Positions 1-64,000 of a stretch of 64,000 nucleotides of DNA are shown here, piece after piece (position 1 is the stretch's first letter; each line of letters begins with the position of its first letter). Under the pieces are notes generated by a model, which did not search any database, was not told where the DNA came from, and was given only the letters and a program-made list of their open reading frames with translations. The position numbers were made by a program, and so were the translations under genes. This DNA is from Thermotogae bacterium (lineage in GTDB: Bacteria > Thermotogota > Thermotogae > Mesoaciditogales > Mesoaciditogaceae): the NCBI GenBank assembly GCA_026988035.1, contig JALSLY010000084.1, positions 1-64,000 of the forward strand. Direction: 5' to 3'.

Positions 1-303
1 AAGCATTATTCCAAGAGAACGTACATAGAGACGTACTTTAAATATGCTAAGAATGAATTAGGATTGAGACAGTTTGTCTATTCTGCCACAAGCATGCTCA
101 GGCATGTGGAGATTGTCGAGGTGTATTTCACTATTTGGATGGTATCTCAATTTTGGAGAAATGTCAAAGACCGACTTGGTTTAAGGGACTTTGTTGAGCG
201 CATGAGAATAATTTATTACGTTGTACTTTTTCGCTTGATAGCAAATGATCACAGATTTCGTCGTAAGCTTGAGAGTTTTCTCAGTCAGACTTGCATAATT
301 TGA
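1..303 (+). CDS. IS4-type DDE transposase, C-terminal part (cut by window start)
   Basis: The reading frame is open from base 1 to the TGA at 301-303, so this is the end of a gene that begins outside the window. The first 17 residues carry the IS4-family signature Y-(2)-R-(3)-E-(6)-K exactly: Y3, R6, E10 and K17 in the visible fragment, with E10 the third catalytic acidic residue of the DDE triad. The rest is a basic, aromatic-rich C-terminal helical region ending in an arginine/lysine-rich tail. The catalytic D residues and the left end lie outside the window, so it cannot be judged whether the element is intact. It sits 15 bp before the convergent methyltransferase gene. Confidence 0.8.
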   Translation, partial: KHYSKRTYIETYFKYAKNELGLRQFVYSATSMLRHVEIVEVYFTIWMVSQFWRNVKDRLGLRDFVERMRIIYYVVLFRLIANDHRFRRKLESFLSQTCII

Positions 304-318
304 GTTCAAACATGCCGC

Positions 319-1002
319 TCACTCCTTCTTCAAATTTCTCCCTACCAGCTCTATAAAATCTTCCATTTTGTTTGTCTTGATGTATTCTAAAACAAACCCC
401 ATTTCTTCCAGTTTTTCGGATAATTTTTTCACTCCACGTGTGGTAGCTTGTGTGATAATATATGTGATCACGATCAGAGGAATTCTTATCAACCAGGTGA
501 AAAACCTCTTTGGAATATTTTTAGATATCACTTCATCTGCAATAAGTATGAGACCATATGGCTTCAATATCCTTCTTGCTTCTTTCAAAGTATAAATGAG
601 TTCATCTTCTGTCAATTCAGAAAAACATAATCCACTCATAATAACATCATAAGCGTTAGTTTTTTCATTTCCGAGTTCAGCAACTCCCATCTCATGCAAT
701 TCGATCTTTTGAGAGAGTTTTCTCTCTCTCGCTCGTTTTTGTGCTATTTCTAACATCTGTGGATTGACATCAATTCCTTTTACTTCTGCCCCTCTTTGGG
801 CAGCTCTCAATGTTAATGCACCAGTTCCACAACCAATGTCTAAAACCTTCTGGCCTTCTTTTATATACGATGTTAAATGATCGTAGATTTTATCTATTTT
901 TCCAAGAGTGAGAATACGAATGCCTTTATCATACCTACTAGGCGTAGATTCGAGGATCTTCATCCAGATATACGTGCTAATTTCTAGCATCTCCTTTAAC
1001 AT
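319..1002 (-). CDS. class I SAM-dependent methyltransferase (CpaM-like)
   Basis: 227 aa soluble protein. The SAM-binding motif I, VLDIGCGTGALTL, lies near residue 54, followed by the acidic loop GIDVNPQMLEIA, a post-I segment and the motif-III-like RILKPYGLILIADE. This is the Methyltransf_11 fold. The N-terminal segment (MKILESTPSRYDKGIRILTLGKID) resembles proteins annotated as corrinoid-protein-associated methyltransferase CpaM; that is my recollection of the family, not proof, and the substrate is unknown. The ATG at 1002 has only a weak upstream Shine-Dalgarno; a start at the in-frame ATG at 990 is possible. A conserved hydrophobic stretch near residue 175 (LIRIPLIVITYIITQ) could be membrane-associating. 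Confidence 0.75.
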   Translation of the reverse strand: MLKEMLEISTYIWMKILESTPSRYDKGIRILTLGKIDKIYDHLTSYIKEGQKVLDIGCGTGALTLRAAQRGAEVKGIDVNPQMLEIAQKRARERKLSQKIELHEMGVAELGNEKTNAYDVIMSGLCFSELTEDELIYTLKEARRILKPYGLILIADEVISKNIPKRFFTWLIRIPLIVITYIITQATTRGVKKLSEKLEEMGFVLEYIKTNKMEDFIELVGRNLKKE

Positions 1003-1159
1003 ATCCCATTTATTCGTTTACACTTCTCATAATACGCACAGGATAAATTATGCTAAATTTTCCTGCCAGTTTAAGGAATGTGTTGCAAATTCCTCCCACT
1101 TTATCGCTCTAATACTTTGTCAATGAGGTAGTCATAATTCTATATGCTTATTGTTTCTT

Positions 1160-1825
1160 TTAAGCATTCTCAATAATTTCTAAAACTTCTCTTAGTGTAT
1201 TGCATATTTTGTAAGCACATGCTTTTGCTTCCTTGGATGGTTCCTTCAGATCCGGTATGAGTATTGGTATCATTCCAGCCTTGCAAGCTGCAATTATTCC
1301 GCTCTCTGAATCCTCTAAGGCGAGGCATTTATCAGGCTGGACGCGCAATTTTTCTGCTGCCGTTAAAAAAATATCTGGTTCTGGCTTTCCGTTTAAGACT
1401 TCATCACCACAAACGATGACATCGAAATATTTCCATGTGTTAGACTGTTTTATCAAATCTTCAGCTCTTTTACGTTCAGTCGAAGTTGCCACAGCCATGG
1501 AAATGTCGTGCCTTTTGCAACTGCGTATTAGTTCGTACAGCCCTTCTTTGATTGGAACCCCGTTTTTCCTAATTTCTTCTCGAATGTATTTTACTTGCAG
1601 TTGCTGGATCTCATCAAATGGGAAAACGTTTCCTAAACTGGCTAAAAATATTTTCTTAGTGTCGATTGAATTTCTTCCGATGGTTTTGATAATCAGGGCT
1701 TCGTCTACAGAATACCCAAATTCTTCTGCCGCCTTTTTCCATGTTTTGATGGCGATTCTTTCCGTATCAAACATTAATCCATCCATATCAAATATAACCG
1801 CAGATATGTTCATACACAAATTCAC
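1160..1825 (-). CDS. HAD-superfamily phosphatase, beta-phosphoglucomutase-like
   Basis: About 220 aa. Motif I FDMDG supplies the nucleophile and acid/base aspartates, a helical cap domain follows, then motif II (ATST), the lysine of motif III in NGKPEPDIF, and motif IV LALEDSESGI. This is the usual layout and length of HAD subfamily IA enzymes such as beta-phosphoglucomutase or small sugar-phosphate phosphatases. Substrate cannot be read from sequence. The GTG at 1825 directly follows GGATAGGAT; the ATG at 1813 matches the family N-terminus better, with about 13 bp spacing, so the true start is one of these two. Monocistronic between a methyltransferase and the fliS transcription unit. Confidence 0.82.
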   Translation of the reverse strand: MNLCMNISAVIFDMDGLMFDTERIAIKTWKKAAEEFGYSVDEALIIKTIGRNSIDTKKIFLASLGNVFPFDEIQQLQVKYIREEIRKNGVPIKEGLYELIRSCKRHDISMAVATSTERKRAEDLIKQSNTWKYFDVIVCGDEVLNGKPEPDIFLTAAEKLRVQPDKCLALEDSESGIIAACKAGMIPILIPDLKEPSKEAKACAYKICNTLREVLEIIENA

Positions 1826-1952
1826 ATCCTATCCAAATCTTTGCTCACTTTAGCACATCATACTTTATTTTCACCTCAGTAGGTTGTTCATCCACTTGTA
1901 GTATACAGTGGGAGCCAACAAAAAATAATGGAAAGATATGTAAAACTTAAAT

Positions 1953-1999
1953 AAAAACCCATAAGGCACAATTGCGATAGTTTCTTATGCCTTGTGGGT
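1953..1999 (-). terminator. rho-independent terminator after fliS
   Basis: Arms 1957-1968 (ACCCATAAGGCA) and 1988-1999 pair over 12 positions with one G-U, with a 19-nt loop. Read on the minus strand, the second arm runs straight into TTTTTATTT. It lies about 80 bp beyond the fliS stop codon, with nothing else on that strand between them. Confidence 0.65.
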
Positions 2000-2078
2000 A
2001 TCTAAAAGGGGGTTTTTAACGGTGAAATGATTTTGTGTGTATCTTTTAGAGATATCACGTTTTGTGCTTGATGCAATA

Positions 2079-2471
2079 TCACACTGAAATGCTGAATCCG
2101 GTTTTTGAAGGGGGGCGTACACCTGCATGTTTAGATGTTTCTTTCCAAGTATCAAGCATTTCCTGCAGAAAGTCCCGAGCGACTTCCAACGTTTTGATAT
2201 CACCATTAATATTTCCATCTACAAGTTGACGGTAAATGAAATCGTACAATGCTCTAAGATTTTTTGAGATGTCTCCACCTTTACTCATATTCAGAACAGA
2301 ATTGAGATAAAGCACGATCTCTTCAGCCCGAACAAGAGAAGCATTTCTAGTTTCAATATTATCTATTTTAGAAATAGCCTCTTTGACTAAGTCTATAGCC
2401 CTTTCATACAACATTTGAACTAACTTTTCAGGACTTGCCGTTAAAATTGCGCTCTGTGTATACCGATCCAT
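2079..2471 (-). CDS. fliS: flagellar protein FliS (flagellin export chaperone)
   Basis: 130 aa helical protein beginning MDRYTQSAILTASPEKLVQMLYE. The YTQSAILTASPEKLVQMLYERAIDLVKEA region is the hallmark of FliS, the cytoplasmic chaperone that holds the C-terminal D0 helix of flagellin before export. The start at 2471 is set by AAGGAGG eight bases upstream; longer in-frame versions begin inside that ribosome site. It overlaps the end of the upstream gene by 44 bp, so the two are translationally coupled. No flagellin or fliD is in the window; in many genomes fliS lies next to them. Confidence 0.88.
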   Translation of the reverse strand: MDRYTQSAILTASPEKLVQMLYERAIDLVKEAISKIDNIETRNASLVRAEEIVLYLNSVLNMSKGGDISKNLRALYDFIYRQLVDGNINGDIKTLEVARDFLQEMLDTWKETSKHAGVRPPSKTGFSISV

Positions 2472-2997
2472 CTGCAAAACCTCCTTCAAGGACTCTTAAA
2501 AATATCTTTCTGTAGATTCCGGAGAGTTCTTGGATTCTCTTTCTCACTTCTTCTTTTTTTCCTAAAGTAGTGAAAGAATTTATTTCCTCGAGTTTTGTGA
2601 CCACGTCACGATTCTCTTGCTCTGTCTCTATTTTTCTTCCAACAGATTGAATAGAAAATATAGCGTTTTCTATCACTTCTAATCCACTTGCTATTTTTGA
2701 CAAAGTGGTGAAGATGTGATCTTTGTCCATATCTTGTGAATCAAGCCAGTCAAGAAATTCTACAGCACTTTGCGCGATTTTGGTGATGCTTTGCTCCAAA
2801 CTCATGAACCCGAGATCCACAACTTGGTTATCAGAAACATAAATTTTTGGAAAATTCGAAATGGGTACATTTTGACCATCGACTTTCACATATTCAAGCA
2901 CGTTATCTTTAGGGTACAGATCACTCACGATCTCTCCCAAAGAGACTCTACCTGCATAATTTCGGCTTTCAACTCCGTTGACTTTTACCTTTATCAT
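2428..2997 (-). CDS. uncharacterised protein coupled to fliS
   Basis: 189 aa, no family recognised. The N-terminal 60 residues look like a small beta-rich domain (IKVKVNGVESRNYAGRVSLGE, then VKVDGQNVP), followed by a long amphipathic helical region with an acidic, glutamate-rich middle (IETEQENRDVVTKLEEIN). No signal peptide or membrane segment. The ATG at 2997 has GGAGG nine bases upstream; the longer TTG version abuts that site and is unlikely. The 3' end overlaps fliS by 44 bp, so a flagellar role (a chaperone partner or regulator) is a reasonable inference from context only. Confidence 0.7.
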   Translation of the reverse strand: MIKVKVNGVESRNYAGRVSLGEIVSDLYPKDNVLEYVKVDGQNVPISNFPKIYVSDNQVVDLGFMSLEQSITKIAQSAVEFLDWLDSQDMDKDHIFTTLSKIASGLEVIENAIFSIQSVGRKIETEQENRDVVTKLEEINSFTTLGKKEEVRKRIQELSGIYRKIFLRVLEGGFADGSVYTERNFNGKS

Positions 2998-3053
2998 TTT
3001 CTGCAACCTCCAGTACTATATTCGACAGATTGCAGAAAAACTTGAGTGAAATC

Positions 3054-4268
3054 TTACCGATCTCTAACTATTGGCATGCTCATACATCTTGGTCCACCAC
3101 GACCACGCGAAAGTTCACTTGAAGGAATTTCTATAACTTCAACTCCAGCTTTTCTTATAAGCGAGTTTGTTACGTAATTTCTCGAATACGCGATCACCGT
3201 ACCTGGTGAGATGCAGAGAGTGTTTGAACCATCGCTCCATTGTTCCCGATCTTGATCTACCGGATCATCCCCACCGCATTTTACAATTTTAACAGCAGGT
3301 AGCTTTAAATAACGTTTGAGTACTTTTTCAAGATCGTCTTCCTCAGGGATAACAGTTATGCTGCCATTTGAAGGTTTTAGGGCAAACAATTTAACCACAC
3401 CAGTTAATTTGGCATGTATGACGAATTTATCGTAATCCATCATCGTAAAAACGGTATCAAGATGCATAAAAGCCCGAGACTGCGGTATTTCAAATGCGAG
3501 TATCGTATCAAATGATTCTCCAAATTCAAATATTCTTCTCGCGAGGAGCTCAACAGCTTCTGGTTCCGTACGTTGGGAAATTCCGATTGCCACAACCTTG
3601 GAACTTAAAATTTCTATATCTCCTCCTTCTATGAAAAACGGATCTTCCAGATTGTAATATCTTGGAATGTCTACATTTTTAAACTCATGATGATACTTGT
3701 AGACATAATCCATCAGCAAGGCTTCTCTACGCCGTACACTTGTTGACATTCTGTTTATTGCAACGCCTTTACCTATTGTCGCCACCGGATCGCGTTGAAA
3801 ATAAAGATTGGCCATCGGTTTTATAAAAAAGGGAAATTCTCTTCGAACATGTGCCGCAAGAGAAGTACACTTCATGTTTATTTCCGTTGATCTCACACCG
3901 CTTATGACTTTTTCAACAAGTTTGTCTGAAGGAAGAGAAAGCAGATATTCTCTGATTATATCGGCAAGCTCTGCGCTTGTGATGTTGTTGAATTTTATAA
4001 CGTCGTTCACGAACTCCTTCACAATTTTCTTATCCTGGGAAAGAGTTTCGATCACTAAGTTTTCAACATAAAGAACTTCAACATCACGACTTTTGAGCAC
4101 AGATGCCATGACGTCATGCTCACTTTGTGCCACTTTTAGATAGGGAATATCATCGAAAAGAAGATCCTCTAAGCGATTGGGTGTGAGATTTTCTAACTCT
4201 CTTCCCGGCCGATGCAAAAGGATAGTTCTGAGTTTTCCAACTTCATTATAAACAGACGGTTTTATCAT
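3054..4268 (-). CDS. arcA: arginine deiminase
   Basis: 404 aa, the usual size. Converts L-arginine to citrulline and ammonia, the first step of the arginine dihydrolase pathway. Family marks in order: [17 protein letters not shown] at the N-terminus, RDP (QRDPVATIG), FFIEGGDIE carrying active-site acidic residues, [10 protein letters not shown] with the catalytic His, and the C-terminal GGPRCMSMP with the nucleophilic Cys about ten residues from the end. The ATG at 4268 has AAGGAGG ten bases upstream; the longer TTG form is not supported. No ornithine carbamoyltransferase or carbamate kinase gene is adjacent, so the rest of the pathway must be elsewhere or absent. Confidence 0.93.
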
Positions 4269-4443
4269 GAATATTTTTCCTCCTTGACTTTTTTGATACG
4301 CTCTTGGCAGTATGCACTGTGTAATCAAATATGTTTCTTCTCACGAATAAAGCAGCATTTTTATAGCTTTGCTCAGAACTTTGCAAGCTGTATGTACATT
4401 TTAACCGATTTGAAAGTGTGAAAGTGAAAGAATTAAGGAAAAT

Positions 4444-5493
4444 TTAAATTTTTGAGGGATCCCTTGCGTACAACACTGCATCTTCGCGCCTTATTTCTCT
4501 GGCTGCTATTTTCTTTTTCAGTGCGTCGTCAAAGGTAATCATTCCAAATTTTGATCCAGTTTCTATGAGAGAATCTATTTGGTGAACTTTATTTTCACGA
4601 ATGAGATTTCTAACACCTGTTGTCCCCACTAAGATTTCGACTACCGGGACGTACCCTTTTCCATCAATTGAAGGAAGTAGTCTTTGGTAAGCAATACCAA
4701 CAAGAGTATTAGAGAGCTGAATGGCAATCTGTTTCTGCTGGTGTTCTGGAAAAACATCTATGATTCTTTCCGGAGCCGATCCAGCTGAGTTAGTATGTAT
4801 TGTGGAGAAAACAAGATGTCCCGTCTCTGCAGCAGTTAAGGCAAGTTTCATTGTTTCTAAATCTCTCATTTCTCCAACGAGTATAACGTCCGGATCTTCT
4901 CTAAGGGCATATTTCAAGCCGTCTGCGAAGGATTTTGTATCATATCCGAGCTGTCGTTGATGAACAAGGGCTTTTTTGTTTTGAAAGATGTATTCTATAG
5001 GATCTTCTATGGTTATTATGTGTACAGGTCTTTCTGAATTGATTTTATCAACCATTGCTGCGAGTGTTGTAGATTTTCCACTTCCGGTAGGACCAGCCAG
5101 AAGGATGATTCCATTCATATGTTCAGAAAAACTGGCCAATGTTTGAGGCAGTCCCAATTCATCAAAATTACGTATGTTATAGGTTATCAATCTGAACGCA
5201 GCAGCTATGTTTCCACGTTCCATAAATATGTTTCCCCTGACTCTTGCGATGTTTTCCAATCCAAATGAAAAGTCGAGTTCGTACCTGTTAAAGGTCATTC
5301 CGATAGATTTCAGCAAGCCATTTAAGTTCTCCTCGAGTTCTTTGTGAGAATAAGGCTCGTAAAATTTCTGCGGTTCGAGTTTTCCATACAATCTAAAAAC
5401 AGGAGGCATACCAACAGTCAAATGTACGTCTGATGCATGCATACTGTAAGCTTCTGTGAGAAGACGCCTCAAATCCATCGCTTTCAATTTCAT
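4444..5493 (-). CDS. pilT: type IV pilus retraction ATPase PilT
   Basis: About 350 aa hexameric AAA-like secretion ATPase that powers pilus retraction at the inner face of the cytoplasmic membrane. Visible: N-terminal PAS-like domain (SDVHLTVGMPP), Walker A GPTGSGKS near residue 135, Asp box, Walker B ILVGEMRDLETMKLALTAAETGHLV and the His box STIHTNSA. The AIRNLIRE-type motif of PilT is present as GVRNLIRENKVHQI, which favours PilT over PilB. AAGGAG lies just before the tandem ATGs at 5496 and 5493; a downstream TTG is also possible. It follows the MutS-like gene by about 30 bp, and other pilus genes are not in the window. Confidence 0.9.
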   Translation of the reverse strand: MKLKAMDLRRLLTEAYSMHASDVHLTVGMPPVFRLYGKLEPQKFYEPYSHKELEENLNGLLKSIGMTFNRYELDFSFGLENIARVRGNIFMERGNIAAAFRLITYNIRNFDELGLPQTLASFSEHMNGIILLAGPTGSGKSTTLAAMVDKINSERPVHIITIEDPIEYIFQNKKALVHQRQLGYDTKSFADGLKYALREDPDVILVGEMRDLETMKLALTAAETGHLVFSTIHTNSAGSAPERIIDVFPEHQQKQIAIQLSNTLVGIAYQRLLPSIDGKGYVPVVEILVGTTGVRNLIRENKVHQIDSLIETGSKFGMITFDDALKKKIAAREIRREDAVLYARDPSKI

Positions 5494-5526
5494 CATACTC
5501 CTTTCTTTTAATATTTGGACAGGATC

Positions 5527-7077
5527 CTACTTATTATCGAGTATTTTTCTTGCTTTCTTAATCACCTCGTTGGGTAATCCCAATATTTCGGACAGTTTTA
5601 TCGCATCTCCCAGCTTGGTAACAGCTCCGTTTACAAGATGATGATCTATTTTCGCTCTGACATTTTCTGCGCTGATTTTTCCATCAAAATTCAAACGCCC
5701 CATTGTGTACTTCTTACATTTTACCGATTCTATAGCTTTTCTATAGTGTGTTACCATTATGGAAAAATTTGATGATTTTGCGAGTGTATCAGCTAAAGCA
5801 GTGGCTAATGCTTCTCCTTCGTATGGATTGGTGCCAACTCCAAATTCGTCGACAAGTATTAACCCACGACCTTTCATGTTGAATGTCTCAGCCATAGCTG
5901 TGATCTGTGTGGCAAAACCAGATAGCCCATCAACACCGGGTGTTATGCCAATGTATCTTATCCAATCTATTTGGGGAACAGTAGCTTGGCAAGTTGGTAC
6001 CAAAAATCCGTACATTGCCATTGCACAAACAAGTCCTACTGTTCGCAGTGTTGTGGTTTTTCCTCCCATGTTTGGTCCAAATATCATGGTTAAACCCTTT
6101 TGAAAACTTCCTGTGAGCGGGGTGTATTCAAAGCCATCTAACTTCACTGATTCAAGTATCAAGGGATGAAACGCGTCTTTCAGGTCTATTCTTGAATCAA
6201 ACTCGGGAAACACCAATTTATCTCTCAAAGAACGAAGTTGGGCAAATGCGATGTCTAAATCAGCTATTTTGATTATCTCGTTTCTAATTCTGTCTGTATG
6301 TTTAGCTACCTCTTTTATGAGGCGTTTTACCTCTTGATTTTGTGCATCTTTCAGTTGGTTTTCAAGATTGAGGAGCTCATCTTCAAGGGCTAATATTTTA
6401 TCCGTAGGCCTTATGATAAATGTGTAAGATTTTATGCCTTCTCTTTCAACCATGACGAGATCGGAATTGAGGAGAATTTTTGCATCTCTTCGATTTATGA
6501 TGAATCTTTTGTCTTTCGGAAGTATCCCAAATCGAAATTTAATCTCCTCGGCACGCTCGTGATAAAGTTTTGATATTTCAAATTGTATGGATTCACACTT
6601 TTTGGTTAAGATAGATATCTCTTGATTTTGAGGAGCAAACGCGTACGATCCACTGTTTTGAGGATCAAGAATACGCCACAAATCGTCCAAAGAATGTAAA
6701 TAATCTGGAATGTGTTTTTGAATCAAAGATTTCAAAAGTGCATGGTGATGAACAAAGCGTTTGAGTTCAAAGAGATCTACTTGTGTTGCTCTTCCAATTT
6801 CTATCATTTTTAAGCTTTCAACCACTTCGTGAAAGTCTTCAAGAATGTGTTCAATTCTCAAACGATCATTTTCACACCTTTTTATTTTAGAAAGAAAATT
6901 AAAATGTTCTTTAAGTTCTTCCGAACCCAATGGTTTTAATCTAAGAAAAGCCTTTCTCCCAAAGACACTGATAGGCTTGTATTTTTGGATTACATCTCTA
7001 AAAAGCAAAAAATTTTCAGTTTTTTCGTCAAAAAAAGCCGGAGCGCTCTGCCCCGGCGCTTCCTTTTTTGAATTCAA
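5527..7077 (-). CDS. MutS-family ATPase without mismatch-recognition or Smr domain
   Basis: About 516 aa. The N-terminal two thirds is helical (MutS core/lever-like), and the C-terminal third is the MutS-type ABC ATPase: Walker [11 protein letters not shown] near residue 338, Walker [14 protein letters not shown] near 410 and a VTHY switch. It lacks the N-terminal mismatch domain of MutS and the Smr nuclease of MutS2. Size and layout recall KamC, the MutS-like ATPase that reactivates lysine 5,6-aminomutase, but no kam genes are here, so this is only a candidate. The start is probably the TTG at 7077, whose TTGA overlaps the gcvPB stop with GAGGTGG eight bases upstream; GTG 7089 is the alternative. 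Confidence 0.72.
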
Positions 7078-8507
7078 TTTTCTTTCCACCTCAAAATCGG
7101 GTGCCTTGCTGCCTTAGTATCATCCAGCCTCCTAACAGGCGTTTCATGTGGAGCACTTTTAAGAACTTCGGGATTTTTGTTAGCTTCTTTGGCTATTTTT
7201 GTCACGATCTCGACAAAGCGATCGAGCGTATCTTTAGATTCGGTTTCAGTCGGTTCAACCATGATGTCTTCATGAACTATTAGAGGGAAGTAAACCGTTG
7301 GTGGATGAATGCCATAGTCTAACATGCGTTTGACAAAATCAAGTGCTTTTATATTTTTGTTTTGCAAATTAGTCGTGCTGGCCACAAATTCATGCATACA
7401 TCGAGCGTTGTATGGCACTTTTAATATCTTTGAAATCTTTGTTCTTAAGTAGTTGGCGTTTAAGACTGCCATTTCACTTGCACGTTTTATTCCTTCCTCG
7501 CCCATTATGAGAATGTAAGCATACGCTTTGACGAGGACACTAAAGTTTCCGTAAAAACTTCTGACCTTACCAATGGTCTTTTTGAGTGAGAAATCTAATA
7601 CGTATTTTTCACCTTTTTTTAGAATAATTGGAACGGGTAGAAAATCGGTAAGGAATGCTTTTACAGCGATTGGACCAGAACCTGGCCCCCCCATTCCGTG
7701 AGGTGTGGAAAAGGTTTTGTGAAGATTGAAATGAACGATATCAAAGCCAAGATCTCCTGGCCTAATTTGACCCATTATGGCGTTCAAGTTAGCGCCATCG
7801 TAGTACATGAGTCCCCCAGCACTGTGAACGATCTTTGAGATTTCAAGAATGTTTTCTTCAAAAATACCAAGTGTATTTGGATTAGTGAGCATCATACCAG
7901 CTGTGTGCGAACTTACTGCTTTTTTGAGTTCTTCCACATCTACCATTCCACGATCATCAGATTTGATTTCCACAACTTTGAAACCATTCATCGCTGAAGA
8001 TGCTGGATTAGTACCATGAGCGGAATCTGGAACTATTATTTCATCACGATTAAAATCTTTTCTATCTCTATGGTACTTGCGGATTACAGCTATACCAGTG
8101 TACTCACCATGTGCTCCAGCAGCAGGTTGCAAGGTGATTGCATCCATTCCACTTATCTTTTTGAGGGATTCGCCAAGTTTGTACATAAGCTCCAACGCAC
8201 CCTGGACTGTTTCTGGATTTTGGTACGGATGTATCTCGGCAAATCCAGAAAGTGAAGCAATTCTTTCAGATAGTCTTGGATTGTATTTCATCGTACAAGA
8301 GCCCAACGGATAAAATCCCGTATCTACAGCGTAATTCAATCTGGAGAGGTTTGTGTAATGTCTGACCACATCTCCTTCCGTAACTTCAGGCAATTTTAGA
8401 GAACTTTTTCTAACGTACTTTGATGATAATTTATAAGGTTTGATGTCCATTTTTGGCGGGATAAAACCTCTTCTCCCATTTTTGGATATTTCAAAAATCA
8501 ATTCCAT
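7074..8507 (-). CDS. gcvPB: glycine dehydrogenase (decarboxylating) subunit 2
   Basis: 477 aa. Beta half of the two-subunit P-protein of the glycine cleavage system, which decarboxylates glycine on PLP and passes aminomethyl to lipoyl-GcvH. The PLP lysine lies in [20 protein letters not shown], preceded by [12 protein letters not shown] and [11 protein letters not shown], all typical. Length matches the family. It starts 1 bp after gcvPA and overlaps the start of the MutS-like gene, so it is inside a tight operon. Many organisms of this type run the system oxidatively during amino-acid fermentation or in reverse as a glycine synthase; direction is not visible in sequence. Confidence 0.95.
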
Positions 8508-8508
8508 C

Positions 8509-9867
8509 TTAAACCGCCTCCGCTATGGAGACCAGACGATCGATCTCTTCTGTAGTATTTGCTTCGGTCACACAAAACATTAGGTCACTGTCCGAGAATC
8601 TTTCACGTGAAAACAAGTTATTAAACTTGCCAAGCTCTATAGGACCGATTATGTTAGCTTTCAAAAGTCTTTCTTGAAATTTTGAAACGTTTATGTCAGT
8701 TTTCACCACAAACTCGTTAAAAAACTCTCCAGAGAATTTCCTCTCAAAATGGCCTGTTTTTTCGAGTTTCTCAAGTAGATAATGTGACTTTGCCACATTT
8801 AATTCTCCAATTTCTTTGAGCCCCTTTGGGCCTATTAAAGAAAGATAAACGGAAGCGTACAACGTACCGAGAGCGTGATTTGAACAAATATTAGATGTTG
8901 CCTTTTCACGGCGAATGTGTTGTTCACGCGCTTGAAGTGTCATGACAAAACCACGCTTACCATCCACATCTACTGTTTCCCCTATTATTCTGCCAGGCAT
9001 CGTACGTACAAGCTTCATATCGTCGCGAATCGCGAAAATCCCAAACGAAGGCCCTCCTAAATTCATAGGGATGCCAAGAGGCTGTCCATCTCCTGTCACT
9101 ATATCAACGCCGAAAAACCCTGGAGCCTCAAGAACCCCGAGAGATATCGGGTTTGTTACAGTAATCAATAGTATATCTTTTGATACTTCGCGGATTGCTT
9201 CTAAGTCTTCAATAACGCCGAAAAAATTTGGATATTGGACAATTACCCCAGCTGTTTCTTCATCGATCTTGGACTTTAAATCTTCTATTGATATCGCACC
9301 ACTTTCGTTGTGACGAAAAGTTTCGATTTTTATTCCAGGACCGGAAGCATAAGTTTTTATGGTTTCGATATACTCTGGATGAAGAGCATCGGATACAAGG
9401 ACTTTGTATTTCTTTTTAAAGCGCGCCGCCATAAGCGCAGCTTCTGCAGTAGCCGATGCCCCATCGTACATAGATGCGTTGGATATACCCATGCCTGTAA
9501 GCTCACAGATCATAGTCTGAAACTCAAACATAGTTTGAAGGGATCCCTGGGAAACTTCAGCCTGATAAGGTGTGTAAGCCGTATAAAAATCTCCCCTTGA
9601 TACTATTTGATGCACGACAGAAGGTATGATATGATTGTACATTCCTGCACCTAAGAAATATGTGAAATGTTGTGCATCTGCATTTTTTAAAGCCATCTTT
9701 TTTAACTTCAAAAACACGTTAAACTCATCGAGACTTTCTGGCAATCCCAATGATTTTACACGTTTCTCTTGTGGAAGGGAAGAAAAAAGTTTATCAATGC
9801 TGTCAATGCCTACCACCTTTAACATCTCTTCCACTTCGGATTCTGTATTAGGAATATAAGGATCCAT
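8509..9867 (-). CDS. gcvPA: glycine dehydrogenase (decarboxylating) subunit 1
   Basis: 452 aa. Alpha half of the P-protein. Begins [20 protein letters not shown], the normal N-terminus (YIPNT, then LFSSLP). Further signatures are [29 protein letters not shown] and [42 protein letters not shown]. The subunit is a fold-type I PLP relative without the lysine. Start ATG 9867 has GAGGGG six bases upstream; the longer open frame runs into the gcvH intergenic region and is rejected. Forms the heterotetramer with the adjacent GcvPB. Confidence 0.95.
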
Positions 9868-9937
9868 TTCAAGCCCCTCTTTTCTTTGAACAAATCTAAA
9901 CGTAAACGCGTGACAAGCAAAGCAACGTCCCTGATTT

Positions 9938-10309
9938 TTATTTTTCTTCTTCCACAAGCTTATCGTATTCTGTTTTATCAAGCAATTTGTCAATTTCGCT
10001 GGGATCTGAAATTTCAATCTTTGCGATCCAACCATCGCCTTCCGCAGACTTGTTGACAGTTTCTGGAGCATCTTCTAAGACTTTGTTTACCTCAATGATT
10101 TTCCCACTTATAGGCGCGTAGATATCACTTGCGGATTTGACAGATTCAACTGAGCAGAGGACTTCACCCGCTTTTACCTCTTTACCGACCTCAGGAAGAT
10201 CCACATATACTATATCTCCGAGTTCATCTTGAGCATGTTCGGAAATACCAACAGTTGCACTTTTTTCGTTAACTTCTACCCACTCATGAGTTTTAGTATA
10301 TTTCTTCAT
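9938..10309 (-). CDS. gcvH: glycine cleavage system H protein
   Basis: 123 aa lipoyl carrier. Begins KKYTKTHEWVEV and carries the lipoylation motif VESVKSASDIYAPISG, with the modified lysine at residue 58. It shuttles the aminomethyl group between GcvP, GcvT and dihydrolipoyl dehydrogenase. Lies between gcvT and gcvPA in the same operon. No lipB/lipL or canonical lipA gene is beside it; a LipS-like radical SAM gene elsewhere in the window (37033-37953) could be relevant to its lipoylation. Confidence 0.95.
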   Translation of the reverse strand: MKKYTKTHEWVEVNEKSATVGISEHAQDELGDIVYVDLPEVGKEVKAGEVLCSVESVKSASDIYAPISGKIIEVNKVLEDAPETVNKSAEGDGWIAKIEISDPSEIDKLLDKTEYDKLVEEEK

Positions 10310-10370
10310 TTTAATCCCTCCAAGATTTTAAATTCATTATTCAAATGTAAGGACAATTCATGAACTGTCT

Positions 10371-11474
10371 TTACTTTCCGGATCTTACACTTCCGCGATA
10401 AAACGGAGTTTTAACTATCTTTGCCGGGATGCGCCTTCCGTGAATCTCTATCTCCACTTCTGTACCATATTTTGAATGTTCTATATTAATATATCCAAGT
10501 GCTAAGGATCTTCCGGTCGTTGGAGATTTCGTTCCACTTGTAACATACCCAATTTCTTTATTTTCCGTAAATATCTTATATCCATGGCGAGCAACGCCTT
10601 TTGAAACTTCAAGCCCTCTAAGTCTTCTCTTTAGGCCCTTTTCTTTTTGTTCCACAAGTACTTCTTTACCGTTAAATTCAGCTTTGTCAAAATCTACAGC
10701 CCACTTGAGTCCTGCTTCAAGGGGAGTAGTGGTATCGTCTATATCATTCCCGTACAGCATGTAGCATGCTTCAAATCTCAGCGTATCGCGTGCTCCAAGA
10801 CCACATGGTTTAACACCATAGGAACTTCCTATGTCAAGTATTCTTCTCCACATGGGGATAGCGGATTCAGCATCGAAATAAAGCTCAAAACCGTCTTCGC
10901 CGGTATATCCAGTTCTTGACACTATAGATTCAATGCCGTTTATGCGTCCAGTTGTGAAGTGATAAAATTCGATTTCGGAAAGATTCACGCCGGAAATCTT
11001 TGTCAATATTTCTTCAGCTTTTGGCCCTTGTAATGCAAGCTGAGCATACTTGGGAGATTTATTTGAGATGCTTACCCGAAAACCCTTACTTTGATCATTT
11101 ATCCACTTGTAGTCCTTATCTGTATTGGAGGCGTTAACAACTAAAAGTACCTTTACGTCTGAAAATCTGTAAGCGAGAAGATCATCCACGATCGTGCCGT
11201 TTGTGTAACACATGGGAGTATAGCAAATTTGACCATTTTTAAGTTTAGATACCGAATTGGTGATAATATGATCCACAAAATTCAAAGCATCTGCACCTTC
11301 AATGAGTATTTCACCCATGTGTGAAACGTCAAAAAGTCCCGCATTTTCCCTGACGGTTTTGTGTTCTTCAATTATAGAAGAATACTGAACTGGCATTTTC
11401 CAACCGCCAAACTCCACAAGCTTAGCTCCTAACCTTTTGTGCTCATCGTAGAGGGGCGTTTTTTTTAGTTCCAT
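10371..11474 (-). CDS. gcvT: aminomethyltransferase, glycine cleavage T protein
   Basis: 367 aa. Transfers the methylene from lipoyl-bound aminomethyl to tetrahydrofolate, releasing ammonia. Signatures: KKTPLYDEHKRLGAKLVEFGGWKMPVQYSSI, FDVSHMGEI, SRTGYTGEDGFELY and the C-terminal beta-barrel domain (GYVTSGTKSPTTGRSLALGYI). The ATG at 11474 has GAGGAGG nine bases upstream. First gcv gene of the operon, directly after a DUF2007 gene whose stop sits within its ribosome-binding region. Confidence 0.95.
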   Translation of the reverse strand: MELKKTPLYDEHKRLGAKLVEFGGWKMPVQYSSIIEEHKTVRENAGLFDVSHMGEILIEGADALNFVDHIITNSVSKLKNGQICYTPMCYTNGTIVDDLLAYRFSDVKVLLVVNASNTDKDYKWINDQSKGFRVSISNKSPKYAQLALQGPKAEEILTKISGVNLSEIEFYHFTTGRINGIESIVSRTGYTGEDGFELYFDAESAIPMWRRILDIGSSYGVKPCGLGARDTLRFEACYMLYGNDIDDTTTPLEAGLKWAVDFDKAEFNGKEVLVEQKEKGLKRRLRGLEVSKGVARHGYKIFTENKEIGYVTSGTKSPTTGRSLALGYINIEHSKYGTEVEIEIHGRRIPAKIVKTPFYRGSVRSGK

Positions 11475-11488
11475 ATCTCTTTTCCTCC

Positions 11489-11731
11489 TCACTCTCTATT
11501 TTTTTCTTTAAGAAGCCTTCTAGCTTCATCTTCATCTTCTTTTGCAACGAGCAATTCTTTAGGACCTGATTGTCCAAAGTAAGCGTCTCCACCGTACGGA
11601 CTCGTTGAATCTCTCACAATTGTCATTATTCCATTCTCTTCGAGAAATCCCTTGACTATTTCTGCTTTTACTCCATTTTCGAAAATATCCAAAACTCTCC
11701 ATCTTGTCTCCTTCTTATCTTTCTTGGCCAT
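11489..11731 (-). CDS. DUF2007-family small protein
   Basis: 80 aa. The core WRVLDIFENGVKAEIVKGFLEENGI followed by a short glycine/tyrosine loop and ELLVAKEDEDEARRLL is the DUF2007 pattern (PF09413, also called putative signal-transducing protein), a small ferredoxin-like fold of unknown function. Start ATG 11731 has AGGTGAT close upstream. It is the first gene of the gcv transcription unit and shares its upstream region with the divergent copper operon. A direct role in glycine metabolism is not established. Confidence 0.8.
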   Translation of the reverse strand: MAKKDKKETRWRVLDIFENGVKAEIVKGFLEENGIMTIVRDSTSPYGGDAYFGQSGPKELLVAKEDEDEARRLLKEKNRE

Positions 11732-11863
11732 AGTATCACCTCTGATCCTTTTAGAATAATACCACAAAAAACAGGGTTGGTTGTCGAATTTTTTATTCAG
11801 TTGAAACAGTGTATTCTTAATTTTTTCTTAACTGTACAGAAACAAAAAAGGGGTATTCTATTG

Positions 11864-11894
11864 TTGTAGCCGCCCCCCGGGGTGGGGGTAATAC
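11864..11894 (+). promoter_or_regulatory. candidate metal-responsive promoter-operator of the copper operon
   Basis: An isolated GC-rich stretch in AT-rich DNA: a run of C (11873-11878) followed by GGGG and GGGGG tracts ending in TAATAC. Read as a promoter, TTGTAG (11864-11869) and TAATAC (11889-11894) are separated by 19 bp, the long spacer seen at MerR/CueR-activated promoters, with the C/G dyad inside the spacer. The same dyad of C-tract and GGGGGTA also resembles CsoR-family sites. No merR or csoR gene is in the window, so the regulator is unknown. Confidence 0.45.
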
Positions 11895-11989
11895 AGAATC
11901 CCTTAACAAACGATAAAAAATATTTGTCACCGAGTACTATGAAAATTTGTTTTACATATAGTGATTAAAAAATTCTGGAGGTGCTAACA

Positions 11990-12373
11990 ATGAAAATGGT
12001 AAAGAAAAATGTAAGTGAGAGGAATTTTGAAAGTTTGAAGGCTCTTCTAAAAAAAGCAATTTTAAAAGAAGGCTTTTCAATCCTATCAGAGTACGATTTC
12101 AAAAAAATACTCACTTCAAAAGGCATGAAGTGTAATGGCAATGCTTACGTAATCGACATGTGTAATCCATCAAACGCTGAGAAAATACTTGCTTCTGAAA
12201 TATCGCTCGGGATCAATCTCCCTTGTAAGATCGGGATCTTTGAAGAAAAGGATAGATACAATGTAATTTACCCCGAGCCAACATCTATTATAAAGACAGA
12301 AGATCCCGGAGTTCAAAGTTCTTTGAATGAAATAAGTGGTGTCCTAAAAAGAATCATTGCGACACTGGAGTGA
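11990..12373 (+). CDS. DUF302-domain protein
   Basis: 127 aa soluble protein. The segment from ILSEYDFKKIL through YVIDMCNPSNAEKILASEISLGINLPCKIGIFEE to YNVIYPEPTSI is the DUF302 pattern, including the invariant-like CNP and LPC cysteines. The function of the family is not firmly known; it is often found in metal or redox clusters. ATG 11990 has GGAGGTG about six bases upstream. First gene of the operon, 26 bp before copA, so a part in copper handling is inferred. Confidence 0.75.
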   Translation: MKMVKKNVSERNFESLKALLKKAILKEGFSILSEYDFKKILTSKGMKCNGNAYVIDMCNPSNAEKILASEISLGINLPCKIGIFEEKDRYNVIYPEPTSIIKTEDPGVQSSLNEISGVLKRIIATLE

Positions 12374-12399
12374 GTTTATAAAGAGGGAGGGAATTAATT

Positions 12400-14841
12400 G
12401 TGAAAAAAGTTATCTTGGACCTAAAAGGCATGACTTGTGCATCTTGTGCATTGACAATCGAAAAGGCGCTAAACAAGAAAGCTGAAGGTGCTAAAGCGGT
12501 CGTGAATTTCGCGGTTGAGAGGGCTGTAATTGAAGGAGAAGAGATAGATCCCGACCAATTGATAGGCATAGTTAAAAATACCGGATATGACGCGTCGCTT
12601 ATTAAAGTCGAGGAAGAAAATGCTGATACAAAAAAGACCTACAAAGTCAATGGCATGACTTGTGCATCTTGTGCAACGACTGTTGAAAAAACGCTGAAAA
12701 AAGTACCAGGTGTTAAAAATGCATCTGTTAACATTGCTACAGAAATGGCAACTGTTGTGATAGATCCTCACATCGTTTCTGAGCGTGAAATGGCAAGGGC
12801 AGTTTCAAACGCCGGATACGAACTTGTGATATCGCATGAAAAGCAAGCTTCTCGTGAAGATGATTTCTCTCAAAGAATGAGAACAGCAAAGCTGAAGATG
12901 ATCTGGGCATGGGCAATTACAGGTCCTCTTGCGATCTTGATGATTCTCGATATGACGAGTATCAAAATACCTTATTTTAATTGGATTAGCGTTTTAGTGT
13001 CGTTTCCTGTGATCTTCATAATAGGGTATGCTCCTATAAGGAGTGGTTTGGTAGCGATAATTCATCGGAGTACAAATATGGATGTTCTTATTTTGCTTGG
13101 AGTTGCAGCTTCTTTTGCGACAGGAATTTTAGCACTCGCCGGAATGAAGATAGCCGATTATTCAGCTGTAGGTGCAATGATCATGGGCTTTTTCCTAGTA
13201 GGGAAATATCTTGAAACGGCAGCAAAAGGGAAAGCATCCGAAGCTATTAAAAAACTTCTTCAGATGAGTGCAAAGAACGCACGCATTCTTGATGACAACG
13301 GCAAAGAGATCGAAATACCAACGGAGTCTCTTGCGGTGGGCGATATCATGATTGTGAAGCCTGCAGAGCAAATTCCAACAGATGGAGTGATATTGGATGG
13401 AGATACCACGGTTGATGAATCAATGGCAACAGGTGAATCTATGCCCGCAAGGCGTACAGTTGGAGACGAAGTAATCGGTTCGACCGTTAACCAATTGGGT
13501 ACGATCAAAGTAAGAGTCACGCGTGTTGGAGAAGATACTTTTCTCTCCCAGGTAATCAAACTTGTTGATGAAGCGCAAGGCACAAAAGTTCCCATACAAG
13601 CGTTTGCAGATAAAATTGTTGGCATATTTGTTCCAGCTGTGCTTCTTATCACAGCAGGTGTCTTCCTTTTTTGGCTTCTTGATCCCACTGCGGGTCATGG
13701 AATAATGGTTTGGGCTTCAGCTTTCCTACCGTGGGTTAATCCCAATCTTGATGTTCTTTCTGCAGCAATATTTGCGGCAGTCGCTACTCTCGTTATCGCC
13801 TGCCCTTGTGCACTCGGTTTAGCCACTCCAACGGCCTTGATGGTTGGCTCTGGAAAAGGAGCGTCGGAAGGAATACTGATCAGATCCGGTGAAGCTTTAC
13901 AAACGACAAAGGACCTGGACACAGTTGTTTTTGATAAGACTGGAACAATAACTAGCGGAGTTCCACACGTTACGGATGTCAAATCGGAAATGGAAGAAAG
14001 TGATTTCCTTAAAATGATCGGTTCAATAGAAAGTTATTCTGAGCATCCGCTTGGTAAAGCGATCGTCGAATACGCTCAGTCTAAAGGCGTAGAATTCGAA
14101 AAAGTAGAAAATTTACTTGTTCGTCCAGGCCTTGGAATAGAAGGAACCGTGGACGGAAAAAAGATCTTCGTTGGAAGTCCGCGGCTTGCTTCTTCAAAAG
14201 GAGTCGTAATTCCTCCAGATGTTCAAAAATATGGAACAGAGGGGAAAACCGTCATAATGGCTTTTGAGGAAGATGGAAAATACCTTGGAACAGTGGCTCT
14301 CGCTGATACCATAAAGGAAGGCGCACACGAAGCAATAAAAGCGCTTAAAGAAATGGGAATAAAGACCGTCATGCTTACCGGAGATAACGAGTTTACAGCT
14401 AAATCTGTTGCCAAGCAAATGGGAATCGATGATGTGCGATACAACTTGTTACCTTCTGACAAGATAGAAGAGATAAAGAAACTTCAATCAAAGTCAAGGA
14501 TTGTGGCAATGGTCGGGGATGGTATAAACGATGCTCCATCCTTGAAACAAGCTAATGTTGGGATAGCCATAGGAACCGGTACAGACATAGCTAAAGAAGC
14601 CAGTGATATAACCCTAGTTAAAGGCGATCTTTGGGGAGTTGTGAAAGCCATTAAGCTTTCCAAAGCAACCTTCCAAAAAATACGCCAAAATTTATTCTGG
14701 GCTTTCTTCTACAATGTTGTCGCTATACCGCTTGCTGGTATTGGACTTTTGCACCCCGTTATAGCTGAAATAGCAATGGCGTCGAGTTCGGTAAATGTTG
14801 TCACGAATTCCCTAAGGCTTAAAAAGCATTCTATTGATTGA
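12400..14841 (+). CDS. copA: Cu(+)-exporting P1B-type ATPase
   Basis: 813 aa inner-membrane pump. Two N-terminal heavy-metal-associated domains each carry GMTCASC (about residues 10-16 and 85-91). Then come the membrane helices, TGES in the actuator domain (about 344), the transport motif CPC in helix 6 (about 468-470), phosphorylation motif DKTGT (Asp about 512), SEHPLGKAI, TGDNEFTA and the hinge GDGINDAP. The CPC plus double CxxC pattern fits the copper (P1B-1) class. GTG start at 12400 follows GGGAGGG. Coupled with DUF302, DUF1858 and YHS genes as a copper detoxification operon. Confidence 0.93.
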   Translation: MKKVILDLKGMTCASCALTIEKALNKKAEGAKAVVNFAVERAVIEGEEIDPDQLIGIVKNTGYDASLIKVEEENADTKKTYKVNGMTCASCATTVEKTLKKVPGVKNASVNIATEMATVVIDPHIVSEREMARAVSNAGYELVISHEKQASREDDFSQRMRTAKLKMIWAWAITGPLAILMILDMTSIKIPYFNWISVLVSFPVIFIIGYAPIRSGLVAIIHRSTNMDVLILLGVAASFATGILALAGMKIADYSAVGAMIMGFFLVGKYLETAAKGKASEAIKKLLQMSAKNARILDDNGKEIEIPTESLAVGDIMIVKPAEQIPTDGVILDGDTTVDESMATGESMPARRTVGDEVIGSTVNQLGTIKVRVTRVGEDTFLSQVIKLVDEAQGTKVPIQAFADKIVGIFVPAVLLITAGVFLFWLLDPTAGHGIMVWASAFLPWVNPNLDVLSAAIFAAVATLVIACPCALGLATPTALMVGSGKGASEGILIRSGEALQTTKDLDTVVFDKTGTITSGVPHVTDVKSEMEESDFLKMIGSIESYSEHPLGKAIVEYAQSKGVEFEKVENLLVRPGLGIEGTVDGKKIFVGSPRLASSKGVVIPPDVQKYGTEGKTVIMAFEEDGKYLGTVALADTIKEGAHEAIKALKEMGIKTVMLTGDNEFTAKSVAKQMGIDDVRYNLLPSDKIEEIKKLQSKSRIVAMVGDGINDAPSLKQANVGIAIGTGTDIAKEASDITLVKGDLWGVVKAIKLSKATFQKIRQNLFWAFFYNVVAIPLAGIGLLHPVIAEIAMASSSVNVVTNSLRLKKHSID

Positions 14842-14860
14842 AAAAGGAGGTGGGTCTGTA

Positions 14861-15097
14861 ATGAAGCTCAAACATGTTAATGAAAAAATGACACTCAAAG
14901 AGATCATGGATATGGATCCGTCTTTGGAACCAGAACTGTTCAAATTGGGATTCAACGCATGTTGTTCTAAGATGGAGACCGTGGAAGTTTTTGCAAAGGA
15001 TAAAAAAATAGATGTTAAAAAGGCTATCGAAGCTCTGAATGCCAAGATAGATGAAGTGAACAAGATTTCAGAATTGCTCGAAGATTACGAGCAATAA
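14861..15097 (+). CDS. DUF1858-domain protein
   Basis: 78 aa. The pattern MTLKEIMDMDPSLEPELFKLGFNACCS is that of DUF1858, a small helical domain with a conserved cysteine pair region (here CC) linked to hybrid-cluster and redox proteins. ATG 14861 is preceded by AAAGGAGGTG. Lies 19 bp after copA. Given its cysteines and position, a copper-binding or redox role is possible, but this is inference. Confidence 0.75.
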   Translation: MKLKHVNEKMTLKEIMDMDPSLEPELFKLGFNACCSKMETVEVFAKDKKIDVKKAIEALNAKIDEVNKISELLEDYEQ

Positions 15098-15119
15098 TAA
15101 AAAAACAGAGGTGAGAAAA

Positions 15120-15371
15120 ATGGAAGGAATGGGAAAAATGAAAGGTGCGGGGAAGTACAAAGATCCAGTATGTGGAATGTCAACATCACCTGAAGATGCA
15201 AAGGTTACAATACCCTATCAAGGAATTGAATACTACTTTTGTTCTGATGATTGCGCAAAAAAATTCAACAGGAATCCCGAAAAGTACATTAAAAAAACTG
15301 AGCACGAACACATGAAAATGGGTGATAAGATGGGACACAAAGGTCATCATGGTGGCTGTGGATGCGGATGA
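15120..15371 (+). CDS. YHS-domain metal-binding protein with His/Cys-rich tail
   Basis: 83 aa. Central YHS domain: YKDPVCGMSTSPEDAKV, then IEYYFCSDDCAKKFNRNPEKYI, with the C-x2-C type cysteines that bind copper or other soft metals. YHS domains occur in copper ATPases and related proteins. The C-terminal tail is rich in His, Met and Cys (HEHMKMGDKMGHKGHHGGCGCG), a likely metal-chelating segment. ATG 15120 is preceded by GAGGTGAG. Last gene of the copper module and the native gene just upstream of the IS110 insertion. Confidence 0.85.
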   Translation: MEGMGKMKGAGKYKDPVCGMSTSPEDAKVTIPYQGIEYYFCSDDCAKKFNRNPEKYIKKTEHEHMKMGDKMGHKGHHGGCGCG

Positions 15372-15442
15372 GATCTTTACATAGTGTAAATTCATAGTTA
15401 AAAACTGGTTCTTTGGTAGTTTTTGGGTTTTTCATTAATGAT

Positions 15443-15735
15443 GTGCCTCCCTCAGAAAAACGTTAGCCAGATTTAGGTTAACAGCTATCTGGGTCGAGGC
15501 ACTCCTCCTCTTTAATAAATTACTCAAGTTGTGCGCGAACATTACAAGACGATTCAAAATCTGTAAATAAAGGGATTTTTCACATCTCCCATGTAAAATA
15601 TAGTTGTTAGATGAAACACTTAAAAACGGAGAGAGCCCGTCCATCTCATAGGCTTCAAAGCCTGCTCAAGGGATTGGGCCAACCTCCTTATCACGTTTGA
15701 GAGTAATGGTCTTCGAGACCGAACCTATCATGGGA
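15443..15735 (+). ncRNA. candidate IS110 bridge RNA region in the element's left end
   Basis: Non-coding leader with repeated secondary structure. A first domain has outer stem GTGCCTC (15443-15449)/GAGGCAC (15496-15502) enclosing CCAGAT (15467-15472)/ATCTGG (15487-15492). A second domain near the gene has hairpins AGGCTT/AAGCCT (15650-15663) and GGTCT-TCG-AGACC (15708-15720), loosely closed by CCAT/ATAGG (15641-15652) with CCTAT/ATGG (15724-15733). IS110 elements are known to express a bridge RNA from this location that specifies donor and target DNA. Which part is the mature RNA, and its guide loops, cannot be assigned by eye. Confidence 0.4.
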
Positions 15736-15757
15736 ATGTCGAAAGGAGGATTTTAAA

Positions 15758-16921
15758 ATGGTTTACATTGGTATTGACGTTTCATCCAACAAGTTCAACG
15801 TCTATATCCTTTATCCTGATTCTTCAAAATCCATTGCCCTTTCTTTTCATCAGTCTCGAAGAGGCTTTGAAAAGTTCCTTTCAAAGCTTCTAAATATCCA
15901 CGAGGATGTGCTTATCGCCATGGAGTCAACAGGTGTTTATCACATGAGCCTGTACAATTTCCTTTCATCAAATGGCTTTGAACCTCTCTTGCTTCATCCT
16001 TATACCATCAAGCATTTCCTTAAGGCATCCTCTCATTCAAAGACCGACTCAATAGATGCTCGCAGTATCGCAATTGTGCTTTCTCAACTTTCTAATTCCC
16101 TTCGTCTTTCCAATATTCCATCAAATCAGCTTAATGCTCTTAGAGAGCTTGTTAGATTCAGAAATTCTATCGTTCAACAACGTTCATCACTTTACAGACG
16201 CTTGCATAATTTCCTCAGACTTGACATGCCTGAAATACTTAACTTCTTTGAAATCAATTCTAAGGTCCTTCTCTCTCTTCTCAAACGTTTCCCTACACGC
16301 CAGGATATACTCAACAATCAACAAGATGTCGTGAAACTGCTTTGCACTTTCAGAAATTGGAATGAATCAAAAGCTCTATCTCTCATATCTTCTTTGAAAA
16401 GGTCTATAGGCCTCAGAGATGCTTTTGGCTCTCATTCTCTCATAATCTCTTCCATAATCACTCAAGTCCAAAGCCTTTCTGAACAAATCGAAAGAATTGA
16501 GAGTAAAATTCAACAGATTCTTTCCCAATTTCCTGACAATCCCATCTCTTCAATCAAAGGCGTTGGTTTTGTAACGTTAGCTCAAATCATTTCTGAAGTC
16601 GGAGATATCTCGAGATTCAAATCTTCCAAAGCCTTTGTCGCTTATTCTGGCCTTGACCCTGTCATTCATCAAAGTGGTAAGAGCTTCTATTCTGGCAGCA
16701 TATCCAAAAAAGGTAATTCTATCCTTAGACAGGCTTTTTACAATCTCGCCGTTAGAGTGATACGTTATCCTGGCAAATACAGAGATAAATATCTTGGTCT
16801 TGTTAAGAGAGGAAAACCTAAAAAAGTTGCTTTGGTCGCTATTGCCAGAAAACTTGCTGTGCTCGTTTATACTTTATGGACAAGAGGTGAGAACTTTGAC
16901 CCAAATTTCTTCATGACTTAA
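15758..16921 (+). CDS. IS110-family transposase (DEDD/serine recombinase)
   Basis: 387 aa, full family length. The N-terminal RuvC-like DEDD domain shows GIDVSSNKFNVYI (first Asp), IAMESTGVYH (Glu) and KTDSIDARSIA (Asp pair). A coiled-coil linker (RELVRFRNSIVQQRSSLYRRL and following) leads to the C-terminal Tnp20 domain with ISSIKGVGFVTLAQIISE, FVAYSGLDP and SGSISKKGNSILRQAFYNLA containing the catalytic Ser. No stop or frameshift, so probably active. ATG 15758 follows AAAGGAGGA. The codon bias is serine/phenylalanine-rich and unlike the neighbouring genes, in line with acquisition. Confidence 0.93.
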   Translation: MVYIGIDVSSNKFNVYILYPDSSKSIALSFHQSRRGFEKFLSKLLNIHEDVLIAMESTGVYHMSLYNFLSSNGFEPLLLHPYTIKHFLKASSHSKTDSIDARSIAIVLSQLSNSLRLSNIPSNQLNALRELVRFRNSIVQQRSSLYRRLHNFLRLDMPEILNFFEINSKVLLSLLKRFPTRQDILNNQQDVVKLLCTFRNWNESKALSLISSLKRSIGLRDAFGSHSLIISSIITQVQSLSEQIERIESKIQQILSQFPDNPISSIKGVGFVTLAQIISEVGDISRFKSSKAFVAYSGLDPVIHQSGKSFYSGSISKKGNSILRQAFYNLAVRVIRYPGKYRDKYLGLVKRGKPKKVALVAIARKLAVLVYTLWTRGENFDPNFFMT

Positions 16922-16997
16922 GCTTTTTCAATGACCTTTTTTCATTAAAACTGAATATCTTTATTTCTTATTTCACTCTTGATTTTCTAGAGTATCC

Positions 16998-17120
16998 CTC
17001 GAAGTTTTCATCAAGACATATGAGCTCGCCATCGCCAAGTTCACAAGAGTGAGGAGCGAGATTGCACTGTGTGCAATGTTTTCTCGCTTTTACGACCAAA
17101 GCGGTAGCTGCGAAGAAGAC
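16998..17120 (-). repeat. dispersed repeat family, copy 1
   Basis: The minus strand of this stretch matches 50271-50390 closely. Shared blocks include GAGCTCATATGTCTTGATGA, AAACTTCGAG, CTTGTGAACTT, CTCGCTCCTCAC/CCCGCTCCTCAC and GAAAACATT. It lies between the IS110 right end and the P5C dehydrogenase gene, in a 430-bp stretch without a convincing gene. A 111-codon open frame covers it on the minus strand (16968-17303), but the repeat copies do not keep one frame open, so I do not call it a gene. Similarity may extend towards 17310. Confidence 0.6.
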
Positions 17121-17353
17121 ACACGGATGTGTTGAGAAAGCGAAGCACTCACGGATGAGTGTCTGAGCGTGCCTCACGATGTGAACTGGAAGATGGATAA
17201 ACGAGCGAATCGGGCTTGATAAGACTTCGAAAAAAATTCTTTTATCGCTTGAAAAGCGATGTTTATTTGACAAATTTTCATAGGTTGTAAAGCTGACGCA
17301 CAACGTGAGTTATTTAATAAAATCTCGATAGGTTAGAAAGATTCACATGCCAC

Positions 17354-18910
17354 TTAAACGATCCTTTCTGCTATGGACTTTGCTTGTAAGAACAGCAACA
17401 AATAATCTCTTCCACCCGCTTTAGAATCCGTTCCGGACATGTTGAAGCCTCCAAAGGGTTGAACACCAACAAGGGCACCCGTACATTTTCTATTAAAATA
17501 AAGATTTCCCACGTGAAACTCTGCTTTGGCTTTTTCTATTCTTGATCTATCTTTTGAATACAGTGCCCCGGTCAATCCATATTCTGTGGAATTGGCTATC
17601 CTTAAAGCATCTTCAAAGTCCTTTGCTTTTATTATTGCCAAAACCGGACCAAAGATTTCTTCTTGTGCTATTCTCGCGTTTGGATCAACATCAATGAAGA
17701 CGGTTGGTTCCACAAAATATCCTTCTCGATTGAGGCGTTTCCCCCCGACGAGCAATTTTCCTTCTCCCTTCCCAATTTCTATGTAATTCATCACCTTTTT
17801 AAGAGCACTTTCACTCGAGACAGGGCCCAGCCAGTTTTCTTGTTCTGAAGTATCACCGATTTTTATCTTTTCAACTCTATCTTTCACCTTTTTTATAACT
17901 TCATCGTACACCGCATCAACTATTATGGCTCTGGAGCCAGCAGAGCATTTCTGACCTTGGAAACCGAAAGCACTAACTACTATTCCCTCAGCAGCAGCAT
18001 CCAGATCGGCTGTTTCATCAACTACAACAGCATCTTTTCCACCCATTTCAAGAACGACACGCTTTATCCAGTGCTGTCCGGGTTGATGCTCGGCTGCTAA
18101 GGAATTAATTCTCAAACCAACATCTTTTGAACCAGTGAAAGAGATAAAACGAGTCTTTGGATGTTTTACAAGATACTCACCCACTTTTGCTCCAGAGCCA
18201 GGCAAAAAGTTGAAAACACCATCCGGCAATCCAACTTCATTGAAAACTTCTGCGGTCTTTGCTGCAATGACCGAGGAAATTGAAGCGGGTTTAAGAATTA
18301 CAGCGTTTCCAGCAGCGATTGCAGCAGAGGTCATTCCAACAAGGATGGCAATTGGAAAATTCCATGGTGGAATGATCGTTCCAACACCAATTGGAATGTA
18401 CTTCAATTCGTTCTTTTCACCTGGAATTTGATGTGGTTCGTACCCTTTTGAGTACCTTATCGCTTCTCTTCCATAGAAGTTTAGCATGTCCACGGCTTCC
18501 GCAAGATCAGCGTCCGCTTCTATCCAATTTTTTCCTGTCTCATAAACCATCCACGCATCAAATTCAAAACGTCTTTCCGTCAGTATATCAGCTATTTTAA
18601 AAAGATACTCTGCCCTTTCTTCAGCCTCGGTGAATTTCCAGCTGTCAAAAGCTTTCCAAGCAGCTTCGAAGGCCAAATCAGCTTCTTTTTCACCACAGTT
18701 TGGAACATAGCCAACTACTTCGGAAGGTTTAGAGGGATTAGTTGAAGTTATTTTCTGTTTTGTCTCTACCCATTTACCCCCAATAAGTGCTTTATAATGC
18801 TTCCCAAATTCGGATCTCACCTTTCTGAGCGCTTCTTCCATTTTTGCAACATCACTTGGTGATTTGAAATCGATAACTTTGAGATTTTCGAATTCTTTTA
18901 TCTCTCTCAC
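17354..18910 (-). CDS. pruA: 1-pyrroline-5-carboxylate dehydrogenase
   Basis: 518 aa aldehyde dehydrogenase that oxidises glutamate gamma-semialdehyde/P5C to glutamate with NAD. Signatures: cofactor loop FTGSKDVG, VVLEMGGKDAVVVDETADLD with the catalytic Glu, AFGFQGQKCSAGSRAIIVD with the catalytic Cys, and the C-terminal NRKCTGALVGVQPFGGFNMSGTDSKAGG typical of RocA/PruA-type P5CDH. GTG 18910 has AAGGAGGT eight bases upstream. Last gene of a four-gene operon with a flavin/iron-sulfur dehydrogenase, which points to proline as the substrate of the whole set. Confidence 0.9.
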   Translation of the reverse strand: MREIKEFENLKVIDFKSPSDVAKMEEALRKVRSEFGKHYKALIGGKWVETKQKITSTNPSKPSEVVGYVPNCGEKEADLAFEAAWKAFDSWKFTEAEERAEYLFKIADILTERRFEFDAWMVYETGKNWIEADADLAEAVDMLNFYGREAIRYSKGYEPHQIPGEKNELKYIPIGVGTIIPPWNFPIAILVGMTSAAIAAGNAVILKPASISSVIAAKTAEVFNEVGLPDGVFNFLPGSGAKVGEYLVKHPKTRFISFTGSKDVGLRINSLAAEHQPGQHWIKRVVLEMGGKDAVVVDETADLDAAAEGIVVSAFGFQGQKCSAGSRAIIVDAVYDEVIKKVKDRVEKIKIGDTSEQENWLGPVSSESALKKVMNYIEIGKGEGKLLVGGKRLNREGYFVEPTVFIDVDPNARIAQEEIFGPVLAIIKAKDFEDALRIANSTEYGLTGALYSKDRSRIEKAKAEFHVGNLYFNRKCTGALVGVQPFGGFNMSGTDSKAGGRDYLLLFLQAKSIAERIV

Positions 18911-18925
18911 GAATGCTTACCTCCT

Positions 18926-20068
18926 TCAAACAACATTATGTTCTTTCTCTATCTTACTTGCAAATCTTGACATTCCAAGATTGCTTATATCTGTCGTTTT
19001 AGAGCGACCGTATACTACCATTTCGGCAACTGCTTCCCCAACCGCCGGAGCCAACATGAATCCATGCCCGCTAAAGCCAACCGCAAAGATGTACCTTGAT
19101 ACACTTCTTGATTCATCTATTATCGGTTGTGCATCGGGAGAAAGATCATAGGCGCCGGACCATTGCCTCACAATATGAAGATGGTTCATAAATGGGAAGT
19201 CATGAACCATCTTAGGTGCCATTTCTTCCAAAAATTCTATCGTGTGACCGAGATCGTTCCCTTTAGCTGGTTTCTTGTCGCTTTGACCCATAACAAACGA
19301 ACCATGCATAGTCTGACGCACGTAGTAGTTATTTCGAAAACTTATGACCATTGGATCAAGAACATGATTTATACTTTCCGTTACGAGTATTTGATGCCGT
19401 TCGCTGTAAGTTGGAATATCCACACCAGCCATGAGACCTACTTCGTGGGAAAACCCACCTGCAGCATTAATGACTATATTAGTTTTGACATATCCTTTGT
19501 TAGTTTGAACTCCAACGATTTTCCCACCTTGAGTGTCTATTCCTTCAACTGTGGTATAAGTGTTAAGATCAACACCCATTTGCTTTATTGCCATAGCATA
19601 CGCAATGTTGGCAATTTGAGGGTTGGCGTGAGCGTCTGTTGGACACCACGTACCACCTTTAACTCCTTCGAGATTCATAAAAGGAAATTTTTGTGCAATT
19701 TGCCTTTTAGTCAAAAGCACCACATCAAGGCCTTCTCCTCTTTGCATTTTAACATTTTCACTGAAATCTTCGACTTCTTTCTCTGTGTATGCAAGGAGTA
19801 AGTACCCACCTTGATAGTACTCTATATCCATTCCGACATCCAATTTGAATCGCTCAAACAATTTAACACTCCTCATGGCAAGACGTACATTCATCGGCGA
19901 CGTCCATTGCTGTCGTATGCCACCACCACATCTCCCGGTTGATCCTGATGAAATGTAGGATTTTTCGAAAACTGAAACATCTTTAACCCCTAACTTCGCG
20001 AGGTTGAAAGCGATTGCGGTACCTATTATTCCTCCGCCTATTATAACAACTGATGCCTGAGAGATCAT
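18926..20068 (-). CDS. FAD-dependent proline (or sarcosine-type) dehydrogenase, beta subunit
   Basis: 380 aa DAO-family flavoprotein. The N-terminal dinucleotide fold is VVIIGGGIIGTAIAFNLAKLG; next come SSGSTGRCGGGIRQQW and the C-terminal FAVGFSGHGFMLAPAVGEAVAE. This is the catalytic subunit layout of the heteromeric dye-linked L-proline dehydrogenases, sarcosine oxidase beta and hydrogen cyanide synthase HcnC relatives. It overlaps the upstream 605-aa subunit by 4 bp (ATGA) and is followed by P5C dehydrogenase, so proline to P5C is the best guess; hydroxyproline or another N-methyl/imino substrate is not excluded. Confidence 0.8.
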   Translation of the reverse strand: MISQASVVIIGGGIIGTAIAFNLAKLGVKDVSVFEKSYISSGSTGRCGGGIRQQWTSPMNVRLAMRSVKLFERFKLDVGMDIEYYQGGYLLLAYTEKEVEDFSENVKMQRGEGLDVVLLTKRQIAQKFPFMNLEGVKGGTWCPTDAHANPQIANIAYAMAIKQMGVDLNTYTTVEGIDTQGGKIVGVQTNKGYVKTNIVINAAGGFSHEVGLMAGVDIPTYSERHQILVTESINHVLDPMVISFRNNYYVRQTMHGSFVMGQSDKKPAKGNDLGHTIEFLEEMAPKMVHDFPFMNHLHIVRQWSGAYDLSPDAQPIIDESRSVSRYIFAVGFSGHGFMLAPAVGEAVAEMVVYGRSKTTDISNLGMSRFASKIEKEHNVV

Positions 20069-21882
20069 GTTGGATCACTGCCTTTCATGAACAAAGAAAA
20101 TTCTACGGGTTTTACAGGTGGACGAGATGTTCCATGAGAAAGTTTCGAAATTGGCACACCGGTTTTTCTGGAAAGTATTCCAAGCACGACGAGTTTGCAA
20201 TTTTTGCCACCACACGGTCCCATGGTAACCCGTGTTAATCTCTTCAACTCTTCAAAATCTGTGATTCCAGAATCTACTACACGTTCTATTTTATCTAAAG
20301 TTATTTCTTCGCATCTGCAAACAAATGGACTTTCTTTCTTGGGAAAGGATACGCTTAGAACTTTTCGAGAAAATTCTATGGGAACCTCAATGTAAACAAT
20401 ATTTGTTTTGTTTGGATATTTCACGACTCTCTTAACAATTGAATCGCAAACATAATTCCCATCTTCATCCAACGCCCACATTTTTTGTCCCTTTTCAGGT
20501 AATGGTAAAAGCTCATATGGTATTCCAACAAGGGCTGTAGAATTTTCCAAATCTTCTTTCAACATGTGGATCGCAAGACCAGGGCAAGCTGTTACACATG
20601 TTGCACATCCTGTACATTTATCATAGTCTACAACTGGTGTACTGTTGAGATTTTCACCTATATGAATTGCCCCAAATGAACATGCAGCTTCACAAGAGTT
20701 GCAGGGAATCTCTTCTGTACAATCTACAATGGCTCTAAGTTTCCCGGTTGGTCCAATTTGAACACCATAAGATTCAATCTTAGGCACATGCTTGATATTT
20801 ATTCCAAATTTCTCAAGACCAGTTCTGATTTTTGCTGATTTCGGCCCACTTCTGAAAAGTGCTAAAGTTTTAATTTCATCGTTAATCTCATTTTCGATGT
20901 TTTTCTTGTTAGCAGCTATTTTGATAAAATTTCGGGACATTTCCAGTGCCGCTATTTTTCCCTCTATCATAGCAGTCGTAGCCTCTTCAATCGATGAAAG
21001 ATCTCCAGCTATGAAAACATCTGGATTTGACGTTTGCATTCTCTCATTTCTAACTGGAACATATCCACCAAGCTGTGGAATGTATTCAACTTTACATCCT
21101 GCTTGTTCGGCAAGTTCAGATAAAGGAGTCAGTCCAACAGAAACGCATATAGTATCAGCAACTTTTTCTACTTCGGTACCAGGAATGATATTAAAATTGT
21201 TATCTACTTTTGCGATGACTGCACCCAAAACGCTTTCGTTTCCTATGGCTCTTACAATTGTATGTTTGAGAAATATTGGTACACCTAACCTTTTTATCTT
21301 TTTGGCATGAACGGCATATCCTCCGATTTTTCCAAGTGCTTCCACAATTCCTCTAACTTCTGCACCGGCTTGGATAAGTTGGTATGCGAGGATCAAACCT
21401 ATATTTCCAGAGCCAATGATGAGAAATCGCCTTCCAGGCATAACTCCATATTCATTCATCAGAGTTTGAACTGCTCCAGCTCCATAAACTCCCGGAAGAT
21501 CTGAATTTATAAATGGCAACTGTTTCTCCATTGCACCTGTAGAGATCAAAAGTTTTTCGTAAGTGGCTTTAAATTCTTTTCCGTTTTTCGCGTAAACGAC
21601 CATCTTGTTTGGATATATGCCTATAACAGTTGCAGAGGTTTCAACTTCTATGTTGGTATCTTGAAATATCTTTTCTTGCAATTTTTGCGCTATTTCGAAC
21701 CCTCTAACAGAAGCGTAGTGAGCGTGATCACCAAAAAATTTATGGGTTTGTTTGACAAGTTGTCCACCAAGTTCATCATTTTCGTCTAAAATGAGGGTTT
21801 TAACACCTTTACTTCCGAGTGTAATTGCTGCCATCATACCGGCTGGTCCTCCGCCAACAACGATCGTTTCGTAGGATTTCAC
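20065..21882 (-). CDS. FAD/iron-sulfur oxidoreductase, alpha subunit of the dehydrogenase complex
   Basis: 605 aa electron-transfer subunit with several fused modules. The N-terminal FAD/NAD-linked disulfide-reductase fold shows VVGGGPAGMMAAITLG and a second nucleotide fold at FLIIGSGNIGLILAYQLIQAG. Two [4Fe-4S] motifs follow (CNSCEAACSFGAIHI and CTGCATCVTACPGLAIH). A C-terminal BFD-like [2Fe-2S] domain has CRCEEITLDKI and GPCGGKNCK. In related complexes this subunit passes electrons from the substrate flavin to a quinone, dye or ferredoxin acceptor. The built-in bacterial-type ferredoxin module is an enlargement over the classic alpha subunit. It overlaps the small 2Fe-2S subunit by 4 bp. 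Confidence 0.82.
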   Translation of the reverse strand: MKSYETIVVGGGPAGMMAAITLGSKGVKTLILDENDELGGQLVKQTHKFFGDHAHYASVRGFEIAQKLQEKIFQDTNIEVETSATVIGIYPNKMVVYAKNGKEFKATYEKLLISTGAMEKQLPFINSDLPGVYGAGAVQTLMNEYGVMPGRRFLIIGSGNIGLILAYQLIQAGAEVRGIVEALGKIGGYAVHAKKIKRLGVPIFLKHTIVRAIGNESVLGAVIAKVDNNFNIIPGTEVEKVADTICVSVGLTPLSELAEQAGCKVEYIPQLGGYVPVRNERMQTSNPDVFIAGDLSSIEEATTAMIEGKIAALEMSRNFIKIAANKKNIENEINDEIKTLALFRSGPKSAKIRTGLEKFGINIKHVPKIESYGVQIGPTGKLRAIVDCTEEIPCNSCEAACSFGAIHIGENLNSTPVVDYDKCTGCATCVTACPGLAIHMLKEDLENSTALVGIPYELLPLPEKGQKMWALDEDGNYVCDSIVKRVVKYPNKTNIVYIEVPIEFSRKVLSVSFPKKESPFVCRCEEITLDKIERVVDSGITDFEELKRLTRVTMGPCGGKNCKLVVLGILSRKTGVPISKLSHGTSRPPVKPVEFSLFMKGSDPT

Positions 21883-22190
21883 AGCACGTCACCTCTTCCA
21901 TTTTGCCTTCTGACGTGCATGCCTTCTCTGACCTTTGTCATGCAAGAGCGTACATTTGGGACACCGTCTATTTTCATCAAACACGAAGAGCATTTACCTA
22001 TCGCACAAAACAAGCCAGCGGGCCTTTTAGTGTTTGGAGTATATCTGAGCACTCTTATCCCATTAGCTTGAAGTGCAGCGGCAACTGTCTCGCCTTCATA
22101 GGCTTCTATTTCGCGATCCTCAAAATAGAACTTTACGCGCTTTCCGCGCCTGAATTCGAGGATTGGATGAGCCTTTATCCTTCCTTCCAT
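21879..22190 (-). CDS. 2Fe-2S ferredoxin-like small subunit (HcnA/SoxA N-terminal type)
   Basis: 103 aa. The segment VKFYFEDREIEAYEGETVAAALQANGIRVLRY, then LFCAIGKCSSCLMKIDGVPNVRSCMTKVREGM, has the C-x4-C-x2-C...C ligand pattern (CAIGKCSSC plus a later Cys) of the small 2Fe-2S subunit of hydrogen-cyanide-synthase/sarcosine-oxidase-like dehydrogenases. First gene of the four-gene unit, overlapping the alpha subunit by 4 bp. Confidence 0.82.
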   Translation of the reverse strand: MEGRIKAHPILEFRRGKRVKFYFEDREIEAYEGETVAAALQANGIRVLRYTPNTKRPAGLFCAIGKCSSCLMKIDGVPNVRSCMTKVREGMHVRRQNGRGDVL

Positions 22191-22236
22191 TCCGCTTCCT
22201 CCTTCGCCTCCAAATTACAAATGAAAACAAAAATGT

Positions 22237-23148
22237 TCAAATGGCTTTCGCATAAACGCCATTTTCTTTTTCACCAAGTGGTTGAAACCATCCCCTTAAT
22301 CCATACCTTTCCACAATTTTCAATGCATTTGAATATTCTTCCTTACTGATTCTGCGATTCAGTTCTGAAATATTCCTCGCTTTATAAACTGGGAAATATT
22401 GCGACATGAGAGATATTGGAACCGATGTAGATAATTCTTCTGCTATGAATCTCATTGCTTTCTGAGTCCCTGACAGATTATTTGGGAGTAACAAATGCCT
22501 CACGATCAAGCCAAGCATTCTTTCTTCATTAAAGGCACCAACCTGCCGATACATTTCTCTCAAAGCTCTTTTGGATTTTTTCCAATAGTTTGGCACACGA
22601 GAATACTTCATGGCGAATTCGTCATTTGTGTATCGTATGTCTGCAAGATATATATCGACAATGCCATCCAACTGTTTCAATGTTTCTGTATTTACATAGC
22701 TTGATGTGTTAAATACGATAGGAACAGAAAGGCCTCTTTCTTTTGCATAAAGCAGAGCTTCGAGTATAGAATGCAGATGAGGTTCAGGAGTTACAAGATC
22801 GAGAGTAGTAGCACCAGATTCTTGGAGCTTCAAAAAGATATTTCCAAGTTCTTTGAAACTCATTTCGTGTCCGTGATTGAGCTGACTGAACGCGAAATTT
22901 TGGCAGTAAACGCAACGCATACCACACCCGACGAAAAAAACGGCTCCTGCTCCTCCATTTCCAACAAGAGGTGGCTCTTCACCGAAGTGAAGAACGGCGT
23001 TGGTGATTTTGGCGGATATAGCTTGGCCACAAAACCCTTTATGCTTTTCTCGGTTTACGTGGCAGTTGCGTGCACACATGGTACAATCTCTCAACAAATT
23101 GTTAAAATACTTAGATGCTTCTTCCAATTTTCCAAGTTCAAGTGTCAT
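22237..23148 (-). CDS. PflX-like radical SAM protein
   Basis: 303 aa. The cysteine-rich N-terminal segment CTMCARNCHVNREKHKGFCG is followed by the radical SAM motif CGMRCVYCQN in FFVGCGMRCVYCQNFAFSQ, then a TIM-barrel core with LVTPEPHL and VFNTSSY. This is the COG1313 group, annotated as putative pyruvate-formate-lyase-activating enzyme PflX-like; the physiological target is unknown. The start at ATG 23148 is preferred because the longer open frame would translate through the terminator at 23205-23229; GAGGA precedes this ATG. It sits alone between two transcription units. Confidence 0.82.
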   Translation of the reverse strand: MTLELGKLEEASKYFNNLLRDCTMCARNCHVNREKHKGFCGQAISAKITNAVLHFGEEPPLVGNGGAGAVFFVGCGMRCVYCQNFAFSQLNHGHEMSFKELGNIFLKLQESGATTLDLVTPEPHLHSILEALLYAKERGLSVPIVFNTSSYVNTETLKQLDGIVDIYLADIRYTNDEFAMKYSRVPNYWKKSKRALREMYRQVGAFNEERMLGLIVRHLLLPNNLSGTQKAMRFIAEELSTSVPISLMSQYFPVYKARNISELNRRISKEEYSNALKIVERYGLRGWFQPLGEKENGVYAKAI

Positions 23149-23194
23149 ATCTTCCTCTTTTTCATTGGAAATCCTCACCGTGGATATTGTATCA

Positions 23195-23229
23195 TAAAAA
23201 AATAGACCCTTCGCGATTTTCCAAGGGTC
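23195..23229 (-). terminator. rho-independent terminator of the sugar ABC operon
   Basis: Perfect arms 23205-23211 (GACCCTT) and 23223-23229 (AAGGGTC), 11-nt loop, followed on the minus strand by TATTTTTTTA. It lies about 35 bp past the last permease stop and upstream of the radical SAM start. Confidence 0.75.
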
Positions 23230-23264
23230 GTGTGTAAATAGCTGCTTTAACAAAATGTGTTGTG

Positions 23265-24095
23265 TTATCCTTTAACAGATCCTGCCGTCATTCCAGCTAT
23301 GATTTTATTTTGGAAGATAAGAACCAGCACCACAAGAGGAATTGTGACGATCACAGATGCTGCCATGATTTGTCCCCACGGAACCACATAGTATCCAGTA
23401 AACATTGCAATTGCTACAGGAACAGTGTACATGTTTGGCAATTGTTCGAAAGTTAACGCGAACAGAAACTCGTTCCATGAGAAAATGAATGTTAGCAATC
23501 CTGTTGCAACTAAACCAGGAGCTGATAGCGGAAGAACGATTTTGAGAAATGTTGAGAACTTTCCGCTTCCATCTATGTAAGCTGCTTCTTCCAATTCTTT
23601 TGGCATATCGCGAAAGAAATTTTGAAGTGTCCAGACGGTTAACGGGATTGTAAGTGCGATATATGGAATGATAAGACCAGGATAGGTATTTATCAATTTA
23701 ACGGATCTAAGTATTTGAAAAAGTGCCCCGAGTATCGATACCTGCGGGAACATACTTACCGATAAAATGAACAACATCACAAGCATTTTCCCTGCAAACT
23801 TCAAACGCGCGATGGCATAACCAGCAAGTGATCCTATAACAAGGCAAAGCAAAGTTGCCGATCCAGCTACAATTGTACTGTTAAGAATATTTCGAGCGAA
23901 TGGTCTCTCGGTGAAAACTTGTATGTAACTATTCAATTGGATTTTAAATGGAATGAGAGATTGATGGGATGAAAACAATTCAGATGCTGGACGTATTGAA
24001 GAGACAACTGCCCAGTAAAATGGAAAGAGAAAGTAGATTAAGATTACGGCTACTCCTATGTAAAAGAAAAATTTTCTCAGTCTTTTGTGTTTCAT
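23265..24095 (-). CDS. sugar ABC transporter permease (MalG type)
   Basis: 276 aa inner-membrane protein with about six hydrophobic segments. The cytoplasmic EAA loop reads EELEEAAYIDGSGKFSTFLKIVLPLSAPG, the motif that docks the ATPase. N-terminal arginine/lysine-rich tail and the PxGG-free short form are typical of carbohydrate (CUT1) permeases. ATG 24095 follows AGGTGAT; the longer TTG frame starts inside the previous stop. Partner of the next permease. No ATP-binding subunit is encoded nearby, so a shared MsmK-like ATPase elsewhere is likely. Confidence 0.88.
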   Translation of the reverse strand: MKHKRLRKFFFYIGVAVILIYFLFPFYWAVVSSIRPASELFSSHQSLIPFKIQLNSYIQVFTERPFARNILNSTIVAGSATLLCLVIGSLAGYAIARLKFAGKMLVMLFILSVSMFPQVSILGALFQILRSVKLINTYPGLIIPYIALTIPLTVWTLQNFFRDMPKELEEAAYIDGSGKFSTFLKIVLPLSAPGLVATGLLTFIFSWNEFLFALTFEQLPNMYTVPVAIAMFTGYYVVPWGQIMAASVIVTIPLVVLVLIFQNKIIAGMTAGSVKG

Positions 24096-24109
24096 ATTTC
24101 CATCACCTC

Positions 24110-25015
24110 TCAATCCAACTTTATTTTCATGGTTTTAACGTAGAAAAACGCGAAAATGCTTATGATGAGAAATATCATAACCGACATTGAGCTTCCGTAT
24201 CCGAAATACGGAGCAATAAATCCTTTTGTAAAAAGAGTCCATTGGTTATATACAGAAAGAGTCTCGGTATTCGCAGCACCTTTCGTCATAACATATACGA
24301 TATCGAAAACACGCATGGCATCAAGTGTTCTAAATATCAAGGCAATTCCAAGTGTTGGACGTATCATTGGAAAAGTTATTGACCAAAATCTCTGCCACGC
24401 ATTCGCTCCATCTATTCGTGCCGCTTCATACAATTCCTCAGGAATCATTTGAAGTCCTGCCAACAGAAGCAAGATCATGAAAGGAGTTGTTTTCCAAATA
24501 TCAACGCTTATGATTGCCGGCATTGCAGTTGCTGGGAAACCAAGCCAAACGATCGGTTTTTTCAATATATGTAAAGAGAGCAAGAGGGAGTTAACGATTC
24601 CATAGTTATCGTTATACATCCAACGCCACATCTGTGAAGAAACAACAGTTGGTATCGCCCATGGTATTAAAACCGCCGCTCTCACTAATCCGCGCAATTT
24701 GAATTTCTTGTTGAGCATGAGTGCAACAAGCATTCCAAAAAGAGTCTCTAATCCAACAGACCAAAGACTGAAACGTACGGTATTCCACAAGTCATTCATG
24801 AATCTTGAGTCTTGAAAGAGCTTACCATAGTTTGAAAAACCGATAAAGACCTTACTTTGCGGATACATCAGTGCAAATTTAAAAAGGCTGTTGTAAAAGG
24901 TTTGCCCAAGTGGCCAAAAGGCTATGAAACCAATGACTGCAAGAGTGGGGATAACAAATATAGCTGCATAAATCGGATCTGTACGATGTAAAGGATCTAT
25001 ATTTTTGACGCGCAT
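24110..25015 (-). CDS. sugar ABC transporter permease (MalF type)
   Basis: 301 aa with about six membrane spans. The EAA loop reads EELYEAARIDGANAWQRFWSITFPMIRPTLG. N-terminal FVIPTLAVIGFIAFWPLGQTFYNSLF is typical of CUT1-family permeases. Ends just before the MalG-type gene, with whose longer frame it overlaps. A strong hairpin lies between this gene and the upstream binding-protein gene. Confidence 0.9.
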   Translation of the reverse strand: MRVKNIDPLHRTDPIYAAIFVIPTLAVIGFIAFWPLGQTFYNSLFKFALMYPQSKVFIGFSNYGKLFQDSRFMNDLWNTVRFSLWSVGLETLFGMLVALMLNKKFKLRGLVRAAVLIPWAIPTVVSSQMWRWMYNDNYGIVNSLLLSLHILKKPIVWLGFPATAMPAIISVDIWKTTPFMILLLLAGLQMIPEELYEAARIDGANAWQRFWSITFPMIRPTLGIALIFRTLDAMRVFDIVYVMTKGAANTETLSVYNQWTLFTKGFIAPYFGYGSSMSVMIFLIISIFAFFYVKTMKIKLD

Positions 25016-25032
25016 TTTATCCTCCCTTCAGA

Positions 25033-25058
25033 AAAAGCGGGGAAAGCTCCCCGCTTTT
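25033..25058 (-). terminator. intra-operon hairpin between binding-protein and permease genes
   Basis: Perfect 11-bp stem AAAAGCGGGGA (25033-25043)/TCCCCGCTTTT (25048-25058) with a 4-nt loop. On the minus strand the stem is followed by TTTTT-like bases. Such hairpins after a solute-binding-protein gene stabilise its mRNA or cause partial termination, giving more binding protein than permease. That role is inferred. Confidence 0.65.
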
Positions 25059-25072
25059 CATCACAAACGCAA

Positions 25073-26314
25073 TTACTGTCCAAGAAGGCTTTTAAGCTGT
25101 GAAGTTATTTTTGCAACAGCTTGATCAACTGTCAGCTGCTTTGTAAGAGCCGCATTAACGTTGGTGAATATTATTCTTGAAATCTGCGGATAAATAGGAG
25201 ACTTAGGTCTCGGTTCAGCATTTTGGAAAACTGACCAGAGTGATTTGTAGAATGGGTTTGCTTTTATAACTGCTGGATTATTGTAAACTGAAAGTCTTGA
25301 AGGATTCTGCCCAGAATGAATAGCTTTGTACGCTTCTTGTTCTGGAGAAAGAAGGAACTTTATAAGTTTAACAGCATCTTTAACATGCTCACTGTTTTTG
25401 TTGATTCCAAGCTGCCATCCACCCAAAGTTGCAGAATGTCTAACATTCGGGAATCCTGTTCCTTCCGGAAGTGGTTCCACTCCAACTTTGCCTGCTACTT
25501 TCGAACCTTTACTATTGAGCAAAGGCCAAGCGTATGGCCAGTTTCTCATGAAAACAGCATCTCCGTTTTGGAATATGTGACGAGTTTCCTCTTCCATGTA
25601 AGTCGTAACTCCAACCGGGCTTATTTTGTATTTGTAGATCATATCAACCATTGTTTGAAGTGCTTTTTTGACCATTGGAGAATCGGACACCACTTGACCC
25701 TTTTCATTAAGTATCGCACCACCGTAAGAGTGCACATACTCCATGAAATCACAAGTAAGTCCTTCGTAAGAAGCTCCTTGCCACACGAAACCCTTTATTC
25801 CTTCTTTTTGCGATATAACCTGCGCTTCGTGGATCAATTCAGCCCATGTTTTTGGTGGCTCAAACCCATATTTTTTGAGTAGATCTTTTCTGTAATAGAG
25901 CAATCCAGCATCTATGAACCATGGCGCTGCTACGAGTTTTCCATTGTAGGTGTCAGCTTTCACAGCTCCTTGGAAAAAGTCTTTCAGCTCAGACTTGGAG
26001 AAATACGGATTGAGATTAACAAGAAAGTTTGCAAAAGCTGGGGGCCATATGACGTCAAGCATCAAAATATCAGGTTGAGGCATTCCGGCACTCAAATAGG
26101 TTACATAAAGGTTGTAACGGTCTGTAGAAGAGTTTGGCATCGGCATGAGAACCACTTTTATGCCTGGATTTTGAGCTTCGAATACCTTTATTTGTTGTTG
26201 GAGCACCACGTATTCACGGCCGACAGCACCGGCAGTCATAACCAAGGTTACAGCAAAACTTGAGAACACAAGAATGGATATGAGTGCAAGCGCTAAAATG
26301 ATACCTCGTTTCAT
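25073..26314 (-). CDS. sugar ABC transporter solute-binding protein
   Basis: 413 aa. A signal peptide (MKRGIILALALISILVFSSFAVT) precedes a type 1 (MalE-like) binding fold. Visible hallmarks are the FEAQNPGIKVVLMP segment, PDILMLDVIWPPAFANFLVNL, the GFVWQGASYEGL loop and C-terminal VHPEQ-like LLSPEQEAYKAIHSGQNPSRLSVY. No lipobox Cys is visible after the signal, so it may be periplasmic rather than lipid-anchored. AGGGAGGGA precedes the ATG. Downstream of the LacI gene and upstream of two permeases. The sugar is not deducible. Confidence 0.9.
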   Translation of the reverse strand: MKRGIILALALISILVFSSFAVTLVMTAGAVGREYVVLQQQIKVFEAQNPGIKVVLMPMPNSSTDRYNLYVTYLSAGMPQPDILMLDVIWPPAFANFLVNLNPYFSKSELKDFFQGAVKADTYNGKLVAAPWFIDAGLLYYRKDLLKKYGFEPPKTWAELIHEAQVISQKEGIKGFVWQGASYEGLTCDFMEYVHSYGGAILNEKGQVVSDSPMVKKALQTMVDMIYKYKISPVGVTTYMEEETRHIFQNGDAVFMRNWPYAWPLLNSKGSKVAGKVGVEPLPEGTGFPNVRHSATLGGWQLGINKNSEHVKDAVKLIKFLLSPEQEAYKAIHSGQNPSRLSVYNNPAVIKANPFYKSLWSVFQNAEPRPKSPIYPQISRIIFTNVNAALTKQLTVDQAVAKITSQLKSLLGQ

Positions 26315-26359
26315 GAAAAATCCCTCCCTTTATTGAAATAGCCCTTTCGGGCATGGATT

Positions 26360-27337
26360 TCATGCAGACTCTCTTACCACGATTCTGGTCTGAAAAGCGA
26401 TTTTCTTGGCCACCTCGTGGCCTTCTATCTTGTTTATCAACAATCGTGCCGCCTCGCGACCCATGATTTCACGCGGCTGTTCCACTGTCGTTATTCCAGG
26501 TTGAACAAGTTCTGCAACCTCTATGTTGTCAAAACCGGTAACGGCAACGTCTTGGGGAACTCTCAATCCGTTCTTTATCAGCCATTTTATAACGCCAGCT
26601 GCAAGCACGTCAGAAGCACAAACAACGGCATCTGGAATCTTTCCGATTTTTAAGATTGCTTCAACATATTCACGAGCGCTTGCATAAACAGCTTCACCAA
26701 ATTCGTCACCTTTTTTGATAAGTTCTTCATCGTATTTGAGGTTGTTTTTCGTGATGGCATTTTTGAAAGCCAAAAGTCGCTCTCTTTCACTTTTAAATCC
26801 TAAAAATCCGATTTGTGATCTTTTTTTGGAAATGAGGTATTCGACAATCTCACTTATTGCCTCGAAATTGTCAACGTATATGTAAGGATTTCCCATAAAT
26901 TCTTCTTCTATTGTGACAATGGGGATACCTTTGGCTTCAGCAACCGGCGCAAAATGTCTGTTGTGCCCAATTGCCATCACTATTCCATCCGCCGCTTTGG
27001 ATTTTACCAGTTTGATATATTTTTGAAGGTCAAAATGATGAATATCGAAGCGTCCCATAAGAATGTTGTAACCACGTGTTTCGGCGTAATCTTGTGCTCC
27101 ACGGACTATATCTATAAAAAATGTATTAGAGATGTCCGGGATCATCACAATTATAGTACCGACAATGGATTTTCTCATGGTTTTTGCGGAAAAATTTGGT
27201 GTATATCCCAATTTCTCTGCTGCAGAGTAAACTCTTGTTTTCGTTTGGTTGCTGACTACTGCTGGATTGTTGAAAACCCTTGAAACAGTGGCAATTGAAA
27301 CTTGAGCTTCGCGGGCAACATCTTTTATGCTCGACAT
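26360..27337 (-). CDS. LacI-family transcriptional regulator
   Basis: 325 aa. The N-terminal helix-turn-helix with hinge reads MSSIKDVAREAQVSIATVSRVFNNPAVVSNQTKTRVYSAAEKLGYTPN; a periplasmic-binding-like effector domain follows (IVMIPDISNTFFIDIVRGAQDYAE, AVTGFDNIEVAELVQPGITTVEQP). ATG 27337 has AAAGGAGGG upstream; the longer frame runs through the promoter. It is immediately upstream of, and probably co-transcribed with, the sugar importer and likely controls it. A 7-bp-arm palindrome about 100 bp upstream may be its operator. Confidence 0.92.
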   Translation of the reverse strand: MSSIKDVAREAQVSIATVSRVFNNPAVVSNQTKTRVYSAAEKLGYTPNFSAKTMRKSIVGTIIVMIPDISNTFFIDIVRGAQDYAETRGYNILMGRFDIHHFDLQKYIKLVKSKAADGIVMAIGHNRHFAPVAEAKGIPIVTIEEEFMGNPYIYVDNFEAISEIVEYLISKKRSQIGFLGFKSERERLLAFKNAITKNNLKYDEELIKKGDEFGEAVYASAREYVEAILKIGKIPDAVVCASDVLAAGVIKWLIKNGLRVPQDVAVTGFDNIEVAELVQPGITTVEQPREIMGREAARLLINKIEGHEVAKKIAFQTRIVVRESA

Positions 27338-27438
27338 GTACCCTCCTTTGAAAGCGATTACATACATAAAAAACGCTAAATTATATAATTTTGAAGAAAG
27401 ATTAATAAATATTTTTAACAATTTTTATCCCATATAAC

Positions 27439-27456
27439 GTAAATGAAAACATTTAC
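27439..27456. promoter_or_regulatory. candidate LacI-family operator
   Basis: Perfect inverted repeat GTAAATG-AAAA-CATTTAC (arms 27439-27445 and 27450-27456), about 100 bp upstream of the lacI start. An even-spaced palindrome of this size fits a LacI-family dimer. Only one copy was seen, so the link to this regulator is inferred. Confidence 0.45.
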
Positions 27457-27696
27457 ATCAAATTTTCTCACAATAGCGTTTGCCTTTTCAAATAAGATTT
27501 AAGGCAAATGAGGATGATTACTAAATATATATAGCGATCTGAAGCGATCTTTGATTCTATTCTTAGATTTTCTCCCTTATTCGCGCATTATCTCTTGTTT
27601 TTGAAAATAGAAAAATCATATTTCCATAGATTCTTCTGAAAAACCGTGAAAGTTTATACATCAATCGTACTTTAAAATGCTCTTTATCAAATCAAT

Positions 27697-27758
27697 TTGA
27701 CATGTGAATTTTTGTGTTATATAATACAGTTGAACAATTGATCAACTGTATTATATAA
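27697..27758 (+). promoter_or_regulatory. consensus sigma-70 promoter overlapped by a 17-bp-arm palindrome
   Basis: TTGACA (27697-27702), a 17-bp spacer, then TATAAT (27720-27725): a perfect consensus promoter pointing right. The -10 lies in the left arm of a perfect inverted repeat, arms 27717-27733 and 27742-27758, loop ACAATTGA. No plus-strand gene follows for over 1.2 kb; the next gene is on the minus strand. It may be an operator-controlled promoter of a small or antisense RNA, a remnant, or the hairpin may serve as terminator for the minus-strand gene ending at 27781. Confidence 0.5.
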
Positions 27759-27780
27759 GGGTGAATTTACCGAAATTCAT

Positions 27781-28773
27781 CTATGCCTTTTTCATCAACT
27801 CTTTTGGCGTATACTTTTTCAAATCCATCAAATCGATCCCATTACCAAAAGGGCAGTTTTTTATGCAAAGGCCACAATCAGTTCCTATTTTCCCCCAGAA
27901 AGAGTAACATTTCTCTTGCTTTATTTGCCAACGCAACTGTCCACCTATTGTTGTACGCTCTCCTTTTGGGATAGCCTGCGTGGGGCACTTTATCGAGCAC
28001 ATACCACAAATATCGCAAAAACTTGCAAGGTCAACATTCATTCTTTCATCCGCTTTTAGAGGTATTTCCGTTGTAACGGCTCCGAGTCTAACAGCTGGTC
28101 CATATTTAGGAGTAATCAGCAAACCACTTCTTCCAATTTCGCCAAGCCCTGCATCCCTTGCAAGCAGAGGAAGAACAACCAAATAATTTCCATCCATGTG
28201 ATTTCTCGCATCGTATCCTAACTCTCTTAAAAAATAAGACAATTGCATGCCAATTATCGCAGTTTGGACGTAAGTCATAGAACTTTCTACCACTTCAGGT
28301 AACTTGGGAGCTTGTTTTATATTTTCTTTTCTCATTTTTACTCCAAAAACGATAGCATAAGGCAAAAGATCACTAACTTCTTCTCCATAATGTTCAAGGG
28401 GTCTGCCTCTGTGACTGTAATAATGATAAGGCTCGGTTTTTGCAATGCCCACTAAATCTGCTCCACAATCTATAGCAATTTCTTTTAGCCTCTTTACTAT
28501 CACCTTTTGATTTACTGAAACTCTTTTTTGAGAAACTTTTCCTTGAACTAGAGGACGAATATCTGAAAGGAATTTGAAATTTGAAATTGCAAAATTCGCA
28601 TCAATAGGATGGTAAGTAGGAGTTGTAGGTGAGCATATTCCCGGACTCTTTCTTAGCTTATCATCAATTGCTTTTTTATCCGGATTATTTAAATAATAGT
28701 CTTCGTAATTTCTCTTGCCCTCTTTATAAGTCATTCTGGCAAACATTGTGTCTCTTTCGTCATATCTCTTCAA
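27781..28773 (-). CDS. reductive-dehalogenase/QueG-like corrinoid iron-sulfur protein
   Basis: 330 aa. The central domain (GNYLVVLPLLARDAGLGEIGRSGLLITPKYGPAVRLGAVTTEIPL) matches the cobalamin-binding nitroreductase-like core shared by reductive dehalogenases and epoxyqueuosine reductase QueG. The C-terminus holds two [4Fe-4S] motifs, CDICGMCSIKCPTQAI and C-x4-W-x4-G-x2-CGLCIKNCPFG; the second, with its FWGK...DCGLC form, is the reductive-dehalogenase type. No Tat signal and no queuosine neighbour, so it is cytoplasmic and of unknown substrate. The TTG start at 28773 follows GAGG; a later ATG at 28746 is possible. Confidence 0.72.
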   Translation of the reverse strand: MKRYDERDTMFARMTYKEGKRNYEDYYLNNPDKKAIDDKLRKSPGICSPTTPTYHPIDANFAISNFKFLSDIRPLVQGKVSQKRVSVNQKVIVKRLKEIAIDCGADLVGIAKTEPYHYYSHRGRPLEHYGEEVSDLLPYAIVFGVKMRKENIKQAPKLPEVVESSMTYVQTAIIGMQLSYFLRELGYDARNHMDGNYLVVLPLLARDAGLGEIGRSGLLITPKYGPAVRLGAVTTEIPLKADERMNVDLASFCDICGMCSIKCPTQAIPKGERTTIGGQLRWQIKQEKCYSFWGKIGTDCGLCIKNCPFGNGIDLMDLKKYTPKELMKKA

Positions 28774-28954
28774 TTGTCCTCTTCCTTTCCAAGATTTCCA
28801 AACTTTTCAAATTTTGAAACCTTCATTTCGTAGTGTAGTTAAAACCATCAGAATGGATGTTATAGTTTCACACTTCTAAATCTCCAACTTATTCATAATA
28901 GTAACTCGGGTGATAGCGTACAATAAATGCTGTAAAAGTTGAAAAAAGGAAAAA

Positions 28955-29096
28955 GTTCCTGTATCCTAAGATTAAGAACCAACCAATTCTTAATGAATGG
29001 AGGGATACAGGAACCATGAATTCCGAAGATATTATACTTCAATATCTCGAAGATGACAAGCAAGGTGTGCATAAAGTAATGGGGTGTAACGATTAA
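28955..29096 (+). mobile_element. 5' remnant of an IS256-like element
   Basis: A 26-codon open frame (29016-29096) begins MNSEDIILQYLEDDKQGV, resembling the N-terminus of IS256-type transposases, and then stops after MGCND. It is preceded by a perfect 12-bp inverted repeat (GTTCCTGTATCC at 28955-28966, GGATACAGGAAC at 29003-29014) with an inner ATTAAGAA/TTCTTAAT stem, forming a long hairpin just before the start codon. The rest of the transposase is missing. The family call rests on 18 residues and is tentative. No gene is seen in the other bases of 28774-29393. Confidence 0.45.
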
Positions 29097-29331
29097 GTAA
29101 AATGTGGATTCAAAAGTTTGTTGAGCTTGTTTTTGAGATAACCGTTATTTGTACATATCAAGGAGCAATATAAATCTGTTTGTAAATAGAATCTTCAAAG
29201 CGCGAGAATTGAAAAATATCTTCGTTTTCCCTTTCTTTGCCCTAAAAACTTTGTATCTCTCTTTTAGATATGTAAAGATTTATCTATTTCTTCCATGAAC
29301 AAAGAAAGAAATTGCTTTATTCACAAACGAA

Positions 29332-29360
29332 TTGTATTTGAAGCAACAAGATGCTATTAT
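29332..29360 (+). promoter_or_regulatory. probable promoter of proAB
   Basis: TTGTAT (29332-29337) and TATTAT (29355-29360) with 17-bp spacing, about 34 bp before the proA start codon, the only strong candidate in that interval. Confidence 0.4.
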
Positions 29361-29393
29361 AAACATACATAAAGTCGAGGGGAGAGTGATATC

Positions 29394-30641
29394 ATGTCAA
29401 ACGTGAAAAAGCTTGCGAAAAATGTCTTTATGGCAAAATCACGTCTTGCATTTCTAACCCCAAAAGAAAAAAATTTAGCACTTAAAGCGATAGCGGGCGA
29501 AATTGACAGAGACCGAAAAAAGATCATCGTTGATAATGAAAAAGATGTTAACAAAGCAAAAATTAAGGGAATAAAAGACTCTCTCTTGGATAGATTATTG
29601 CTGAATGATAAAAGGATCGATTCTATAATAGATTCAATTACAAAGATCATCGATTTGGAAGATCCCACTGGAAAAGTAGATGCAGGTTGGGTTTTACCAA
29701 ATGGCTTGAAAATAAATAAAGTGAGAGTTCCTATAGGTGCTATTGGAATAGTGTACGAAGGTAGACCAAATGTAACTGTGGAAGCGGCGACAATTGCGAT
29801 AAAAAGCGGCAATTCTTTGCTTTTAAAGGGCAGTTCATCTGCACAAAATACGAATAGTGCTTTAGTGGGTTCGATCAAAAGTGCCCTCAAAAGAACTGAA
29901 TTTCCAGATGGAACTGTTGAATTGATCGATGATACTTCTCACGAAGCCGTTGGAGAGATGATCAAACTGGATGAGTACCTCGATCTGGTTATTCCAAGAG
30001 GTGGAAAAAAGTTGATAGACTTCGTTGTCAAAAATGCTACTGTACCCACTTTGGAAACTGGTATTGGAAATTGCCACATTTTCGTGGATGAAAGTGCTGA
30101 TTTTGACATGGCACTTAAGATCATCGAAAACGCCAAAGTTCAGCGCCCTGGAACTTGCAATGCAGTTGAAAAAGTCCTTGTTCACAAAAAAATTGCACAT
30201 CAATTCGAACCACTTCTCTACAAAAAATTATCAAAAATTGGAGTTGAATTAAGAGGCTGCAATGAAACAATGAATATAGTTCCTCAAATGCTTCCAGCTT
30301 CTGAAGCCGACTGGTCAACAGAATACCTTGATCTCATACTTGCAGTGAAGGTGGTAAATGATGTGGATGAAGCAATCGAACACATAAGAAAGTATGGTAC
30401 GAAACATTCCGAATCGATCATCACAATGGACTACAAAAATGCTTTAAAATTCACATCGCAGATTGACGCAGCTGTCGTATACGTGAACGCTTCAACGCGC
30501 TTTACTGATGGAGGAGAATTTGGGTTTGGCGCCGAAATGGGAATTAGCACACAGAAAATCCATGCACGAGGCCCTATAGGACTTAATGAATTGACAACAT
30601 ACAAATACGTTGTCTTTGGAGAGGGGCAAACGAGAAATTGA
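29394..30641 (+). CDS. proA: gamma-glutamyl phosphate reductase
   Basis: 415 aa. Reduces glutamyl-5-phosphate to glutamate semialdehyde in proline synthesis. Aldehyde-dehydrogenase-like fold with PIGAIGIVYEGRPNVTVEAA, LKGSSSAQNTNSAL, VIPRGGKKLIDFV, GNCHIFVDESADFDMA and the catalytic Cys in RPGTCNAVEKVLVH; C-terminal GAEMGISTQKIHARGPIGL. GAGGGGAGAGTGAT precedes ATG 29394. The proB start overlaps its stop, so the two are coupled. Gene order proA-proB is reversed from the common proB-proA. Confidence 0.96.
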   Translation: MSNVKKLAKNVFMAKSRLAFLTPKEKNLALKAIAGEIDRDRKKIIVDNEKDVNKAKIKGIKDSLLDRLLLNDKRIDSIIDSITKIIDLEDPTGKVDAGWVLPNGLKINKVRVPIGAIGIVYEGRPNVTVEAATIAIKSGNSLLLKGSSSAQNTNSALVGSIKSALKRTEFPDGTVELIDDTSHEAVGEMIKLDEYLDLVIPRGGKKLIDFVVKNATVPTLETGIGNCHIFVDESADFDMALKIIENAKVQRPGTCNAVEKVLVHKKIAHQFEPLLYKKLSKIGVELRGCNETMNIVPQMLPASEADWSTEYLDLILAVKVVNDVDEAIEHIRKYGTKHSESIITMDYKNALKFTSQIDAAVVYVNASTRFTDGGEFGFGAEMGISTQKIHARGPIGLNELTTYKYVVFGEGQTRN

Positions 30642-31657
30642 GATGCGTCATCAAGATTGGGAGCAACCTTTTAGTGAGAGAAGATGGAAAAATAGATGAA
30701 GAGTACGTGATGACAATAGCACAACAGGTTTCAGATGCAAAGGATTTGGGCCATCAGATTATCATCGTCAGCTCTGGTGCTCGTGCTGGTGGATATGGTT
30801 TGGTAAAGTTCGAAGGAATGAGCATTTCTGAAAAGCAAGCTCTTTGTGCAATTGGGCAGATAGAATTGATGAAAATTTATTCGGAGAAATTCAAAATCTT
30901 TGGAAAGAAAGTGGCTCAACTTCTATTGACACGCGATGATTTCACAAATCGGCGTCGATTTTTAAATTTGAGAAACACCCTCATTTCCCTTGGGAAATTT
31001 GGTATTGTCCCAATAGTAAATGAAAATGATACTGTAGCGATCGATGAGATAAAGCTGGGAGATAATGACACACTTTCGGCGTATGTAGCAATAGGATGGG
31101 GAGCTGATATTCTTATGCTGCTTACAACCGTTGACGGTGTGTTGAATAAAGATGGGAAGGTCATCGAAAAATACGAAAATGACGAACAACTTTTACGTGT
31201 CAAAAACAGTCATTGGGGCACAGGGGGTATTAACACCAAAATTGAAGCAGCAAAAATGTCATCTCGTGCCGGAATTAAATCAGTCATTGTGAATGGAAAA
31301 TCTAACGCGCTTTCCATTATTTTAAGTGGTGGAAGAACAGGCACAGAATTTTTGCCCCGCAAAAGACTTCGAGCGAGGAAAGCATGGATCGGTTTCATGA
31401 CTAAACCACACGGACAAATCTATATTGATAATGGAGCTGCTGATGCCATTATGAAAGGTAAAAGCCTTTTACCTGTTGGGATAATCGAAGTGAAAGGGAA
31501 TTTTGATCGTGGTGACACAGTAGAAATTATCAACAGTGGACGTTCAATTGGCCGTGGAATCGTTGATTTTTCGATCGATGAAATACGCGAAATATTGGCT
31601 GATGATAAGAAAGGATATGATGAAGTTTGTCACGCAGACAACTTGATAATCCGGTAA
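30638..31657 (+). CDS. proB: glutamate 5-kinase
   Basis: 339 aa, with an N-terminal amino-acid kinase domain (CVIKIGSNLLV, VSSGARAGGYGLV, PIVNENDTVAIDEIKLGDNDTLSAYVAI, GTGGINTKIEAAKMSSRAGI) and a C-terminal PUA domain from about residue 245 (GQIYIDNGAADAIMKGKSLLPVGI). Catalyses ATP-dependent phosphorylation of glutamate. Start is TTG at 30638, overlapping the proA stop as TTGA. The opposing proline-degradation operon lies 7 kb away, so the cell both makes and burns proline. Confidence 0.95.
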   Translation: MRCVIKIGSNLLVREDGKIDEEYVMTIAQQVSDAKDLGHQIIIVSSGARAGGYGLVKFEGMSISEKQALCAIGQIELMKIYSEKFKIFGKKVAQLLLTRDDFTNRRRFLNLRNTLISLGKFGIVPIVNENDTVAIDEIKLGDNDTLSAYVAIGWGADILMLLTTVDGVLNKDGKVIEKYENDEQLLRVKNSHWGTGGINTKIEAAKMSSRAGIKSVIVNGKSNALSIILSGGRTGTEFLPRKRLRARKAWIGFMTKPHGQIYIDNGAADAIMKGKSLLPVGIIEVKGNFDRGDTVEIINSGRSIGRGIVDFSIDEIREILADDKKGYDEVCHADNLIIR

Positions 31658-31666
31658 GAGGGCAAG

Positions 31667-31687
31667 TCTTTGAAGGAAGGTCAAAGA
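31667..31687. terminator. short convergent hairpin between proB and deoxynucleoside kinase
   Basis: Perfect TCTTTGA (31667-31673)/TCAAAGA (31681-31687) arms with a 7-nt loop, located between two convergent genes and overlapping the stop of the minus-strand gene. Weak T tracts only, so a bidirectional terminator is only plausible. Confidence 0.35.
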
Positions 31688-32301
31688 TCTTTCACAAAAT
31701 CAGCGACCTTTCTTATCACTGTTTTTCGATCTTCCTTCGAAATCACAAAGTCGAGAGAGTCACAGTCAAGCGTTAAAACTGGAGAATCGAGTTTTTCTCT
31801 CCATTTCTCGTAAAGTGCATTCAAACGTCGAAGATATTCAGCTGATATTCCATTTTCAAATGAACGGCCTCTTCTCTTAACATGATTAATAAGAGTTGGA
31901 ACAGACGCTTTAAGATATACAAATCCTGTAGGTTGTGGCAGGTGATCAGAAAATGTTTTGAAAAGTGCTGTATAGGTTTTCCAGTCTCTATCAGAAATAT
32001 AACCCATTTCATGAAGGTTGCGAGCAAATATTTCAACATCTTCATTTATCGTTCTGTCTTCGAGCGTAATACCTTTAGATGCGTTGACTCTTTTCAAAAA
32101 ATCAAATCGTTTTATCAAAAAAAAGAGTTGCGAACTAAAAGCCCATTTTTTCATGTCTTTATAAAAATCTGAAAGATATGGATTTTCCTCCACTATTTCA
32201 TAAACAGGAATGTAGCCAAGTTCTTTTTCCAACATCTCAATAAGGGTTGATTTTCCTGCACCAATGTTACCACATACTCCTATTATCAATATCAACACCA
32301 C
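31681..32301 (-). CDS. deoxynucleoside kinase (dNK family), first of a pair
   Basis: 206 aa. P-loop GVCGNIGAGKST, EIVEENPYLSDFYKDMKKWAFSSQLFFL substrate loop, LEDRTINEDVEIFA (the DRS/ERS-type motif, here DRT) and lid arginines KRRGRSFENGI. These are marks of the dCK/dGK/dAK family that salvages deoxynucleosides by 5'-phosphorylation. Start is GTG near 32301, overlapping the end of the second kinase by 35 bp. Substrate preference among dA, dG and dC is not readable. Confidence 0.85.
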   Translation of the reverse strand: MVLILIIGVCGNIGAGKSTLIEMLEKELGYIPVYEIVEENPYLSDFYKDMKKWAFSSQLFFLIKRFDFLKRVNASKGITLEDRTINEDVEIFARNLHEMGYISDRDWKTYTALFKTFSDHLPQPTGFVYLKASVPTLINHVKRRGRSFENGISAEYLRRLNALYEKWREKLDSPVLTLDCDSLDFVISKEDRKTVIRKVADFVKDL

Positions 32302-32881
32302 ACTCTTTCATTTTGGAAATAATAAGGTTGAAATCTTTTTTGCTTCGTACAAAATCGATCTTATCAGCATCTATTGTCACAAAATTCCCAGAATATTTTG
32401 AAAAAAGTTCATCATAAGCTTCAACAAGATCGGATATATATTTTCCATTTATCGATCTTTCAAAGACTCTATCTCTCATCGCTATTCTGCTCATAAGTGT
32501 ATCTACTGAAGCTTTCAGATACACAACTATGTCCGGCTTTGCAACCTTCGAATCTAAAACGTTGTAAACACGTTCATAAAGGTTAAGCTGATCACCCGAA
32601 AGATTCATCTGAGCAAATAATTTATCTTTGTTGAACGTATAATCGGCAACTACATTTTCATACTTCACGACCCTTAAAAGCTCCTCTTGTTGAGAATATC
32701 TGCTTAAAAGGAAAAAGAGCTGCGTCTGAAAAGCCCAACGCTCTTTATCATTGTAAAAATTGGCTAAGAAGGGATTTTCTTCTACGATTTCCAGCACAGG
32801 ATGATATTCAAACTCTTTGGATATCATGAGTGCCAATGTCGTTTTTCCAACTCCAATCACACCTTCAATGCATAGATACAA
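32267..32881 (-). CDS. deoxynucleoside kinase (dNK family), second of a pair
   Basis: 204 aa paralogue of its neighbour: P-loop EGVIGVGKTT, EIVEENPFLANFYNDKERWAFQTQLFFL, ADYTFNKDKLFA in place of the DRS motif, and lid MRDRVFERSI. The overlapped tandem arrangement recalls Firmicute dGK/dCK pairs and Lactobacillus dAK/dGK heterodimers. The DYT variation in this copy suggests a different base preference. Last two genes of the long minus-strand run. Confidence 0.85.
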   Translation of the reverse strand: MYLCIEGVIGVGKTTLALMISKEFEYHPVLEIVEENPFLANFYNDKERWAFQTQLFFLLSRYSQQEELLRVVKYENVVADYTFNKDKLFAQMNLSGDQLNLYERVYNVLDSKVAKPDIVVYLKASVDTLMSRIAMRDRVFERSINGKYISDLVEAYDELFSKYSGNFVTIDADKIDFVRSKKDFNLIISKMKECGVDIDNRSMW

Positions 32882-32910
32882 TTTTCCCTCTCCTTATCAT
32901 TCACTTTGCT

Positions 32911-33013
32911 CAGTTACCGCTTCTCGGCTATCGCCAGCGCCTACTACTCGGTTGCCACCTCAGACACAAAGAGGAAGTGGAAAAGATGTTGCGTACTATA
33001 CAATCCCGCTCCG
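32911..33013 (+). repeat. dispersed repeat family, copy 2
   Basis: Matches copy 3 (50251-50330) through GGTTACCGC/AGTTACCGC, GCGCCTACTACTCGGTTGCC, ACCTCAGACA, GAAGTGG and CAATCCCGCTCC. Lies between the amidohydrolase and the kinase genes in the operon. Similar short GC-rich words continue to about 33050, into the last codons of the amidohydrolase gene, whose stop may thus derive from the repeat. Confidence 0.65.
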
Positions 33014-33040
33014 GCAACTCCACTCACCGTGCAATTCCAC

Positions 33041-34405
33041 TCATTGCGGAATGCGATCCCACACTTTTCTACCATTTTTGTAAGTAGCTATAACCTCAGC
33101 AGATCCGTCATCAATTGGCTTAGATAAAACAACAAAGTCTGCCATCATTCCGTCTTCGAATCGTCCTTTTTCATTCTCCATGAATTCTTGATAAGCTCCC
33201 TCAATAGTGTAAGCATTTACAGAATCTTTCACCTTGATTCCAAGCTCTTCGGCAGCTTTGATCCCTTCCAGGGGATTAGGAAATTCTACTGGGGAATCAG
33301 ATGAAAAAGCAACATGAATTCCAGACTCAATGAGAGCTTTAAAAGGGTAAGCATGATTCACTCTTTCTCCGAGCCTCTCAAAAGCCATCTTTTTGTCGGA
33401 GACAAAAAATTGAGGTTGCACATCCACGCAAAGCCCGAGAGATTTAATTTTTTTGATCTGTTCTGGCCATGCGATTTGCACGTGGACAAGTCTATGACGA
33501 AGAGCAGGATCAGTTCCTTCGAAAGCTTTTAAGGTTACATCAAGCGCACCATCACCTATGACATGAGCAACCACTTGAATCCCCATTCGATCTGATTCAT
33601 GAACTACCTTTTTAAGCTCTTCAAGTGAAAAATTTAGAATTCCTCTTGTTGGGCTGTCCGAATATTGAGTCCTTAGATATGCCGTTCTTGCCCCAAGCGA
33701 ACCATCCACTAAAATCTTAACTGATCTTGGACGAATACTCAAAATATCCTTTAAATCATCAGTCGTATGAATGTGGTAGTGCTCGTAAACGTCAATAGTA
33801 GATTTTGAAATGACATCCTCTACAACATCTGGTGGGATTCTGTACATGTCATCTGAATGAACTGTTGTGACCCCATGCTTGAAGAAATCTTTTTCTCCTG
33901 CTTTCAACGCTTTTTTTATTTCACTCACCTCTATAGGTGGTATAGAATTGAGTGCCTGTGAAAGAAAACCTTCTTTTAACACTCCGTCATCTGATTCAAG
34001 TTTAAGCATTCTCAAAAATCGTTTGTTGGCTACACCCACATGGCCACATCTTCTGATCACAATAAGAGGACGAGCAATTCGGTCTAATTCTTCACTTGTC
34101 GGATAACGACCGATTAATTCTTCACTCCATCCACGTAATACCATCGCATCCGTTTGGTTCGCGATTTCTAAAATTTCATCGATGCTTTTAAGACCTTCAA
34201 GAGAGTAGTTCAAAACTTTCATTCCCGTTTCAAGAAGATGGGCATGAGAATCTATGAAGCCTGGATACACATATCCATCGATCTTTTCTACATGGTCAAC
34301 GCCAAGAATACAACGTGAAAATCGACCGTTTTCCACAACAAAAGGCCCCGTTTGTTTCCCATTTACGGGGTCGTACACATTGGAAGACTCGAACAAAACT
34401 CTCAT
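33041..34405 (-). CDS. metal-dependent amidohydrolase (YtcJ-like)
   Basis: 454 aa. The N-terminal metal-binding HxH lies in YPGFIDSHAHLLETG, then VLRGW, GHVGVANK, HGVTTVHSDD, KILVDGSLGARTAYL, HVIGDGALD, RLVHVQIA and FSSDSPVEFPNPLEGI, and C-terminal MADFVVL returning to the composite beta domain. This is the amidohydrolase-3 group; substrates of most members are unknown. The start ATG at 34405 overlaps the SLH gene stop (ATGA). The final residues VWDRIPQ fall at the edge of the dispersed repeat. Confidence 0.82.
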   Translation of the reverse strand: MRVLFESSNVYDPVNGKQTGPFVVENGRFSRCILGVDHVEKIDGYVYPGFIDSHAHLLETGMKVLNYSLEGLKSIDEILEIANQTDAMVLRGWSEELIGRYPTSEELDRIARPLIVIRRCGHVGVANKRFLRMLKLESDDGVLKEGFLSQALNSIPPIEVSEIKKALKAGEKDFFKHGVTTVHSDDMYRIPPDVVEDVISKSTIDVYEHYHIHTTDDLKDILSIRPRSVKILVDGSLGARTAYLRTQYSDSPTRGILNFSLEELKKVVHESDRMGIQVVAHVIGDGALDVTLKAFEGTDPALRHRLVHVQIAWPEQIKKIKSLGLCVDVQPQFFVSDKKMAFERLGERVNHAYPFKALIESGIHVAFSSDSPVEFPNPLEGIKAAEELGIKVKDSVNAYTIEGAYQEFMENEKGRFEDGMMADFVVLSKPIDDGSAEVIATYKNGRKVWDRIPQ

Positions 34406-35313
34406 TTCGACATGTACCAAAGAATTAAAGCAGCCACAACAGCTACAGCTTCAAGAGCCTGAAAAACATAAACTGTTCCGAGTGTTGATTCGAGTGAGGA
34501 GACTTTCTTTTTAAGAAATTCGTTCTCTTGAGAAAGCTTATTCATTTTAGATGATGATAACGAAACCTTATTCAAAGCATCCGAGATCATTTTGGAATCC
34601 TTTTGTCTTTCATTTTGAATAGAATCCATTCTTATTTGTAAATTCGAGATGTCAGCTTTTATCTTAGAAAGAGTGACACTGGAAGAATCTGAAACAGAAT
34701 TTATTTTAGAGTTCAGTTTCTCGACGGAAGTGTTGAGCGCAGATACTTTATAATTCATAGTTTCAACTTTCGTATTCAAATTATCAACTCTTTCAATCGT
34801 CTTAGATAGCATACTCGCAGGCGGTACACCTTTAATCATTGTTAGAGAAGCAACCAGTTTTTGCATGGCATTGAACTGCATTTCAATTTGATCTACTTCA
34901 CTTACAAGTTCATTTATTGAACTTGCTGTGTTGGTAACGTATGCCTCAAAATCAGAATATTTTTGCATTGCCTCATCGATTTTTTGAATTTTCAAGGAGA
35001 GTTCCGCAGAAAGCGCAACATTTGTGGCTGAGCTTGTTTGTCTGGTTGATTGAGTGACTTGGGCAACTGGTTGAATTCTCCCTTGAACGTAATTCAACAA
35101 CCGCGACAATATTCTGGCAAGATCGGCACGCGTTACCACAAGAGTACCGTTGAAATTGCCGTTCGAATCGAGCGTCATTATGTTGTTTTGGATCATTTCT
35201 GCGACGTAAGGATAGAGATCGGATGATGACGACACATCATTTATTGTGACTCCTAAAAGCACCGCAGAGACGAAAAATGAAAACAAAAGCAAAAAGACTT
35301 CAACTCTTCGCAT
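34402..35313 (-). CDS. Omp-alpha-like SLH/coiled-coil envelope protein
   Basis: 303 aa. Signal peptide (RRVEVFLLLFSFFVSAVLLGV), one S-layer-homology-type domain (SSDLYPYVAEMIQNNIMTLDSNGNFNGTLVVTRADLARILSRLLNYV), a long coiled coil rich in Ser/Asn/Lys (about residues 90-270), and a C-terminal hydrophobic anchor (VFQALEAVAVVAALILWYMS). This is the design of Thermotoga Omp-alpha, the rod that spaces the outer toga from the cell wall, though shorter. Sits between a PEGA-repeat protein and an amidohydrolase. Confidence 0.8.
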   Translation of the reverse strand: MRRVEVFLLLFSFFVSAVLLGVTINDVSSSSDLYPYVAEMIQNNIMTLDSNGNFNGTLVVTRADLARILSRLLNYVQGRIQPVAQVTQSTRQTSSATNVALSAELSLKIQKIDEAMQKYSDFEAYVTNTASSINELVSEVDQIEMQFNAMQKLVASLTMIKGVPPASMLSKTIERVDNLNTKVETMNYKVSALNTSVEKLNSKINSVSDSSSVTLSKIKADISNLQIRMDSIQNERQKDSKMISDALNKVSLSSSKMNKLSQENEFLKKKVSSLESTLGTVYVFQALEAVAVVAALILWYMSK

Positions 35314-35318
35314 ATCCC

Positions 35319-37031
35319 TTACCTCCCATTTAGAAAGAAGTAGGTTTTAGATGAAAATGCGGTGACATAAAATTCACCTTCTGATACTTTGTTTCCAGTG
35401 ATATCATAAACCTCGTAAGAATGCTTTTGCCTTGAAATAGTTAGCGTGCAGGGAGTGTATCCCTCATCTTTACCATCAATGAAAAGCCTCATAGGATCTG
35501 GAAAAGAAATAAAGGTTACTTTTACAACACGTGGATCAGAAAAGGTAAGATTGTACACTTTGTTCTTTTCAAACAAAAGATGCCTTTGCACTTCTCCATC
35601 TTTCCATTGCACAGCTATGAGATGATCACCAACTGGAACACTGACATTGAAAAGAGGCGTACGTCCGATCTTTTTTCCATCAAGAAAAACAGCTGCATTC
35701 AATGGTTTGCTAAGCATAAACAATTTTGCCTTTGATCTAAGAGAAAGTGAAAGTTTGGAAATTTTACCACTTTTCACTTTAATATAGCGCACCACGGTAG
35801 GATAATCTGGATTAAAGATCTCCACTTTGTAAACTCCCACGCCGGCATTCAGAGTTGCGGGTACAGTTGTCCATATCTGGCCAATATGAACGATGGTATG
35901 TGTGTTAGGATTTGTGTTCACAAGCACCATTCCGGTATTCACCATATCTCCGTATATAGTAGTAATTTTTCGATCTATTGTGACACGGCTAAACCATACT
36001 TTATCGCCTGGCCCTATCATTTTCACTGAATAATTTCCGTAAGGAATTTGGAGACTGAGCTGTGTTTGCCCTATTAGCTTTCCGTTAAGTTTTACCGCAG
36101 CTCCCATGGGATTAGAAGTAAAAACAACCAAACCCATGATCCTCTTTAACTTTATCACATAACGCCCATTACCATTTACTTTCAACTCTCCCTTTGTAAG
36201 ATATGAATAAGTTTGGCTTGCAGTGTACGTATACTTCCCCAATTCAAGGGTAAGAGTTGCTGGCGTTGTGAAAGTGGTTCCGGCCATTGAAATCACTGCA
36301 CCAGATGGTGATGAATATACAGAAATCGTTGCAAGCTTCTTCAATTTAACCCAAATAGAAATGGAAGTCGAGTTTTTAAGAATGGTCAAAGAAGTCGAAA
36401 CTTTTGAATAGCCCGGTGCGCTAAATGTTAAGGTGTGAATGCCTACCGAAAGCACAGTAGAAATGGGGGTTAACCCTACAAATTCACCATCCACATCAAG
36501 ACTGACACGATTTGGAAGACTTCTAATAACTACTTCTCCCGATCTTTTGAGAACAAAATTTCTCGAAACTGTACTAAATGGTTTAACATTGATCATGAAG
36601 TGTTGAGACACATAACCACTTTTAAATATCTTGAGAAAGTGTTTCCCGGATGCGATTTCGACAGTTGCTGGTGTTATTATTTCTTCCTCACCATCTACAG
36701 TAACTTTTGCACCTTGAGGTTCTGATTTCAACGAAAGGTAAGATATTGGTTTTAATTTTATTACAACAGTTGCTGTTTTGGAGCTCGAAGAGTATAAAAA
36801 TGTGTCGGGGAAATAACCAATATTTTCAACCTTGATCTTTGCTCCCAAATCCACATTGAGTTTCAAAACACCATCCGAATTTGTTTGACCAACAAGAACA
36901 TCGTTGACGTACACCAAAGATTGAGGTGGTATGGTTATCAAAGTCAACGGTACCGCCAAAACCACAAAACCAAACACAATTAAGAACGTTAAAAGCCAAA
37001 CCTGACTGGCAGAATGAAAATTCACCAACAA
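35319..37031 (-). CDS. membrane-anchored protein with about eight PEGA repeats
   Basis: About 570 aa. One N-terminal transmembrane segment (WLLTFLIVFGFVVLAVPLTL), then tandem beta-sandwich PEGA-type repeats of about 70 residues, each marked by S-x-P-x-G-A-x-V-x-V-x-G and a GxTP turn: for example LKSEPQGAKVTVDGEE, IRSLPNRVSLDVDGEF, VYSSPSGAVISMAG, FTSNPMGAAVKLNG, LSKPLNAAVFLDGKKIGRTP, SFPDPMRLFIDGKDEGYTP. Likely a cell-surface or periplasmic structural/binding protein. The start is TTG 37031 or one of the next two in-frame TTG/GTG codons; the longer frame overlaps the radical SAM gene and is rejected. Confidence 0.78.
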   Translation of the reverse strand: MLVNFHSASQVWLLTFLIVFGFVVLAVPLTLITIPPQSLVYVNDVLVGQTNSDGVLKLNVDLGAKIKVENIGYFPDTFLYSSSSKTATVVIKLKPISYLSLKSEPQGAKVTVDGEEEIITPATVEIASGKHFLKIFKSGYVSQHFMINVKPFSTVSRNFVLKRSGEVVIRSLPNRVSLDVDGEFVGLTPISTVLSVGIHTLTFSAPGYSKVSTSLTILKNSTSISIWVKLKKLATISVYSSPSGAVISMAGTTFTTPATLTLELGKYTYTASQTYSYLTKGELKVNGNGRYVIKLKRIMGLVVFTSNPMGAAVKLNGKLIGQTQLSLQIPYGNYSVKMIGPGDKVWFSRVTIDRKITTIYGDMVNTGMVLVNTNPNTHTIVHIGQIWTTVPATLNAGVGVYKVEIFNPDYPTVVRYIKVKSGKISKLSLSLRSKAKLFMLSKPLNAAVFLDGKKIGRTPLFNVSVPVGDHLIAVQWKDGEVQRHLLFEKNKVYNLTFSDPRVVKVTFISFPDPMRLFIDGKDEGYTPCTLTISRQKHSYEVYDITGNKVSEGEFYVTAFSSKTYFFLNGR

Positions 37032-37032
37032 T

Positions 37033-37953
37033 TCAGACCTTTCTTTTTCCGACCACAAAGCTCGTACGCTTAACCTCATCGAAAAAATTGTAAGATTCTT
37101 CGCCAGGATCTTCATTGTAATATGGTCGTGTGCAATTTGGGCAACCAGATGTCATAAAAGCTTCATTTGGGATTCTTTCTATATTGAAACCATAATCAGT
37201 TATTTCTCCAACCTCAGAAAACTTAAAAAATTTTGCCCTTACCAAATTTTTTTCTATAAGATATCGTGCAAGTTGGATTCTTCTATAAGAATGAATCGAT
37301 GGTTTGGGATGACTTTCGAGTCTTGTACCTTTGATGGGTGTAAACGCGAACAAACCTACGGTTACTCCTATGTCATGCATGCTTTGGATGAATTCAACTA
37401 CCTGTTTCTCGGTTTCTCCCATCCCAACTATCACATGGGTAGTAACTCTGGTTGGAAACTTCTCAGCTATGTTGGCGAGAAGAGAGATATGCTTCTGAAG
37501 TTCTCCTCCTCGGTACAATTTGTAAAGTTTCTCATCTACAACATCGGTAGCAATACCCAATCTTTCCACCCCTCGCTCAAACCATTCAAAACCCTCTTTT
37601 TCAGAAACAACTCTAACATTTGCTGAAATTGGTATTTTCAATTTTCTCACGCTTTTGAGAAAATCAAACGATTCATCTTTGGATACTTTTGAGGAAACAA
37701 TTTGCATGCAGATACGTCTCACCTCAAAGGATCTTTCTACGGCTTTTATAACCTCTCCCATTTCAAATTTTGGCCACACTATTCTTGAAAGCATTCCTTC
37801 TGAAGCTTGGCTCGTTTTTGCTTGAGCACAATATGCACAATTGAACATGCATCTTTCGCCAAACATGATATAAATAGTTCTCATCTTAAGAATTGGTCCG
37901 GATTTTATAAGTCCAAGAAATCTTGCACTTCCATATGATATTCTCAATCTCAT
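37033..37953 (-). CDS. BioB/LipS-like radical SAM protein
   Basis: 306 aa. The radical SAM motif CMFNCAYCAQ lies in IMFGERCMFNCAYCAQAKTS; the TIM-barrel core includes VIVGMGETEKQVVEFIQ, and a C-terminal cysteine motif reads SGCPNCTRPYYNEDPGEESYNF. It is commonly labelled biotin-synthase-like. The extra C-terminal CPxCxRPYYNE cluster recalls the archaeal-type lipoyl synthases LipS1/LipS2, which would fit a cell with lipoyl-GcvH and no visible lipA; this assignment is a hypothesis. Overlaps tsaD by 4 bp and ends at the PEGA gene start. Confidence 0.7.
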   Translation of the reverse strand: MRLRISYGSARFLGLIKSGPILKMRTIYIMFGERCMFNCAYCAQAKTSQASEGMLSRIVWPKFEMGEVIKAVERSFEVRRICMQIVSSKVSKDESFDFLKSVRKLKIPISANVRVVSEKEGFEWFERGVERLGIATDVVDEKLYKLYRGGELQKHISLLANIAEKFPTRVTTHVIVGMGETEKQVVEFIQSMHDIGVTVGLFAFTPIKGTRLESHPKPSIHSYRRIQLARYLIEKNLVRAKFFKFSEVGEITDYGFNIERIPNEAFMTSGCPNCTRPYYNEDPGEESYNFFDEVKRTSFVVGKRKV

Positions 37954-38936
37954 ACCTCCAGATTCGGAACCGCGTTGAGTGAAAGATCGGCAAATTTACC
38001 AATTCTATAATTTTGCCAGCCAGCAGCTGCTATCATGACAGCGTTGTCAGTACAGTACTTCAATGGCGGAAAATGAAATCTAATCCCGTTTTTTTCAAAC
38101 GTTCTGTAAGCTTCTTCCCTTAACGCGGAATTGGCAGCCACTCCACCAGCAACAACTATATCTGAAACAGAGTATTCTTTAGCTGCTTTAGTCACACGTT
38201 CCACAAGCATAGATGCCACCGTTTTTTGAAAAGATGCCGCTACATCTTCCTTTCTCACATTCGGCTCGTTCTTGAGAAAGTATTTGACATGTGTTTTCAA
38301 TCCGCTAAAGCTAAAATCGTATTTCCATACTGGTTTTGGTTTGGGAAATCGATAACGTGGCACACCATTTTTGGCAGCATGCTCTATCTCGGGCCCACCC
38401 GGATACCCGAGTCCTAACATTCGCGCAACCTTGTCAAAAGATTCTCCCGCTGCATCGTCTATTGACTTTCCAAGAACCTCGTAAGAACTCAATGATTTCA
38501 TGAACACTATCTCAGTATGCGCACCAGATACCATAAGCACTATACAAGGCAAAGAAATTGTTTTGTCAAAGAGAAACACAGCGTTAAGATGGCCAAGCAT
38601 GTGGTTGACCGCGATCAGAGGAACATTCCATGAATAAGCTAAAGCTTTGGCATAAGATATGCCAACAAGTAATGGACCAGCCAAACCAGGACCATATGTA
38701 ACTGCTATGGCTGATATGTACTTTGGAACTGTTTTTGATTCTTCCATGAGCATTTGCATAAGTGCAGAAATATTTTCCAAGTGATGGCGCGAAGCTATTT
38801 CTGGAACCACTCCACCATAGAGAGCATGGATTTCTACTTGAGATGCTGTTTTTTCAGCTATAATCCTTTCTCCGTTTTCAACAATCGCGACAGATGTTTC
38901 ATCGCAAGAACTTTCTATGCCAAGGATCAGTGCCAT
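37950..38936 (-). CDS. tsaD: tRNA threonylcarbamoyladenosine transferase TsaD
   Basis: 328 aa. ASKHA fold with LGIESSCDETSVAIV, EIASRHHLENI (metal-binding His pair with the later HAE/HTE), VTYGPGLAGPLLVG, NHMLGHLNAVFL, MVSGAHTEIV, FDKVARMLGLGYPGGP, FSFSGLKTHV and VVAGGVAANSALRE. Joins threonylcarbamoyl to A37 of ANN-decoding tRNAs with TsaB/TsaE, which are not in this window. The ATG has GGAGG upstream. Confidence 0.95.
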   Translation of the reverse strand: MALILGIESSCDETSVAIVENGERIIAEKTASQVEIHALYGGVVPEIASRHHLENISALMQMLMEESKTVPKYISAIAVTYGPGLAGPLLVGISYAKALAYSWNVPLIAVNHMLGHLNAVFLFDKTISLPCIVLMVSGAHTEIVFMKSLSSYEVLGKSIDDAAGESFDKVARMLGLGYPGGPEIEHAAKNGVPRYRFPKPKPVWKYDFSFSGLKTHVKYFLKNEPNVRKEDVAASFQKTVASMLVERVTKAAKEYSVSDIVVAGGVAANSALREEAYRTFEKNGIRFHFPPLKYCTDNAVMIAAAGWQNYRIGKFADLSLNAVPNLEV

Positions 38937-38950
38937 TTAATCCTCCATGC

Positions 38951-40180
38951 TTAGGCAGACTCTCTAAGTTCAACTATGGGTTTCTCGCCTTTACTTACAG
39001 TTTCAGGAGTGACGATCACTCGACGCACATTTTGAAGACTTGGAACTTCAAACATCACATCCATCATTACTTCGTCCATAACACTCTTAAGTCCTCTCGC
39101 TCCAGTACCACGCTCTTTAGCAAGTTTCGCAATTTCGTACAATGCCTCTTTTTCGAACTCTAATTCTACCTTATCGAGCTCGAGGAGCTTTTTGTACTGT
39201 TTCTCCACGGCATTTTTAGGTTCTGTAAGAATTCGAACAAGTTGCTCCTCATCAAGTTCCTCAAGAGTAGTAATGATAGGAAATCTCCCAACAAATTCTG
39301 GTATTATCCCATAATGCACGAGATCGTCAGGAACCACCTGTTTGAGAAGAGTACTAACACTTTCATTTCTCTTAGACTTAATTTTGGCGCTAAAACCTAT
39401 AGTGCTTTGCTGAATTCTGGACTTGACAATTTCTTCAAGTCCATCAAACGCCCCACCGATAATGAATAATATATCTGTTGTATCCACTTTTATGAATTCT
39501 TGATAAGGATGTTTACGCCCACCTTGTGGTGGCACATTCGCAATCGTTCCTTCAACTATTTTGAGTAGTGCTTGTTGAACGCCTTCTCCGGAAACATCTC
39601 TCGTAATTGAGACATTTTGTGACTTTCGGGCAATTTTGTCGATCTCGTCAATGTAAATAATCCCGCGTTTGGCACGCTCTACATCAAAATCTGCAACTTG
39701 CAAAAGTCGAAGTATAACGTTTTCCACATCTTCACCAACGTAGCCCGCCTCTGTTAAAGGAGTGGCATCTGCTATTGCAAAAGGAACATCCAGTATTTTG
39801 GCTAATACTCGCGCTATCAATGTTTTTCCAGAACCAGTAGGACCTATCAATAGAATGTTGGACTTTTCTATCTCAACATCGTCAAACTTTTTACCCATGA
39901 AAACGCGCTTATAATGATTGTAAACAGCAACACTTATTGCTTTTTTTGCCTTTTCTTGTCCTATCACATATTTATCAAGCTCGGCTTTTATCTCCACAGG
40001 ACCCGGGAGGCGATTGAAATTCTTTGGATTGTTGGATTTCGTTTTTGGATTGTCATGAAGTATGTCATGAAAAAGCTCTACGCATTCGTCACAAATGTAA
40101 ACATCATTCGGACCTGCTATCAATTTACTGACTTCTGATGACGGTCTTCCACAAAAAGAACAAAATTTTTCGCTTTTCAA
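38951..40180 (-). CDS. clpX: ClpXP protease ATPase subunit ClpX
   Basis: 409 aa. N-terminal C4 zinc-binding domain (CSFCGRP...YICDECVEL), AAA+ core with Walker A GPTGSGKT, Walker [11 protein letters not shown], pore loop GYVGED and IGF loop area ([12 protein letters not shown], the ClpP-docking loop), sensor regions and C-terminal D2 small domain. Unfolds substrates for ClpP. Start is TTG at 40180 behind GGAGGTAG. Follows clpP by 14 bp in the tig-clpP-clpX order. Confidence 0.96.
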
Positions 40181-40194
40181 TTTTCTACCTCCGA

Positions 40195-40812
40195 TTACGA
40201 TCCTCTCTTTGAAGAGACGACTTTATCTATCAACCCGTATTCAAGAGCTTCTTGAGAAGTCATGAAGAAATCTCTGTCTGTGTCCTTTTCAACCTTCTCA
40301 AGAGGCTGACCAGTATGCAATGAAATGATGCTATTTAACTCACGCTTGAGCCTCATAATTTCCTTTGCGCGGATTTCTATGTCAACTGCCTGACCTTCAG
40401 TTCCACCCAATGGTTGATGAATCATGATAGAAGCATGTGGCAGTGCATAACGTTTTCCTTTTGTGCCTGCTGTAAGAAGAATAGCTGCCATGGAAGCTGC
40501 TTGGCCTATTGCGGTTGTAACAACGTCACACTTTATGAAACGCATGGTATCGTATATAGCCATCCCCGCAGTAATAGTCCCGCCAGGAGAATTTATGTAG
40601 AGATAAATTTCCTTGTCTGGATCCTGAGCTTCAAGAAAGAGAAGCTGTGCAACAACAAGACCAGAAGTGTACTCATTGATAGTTCCCTCGACAAATACTA
40701 TTCTGTCTTTGAGCAAACGAGAATAAATATCATACGCGCGTTCGGTTCGCCCTGTAGTCTCAATGACTATCGGTACGTTTTGGTCTTTTATTTTTTCTAT
40801 TTTTTCATCCAT
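40195..40812 (-). CDS. clpP: ClpXP protease proteolytic subunit ClpP
   Basis: 205 aa. Serine protease with catalytic Ser in [12 protein letters not shown] (about S108), His in [11 protein letters not shown] (about H132) and Asp in DTDRDFFM (about D181), together with [19 protein letters not shown]. Forms the tetradecameric barrel docked by ClpX. ATG 40812 overlaps the end of tig (ATGGATGA) with AGAGG upstream. Confidence 0.97.
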
Positions 40813-42127
40813 CACTTTTTTCCTCTCCTTCTCGGATTTCTCCCGATTCTTTCTCCTCTACAATTTCTTCTTCTGGTTCCATAACAACTATTTTTGCAGT
40901 TTTAAGAAGCTCTTCTGCTACTTTACGATGAAGTAGTTCATTCTTCACTCGGTTGTAAAAATCTTTGTCTTTCGAAAGGATAACTTTGAGTCTTTCATCA
41001 CTCATCCCAAAAGATCTGTAATACTCCTTAGCTCTTTCAAAAATCTCGTCCTCTAAAACCTTTATCTCCTTCTCTTTTGCAATTTTCTCAACTGCACCTT
41101 TGAGTTTCAAATAACTCGCAATTTCTTTTTTCAAAGTATCCCGATAAGTCTTCTCATCTCCACCGAAATCTTTAAGTGATTCTTCATACTCCTTTTTCTC
41201 TTTCTGACGTGCTATTACATGATTTACGAACAAGTCCAAAGAATGCTCAGATATATCAAGAGTTGTCTTGTCTGTAAGTTTTTCAAGGATCATGTTTATT
41301 TCGCCTTCTTTTATAAGATTCTTTATAGACTCTTTAGCCTCGTTACGCAATTTCACCTTCAATGCTTCAATAGTTTGTGCTTCATTATCAACTGCTTTCG
41401 CAAAATCGTCGTCCAAGTCCGCCAATTTTCGCTTATATACACGTTTTACGACCATGGAATATGTAATTTTATCTTCGCTCTTTCCCTCCTCAAATTCAAT
41501 CGTATCGCCGACTCTTTTCCCAATAAGATCGGCAAATATTTTACCTTTACTTGGATCTTCAATGACTATTTCAAATTCCTTTGGCTTTTCACCGGTGCCA
41601 ACCACATGATACTCTGCTTCCACCTGATCACCGACTTCTATGGTCTCTTCCTCTTCTTTGGGTTCAAGAATGGCATTTTCCTCTCGCATATGTTGAAGTT
41701 TCCTGTTTATATCTTCTTCTATTTCTTCATCTTTTATTGGTGGGATTTCTATTTTTTCTCCATTCATAGACTCAACTGCAACATCTGGATAACTGTGAAC
41801 CTCAAAAATTACATCGGCAGTTTCCCCTACATTGACAGATATGAGAGCTGGTGGCATCATCGGATTTAGTTCATGGAACTTTTCATCATCATAAAGTTCA
41901 TCCATAGCTCGATCGGCAATATCTTCTTTGATCATTTCATTTATTTTTTCCATTCCTATTATGGCATTTAGCAGTTTCTTTGGAACCATACCAGGTCTAA
42001 AACCTTTAACTTTTATATTTTTAGAAATATTAGCATAAGTGTTGTCTCTTGCCATTTCTATCTCTTCGTGAGGTAAAGAAACTTTCACGGTCTTAACATT
42101 TTGCTTTTCATCAATGATTTCAAACAT
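40805..42127 (-). CDS. tig: trigger factor
   Basis: 440 aa ribosome-associated chaperone. N-terminal ribosome-binding domain with the signature [12 protein letters not shown], a PPIase FKBP-like domain (roughly residues 150-230; [35 protein letters not shown]) and a long helical, highly charged C-terminal chaperone domain ending in an acidic tail. ATG 42127 has AAGGAGAG six bases upstream. Precedes clpP, the widespread tig-clpP-clpX order. Confidence 0.94.
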
Positions 42128-42149
42128 CTTCAACTCTCCTTTTGATTTT

Positions 42150-43538
42150 TTAAAGTATGTAGGAACTCAGGTCATCATTTTTGATGATCTCGCCAAGTTT
42201 TTTCACAACAAATTCCCTGTTTACCACCACAGGACTTTCAACGTTTGGAGCCTCAAATGACACGTCTTCCATCAGTTTTTCAACAATTGTGTAGAGTCTC
42301 CTTGCTCCGATGTTTTCCTGCTTTTCATTCATTTCGTGTGCCATACGCGCAATCTCAGATATTCCATCCTCACTAAATTGAATGTCTACACCTTCTGTGG
42401 CAAGTAAAGCTCTATACTGCTTTATCAAGGAATTTTCTGGTTCAACAAGGATTCTTTCAAAATCTTTTTGAGTTAGTGCATCAAGTTCAACTCTTATGGG
42501 AAAACGCCCTTGTATCTCTGGAATAAGATCGGAGGGTTTTGCCATATGAAAGGCTCCCGCTGCAATAAAAAGTACATAGTCGGTTTTTACCATACCATAT
42601 TTGGTTGTGACGTTGGTCCCTTCAACTATTGGTAGGAGATCTCTTTGAACACCTTCTCTTGAAACATCCGGACCGCTTTTTGAATTAGTAGCCACTATTT
42701 TATCAAATTCGTCCAAAAAGACTATTCCCTTGTATTGTGCACGTTCAAGTGCTTCCTGAATCATACTGTCTTTATCAATCATCCTCTCGGATTCGATCGG
42801 AAGTAGCAGTCTCCGCGCGTCTTTGACCTTGACACGTTTGCGTTTCATTCTCTTTGGCAGCATATTTCCAAACATATCTTGGAGATCTATGTTCATGTCT
42901 TCCATATTCACACCGCCAATAACAGGCATTATTGGTGTGCTATCTTCTACTTCTATCTCTATCTCCATATCCTCGAGTTCTCCGTTTATGAGTTTTTCTC
43001 GCATTTCGTTGCGTCTCGCTTTTGCGTTCCTGCGTGCCTCTGGAGAAATCGCGGTCTGCTGCGGATTTTGGAAAAAATTGAAGAATCCAGGTTGCTGCCG
43101 TTTTCTGGCACTTTCCGGAACAATGGCATCAAGTATACGCTCTTCAACTGCTTTTTTCGCTTCTTTTTCCACATTTTGCACCATTTCAGATTTGACAGTG
43201 TTAACGCTTGCTTCAACAAGATCACGAATTATGGATTCTACCGATTTGCCAACATATCCAACTTCAGTGTAACGAGTAACTTCGATCTTTATAAAAGGCG
43301 AGCCTGAAAGCTGAGCTAATCTTCTCGCTATTTCGGTTTTTCCAACACCTGTGGGACCCACCATGAGAATGTTCTTTGGAATCACATCTCGTTGCATTTC
43401 TTCAGGTAATTTCATTCTTCTAATTCTATTTCTAAGTGCTATAGCAACAGATTTCTTTGCTTCATCTTGTCCTACAATGTATTTGTCAAGTTCGGCTACT
43501 ATTTGCCGCGGAGTTAATTCATCTATGTTTAAACTCAA
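42150..43538 (-). CDS. hslU: HslUV protease ATPase subunit HslU
   Basis: About 462 aa AAA+ unfoldase for HslV. LTPRQIVAELDKYIVGQDEAKKSVAIALRNRIRR at the N-terminus, Walker A GPTGVGKTEIARRLA, pore motif GYVGKS, an I-domain insertion with the RRNE-rich region, Walker B GIVFLDEFDKI, and the C-terminal tail KNDDLSSYIL that docks into HslV. The start is most likely TTG 43538, eight bases after AAGGAGG; the longer frame includes that ribosome site. Confidence 0.95.
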   Translation of the reverse strand: MSLNIDELTPRQIVAELDKYIVGQDEAKKSVAIALRNRIRRMKLPEEMQRDVIPKNILMVGPTGVGKTEIARRLAQLSGSPFIKIEVTRYTEVGYVGKSVESIIRDLVEASVNTVKSEMVQNVEKEAKKAVEERILDAIVPESARKRQQPGFFNFFQNPQQTAISPEARRNAKARRNEMREKLINGELEDMEIEIEVEDSTPIMPVIGGVNMEDMNIDLQDMFGNMLPKRMKRKRVKVKDARRLLLPIESERMIDKDSMIQEALERAQYKGIVFLDEFDKIVATNSKSGPDVSREGVQRDLLPIVEGTNVTTKYGMVKTDYVLFIAAGAFHMAKPSDLIPEIQGRFPIRVELDALTQKDFERILVEPENSLIKQYRALLATEGVDIQFSEDGISEIARMAHEMNEKQENIGARRLYTIVEKLMEDVSFEAPNVESPVVVNREFVVKKLGEIIKNDDLSSYIL

Positions 43539-43551
43539 TTCAAGCGCCTCC

Positions 43552-44082
43552 TTAAAGTTCTTCAACCGTTATATTAGAATTTGTATATATACAAATTTCT
43601 CCGGCAATCTCCAAGGCTTTTATCGCTATTTCTCGAGCATCTAAACCAGTATTCCGATAAAGAGCTCTTGCCGCTGCGAGTGCATAAGAACCTCCAGAAC
43701 CTATCGACATTATTGGTTCATCCGGTTGGATTATTTCCCCATTTCCGGATATCAATAAAACATTCTCAGTGTCTGCTACCATAAGAAGTGCTTCAAGTCG
43801 CCTCAAGACCCTATCAGTTCTCCAATCCTTAGCCAATTCTACAGCAGCGCGCATGAGGATGCCGTTTGATTCCCTAAGTTTTGCTTCAAATCTTTCAAAA
43901 AGCGTGAAAGCGTCGGCTACGGATCCGGCAAATCCAGCAAGTATTTTGCCATTTCCGAGTCTCCGTACTTTTTTGGCAGTGGCTTTCATAACTGTTTCTC
44001 CAAGTGTTACTTGTCCATCCCCCGCCATTACTGTTTTTCCATCTTTTCTAACAGCTACAACGGTTGTTCCTAAAAAATTCAC
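43552..44082 (-). CDS. hslV: HslUV protease peptidase subunit HslV
   Basis: 176 aa. Proteasome beta-like threonine peptidase; the mature protein begins at [23 protein letters not shown], with the catalytic Thr just after the short propeptide MNFLG. Further family marks: [52 protein letters not shown]. The GTG start at 44082 sits behind GGGAGGTG and overlaps the ddl stop region. Confidence 0.95.
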
Positions 44083-44086
44083 CTTT

Positions 44087-44929
44087 TCACCTCCCGCAAG
44101 CAGATTTAACCGCTTGCAAAACAATCTTTCCTAATGAAAATCCTGCAGCTCTTGCAGACGCTGGAAGATCACTTGTCGAAGTCATTCCTGGAATGGAATT
44201 CACTTCCAAAAAATAGATCTCGTTCCCTGAAATTATACCATCTATTCTGGCAAAATCCCTTAATCCCATGTTTTTGTAAATCTTAAGTGCCAAATTGCTG
44301 ATCTGTTCTTGTTCTCCTTTAGTTATGGCAGCAGGAGCTATTAGCTTTGCACCATTTGGTTTGTACTTTGAATCATAGTCATAGAAATTACCAAAAGGTA
44401 TAATTTCGAGGATTGGAAGGACTGTTATATTTCCATCCAGTTCTGCTATTGAGATACTTATTTCACGACCGTCGATGTACTCTTCGTAAAAGTAATCGCC
44501 ATTCAAATCACAACCATTTTCATAAAAACACAGCTTTATTCCTATGCTGGATCCTCCAAACCTTGATTTAGCTATGTAAGGAAAATGGTTAGGTTTTTTG
44601 TACCACCATCTTGGGGTTTTTATCCCCATTTTTATAAAAAATTCTTTGGTTTTGATCTTATCAAAAGTGAGTTCACAACTTTTAGATCCTGAGCCGGTGT
44701 ATTTAACACCCCTTGCTTCAAAATACTTTTGAACACTTCCATCTTCACCTGGAGAGCCATGAAGTGCGATGAAACAAAGAGAGTTGATTTTTTCCAAAGA
44801 CTTGAATTTGCCTTCCCATACGAAAAGCTTTGAATCTATACCTTCATCTTTTAAAGATTTGTGAACATTTTTACCACTTGATATCGATACTTCTCTTTCT
44901 TCGGAATTGCCCCCACACAGTACGATCAC
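44087..44929 (-). CDS. ddl: D-alanine--D-alanine ligase
   Basis: 280 aa, on the short side for Ddl. N-terminal [17 protein letters not shown], central [30 protein letters not shown]-grasp [25 protein letters not shown] and C-terminal [32 protein letters not shown]. Makes the D-Ala-D-Ala dipeptide for peptidoglycan. The GTG start at 44929 overlaps the coaD stop as GTGA and gives the normal family N-terminus; the longer open frame lies inside coaD. Confidence 0.92.
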
Positions 44930-45402
44930 CGTTGGAATTTCTTCCGAAGTTCTTTTTCGACGATGGGAGGTGCCCATTTGTTTAGCTCCCCTCCAAACTG
45001 TGCTATTTCTTTTACCATAGAGGAAGATACAAAAAGGTATTTCAGGTCTGTCATGAGATACACCATTTCAAGCTCTGGGCACATTTGTCTATTCGTAAGA
45101 GCCATTTCGAATTCGTATTCAAAATCCTCCAGTGCTCTTAGTCCTCTTATGACTATCTTTACCGAACTTGTTTTAACATATTGAACAAGCAATCCTGTAT
45201 GAACTTTGACATTGACATTCTTGAATTCTTTTGTTGATTCTTTTATCATTTTAAAACGTTCGTCTATGGAAAACAATGGATTTTTTCTTGGGTTATTCAT
45301 CAAAACAATTGTTACGCTATCAAAGATTTTTGACGCCCTTTTAACGATGTCAATATGACCGTACGTTATGGGATCAAACGATCCCGGATATATGGCTTTC
45401 AA
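44926..45402 (-). CDS. coaD: phosphopantetheine adenylyltransferase
   Basis: 158 aa. KAIYPGSFDPITYGHIDIVKRA with the nucleotidyl-transferase (T/H)xGH motif, NNPRKNPLFSIDERFKMI, IRGLRALEDFEYEFEMALTNR and YLFVSSSMVKEIAQFGG. Penultimate step of coenzyme A synthesis. The TTG at 45402 follows GAGGTG by six bases; the GTG at 45411 is less well placed. Overlaps ddl by 4 bp. Confidence 0.94.
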   Translation of the reverse strand: MKAIYPGSFDPITYGHIDIVKRASKIFDSVTIVLMNNPRKNPLFSIDERFKMIKESTKEFKNVNVKVHTGLLVQYVKTSSVKIVIRGLRALEDFEYEFEMALTNRQMCPELEMVYLMTDLKYLFVSSSMVKEIAQFGGELNKWAPPIVEKELRKKFQR

Positions 45403-45404
45403 TC

Positions 45405-46031
45405 TTAGCACCTCTCTTGAAATATTTTTCTATCGTCTAAACAAATACACGTGAGATATCCACCGTAAATGCAACCAGTATCTATACCAATTTTATCACT
45501 CATTATCAGTGGTTTTTTCATGGGAGTATGTCCAAAAACAACAATATGATCTTTGAGCGGGTTGTCGGAGTATATGAATTCTTCTCTTATCCACAGCATA
45601 TCTTCGCTTCTTTGCTCTTCAATGGGCTTGTTAGGTTTTACTCCTGCATGTACAAAAAAGTATCCATCTTGGATATGATATATCTTTGTATTTTTGACAA
45701 ATTCTACGTGTTCTTTTGGGATGTTTTCAATGTTCCCGTAGTTTTTTAAAGTTAGGTTGGCACCATTTATTTCCCAGAGTCTCCACATGTCAGGATCGCG
45801 GGTTTTGTAAAATTCGTAGAACATCCATTCATGATTTCCTTTCAGAAAGACAGTATTTGGATGTGTCCTTAGGAAATTGATTAGAAATTCTATTACTCCT
45901 TTTGAATCGGGCCCTCTGTCTATATAGTCTCCGAGAAAAATCATTGTGTCTTTGCTTTGTGGAGATACCTTTTTCACAAGTTTTTCTAAGGAGTTTTTGC
46001 ATCCGTGTATATCTCCGATAGCGTAAATCAA
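45405..46031 (-). CDS. calcineurin-like metallophosphoesterase (PP2A-like)
   Basis: 208 aa. The metal-binding motifs of the PPP/lambda-phosphatase type are IYAIGDIHGC, FLGDYIDRGPDSKGV, FLKGNHEWM, FFVHAGVKP and VFGHTPM followed by IGIDTGCIYGG. Could be a Ser/Thr protein phosphatase or a diadenosine tetraphosphatase-like hydrolase. TTG 46031 has GGAGGTGAT seven bases upstream; the longer version starts within the putative origin region. First gene of the long minus-strand run leaving that region. Confidence 0.88.
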   Translation of the reverse strand: MIYAIGDIHGCKNSLEKLVKKVSPQSKDTMIFLGDYIDRGPDSKGVIEFLINFLRTHPNTVFLKGNHEWMFYEFYKTRDPDMWRLWEINGANLTLKNYGNIENIPKEHVEFVKNTKIYHIQDGYFFVHAGVKPNKPIEEQRSEDMLWIREEFIYSDNPLKDHIVVFGHTPMKKPLIMSDKIGIDTGCIYGGYLTCICLDDRKIFQERC

Positions 46032-46136
46032 TTTGGAAATCACCTCCAGTTTTTCATACAATTCAAAGTTATTCACTCACTTTTTTCTACCTACTAATAT
46101 TACTATATGTTCTTAAGTATTTATAGTAGTAGGCAC

Positions 46137-46450
46137 TGTGGAAAACGTGTAAAAAACATGTAAGATACTGTAAATGCTGATTTTTTTGATTGTGGAGAAC
46201 TTATGGAAAAAATGTGTAAAACTTTTTAATTGTGGAAAATGTGGAAAACCTTTTTCTATCTCTTCACTAAGAATGGCTCTTAAGCTTTGTAAATACTGAA
46301 AAAAACAGTGAAAAGTTTTCCACAACCATTTTTTGTAGGTTTTATGCGATCTTTTGGAGTTTTCCACAATTAATTGTGGAAAACCTCTTTCGAGAATGTG
46401 GAAAACTATTGTAAAACCGTGTGAGTGCTAAATTCTTTAATTGTGGAAAA
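46137..46450. other. cluster of DnaA-box-like 9-mers: candidate chromosomal origin (oriC)
   Basis: Eight perfect copies of TGTGGAAAA or its complement TTTTCCACA in about 315 bp: 46137-46145, 46231-46239, 46240-46248, 46397-46405 and 46442-46450 on plus, 46316-46324 and 46360-46368 on minus, 46375-46383 on plus. Variants lie at 46191-46199 (TGTGGAGAA) and 46202-46210 (TATGGAAAA). The boxes at 46360 and 46375 form a perfect 26-bp palindrome (46359-46384), and two copies abut at 46231-46248. TTTTCCACA is one base from the DnaA box TTATCCACA. The region is AT-rich, non-coding, and a point where coding orientation changes. dnaA is not adjacent. Confidence 0.7.
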
Positions 46451-46585
46451 CTTGTGTTTGGTAGATATGATGAGATAATCAAAGAAAATCATGTATATTT
46501 TCAAATAATACCCTGTCAATCCCGATAATATCCTTTAATCGCCTAAATCTGGCCTTGAATGTGATGAGTAATTGCGATAACATAA

Positions 46586-46612
46586 TTAGCAGACTAAGTG
46601 CTTGAGTGCTAA
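46586..46612 (+). promoter_or_regulatory. CIRCE element (HrcA operator) of groESL
   Basis: TTAGCAGAC (46586-46594), 9-bp spacer, GAGTGCTAA (46604-46612). The right half is perfect and the left half matches TTAGCACTC at the first six positions. It lies 23 bp before the groES start, the usual place. A further perfect half-site GAGTGCTAA is at 46423-46431 without a partner. HrcA is not encoded in the window. Confidence 0.85.
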
Positions 46613-46635
46613 AAAATGAAAGGAGGTTTTTTACA

Positions 46636-46902
46636 ATGAGAGTTAAACCCATCGGCGAGAGGCTTCTCATCAAGCCAATCAAAGAAGAACTGAAGTCTGC
46701 AGGAGGTATCGTTCTTCCTGAAAAAGCCAAGGAAAAGTCCCAAAAGGCAGAGGTCATTGAAATCGGAACGAGTGACGAGATCAGTGTCAAAGTTGGGGAC
46801 AAAGTTATTTTTGCCAAATATTCCGGTAATGAAATCAAAATGGACGACGAGGATTACGTGATAATCGATTGGAGCGACATCCTTGCCAAGATTGAGGAGT
46901 AA
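46636..46902 (+). CDS. groES: co-chaperonin GroES
   Basis: 88 aa. MRVKPIGERLLIKPIKEEL, GGIVLPEKAKEKSQKAEVIEIG and VGDKVIFAKYSGNEIKMDDEDYVII show the Cpn10 fold with the mobile loop (about residues 17-32). ATG 46636 has AGGAGG upstream; the longer frame starts in the CIRCE region. Caps the GroEL ring encoded 15 bp downstream. Confidence 0.97.
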   Translation: MRVKPIGERLLIKPIKEELKSAGGIVLPEKAKEKSQKAEVIEIGTSDEISVKVGDKVIFAKYSGNEIKMDDEDYVIIDWSDILAKIEE

Positions 46903-48537
<1,635 letters not shown>

Positions 48538-48559
48538 TAATAGATTGAGTAAGCAAATG

Positions 48560-48589
48560 AAGGTGGACTATTATACGTCCACCTTTTTT
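48560..48589 (+). terminator. rho-independent terminator after groEL
   Basis: AAGGTGGAC (48560-48568)/GTCCACCTT (48577-48585), 8-nt loop, followed by TTTT (48586-48589). It lies between groEL and the convergent MFS gene and may serve both. Confidence 0.85.
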
Positions 48590-48595
48590 GGCATA

Positions 48596-49795
48596 TTAGC
48601 CATCCATTTTGGGCAATTTCAATGCTATTATGGCCGATCCGAGTAATGCAAATCCTCCAACAAACAATATTGGGTAAAGTCCAACAATGTTGACAATAAA
48701 GCTCAGAATCATGAACGCAACGCCTGCTATTCCCCAAGGTAGACCCATGCTAAGGCTTGATGCCACTTCTTTATGCTTGGGAAGAAAATCTTGCATATAA
48801 GAAATGTTGAATGCAAGGCCAAAAGATGCGAAGAAGGTCATTAGCGTGTACATGGTAAGCATGAAATAAGGATTTGAATTACTCATGAATAAAAATGCAA
48901 AAGGAACGGAAACGAAAATGGAAAAGATGTTCACATTTTTAGGACCTAATTTGTCAGCGAGAACGGCACCAAAATAATTACTAATAACTCCTGCAAGCGC
49001 TGAAAAAGTCAGGAAAAGTCCTCCCCAAACAAGATGGAGCCCTATGAATGCTAAATAAAGTGGTACAAGATTGAAAAAACTTCTCATTGCAAGTGTTCTC
49101 AGCAAAATCAAAAGCATTAGCGGTTTTACACCTTTTATCCTTAAAGTCTGTCCGAGAACAAACTTTTCCCCTTTCTTTTTTGTCTTGATTTTTACCCCAT
49201 CTGGTACCAAATAAATGATCGTGAAAATAGCCATAATTATTCCGATCATGGCAAGAAAGTACATGTTCTTCATACCGAAAAGATCCACATATCCGACAAT
49301 TATCAACGGTGAAACAGCTCTTCCGAGTGCTCCACCGATCGAAAAAATTGACATGATCGTATGTTTTTTCTTAGATGGGATATTTCCAACGTATCCAGCG
49401 GCGTTTGGATGAAATATAGCATTTCCAAAATTTGCCAAAACCAAGAATGTAATGAAAATCCAAAGATTTGAAGTCATTCCTATCATAGACATGAAAACAG
49501 CAGTTATTAAGATGCCCATCGTTTCGATCGTTTGAGCATTGACTCTTTCACCTAAAAAAGCCCCAAACGGTTGTAGAAAAGCAGATATAGCAATCAGTGT
49601 AGCTGGTATAAAAGCTGCTGTACCAGCTTGAAGAGAGAACTTTGTTGCTATCAAAGGTAGAAGTGGAATCAAAAGAGTTGTGAACCAGTCAACCGTGAAA
49701 TGATCCAAACTTGAGATTATTATTTTTCCTTTTGATGATTTTTCTATGATCTTTGCCCCCTTAAAGTTTGTTTTACGAACTATTTTAACCCGCAT
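48596..49795 (-). CDS. MFS transporter, fosmidomycin-resistance (Fsr)-like
   Basis: 399 aa with about twelve hydrophobic segments. DHFTVDWFTTLLIPLLPLIATKF at helix 1, FGNAIFHPNAAGYVGNIPSKKKHTIMSIFSIGGALGRAVSPLI resembles the FHP/NAA signature of Fsr-type efflux carriers, and ADKLGPKNV lies in the second-half loop. Likely an exporter of small compounds, substrate unknown. The ATG at 49795 has only a weak ribosome site, and the protein could start later, as the first 20 residues are not conserved-looking. Convergent with groEL. Confidence 0.8.
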   Translation of the reverse strand: MRVKIVRKTNFKGAKIIEKSSKGKIIISSLDHFTVDWFTTLLIPLLPLIATKFSLQAGTAAFIPATLIAISAFLQPFGAFLGERVNAQTIETMGILITAVFMSMIGMTSNLWIFITFLVLANFGNAIFHPNAAGYVGNIPSKKKHTIMSIFSIGGALGRAVSPLIIVGYVDLFGMKNMYFLAMIGIIMAIFTIIYLVPDGVKIKTKKKGEKFVLGQTLRIKGVKPLMLLILLRTLAMRSFFNLVPLYLAFIGLHLVWGGLFLTFSALAGVISNYFGAVLADKLGPKNVNIFSIFVSVPFAFLFMSNSNPYFMLTMYTLMTFFASFGLAFNISYMQDFLPKHKEVASSLSMGLPWGIAGVAFMILSFIVNIVGLYPILFVGGFALLGSAIIALKLPKMDG

Positions 49796-49992
49796 TCTTT
49801 AAAAAAATAAACGAAATTGGTAAATTAAAAGATGTATTTGCGTTACGTCCCCATTCAATGATATACTTACCAAACTTTAAAGATAATGATATGGATGGTT
49901 TGATGATTGCCTTTTGGTTTGTTCTCGCCACGCTGTTAAGGCTCCTATATTGTTCTCCTGAAGAATTAGACGGGATAAAAAGGTGATGTAAG

Positions 49993-50166
49993 ATGGAAGT
50001 AAAAACTAACTTTGTAAAAAACGATATGATAAAAATTCTTTCAAATTATAAATTGGGAGGATTTACAGATTTCAAGCCAATTACTAAGGCTACAGTACAA
50101 ACAAATTTCTTACTTACTCAAATTGTGCAATCCCACTCCTCAAGGAAGGACTACTTTTGCTTTTAG
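49993..50166 (+). pseudogene. truncated homoserine-kinase/APH-like gene, N-terminal fragment
   Basis: 57 codons from ATG 49993, behind AGGTGATG, to TAG 50164-50166. The sequence ILSNYKLGGFTDFKPITKATVQTNFLL is what the N-terminus of type II homoserine kinase (ThrB/APH phosphotransferase fold) looks like. After QTNFLLTQI the frame runs into a GC-rich stretch (QSHSSRKDYF) at the edge of repeat copy 3, and the kinase catalytic loop is missing. So it is a gene fragment cut off by the repeat or an associated rearrangement. No other gene is supported between 49796 and 50480. Confidence 0.55.
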
Positions 50167-50390
50167 TCCCCTCTATCAAGAGGGGTGGCCGAAGGCCGGG
50201 GTGTGTAACCTTTATACAAATCACACCACCCACTATCTTCGATGGCCCCTCTCGGTTACCGCCTGCGCCTACTACTCGGTTGCCACCTCAGACATGGAAG
50301 TGGGAAAACATTACGCACCGCGCAATCCCGCTCCTCACATCTTGTGAACTTTTAGATAGCGAGCTCATATGTCTTGATGAAAACTTCGAG
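50134..50390 (+). repeat. dispersed repeat family, copy 3 (longest)
   Basis: Core 50251-50390 matches copy 2 (GCGCCTACTACTCGGTTGCC, CAATCCCGCTCC) in its left half and copy 1 (CTTGTGAACTT, GAGCTCATATGTCTTGATGA, AAACTTCGAG) in its right half, so it joins the other two into one unit. The preceding 50134-50215 is GC-rich with small dyads (CCCCTCT/AGAGGGG near 50168-50187, GGCCGAAGGCC near 50188). No complete open frame. It truncates the kinase-like fragment at its left edge. Confidence 0.65.
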
Positions 50391-50480
50391 TAAGATGTGA
50401 AAAATATCTTTCTTTATAGGTTTGGATCGTTTTGTAATGTTTGTTGCACAACCTGAGTTACAAACATTTGTTGTGGGGAC

Positions 50481-50525
50481 TTGACATTTTTTTGATTTTG
50501 TGTTATAGTTAATTAGTACACTAAT
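50481..50525 (+). promoter_or_regulatory. promoter and candidate GntR operator of the YtrA-type ABC operon
   Basis: TTGACA (50481-50486), 17-bp spacer, TATAGT (50504-50509), with the inverted repeat ATTAGT-AC-ACTAAT (50512-50525) over the expected transcription start. A dyad at +1 is where a YtrA-type GntR repressor would act, and a gntR gene is the second gene of the operon. Confidence 0.7.
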
Positions 50526-50534
50526 AGATTGGGG

Positions 50535-51476
50535 ATGAAAGAATTGCGAAAGCGTCATCCGATCATGTTCAAAATTTTCCTTGTATTTCTTTTTTCTTTG
50601 TCAGCGCTCTTTGTACCATATTATCCCTTGAAGATCGCGTTTGGAGTTATCGCGATCATTCTGTTGGGTTTAACCTTTCGACGTTTTGGTGTGCTCTTCA
50701 TTGTGCTCGCGATCATTTTCGTTGTTTTGCCTTCAGGGATCATAGGGATTATAAACTCAAACTATTCCTTTTTCCCATTTTCTTTTATGCAAAAGGCAAT
50801 TCCGTATTACGGACATAAATATGGGTTTTCAATCTTTGGCAACAGATCTCAAAGGGTGTACCCAAATAAATACATTGAAAGTGCACGAAATATTGTTTTG
50901 AATGTGAATAATGGGCTTGAAATCGTATTCGATCCGGAATCGACTGAGGTCAAGATTCCATCTGAGCTTAATGTGGAAAGATTTGATGGAAAAGTTGAAT
51001 TTTCATCGGTTCAAGATGTTTTTAGCAACAAAACTTATGTGGTGAATATCGGGACAAAGGATGGATACAATAATATCCGTATTCAGTCAGATGGTCTGTC
51101 CTTAAAAGGAGAAGTTGCCGGGAAAATTGACTTTTTGAGTGTGGATTGTGACGGCATGTATCTTTCTGGGGCTTTAAAGGCAGATACCTTTAGACTGAAT
51201 TGCGACGGCGCATATCTCAGCGGAGAAATAGATGCAAAAGATGTTGAAATAAATGCTAATGGGATATTTACACATCTTTCGCTGAAAAATGTGCAAAAAT
51301 TCATCATGGATTCTGATGGTACCGCTGGAAGTATAACGTATGAAGACACGTGGGAAGGAGTTCGCCTTTTTTCCATAAAAGCCAGTGGTGGTTATTTAAC
51401 TGTTAGGGTTCCCAAATCCGCTGGAGAACTTAATACAGAAACAGAAGGTGTTCTTGTTAACATGATAAGGTACTGA
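50535..51476 (+). CDS. membrane protein with DUF4097-like beta-helical domain
   Basis: 313 aa, first gene of the GntR/ABC operon. Two or three N-terminal membrane spans (IFLVFLFSLSALFVPYYPL, IAFGVIAIILLGLTF, VLFIVLAIIFVVLPSGIIGII), then a soluble region with repeated short beta strands (LKGEVAGKIDFLSVDCDGMYLSGALKADTFRLNCDGAYLSGEIDAKDVEINANG), the look of DUF4097/adhesin-type beta-solenoid proteins. Such proteins accompany GntR-ABC systems of cell-envelope stress in Firmicutes. ATG 50535 or the following TTG is the start; the ribosome site is poor and the leader is only about 20 nt. Confidence 0.65.
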   Translation: MKELRKRHPIMFKIFLVFLFSLSALFVPYYPLKIAFGVIAIILLGLTFRRFGVLFIVLAIIFVVLPSGIIGIINSNYSFFPFSFMQKAIPYYGHKYGFSIFGNRSQRVYPNKYIESARNIVLNVNNGLEIVFDPESTEVKIPSELNVERFDGKVEFSSVQDVFSNKTYVVNIGTKDGYNNIRIQSDGLSLKGEVAGKIDFLSVDCDGMYLSGALKADTFRLNCDGAYLSGEIDAKDVEINANGIFTHLSLKNVQKFIMDSDGTAGSITYEDTWEGVRLFSIKASGGYLTVRVPKSAGELNTETEGVLVNMIRY

Positions 51477-51491
51477 AAAGAAGTGTATGTG

Positions 51492-51851
51492 ATGTTAAGA
51501 GCTGTAGACAAACACAGTGGAATTCCTGCATATTTACAGATCATGAATATCATAAAGAAAGAGATCATGATTGGAAATTTGAAAGAGCAAGATCAACTTC
51601 CGCCTGTGAGAGAGCTTCAAAAAACGTTTAACGTGAACGTTAACACTGTTATGAGAGCCTTAGAAAGGTTACAAATGGAAGGGATCTTAGAAGCGCAGCA
51701 CGGTGTTGGATATTTCATCAAAGAGTCAAAGATGATAAAGCCGGAGGTGATCGAAATTTTGGAAAAGAGCGTTAAAGAATTGAAAGAGGCAGGAATAGAT
51801 CTGAACACGACAATACTCATTCTAGAGGAGGTATGGAGAAATGTTAAATAA
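51492..51851 (+). CDS. GntR-family regulator, YtrA subfamily
   Basis: 119 aa. The winged-helix domain reads IPAYLQIMNIIKKEIMIGNLKEQDQLPPVRELQKTFNVNVNTVMRALERLQMEGILEAQHGVGYFI and is followed by a short 40-residue helical tail, the mark of YtrA-type regulators that lack a large effector domain and control adjacent ABC genes. Probably represses its own operon through the dyad at 50512-50525. It overlaps the permease gene by 11 bp. Confidence 0.88.
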   Translation: MLRAVDKHSGIPAYLQIMNIIKKEIMIGNLKEQDQLPPVRELQKTFNVNVNTVMRALERLQMEGILEAQHGVGYFIKESKMIKPEVIEILEKSVKELKEAGIDLNTTILILEEVWRNVK

Positions 51852-52446
51852 GGTGGAAGCGTATTTTGCAAAAGTTATCAGAGAAAGAGCAGGATTTCTT
51901 CTCGTGCTGGCCTTATTTCTTTTAATGCCAAGATTTTCTTGGAGGTTCTTTCTTCTGTTTTTGATGATAACGTTGGTTCTCCTTCCAAGAGATATACATG
52001 ATGGAAGAATAAAGATTATGATGTCTTTGCCGTTTTCGCGAGCAAATGTTTTTTGGTGTTCCTATGCTTTTTTGGTAACGTTTGCAGTAATTACTCAACT
52101 GATTGGGGGAGCACTTTTTGGTATATCAATAGATATGATGGGATGGAATATTATTGGAACTTTGATCTTTTCAAGCGCTTATTTCGGTGTGGCAATGATT
52201 TCCGTAACTCTTGGGTTTGGGAACTTTGTGATTCCGTTTCTTGTGCTTATAGCCGATAGCTTTTTGGGTTCTATTGGAAAGAATTGGGAATTCACTTACA
52301 ATTTTTTGGGCTCGCCCAGTGGTTTCAATCCTTACAGCATGATCAGTCCGATTTATCAAGGTAATCAGATCGCGGCTTTTATATTTGCAGCAACACTTTT
52401 GATGACTGCGTATGTACTGTTTGAAAGAAAGGGGACGTCCAGATGA
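51841..52446 (+). CDS. ABC transporter membrane subunit (putative)
   Basis: 201 aa with about six hydrophobic segments (LLVLALFLLMPRF, FFLLFLMITLVLLP, LVTFAVITQLIGGALFGISI, IIGTLIFSSAYFGVAMISVTL, VIPFLVLIADSFLGSI, IAAFIFAATLLMTAYVLF). The cytoplasmic segment RDIHDGRIKIMMSLPFSRANVFW is like the ABC-2 permease coupling region. No family was recognised with certainty; assigned from position before the ATPase, whose start overlaps its stop by 4 bp. Confidence 0.7.
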   Translation: MLNKVEAYFAKVIRERAGFLLVLALFLLMPRFSWRFFLLFLMITLVLLPRDIHDGRIKIMMSLPFSRANVFWCSYAFLVTFAVITQLIGGALFGISIDMMGWNIIGTLIFSSAYFGVAMISVTLGFGNFVIPFLVLIADSFLGSIGKNWEFTYNFLGSPSGFNPYSMISPIYQGNQIAAFIFAATLLMTAYVLFERKGTSR

Positions 52447-53252
52447 TCGTGAAAGTTGAAAATTTACAAAAGAGCTTTTGTGGAAAACTTGTGCTGAACG
52501 GTGTGAGTTTTAATGTTGAAGAAGGTGAAATTTTTGCACTTATAGGTCCAAATGGAGCTGGAAAAACGACCACCCTTAGATGTATATATGGGGATCTGAG
52601 TCCAAATGGTGGAAGGATAGAAGTGTTTGGTAAAGACTTCAGTACAAAGATCAAAGAAAGAATTGCGGTGATGAACGAAGAGAGAAGGACTTTTAGAAGA
52701 TTTACCGGCAGTGATTATGTAAAAATGTGGAGTCTTTTGTATCCAAAATGGAATGACAAGATCTTCTCGAATTTCGCTCTCCACTATAGATTCGATCTCA
52801 AGCAACGTGTTGAAACTTATTCTATAGGAATGAAAACGGTTTTTTATGTTGCGCTTACCGTTGCAAGTAACGCTGATATTCTCATATTAGATGAGCCAAC
52901 ACAGCACCTTGATCCACTTATTCGAAATGAAATTCTCAAAGTGATAAGTGACTACGCCGTTGAAGAAAAGAAAACGATTATCATATCTTCCCATGAGATA
53001 TACGAATTGGAGGAAATCTCAACGTCATTTGCAATAATAAAAGAGGGCAAAGTGCTTTATTTTGATACTGTAGATGATGCAAAAGCCTCTCATAGACTAA
53101 TTTCACGTGGTGAAAGAGTCCAGGGTGAAGTAATTGGTCTCGTCGGGAATGATACTCTTGTAAAAACAGATAAAGACGTTGGAAGATTCCCGAAGTTTAA
53201 AGAAATTGTTCTTGGATATTTGGGAGGACGGAAGGAATTTATTCCATTTTGA
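52443..53252 (+). CDS. ABC transporter ATP-binding protein
   Basis: 269 aa. Walker A GPNGAGKTT (about residues 35-43), Q-loop region replaced by VMNEERRTFRRFTGSDYVKM, Walker B ILILDEPTQHLDP, and switch His in IISSHEIYELEE. The signature motif is a degenerate YSIGMK instead of LSGGQ, as in YtrB-type subunits. Together with the preceding permease it forms a small ABC-2-like exporter or envelope-stress transporter. Ends 9 bp before the convergent dehydrogenase gene. Confidence 0.88.
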   Translation: MIVKVENLQKSFCGKLVLNGVSFNVEEGEIFALIGPNGAGKTTTLRCIYGDLSPNGGRIEVFGKDFSTKIKERIAVMNEERRTFRRFTGSDYVKMWSLLYPKWNDKIFSNFALHYRFDLKQRVETYSIGMKTVFYVALTVASNADILILDEPTQHLDPLIRNEILKVISDYAVEEKKTIIISSHEIYELEEISTSFAIIKEGKVLYFDTVDDAKASHRLISRGERVQGEVIGLVGNDTLVKTDKDVGRFPKFKEIVLGYLGGRKEFIPF

Positions 53253-53261
53253 TGGAGTTTT

Positions 53262-54248
53262 TCAATACATCAAATCTGGGTTCACTCTATTCAATGCCTT
53301 TCCAGTTCTTAAATATTCTTTTATATTTTCAATTGTATCCTTGATCATGCCGTAGACACTTTCCTTTGTGACGCCACTTATGTGAGGAGAAATTACAACG
53401 TTTTTGAAGGAGTGAATTGGGTATTTTGATGGCAAAGTGACGTTTTCCTTTTCCGAAGGATACTGATACCACGTATCTATTGCGACACCTGCCAATATCC
53501 CTTCTTTGACAGATCTGTACAGCGCTTCTTCATCCACAATTTCTCCTCTGCTCACATTGATCAAAAATTTTCCTTCCATTTTTGATAGCACCTTCCAACT
53601 AAGCATTCCCTTTGTTTCAGGGGTTAGAGGAATGGCAATAAAGACAATGTCGCTCCTCGAAATTACATCATTTAAGCTTGTCGATACTTCATCTGTGTAT
53701 TCAGGCAGGGACTCTGTTGGGTGTTTTTTAAATCCTATCACATGGCAATCGAAAGCTTTGAGTATTTTTGCGATGTTTTTTCCAATATTTCCAATTCCCA
53801 CTATTCCACAAGTTTTTGAGTGAAGAGGTATCCAAAAATCTGATGAGGGCATTTTGACGGGAAATCCGTGCCATATCCCTTTCGAAAGGTCATTATGGTA
53901 TTCCACGATTCGACCCATCAAAGCCATGCAAAGCGCCACGGCGTGCTCGGCCACACTTTCCGCATTTGAATGCGTGTTGGTAACTATTATTCCTCTGTTT
54001 TTTATTACATTCCATGGGAGCATGTTTACACCTGTCCACGGCACAAATATGATTCTTAGATTTTTAGCACTTTTTATCTCATCTTCTGAAAAGTGCCCTC
54101 CAACAACGCCCTCTGCCTCTTTTAATAACAAACGTGGGTGGTTAGTTTCCTTGAACGTTACAAAATCAACATCCGGAAAGTCCTTTCTTAATTTGTATAT
54201 TTCTGAGAGCCACATATCGTTCAAACGATTTGTAAACAGAATTTTCAT
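53262..54248 (-). CDS. D-isomer-specific 2-hydroxyacid dehydrogenase
   Basis: 328 aa. Nucleotide-binding GIVGIGNIGKNIAKILKAFDCHVIGF and catalytic residues Arg in NVSRGEIVDEEAL, Glu in the following helix and His in ISPHISGVT. Domain order is substrate-nucleotide-substrate as usual. Reduces a 2-keto acid with NAD(P)H, or the reverse; the exact substrate is unknown. ATG 54248 has GGAGGTG upstream; the longer frame is not supported. Follows the secreted toroid-like gene by about 60 bp on the same strand. Confidence 0.88.
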   Translation of the reverse strand: MKILFTNRLNDMWLSEIYKLRKDFPDVDFVTFKETNHPRLLLKEAEGVVGGHFSEDEIKSAKNLRIIFVPWTGVNMLPWNVIKNRGIIVTNTHSNAESVAEHAVALCMALMGRIVEYHNDLSKGIWHGFPVKMPSSDFWIPLHSKTCGIVGIGNIGKNIAKILKAFDCHVIGFKKHPTESLPEYTDEVSTSLNDVISRSDIVFIAIPLTPETKGMLSWKVLSKMEGKFLINVSRGEIVDEEALYRSVKEGILAGVAIDTWYQYPSEKENVTLPSKYPIHSFKNVVISPHISGVTKESVYGMIKDTIENIKEYLRTGKALNRVNPDLMY

Positions 54249-54310
54249 TCTTTCACCTCCAAAAAGAGTGAAATTGTAGCTTTGCACGAAAACGACAGAA
54301 AAATCTCATC

Positions 54311-55921
54311 TCAACGCATCTTTTTCAATTCCAGAAGCATTTCTTCAGCTGTGTAAGTGCTTTTGAAAGTTTCTATTCCAGATTGAACATTAGAAAAATA
54401 TCCACCTGTCTTGGGATCTGATAACTTAGTGATCGCATTGATGAAAAAAGCTTTGTTGATCTTTAAAGCATAGTCTTTTTCAAATTGAAAAAGTACACTG
54501 AGAAGATTCAAATCGGGTGGAGAAATTTTCTTTAGGAATTCTTTAAAGCCAACATTAACTCGTTTCACATCATCAGCACTTACTGGGTATCCAAGATCGT
54601 TCGCAAAAGTTAAGAGGTTCGCATAGATATAGTAATAGCTAAAATTTCTTTGATCTTTAGGAATGGAATCGAGCCCACTAATTAGACGCGCTATGGTGGT
54701 GTTTAGAGTTTCAAAGAGCTTTTGCCCTCTATATCCAATTGCTCGAATTGCCTCAAGCATGTGAAAAGCCATTGCAAAATCAGATTTAGCAAGGTAATAA
54801 GCAGGCGCTGAAGGTATTTTGTTTAGCTTGGTTGATAGAGCATTCGATAATGATTGAAACTCTTTGCCACTTAGAAAGCCGAGATCATTGTTAAGTTCTA
54901 TAAGGTAGTATATGTAAGTTGACAATGCATCTGCAGGATAAATATTTGGATAAGCCGAAAGGTTGGAGGCAAAGTTTTTCCAGTAAGCTGAAATAGTATT
55001 GTTTGTTTTTTTATCCAAAATGAGAAGTTTAGTTGCCCAATAAGTGTCACGAAAATCCGAAGTGGTTCCGATATTGTAGAAACCTCCAAAAGGGGAGCGG
55101 TATGTCAGCAAGGTTTCGAGGGCGTCTTTTGCTTTGCTGTAAGAAAGTCCAAGTTTTTCTGAAAGTTCTATGAAGCTGTAAAGTTGCTGAGGGGATGAAA
55201 TATCGACCACGTTTTTCATAAGTGGCATAAACTTTTTGCCATTAGTAGTCAATTTGAGCAACGTCAAGGCTTCTTGGAAGCTGTTATTGTTAATCACTTG
55301 CTGAACTGCTTTGAGAATAAAGTTATCAAGTCCACTGATTTTTGGCAAAGGCAAGTTAGCGTTTAAAATGCCCTTTAGTACTGTTAAGCCAACAGTTTCA
55401 TCAACTTTGCTTTCAACTGCCATTTTTAGGAGATTTATGGCTTCTGCGTATGCTGGTGAAGACTTAGAATTCTCACCAAGGAATTTTCTCATGATCAACA
55501 AATCCGAAATGATGTTAGCATAAGATGGATTTGCGGAATAATTTTTCAAATTCTTTTCAAAGAAGCGATCTATTGATTTAAGGTAAATCTTGTCGAAAGT
55601 GGCATCGTGACTTTGCAGGTACTCTGATATCAAAAGTGAAGAGTCTAACCACTTGTAAGTTGAAAACCATCCAGGATGTTTTTTCAAAGTTTCCAAGTAG
55701 GATTCAAAGTAATTAATGTTGACGAAACTCTTTCCAAGTTTTTCAGCCGATAGTTGAAGATATACAGTTTGTGGCCCATCGCCATATCTTGAAGTGAACG
55801 ATGGTGTATCTACATACCCTCCATCCGGCATTGCGTGATATTGAAGATACCAGCTGTAGTTCGCACCGAATGCAAAAACTGCCAAAGTAAGAAGAATAAT
55901 TACAAAGAATATCCTTTTCAA
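54311..55921 (-). CDS. secreted alpha/alpha-toroid-like protein (function unknown)
   Basis: About 536 aa. Signal peptide KRIFFVIILLTLAVFAFGANYSW, then an all-helical protein. Three glycine-rich motifs typical of prenyltransferase/terpene-cyclase-like alpha/alpha barrels appear at intervals: MPDGGYVDTPSFTSRYGDGPQTVYLQLSAE near the N-terminus, SPFGGFYNIGTTSDFRDTYWATKLL mid-protein and DPKTGGYFSNVQSGIETFKSTYTAEEML at the C-terminus. Export and lack of visible catalytic residues make the role unclear; polysaccharide or peptide binding are options. The TTG at 55921 has GAGGAG nine bases upstream and is preferred to the ATG at 55930, which abuts it. Confidence 0.65.
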   Translation of the reverse strand: MKRIFFVIILLTLAVFAFGANYSWYLQYHAMPDGGYVDTPSFTSRYGDGPQTVYLQLSAEKLGKSFVNINYFESYLETLKKHPGWFSTYKWLDSSLLISEYLQSHDATFDKIYLKSIDRFFEKNLKNYSANPSYANIISDLLIMRKFLGENSKSSPAYAEAINLLKMAVESKVDETVGLTVLKGILNANLPLPKISGLDNFILKAVQQVINNNSFQEALTLLKLTTNGKKFMPLMKNVVDISSPQQLYSFIELSEKLGLSYSKAKDALETLLTYRSPFGGFYNIGTTSDFRDTYWATKLLILDKKTNNTISAYWKNFASNLSAYPNIYPADALSTYIYYLIELNNDLGFLSGKEFQSLSNALSTKLNKIPSAPAYYLAKSDFAMAFHMLEAIRAIGYRGQKLFETLNTTIARLISGLDSIPKDQRNFSYYYIYANLLTFANDLGYPVSADDVKRVNVGFKEFLKKISPPDLNLLSVLFQFEKDYALKINKAFFINAITKLSDPKTGGYFSNVQSGIETFKSTYTAEEMLLELKKMR

Positions 55922-56001
55922 GATAATCATCTCCTCTTAGCACTTTCCTTATATTTTAGCACTTTTTGGCTTCTTAAAAATAAGTTAGATAGGGAAATTT
56001 G

Positions 56002-56065
56002 TTGACTTAATAGCATTTTTAGTATAAAATATATGCATATTTGCACATATAAGAATATATTAAAG
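56002..56065 (+). promoter_or_regulatory. probable promoter/ArsR-operator region of the ars operon
   Basis: TTGACT (56002-56007) with TAAAAT at 56025-56030 (17-bp spacing), or TATAAA at 56023. Just downstream an AT-rich imperfect dyad, TATATGC/GCACATATA (56030-56057), lies where an ArsR dimer could block initiation. Ends at the AAAGGGG ribosome site of the ACR3 gene. Confidence 0.4.
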
Positions 56066-56075
56066 GGGACTTCAA

Positions 56076-57140
56076 ATGAGAAAAGAGAAAAAGCTTGATA
56101 TCTTTAGTGAATATTTGCCTTTATGGGTAGGTGTTTCCATGATCACGGGGGCTCTCATTGGGAATGTTTTTCCGAAATTTGCAGAAAGTCTTGGTAATTG
56201 GTCTATTGCGAATGTTTCGATTCCTGTTGCTGTTGTCCTTTTGTTTATGATGTTTCCTATAATGTTGAAGATTGATTTCAAGGGGATCGCAGATGTGAAA
56301 AGGAATTCAACTCCCCTGTTTGTAACACTTGTTATAAATTGGGCAATAAAACCATTTTCCATGGCCTTAATTTCCTATGCTTTCATGAGATACTTTTTTG
56401 CAGCTTTTATACCACCAGAACTTGCTTCTCAATTTATAGCAGGGATGATCCTCTTGGGACTTGCGCCCTGTACTGCGATGGTTCTCGTATGGACATACCT
56501 CGCAGATGGAAATGTGAGTTACGCTCTTGTTCAAGTTGCGATAAATGACTTGGTAATTCTCTTTCTCTATGCTCCTCTTGGCAAAATTTTAATAGGTGTT
56601 TCAACAGGATTCCCAGTACCATTTTTGACGATTTTCTGGTCTGTTGTCTTCTATGTCGCGGTTCCTCTTGCACTTGCCGCTTTGACAAGGAGATACGTTG
56701 TTAGGAGTAGAGGACTGGATTATTTGGAAAAACATGTGATACCAAAATTTGATCCGTTTACAAAAATAGGTTTGCTTCTCACGCTTGTACTCGTTTTTAC
56801 CTTCCAAGGAAAGATGATATTTGAAAATCCTCTTTATATTTTATACATAGCGATACCATTGAGTTTGCAAACTTACATAATCTTTGGCATTGGATACGCG
56901 GCAGCAAAGATGTTAAAAATAAATTATTCGGAGGCTGCTCCTTCTTCGTTTATAGGTGCGTCGAATTTTTTTGAACTTTCAATAGCTGTTGCCTTGATAC
57001 TGTTTGGTATGAATTCAGGTGCTGCACTTGCAACGGTTGTGGGTGTCCTTGAAGAAGTTCCCATAATGCTTTCGCTTGTTGCTATAATGAAATTCAATGG
57101 GAAGAAATTTGAATTTAAAGCGGTGAGGAGACGGTCATAA
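56076..57140 (+). CDS. acr3: arsenite efflux permease, ACR3 family
   Basis: 354 aa with about ten membrane spans. LPLWVGVSMITGALIG at helix 1, NWAIKPFSMALISYAFMRYFF, and the conserved cysteine region GMILLGLAPCTAMVLVWTYLADGNVSYALVQVAINDLVILFLYAPLGKI, with the Cys of APCTAMV needed for arsenite export in this family, and GASNFFELSIAVALILFG. First gene of arsenic operon acr3-arsR-arsC-ferredoxin. Moves As(OH)3 out of the cell. Confidence 0.93.
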   Translation: MRKEKKLDIFSEYLPLWVGVSMITGALIGNVFPKFAESLGNWSIANVSIPVAVVLLFMMFPIMLKIDFKGIADVKRNSTPLFVTLVINWAIKPFSMALISYAFMRYFFAAFIPPELASQFIAGMILLGLAPCTAMVLVWTYLADGNVSYALVQVAINDLVILFLYAPLGKILIGVSTGFPVPFLTIFWSVVFYVAVPLALAALTRRYVVRSRGLDYLEKHVIPKFDPFTKIGLLLTLVLVFTFQGKMIFENPLYILYIAIPLSLQTYIIFGIGYAAAKMLKINYSEAAPSSFIGASNFFELSIAVALILFGMNSGAALATVVGVLEEVPIMLSLVAIMKFNGKKFEFKAVRRRS

Positions 57141-57143
57141 GTG

Positions 57144-57485
57144 ATGATTAAGAATATAGAGTTGGCAACTGTGCTGAGCACTCTGGCTGACGAAATCAAT
57201 TTAAAGATTCTTTCATTTCTTTCGCTTTATGACGAATTGTGCGTATGTGATCTTCAAGTTTTGACTTCCACTACACAATCCAGTGTATCTCGACACCTCA
57301 AAGCTTTACATGATATTAATTTTATATCAGTGAGAAAAGATGGCAGGTGGCGCCATTATAAGTTGGAGAAGATCCCAAAGTTTGTAAATGAGATCATTAA
57401 AATAGCGATCGATGAATACGAAATAAAAAATGACTACATACCAAATGCATGCAGGGGAATAAAACAAAAGGGGCAAGGGAGTTGA
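57144..57485 (+). CDS. arsR: ArsR-family arsenic-responsive repressor
   Basis: 113 aa winged-helix protein. LATVLSTLADEINLKILSFLSLYDELCVCDLQVLTSTTQSSVSRHLKALHDINFISVRKDGRWRHYKL carries the metal-sensing ELCVCDL motif with the two cysteines in the DNA-binding helix region, as in classic ArsR. Starts at ATG 57144 (or GTG 57141) directly after acr3. Expected to repress its own operon and release on arsenite binding. Confidence 0.92.
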   Translation: MIKNIELATVLSTLADEINLKILSFLSLYDELCVCDLQVLTSTTQSSVSRHLKALHDINFISVRKDGRWRHYKLEKIPKFVNEIIKIAIDEYEIKNDYIPNACRGIKQKGQGS

Positions 57486-57489
57486 AAAC

Positions 57490-57948
57490 ATGAACAATAA
57501 GGAAAAAGTGTTATTCATTTGCACACATAATTCTGCCAGATCTCAAATGGCAGAAGGCATTCTCAGAAACATGTACCCTGAAAGATACGAGGCATTGAGT
57601 GCAGGAACTATTGCATCAAATGTTGACCCATATGCAGTAAAAGTAATGAGCGAAATTGGAATCGATATATCTCATCAGCGTTCCAAAAATATTGAAGAGT
57701 TTCGCGGGGAACTTTTTGATTATGTTGTTACAGTATGTGACCATGCAAAAGAAACTTGTCCGTTTTTTCCGGGAAAAGTGCATATCCACAAGAATTTTGA
57801 AGATCCCGCAAATGTAGATGGGACAAACGAGGAAAAGCTGGCAGTCTTTAGGCGTGTGAGAGATGAAATTTCAAACTGGATAGAAAAAACTTTTGGTAGA
57901 AAGGATAATGGGCGAGAAGAAAGGGATGAATTATGGCTGAAAAATTAG
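57490..57948 (+). CDS. arsC: arsenate reductase, thioredoxin-linked (LMW phosphatase fold)
   Basis: 152 aa. The P-loop CTHNSARSQMAEGIL (C-x5-R) carries the nucleophilic Cys; the redox cysteines lie in DYVVTVCDHAKETCPFFPG, spaced as Cys82/Cys89 of the thioredoxin-coupled class. DPANVDGTNEEKLAVFRRVRDEI follows. Reduces arsenate to arsenite for export by ACR3. Its 3' end overlaps the next gene by 16 bp. Confidence 0.94.
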   Translation: MNNKEKVLFICTHNSARSQMAEGILRNMYPERYEALSAGTIASNVDPYAVKVMSEIGIDISHQRSKNIEEFRGELFDYVVTVCDHAKETCPFFPGKVHIHKNFEDPANVDGTNEEKLAVFRRVRDEISNWIEKTFGRKDNGREERDELWLKN

Positions 57949-58580
57949 AGAGAAAATTCGCATATTGGCATGGAATCGATAGGACAAAAATTCCATGGTA
58001 TCCCACCATAGATGCGAATAAATGTATTGGTTGTAAACTTTGTTTCGTATCATGTGGCAGGAATGTTTTTGATTTCGATCTGCAAAAAAACAAGGCTGTG
58101 GTAAAGAAAAAATTCAACTGCTTAGTTGGATGTTCCACTTGCGCGACAATATGCCCAGCCGGTGCCATTTCCTTCCCAAATAAAGAAATGATACAGAAGA
58201 TTGAAAGAGAGGAAAAGGTACTTGCAAGAATTCAAAAAGAGGCAAAGAAGAAAAAAGTAAAAATGGATGTTGAAAGAGCCAGGAAAGAAGTTATGAATAT
58301 GCTTTCAAATATCAAGATAAAACTTGATTATGAGGTTGCTGGGAATATTTATGAAAGTGAATTGTTTCGTAAGATCCATGATGAAATAATGAGATGCAAT
58401 ATAGATATAGTGGATATATATGTGGAATCTCCATCTTTAAAGGGAAGCTGGGATATGAAAGCTCCATCGATTGCAAAGTTCAAAGTGGTTTCAACAGAAA
58501 TGGAAGATATATCTGATTGCGCCAAAGTGATTGACGAGACGATAGAAAAGTCCGGAAATGTACTGATTTCAAAAAGATAA
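57933..58580 (+). CDS. 4Fe-4S ferredoxin-domain protein of the ars operon
   Basis: 215 aa. The ferredoxin-type cluster motif ANKCIGCKLCFVSCGRNVF and a second, CLVGCSTCATICPAGAISFP, make a 2x[4Fe-4S]-like N-terminal domain (about residues 20-85). A lysine/glutamate-rich helical linker follows (to about 115), then an unrecognised C-terminal domain (LDYEVAGNIYESELFRKIHDEIMRCNIDIVDIYVESP). No signal peptide. Overlap with arsC argues for a part in arsenate reduction, for example electron supply, but this is inference. Confidence 0.72.
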   Translation: MAEKLERKFAYWHGIDRTKIPWYPTIDANKCIGCKLCFVSCGRNVFDFDLQKNKAVVKKKFNCLVGCSTCATICPAGAISFPNKEMIQKIEREEKVLARIQKEAKKKKVKMDVERARKEVMNMLSNIKIKLDYEVAGNIYESELFRKIHDEIMRCNIDIVDIYVESPSLKGSWDMKAPSIAKFKVVSTEMEDISDCAKVIDETIEKSGNVLISKR

Positions 58581-58754
58581 GCAGCGATGGAAAATTTTCT
58601 GCTTCGAATTCTTTGAAAAGTTGAGAAAATCAAAGTTTAGCTTAAGAAGAATGATTATTTAGACGATAATGCCTTCTCAGGTCTGATTTTTAAGCAAAAC
58701 CAAGTTTAATCGAAATTGACAGGAGACTTCTTTGTGTGTTAATGTGATTTTGTG

Positions 58755-58768
58755 TGAAACCGGTTTCA
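58755..58768. promoter_or_regulatory. LacI-family operator (copy 1)
   Basis: Perfect 14-bp palindrome TGAAACCGGTTTCA just upstream of the lacI-type gene start. The same word recurs at 59830-59843 (first base C instead of T), before the transporter genes. Two copies flanking the regulator indicate autoregulation and control of the importer. Confidence 0.85.
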
Positions 58769-58789
58769 TATAAAATCAAGGAGGAGATT

Positions 58790-59803
58790 TTGAAAATTAC
58801 CATAACTAAAATTGCAGAAATAGTTGGAGTTTCAAAGGCAACGGTTTCAAGAGCTATAAACGGAAGTGGTTACGTATCGCCTCAAACTAAGGAAAAAGTG
58901 CTTCAAGTTGTTAAAGAATACGATTATGTTCCGGATTCCAAGGCGATAAATCTCAGTAAAAGGAAAACGGCCACTATAGGACTTGTTTTGCCCTCTACCT
59001 CTGGACCTTTTTATGGCGAAGTGATGCGTGGCGTTGAAGTAGTCTTGACTCCAGAAAGGTATTTCATTCTTTTGATGACGTTTAATGTCATGGAAGATCC
59101 TGAAAAAGTCAGAAAAAGATACATTTCTCTTGTCCGTGAAAAACGTGTAGATGGAATAATAATTTTCGATCCAGAAGCGGATGAGGAGACCGCAAAAAAG
59201 GTTGCAAAATTGAACTTTCCTTGCGTGTACATTGGCAAAAATTTCAACAATATAAATGTTGATACAGTTTCCGTGGATAATTTTAGTGGAAGCTACATGA
59301 TGATGGACCATCTTATCAAAGTGCATAAATACAAGCGCATCGCCTTTTTAAATGGTCCTGAAGATAGCTTTGATAGTATAGAAAGGTTTCGCGGATATCG
59401 ATATGCTCTTGAAGAGTATGGCATTGGTTTTGATCCGAAGCTCGTACGTTTTGGTGATTTTACGAGGAAGAGCGGTCGGGAAATTTGTAGAGAGTTTCTT
59501 GAAAGTCATGTAGACGTGATTTTTGCTGCTAACGATGAGATGGCCCTTGGGGTCATTGAGGAGATGCAAAAACACAATCTAGTTGCTGGAAGAGAAATGG
59601 CTGTTGTCGGATTTGATGATGCAATGTGGTCACAGTTCATACAGCCACCTTTGACAACAGTTCATCAACCTATGTACAGTATTGGAAAGCTTGCTGCAAG
59701 AATGATTCTCGAAAGAATCAACACGTCAGATAGCCATAAAGAGGTTATGAAGACCCTTCTCCATACGAAGTTAATCGTCAGAAATTCTTGCGGATGCAAG
59801 TAA
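58790..59803 (+). CDS. LacI-family transcriptional regulator of the oligosaccharide importer
   Basis: About 337 aa. HTH and hinge are MKITITKIAEIVGVSKATVSRAINGSGYVSPQTKEKVLQVVKEYDYVPDSKAINLSKRKTATIGLVLP; the effector domain includes GVEVVLTPERYFILLMTFN, IAFLNGPEDSFDSIERFRGYRYALEE, FAANDEMALGVIEEM and VVGFDDAMWSQFIQPPLTTVHQP. The TTG start at 58790 sits behind AAGGAGGA; the open frame before it is upstream DNA covering the operator. Binds TGAAACCGGTTTCA by inference. Its gene precedes the ABC and GH94 genes it should control. Confidence 0.92.
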   Translation: MKITITKIAEIVGVSKATVSRAINGSGYVSPQTKEKVLQVVKEYDYVPDSKAINLSKRKTATIGLVLPSTSGPFYGEVMRGVEVVLTPERYFILLMTFNVMEDPEKVRKRYISLVREKRVDGIIIFDPEADEETAKKVAKLNFPCVYIGKNFNNINVDTVSVDNFSGSYMMMDHLIKVHKYKRIAFLNGPEDSFDSIERFRGYRYALEEYGIGFDPKLVRFGDFTRKSGREICREFLESHVDVIFAANDEMALGVIEEMQKHNLVAGREMAVVGFDDAMWSQFIQPPLTTVHQPMYSIGKLAARMILERINTSDSHKEVMKTLLHTKLIVRNSCGCK

Positions 59804-59829
59804 AAATTTCCAATACTCGTTTGAATTTC

Positions 59830-59843
59830 CGAAACCGGTTTCA
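59830..59843. promoter_or_regulatory. LacI-family operator (copy 2) before the transporter genes
   Basis: GAAACCGGTTTC (59831-59842) flanked by C and A, the same palindrome as at 58755 with one end change. Lies 29 bp before the binding-protein start codon and overlaps its expected promoter. Confidence 0.8.
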
Positions 59844-59871
59844 CAACATCTGTACTGAGGAGGTGTTTTTT

Positions 59872-61134
59872 GTGAAGAATAGCTTGACAATACTTTTATT
59901 GCTGATCACAATATTTTCCGCCATATCGTTAGCTGTAACTATAACAATAGCTCCACCTGATGCGCAATCTTTTAATTTTTTGCAAAGTGTCATTCCGAAT
60001 TTTGAAAAAGAAACCCCAGGAATAAAGGTAGAAGTTGTGGCACAACCAGAGGGATCACAGATAGCTGCTTTGGTTGCAGCGGGAAATGCTCCAAACATAT
60101 TCATAGGGCCGTTACCAATAAAATATGTTCAAGATGGTCTCTTGCTGAATTTCAAAAAAATGCCAGGTTATGATGAACTTGCTTCAAAGTTGATCTCTGG
60201 GATTTTTCCGTACAACAACGGGGTTTACAACATTCCGTGGATGGTAACAACGCAAGTTATGTTCTACAACAAGAAGCTTTTTGAAAAGGCTGGCCTTAAT
60301 CCAAATAAACCACCGGAGACTTTTGCACAATTTCTGGAAGATGCCAAGAAAATAAGCGAGTTGCCTCCAGGCAATTATGCACCCGGAAAACATGGGAAAT
60401 ACTATGGCACGTTCTTTTGGAATGAGATGCTTCAATATGCTTGGTATTGGGGGATGCTGGATCAAATATACATGAACTTTAACGATGCAAAGTATGGCCT
60501 TTTAGGACCGTATGGATTAACCCTTGCATTCAAACAACCTGATGCCCACTTCGTAGATTTTTTGGAATTTTGCAAGAGGGCACAACAATATGGACCATCT
60601 GGGATGCAACAAGCGTCTATTTTTTCTAGAAACGTTGGAATGTGGCTTCAATTTGCGTACGGTTGGACTTTCAACCTCAAAAGTTCCCTCGGTGGTCCCA
60701 TGATTTATGGGAAAGACTATGGTCTTGCACCAATTCCAACTCCTAAATCCGGAATGACGCATTGGTCGACGCTTGCCCAACGTCCCTTTATAGTTTTCAA
60801 AACCACTCCGGAGAAAGATATGGCGTCTTGGAAACTTATCCAATTTTTGATGAAGCCTCGCAATGAATTGCGAGCTTGTGAAGAAATCGGGTGGCTTACG
60901 TCTTTGAAGTCTCTTAGAGACGATCCGTTCTTTTCAAGACCAGATGTAAAGCCATATGTAGATCAACTTTCCCATGTGGTCGTGACTAATCCATTTATAA
61001 CTAACGAGGGTGTCGTGCATGCGGTTCTCAATGCATGGGCCCAGTATGTTGTCAATGGAACGATACCTACAGCTAAGCAAGCTTTACAAATTGCAGTGAA
61101 GAATGCTCAAGCGGCTTTGAAGTTAGGATTGTGA
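59872..61134 (+). CDS. oligosaccharide ABC transporter solute-binding protein
   Basis: 420 aa. Signal peptide from GTG 59872 (MKNSLTILLLLITIFSAISLAVT), then a type 1 binding fold: VIPNFEKETPGIKVEVVAQPEGSQIAALVAAGNAPNIFIGPLP, VPWMVTTQ-like NIPWMVTTQVMFYNKKLF, LGGPMIYGKDYGLAPIPTPKSGMTHWSTLAQRP and EIGWLTSLKSL. GAGGAGGTG precedes the start; the longer frame lies in the regulator gene. Ligand is likely a beta-linked di- or oligosaccharide, inferred from the downstream GH94 phosphorylase. Confidence 0.9.
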   Translation: MKNSLTILLLLITIFSAISLAVTITIAPPDAQSFNFLQSVIPNFEKETPGIKVEVVAQPEGSQIAALVAAGNAPNIFIGPLPIKYVQDGLLLNFKKMPGYDELASKLISGIFPYNNGVYNIPWMVTTQVMFYNKKLFEKAGLNPNKPPETFAQFLEDAKKISELPPGNYAPGKHGKYYGTFFWNEMLQYAWYWGMLDQIYMNFNDAKYGLLGPYGLTLAFKQPDAHFVDFLEFCKRAQQYGPSGMQQASIFSRNVGMWLQFAYGWTFNLKSSLGGPMIYGKDYGLAPIPTPKSGMTHWSTLAQRPFIVFKTTPEKDMASWKLIQFLMKPRNELRACEEIGWLTSLKSLRDDPFFSRPDVKPYVDQLSHVVVTNPFITNEGVVHAVLNAWAQYVVNGTIPTAKQALQIAVKNAQAALKLGL

Positions 61135-61135
61135 T

Positions 61136-62038
61136 ATGAAGGCCTTTCTCAGGACTTTAAATCGATCCAAGTGGGGCTACGTTTTCGTGGCCCCCTGGAT
61201 CGTTGGTTTTTTCATTTTCAGTGCTTATCCTTTATGGCTTGGTGTGAAGCTTTCATTTATGAACTACAACCTTGTAGCACCGCAATCTATGAGATTTGTT
61301 GGATTGCAAAACTGGATAAATGGATTTAGGGATCCACTGTTTTGGCGGAGCATGATCAACATTATTTACAACCAAGCAATAACGATAGTTTTGACTTTCT
61401 TCATTGCCTTAGCAATCGCGTATGGGCTTTTCAAGATATCCACGGGAAAGAGAATATGGAATTCTTTTTTTAGAGCAGCATATTTTTTACCGACTATAAC
61501 TTCTGTTGTTGTTGTAATGCTTATCTTTGGAAGCATGTTAGCTCCATATGGACCTCTTCAAAATGTTTTAAGGCAGATCAACATTTTGAAAAAGCCAATA
61601 GTTTGGAATCTAACGCCAGCTCTTATAATGCCGATTATAGCGATTATAAATTCATGGATGTATTTTGGAGTACAGGCGATAATTCTTCTTGGAGGGCTTG
61701 GAACAATACCCACTGAATACTCTGAAGCTGCAAGAATTGATGGTGCAAAAGAGAGAACCATATTTTGGAAGATAATGTTCCCACTTCTGAGACCACAGAT
61801 AATTTTTATTATGGTAATGAACGCGATAGGGGGACTTCAAATGTTCACGCAAGTTTACGTTAATTTCGGAATTACTGGTGGAGTGAATCACGCTGGATTA
61901 ACTCCAGTTTTGTACATATATGGGCAAGGACTTGGGAAATTTCAAATGGGATACGCTTCGGCACTTGGCTTCATTCTTAGCATGATTATTGTTATAGCAA
62001 CCATGATAGTTTTCAGAGTTTTGAGAGAAAAGGATTAG
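61136..62038 (+). CDS. sugar ABC transporter permease (MalF type)
   Basis: 300 aa with about six membrane segments. WGYVFVAPWIVGFFIFSAYPLWLGVKLSFMNYNL at the N-terminus and the EAA loop PTEYSEAARIDGAKERTIFWKIMFPLLRPQ. Two bases after the binding-protein stop. No ATPase gene follows, so a general sugar ATPase elsewhere is expected. Confidence 0.92.
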   Translation: MKAFLRTLNRSKWGYVFVAPWIVGFFIFSAYPLWLGVKLSFMNYNLVAPQSMRFVGLQNWINGFRDPLFWRSMINIIYNQAITIVLTFFIALAIAYGLFKISTGKRIWNSFFRAAYFLPTITSVVVVMLIFGSMLAPYGPLQNVLRQINILKKPIVWNLTPALIMPIIAIINSWMYFGVQAIILLGGLGTIPTEYSEAARIDGAKERTIFWKIMFPLLRPQIIFIMVMNAIGGLQMFTQVYVNFGITGGVNHAGLTPVLYIYGQGLGKFQMGYASALGFILSMIIVIATMIVFRVLREKD

Positions 62039-62047
62039 GTGATCTTT

Positions 62048-62875
62048 ATGATCAAGCACGAGAGAATTGAAAGAAGGAGAGCCTACATATTTTTAAGCAT
62101 AGGTCTTGTTATAGTGATTTATCCTTTTTTACTTATGGTTATGAGTTCTTTTATGACAGCCACTCAGCTTTTGAACAATCCTCAGTTGATAATACCAGTA
62201 CCATTCACATTTTCGGGATACATCGGTCTTTTTAAAAGATTGGACATTCTTAATTTGTTCAAAAACACGATTATTATTGCGGGTTCTGTGACGCTTTTAA
62301 ATGTCTTTTTTGACTCCTTAGCAGCCTTTGCCCTTTCCAAGATTAAATTTCCTGGGAGGGATGCACTTTTTGGGTTTATGCTTTTTACTCTTATGATCCC
62401 AGGTGTTTTGTTTTTCATACCAACTTACACAATGCTCTACCATTGGGGATGGGTTAACCACTATAGGGCTTTGATATTTCCGAGCTTTGTTCAATTTTAC
62501 AGTATCTTTTTGATGAAGCAATTTATGGAACAAATACCAGACGAATTAATAGAAGCAGCTAAAATTGACGGTGCAAGTGATCCGAGAATATACGCTAGCA
62601 TAATTATTCCAATGAGTCTTCCGGTCATTTCAACTATAGCCATATTGATCTTTATGGGTGCTTGGAATGATTTCTTTGGCCCCTTACTTTACCTGAGAAG
62701 CCCAAATATGTGGACTATCCAATTGGGACTACAAATGTTTGCTTCCTCGATTCCAAGCAGTGATGCTCAAATAGTATGGGCTGGCGAAGTCGTGATAACG
62801 CTGCCAATTTTGATCCTTTTCCTCTTTTTGCAGAAGTATTTTATTCAAGCTTTCACGAATGTTGGTTTTAAGTAA
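62048..62875 (+). CDS. sugar ABC transporter permease (MalG type)
   Basis: 275 aa. N-terminal basic segment and FLSIGLVIVIYPFLLMVMSSFMTATQLLNNP, with the EAA loop PDELIEAAKIDGASDPRIYASIIIPMSLP. ATG 62048 has AGGTGAT upstream. Pairs with the preceding permease. Confidence 0.92.
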   Translation: MIKHERIERRRAYIFLSIGLVIVIYPFLLMVMSSFMTATQLLNNPQLIIPVPFTFSGYIGLFKRLDILNLFKNTIIIAGSVTLLNVFFDSLAAFALSKIKFPGRDALFGFMLFTLMIPGVLFFIPTYTMLYHWGWVNHYRALIFPSFVQFYSIFLMKQFMEQIPDELIEAAKIDGASDPRIYASIIIPMSLPVISTIAILIFMGAWNDFFGPLLYLRSPNMWTIQLGLQMFASSIPSSDAQIVWAGEVVITLPILILFLFLQKYFIQAFTNVGFK

Positions 62876-62886
62876 GGTGAAAAGTA

Positions 62887-63417
62887 TTGAAGAGAAAATG
62901 GATCGGTTATTTAGCAATAGTGATAATTGTGTTTGTGATTTTTTCAGCTGGATACCTGGCAGCTTGGCAACAAGTCAATTCCTTTGCCATAGAAAGCTTC
63001 AAGCACTCTGAGAGCATGGAAAAAGTGGGGAAATATGTAGATGCTTTGAACGGCTACCAGATTTTCGACAAGAAATTACGGAAATATATTACATGGGTAG
63101 GATATGTGCAAATATCGAAAATGTTTGAAGGTTTCCTTGTTTTTTCAAAACCAGCCGTAGTTCAAAAAGCCAAGAAAAAGATCATGCACCTGATTTCTAA
63201 CATGTCTCTTTCAGAGCTTGAAAGATATTTCAATATGACAGTAAGGAGTAGAAATCCGTACATTCTTTATGTTACCGCAGAGCTTATAAAGAAGTATGAA
63301 AATCTCGGAAACAATTCGAAGGTCGACATGTACAAAAGGTTATTCGCGATTCTTGGAGGAAAGCCTGAACAGATAGACATGTACTACCAACGTTTGCACA
63401 GGGAGGCTGACAAATGA
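62887..63417 (+). CDS. uncharacterised single-span membrane protein
   Basis: 176 aa. One N-terminal hydrophobic anchor (IGYLAIVIIVFVIFSAGYLAAW), then a helical, lysine-rich extracytoplasmic domain (VGKYVDALNGYQIFDKKLRKYITWVGYVQISKMFEGFLVFSKPAVVQKAKKK, then LSELERYFNMTVRSRNPYILYVTAELIKKYENLGNNSKVDMYKRLFAILGGKPEQ), possibly TPR-like. No family recognised. TTG start 62887 behind AGGTGA. Its stop overlaps the phosphorylase start (ATGA), so it belongs to the importer operon; a role in transporter assembly or sugar capture is inferred. Confidence 0.65.
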   Translation: MKRKWIGYLAIVIIVFVIFSAGYLAAWQQVNSFAIESFKHSESMEKVGKYVDALNGYQIFDKKLRKYITWVGYVQISKMFEGFLVFSKPAVVQKAKKKIMHLISNMSLSELERYFNMTVRSRNPYILYVTAELIKKYENLGNNSKVDMYKRLFAILGGKPEQIDMYYQRLHREADK

Positions 63418-64000
63418 ATTATTTCAGAACAAAGTACGGTTACTTTGAAAAAAATGGGGATTACACGATAATCGATCCTAAGACTCCAATGCCTTGGACG
63501 AACGTCTTAACGAATGGAAGATATGGTGCTGTTTACTCACAATCAGGAAGTGGATATTCTTTCTACGTAGACGCTTCTCAGAGCCTTTTAACTCGCTGGA
63601 TTCAAGATCTCGTTCGGGACAATTGGGGAAAATATTTTTATATTCTTGATAACAAAACAAAAGAAATATACTCAGCCACTTTTCAACCAGTTCAACACAA
63701 AGGTCAGTACAAAATTCGCTTTTCGCCTGGGAGTGTTATCTTTGAAACTGAATTTTCCAAGTTTTTACTTCGGATGAGTATTGTTGTTCCAATAGAAGAC
63801 GATGGTGAATTTATCAAAATCGAGTTAAAAAACAAATCTAAAAGTATGCTTGATCTTTCAATTTTTTCGTATCTTGAGCTTAACATGGGAACAAGTGCAG
63901 ATATCCATAGAGAGTTTCACAAGCTTTTCTTTGAAACAAAATACGTCGAGGCCACACATGCAATTATCACAAAGAAATACCTCTGGACCGCGGGGTCTAA
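63414..64000 (+). CDS. GH94 family disaccharide phosphorylase, N-terminal part (cut by window end)
   Basis: 195 codons are visible, open to the window edge. The N-terminal beta-sandwich domain of GH94 (cellobiose/cellodextrin/chitobiose phosphorylases) is recognisable: MNYFRTKYGYFEKNGDYTIIDPKTPMPWTNVLTNGRYGAVYSQSGSGYSFYVD, LLTRWIQDLVRDNWGKYFYILD and KEIYSATFQPVQH, then the VPIEDDGEFIKIELKNKS strand region. It would phosphorolyse an imported beta-linked disaccharide to sugar-1-phosphate plus sugar in the cytoplasm. The catalytic (alpha/alpha)6 barrel lies outside the window, so the exact substrate cannot be given. Confidence 0.85.
   Translation, partial: MNYFRTKYGYFEKNGDYTIIDPKTPMPWTNVLTNGRYGAVYSQSGSGYSFYVDASQSLLTRWIQDLVRDNWGKYFYILDNKTKEIYSATFQPVQHKGQYKIRFSPGSVIFETEFSKFLLRMSIVVPIEDDGEFIKIELKNKSKSMLDLSIFSYLELNMGTSADIHREFHKLFFETKYVEATHAIITKKYLWTAGS

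Follow-up and report, generated by a model that had tools for sequence, protein, structure and literature searches.

Among described replication origins, that of Thermotoga maritima (tma-oriC), from the same phylum, offers the nearest comparison with the locus described here. It combines an AT-rich DNA unwinding element (DUE), three TAG repeats, which are essential (Lu 2023, PMC10316083), and a cluster with an inverted box (Lu 2023, PMC10316083; Ozaki 2006), and all of these features have counterparts at the present locus, whereas its box is a non-canonical 12-mer. The helix-turn-helix of DnaA is likewise divergent in T. maritima, where it reads NRSHPVV, as against GRDHSSV in the genome studied here. 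In a genome that is presumably that of T. maritima or of a close relative (G090:C1, L219), the 12-mer cluster lies at 157.0–157.3 kb and groES at 532 kb, hence at another locus than here; the neighbours of that cluster are a LUD-domain-like gene on one side and DUF177-rpmF-plsX on the other (names assigned by eye).

A second point of reference is the basal unwinding system of bacterial origins, as in Bacillus subtilis (PMC8287927), in which tandem DnaA boxes, a short gap and DnaA-trios stand by an AT-rich element. In this system the box carries ≤2 mismatches to the standard word and its tandem partner ≤4, the spacer between box and trios measures 0–16 bp and most often 10–13 bp (13 bp being commonest), the GC-rich gap averages 4 bp, and three or more trios (NAN), preferably 3′-GAT-5′, are needed (PMC8287927). 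The element described below shows the same arrangement, with a 4-bp gap and a 13-bp spacing, but it lies beside groESL instead of dnaA and continues into an array of 8–13 exact boxes of a single word.

The box words themselves have precedents in other phyla. Cyanobacteria use TTTTCCACA as their species-specific DnaA box (PMC6323995), and the identical word occurs in the oriC of Synechococcus, Anabaena and Cyanothece (PMC4674748, PMC6323995); in Synechococcus lividus, oriC is likewise far from dnaA and dnaN (PMC4674748, PMC6323995). Cyanobacteria belong, however, to an unrelated phylum and their origins have other neighbours, usually dnaN. The word TTTTCAACA, found in Athalassotoga and two other sister genera, fits the mollicute DnaA-box motif TT(T/A)TCAACA, which was described near dnaA in phytoplasmas, where its function is doubted, and which does not form a dense array there (PMC3322544).

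Box words of this kind and dnaA-distant origins are thus each already known elsewhere (PMC6323995, PMC4674748, PMC3322544). What appears to be new, judging from sequence comparison, is a family-wide origin location beside groESL together with a recoding of all boxes between genera, for which no match was found in the literature searched (DoriC excluded). That search returned no paper combining oriC, groESL and a DnaA box. For the Mesoaciditogaceae, which have been called the deepest-branching Thermotogota (PMC7163026), it brought up no published origin; the papers found on Athalassotoga were of a general kind or dealt with genomes, and the genome paper mentions no origin.

Anatomy of the element upstream of groESL

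The window, that is, the whole stretch of 64 kb analysed here, contains between a metallophosphoesterase gene and groESL a non-coding element (~46081–46450) that is very probably the chromosomal replication origin, oriC, of the basal unwinding type. A sequence-only reading had already proposed a probable origin from the boxes; with the DUE and the DnaA-trios, absent from that reading, the anatomy of an origin is complete. The proposal now draws on the uniqueness of the cluster, the order DUE–trios–spacer–boxes, the conservation of this anatomy in nine genomes, a local skew minimum and a change of word that affects every box. The features are as follows (coordinates in the window, strand, description).

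45405–46043, minus: metallophosphoesterase gene (PF00149), bordering the element at its DUE end, as it does in all relatives
46081–46123, no strand: putative DUE, AT-rich, placed by stability, skew minimum and an AT-rich counterpart in all relatives
46124–46132, plus: TAGTAGTAG, three putative DnaA-trios (TAG repeats), by sequence reading
46133–46136, plus: GCAC, 4-bp spacer from trios to first DnaA box, read directly
46137–46145, plus: predicted DnaA box 1, exact TGTGGAAAA, adjoining the trios
46146–46154, plus: degenerate second tandem box CGTGTAAAA; exact box here in the sister species, exact TGTTGAAAA in other genera
46191–46199, plus: one-mismatch box TGTGGAGAA
46202–46210, plus: one-mismatch box TATGGAAAA
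46213–46221, plus: one-mismatch box TGTGTAAAA
46231–46248, plus: two abutting exact boxes, read directly and by word search
46316–46324, minus: inverted exact box, kept in all relatives
46359–46384, no strand: perfect 26-bp palindrome with two convergent exact boxes, 46360–46368 (minus) and 46375–46383 (plus)
46397–46405, plus: exact predicted DnaA box, by word search
46442–46450, plus: last exact predicted DnaA box, by word search
46586–46612, no strand: CIRCE-like HrcA operator of groESL, TTAGCAGAC-N9-GAGTGCTAA, apart from the boxes and kept in all relatives
46636–46902, plus: groES (PF00166, E = 7e-28)
46918–48537, plus: groEL (PF00118, E = 3e-82)

Word search of the window returned eight exact TGTGGAAAA/TTTTCCACA 9-mers in this non-coding DNA, starting at 46137, 46231, 46240, 46316 (minus), 46360 (minus), 46375, 46397 and 46442 and spanning 314 bp (46137–46450), in agreement with the eight perfect words in about 315 bp first reported, as were the abutting pair at 46231/46240 and the 26-bp palindrome. 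One-base variants are also present as reported, although they number three, spaced 11 bp apart, and not two; the aligned places in the sister species hold exact boxes. That the word differs by one base from the standard box TTATCCACA also stands, but it is less exceptional than was supposed, since it equals the cyanobacterial DnaA box (PMC6323995).

Such a density is not expected by chance. The word occurs 13 times in the whole 64-kb window against 1.71 expected (at most 8 in 100 shuffles), and a first-order Markov null with intergenic composition gave a mean of 0.03 words and a maximum of 2 in 20,000 draws, against the 8 observed. The draft genome (2.04 Mb, 86 contigs) holds the word 106 times versus 52 for a reversed control word. 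No second comparable cluster was seen among the 100 places listed for the word in this draft, where gaps separate the contigs, and the groESL locus is the sole match to the paired-word pattern; within that scope, the genome-wide scan suggested by the earlier reading shows no parallel to the cluster.

Nearest-neighbour energies rank the segment 46081–46125, upstream of the boxes, second for low stability among the distinct 45-mer sites of the 64-kb window. This segment is followed by the TAG repeats, whose position is shared by genera g1, g3 and g4; g2 (Athalassotoga) has a weaker TATTAGTATG instead. The tandem boxes stand 4 and 13 bp from the trios, the first being the weaker in most genera: the distance to the trios is 4 bp in the window and 13 bp to the exact (better) box in g3 and g4. 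Relative to TTATCCACA, TTTTCCACA has one mismatch, its tandem partner TTTTACACG three and the sister word TTTTCAACA two. Boxes, spacer and trios at the groESL element all conform to the published requirements of the basal unwinding system.

On this anatomy, DnaA would be the protein that binds the element, and unwinding and the start of replication would take place there. In the mechanism proposed, DnaA would recognise the TTTTCCACA boxes through its domain IV; from the tandem pair by the trios, an ATP-DnaA filament would grow onto the TAG repeats; the AT-rich DUE (46081–46123) would then melt and permit helicase loading; and the other boxes, including the inverted pair, may serve as extra binding sites for the DnaA complex. 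A T. maritima-type oriC was considered and rejected, the corresponding box cluster being absent: the genome has a single copy of AAACCTACCACC, which lies on another contig, and the 12-mer forms no cluster in the Mesoaciditogaceae.

Conservation within the Mesoaciditogaceae

The comparison set comprised the nine family genomes that carry groES, distributed over four genera, with G000 as the genome of the window and G015 as its sister species; groES is missing from the assembly of a tenth, G014 (87% complete), which so falls outside the nine. Relatives identified through the metallophosphoesterase include Mesoaciditoga MAGs as well as Athalassotoga saccharophila NAS-01, whose chromosome is complete, and they place the heat-loving bacterium of the window in the Mesoaciditogaceae (Thermotogota). 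The same intergenic element lies between the metallophosphoesterase gene and groES in 9/9 of these genomes, so the comparison with related genomes that had been called for yields the same region and anatomy throughout. The shared order begins with the AT-rich stretch, the TAG repeats, a 4-bp gap and two tandem boxes; it continues with direct boxes (several ~11 bp apart), an inverted box, an inverted pair (the palindrome of the window, kept in all relatives) and two direct boxes; and it ends with the CIRCE-like site followed by groES. Some boxes of G000 are decayed at places where those of G015 are exact. On the complete NAS-01 chromosome, the sole close-paired TGTTGAAAA cluster is at 516,208–516,443.

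An oriC beside groESL and away from dnaA would permit correct chromosome numbering and growth-rate estimates from metagenomes.

Separation from dnaA and strand skew

As the sequence-only reading stated, dnaA is not adjacent: it lies on other contigs (C80 and C29), between ABC-transporter genes, with one word nearby inside a coding gene. The larger cluster at dnaA that would have spoken against the origin was looked for, and no family member has a box cluster there, only single words within coding genes (gene content judged by eye); an origin at dnaA was rejected for this reason. The NAS-01 chromosome has dnaA where its numbering begins and its box cluster at 516 kb. Neither dnaA, dnaN, gyrB (GyrB motif), parAB nor parS-like sites were found near the cluster. 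The dnaA/dnaN/gidA neighbourhood is absent from the element, and this was not used to exclude oriC because such a neighbourhood is common but not obligatory.

The gene dnaA is itself cut by a contig boundary (end of C80, start of C29; 280-bp overlap, 98.9% identity), probably an assembly break within one gene. In the sister species (C4, L048:322-1698), dnaB (PF03796/PF00772) lies ~7 kb from the putative origin, beyond groEL, a placement not seen in the window. The left half of the window holds a transposase-like gene (15758–16921), IS110-type by eye only.

Cumulative GC skew of the 80-kb contig reaches its minimum at 46,103, inside the DUE, which at contig scale bears out the switch near 46.3 kb anticipated earlier. 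In G015 (78 kb) the distance between the minimum and the TAG repeat is 51 bp, and four further relatives, examined over 20-kb loci, have their minimum within the DUE or next to it; part of this local minimum is expected, because the flanking genes diverge and any divergent pair gives such a contribution. Genes on either side are oriented as first described, mostly minus to the left and several plus to the right, and coding bases running away from the cluster amount to 85% in the window's contig and 84% in G015. Strand-corrected third-position skew splits leading from lagging genes in the G000 contig (P = 0.006); no such split is present in G015 (P = 0.92). At the scale of the whole NAS-01 chromosome (~30% sampled), skew is weak: raw values place the cumulative minimum around 300 kb instead of 516 kb; after strand correction, the fit shows a broad plateau at ~420–900 kb that includes 516 kb, without a significant peak.

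These data bear on the possibility that the cluster titrates DnaA or has a regulatory role, as datA and DARS do in E. coli, the true origin being elsewhere. Its distance from dnaA would suit such a site, as would the whole-chromosome skew of the relative, which in the ~30% sampled does not point sharply to the cluster. A titration site has no need, however, of a DUE and trios at the spacing of an unwinding system; the local skew minimum falls in the DUE; and a search of family genomes, the complete chromosome included, revealed no further dense clusters of the family words. Taken together, a titrating or regulatory role without initiation is very unlikely, and the groESL element is retained as the candidate oriC.

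Probable independence from groESL regulation

The location between divergent genes, just upstream of a stress operon, would also suit operators, the 9-mers being sites at which a transcription factor controls groESL or the metallophosphoesterase gene. Yet groESL has its own CIRCE-like site at 46586–46612, kept in all relatives, and hrcA is present in the genome of the window, by which groESL is probably under separate regulation; the boxes stop >130 bp short of that site. At least ten sites combined with a DUE and trio repeats far exceed the usual operator array. In other Thermotogota families, moreover, no repeated 9-mer array, and hence no groESL-adjacent origin of this type, was found in 21 groES upstream regions. 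Operators thus appear extremely unlikely as the explanation of an element that has the anatomy of an origin.

Change of the box word between genera

At the locus, the exact boxes are only TTTTCCACA in the species of the window and in G015. In the other three genera, every exact box at this locus is TTTTCAACA, which forms a dense array nowhere else. The words differ at position 6, which is C in the genus of the window and A in the three others. When G015 is aligned with G016, 12/12 boxes differ at this position; the remaining box differences are confined to position 1 of two boxes, and spacer identity is 56%. The alignment with G012 gives nearly the same box pattern (spacer identity 62%), and that with G008 shows it for 11 boxes, the twelfth having no counterpart (spacers 56% identical). 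The aligned boxes therefore keep their place and nearly all their letters apart from position 6, against spacers that are ~56–62% identical.

Retention of box letters while spacers diverge, in a location and anatomy kept in four genera between housekeeping genes and with no plasmid replication gene seen beside the element, leaves next to no probability that the element served an integrated plasmid as its origin or is a relic out of use, despite its lack of linkage to dnaA and the decay of G000 boxes that are exact in G015.

In the DnaA tree, whose root is uncertain, the genus of the window is nested among the other genera; by parsimony, TTTTCCACA would therefore be the derived word, within the limits set by that root. 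Exactly two positions of the DnaA helix-turn-helix set the three members of this genus apart from all others, namely I → L before the turn and V → M in the recognition helix. The association between these private substitutions and the recoding of the boxes is correlative, and a single evolutionary event underlies it. The association tentatively suggests, with somewhat less than even probability, that the initiator changed its DNA specificity within the family, that the whole origin followed and that the change was coupled to the two DnaA substitutions. A change of all boxes at constant positions would be a natural experiment on the old question of how an essential initiator and a dozen sites switch specificity together, and the two candidate residues make the question directly testable in vitro.

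Minor features concern the spacers. The half-CIRCE word GAGTGCTAA also occurs inside the box cluster, at 46423–46431, and is absent from the sister species G015. The spacer that separates the first box group from the second (46146–46195), with the aligned spacers of loci L065–L068, resembles the spacer by the last boxes; CTTCAAAGCCTTGTAGATACTGATTTTTTT, present twice in L068, is an example of such repeated spacer sequence. It looks as if part of the putative origin had been duplicated, or as if a second protein were bound there.
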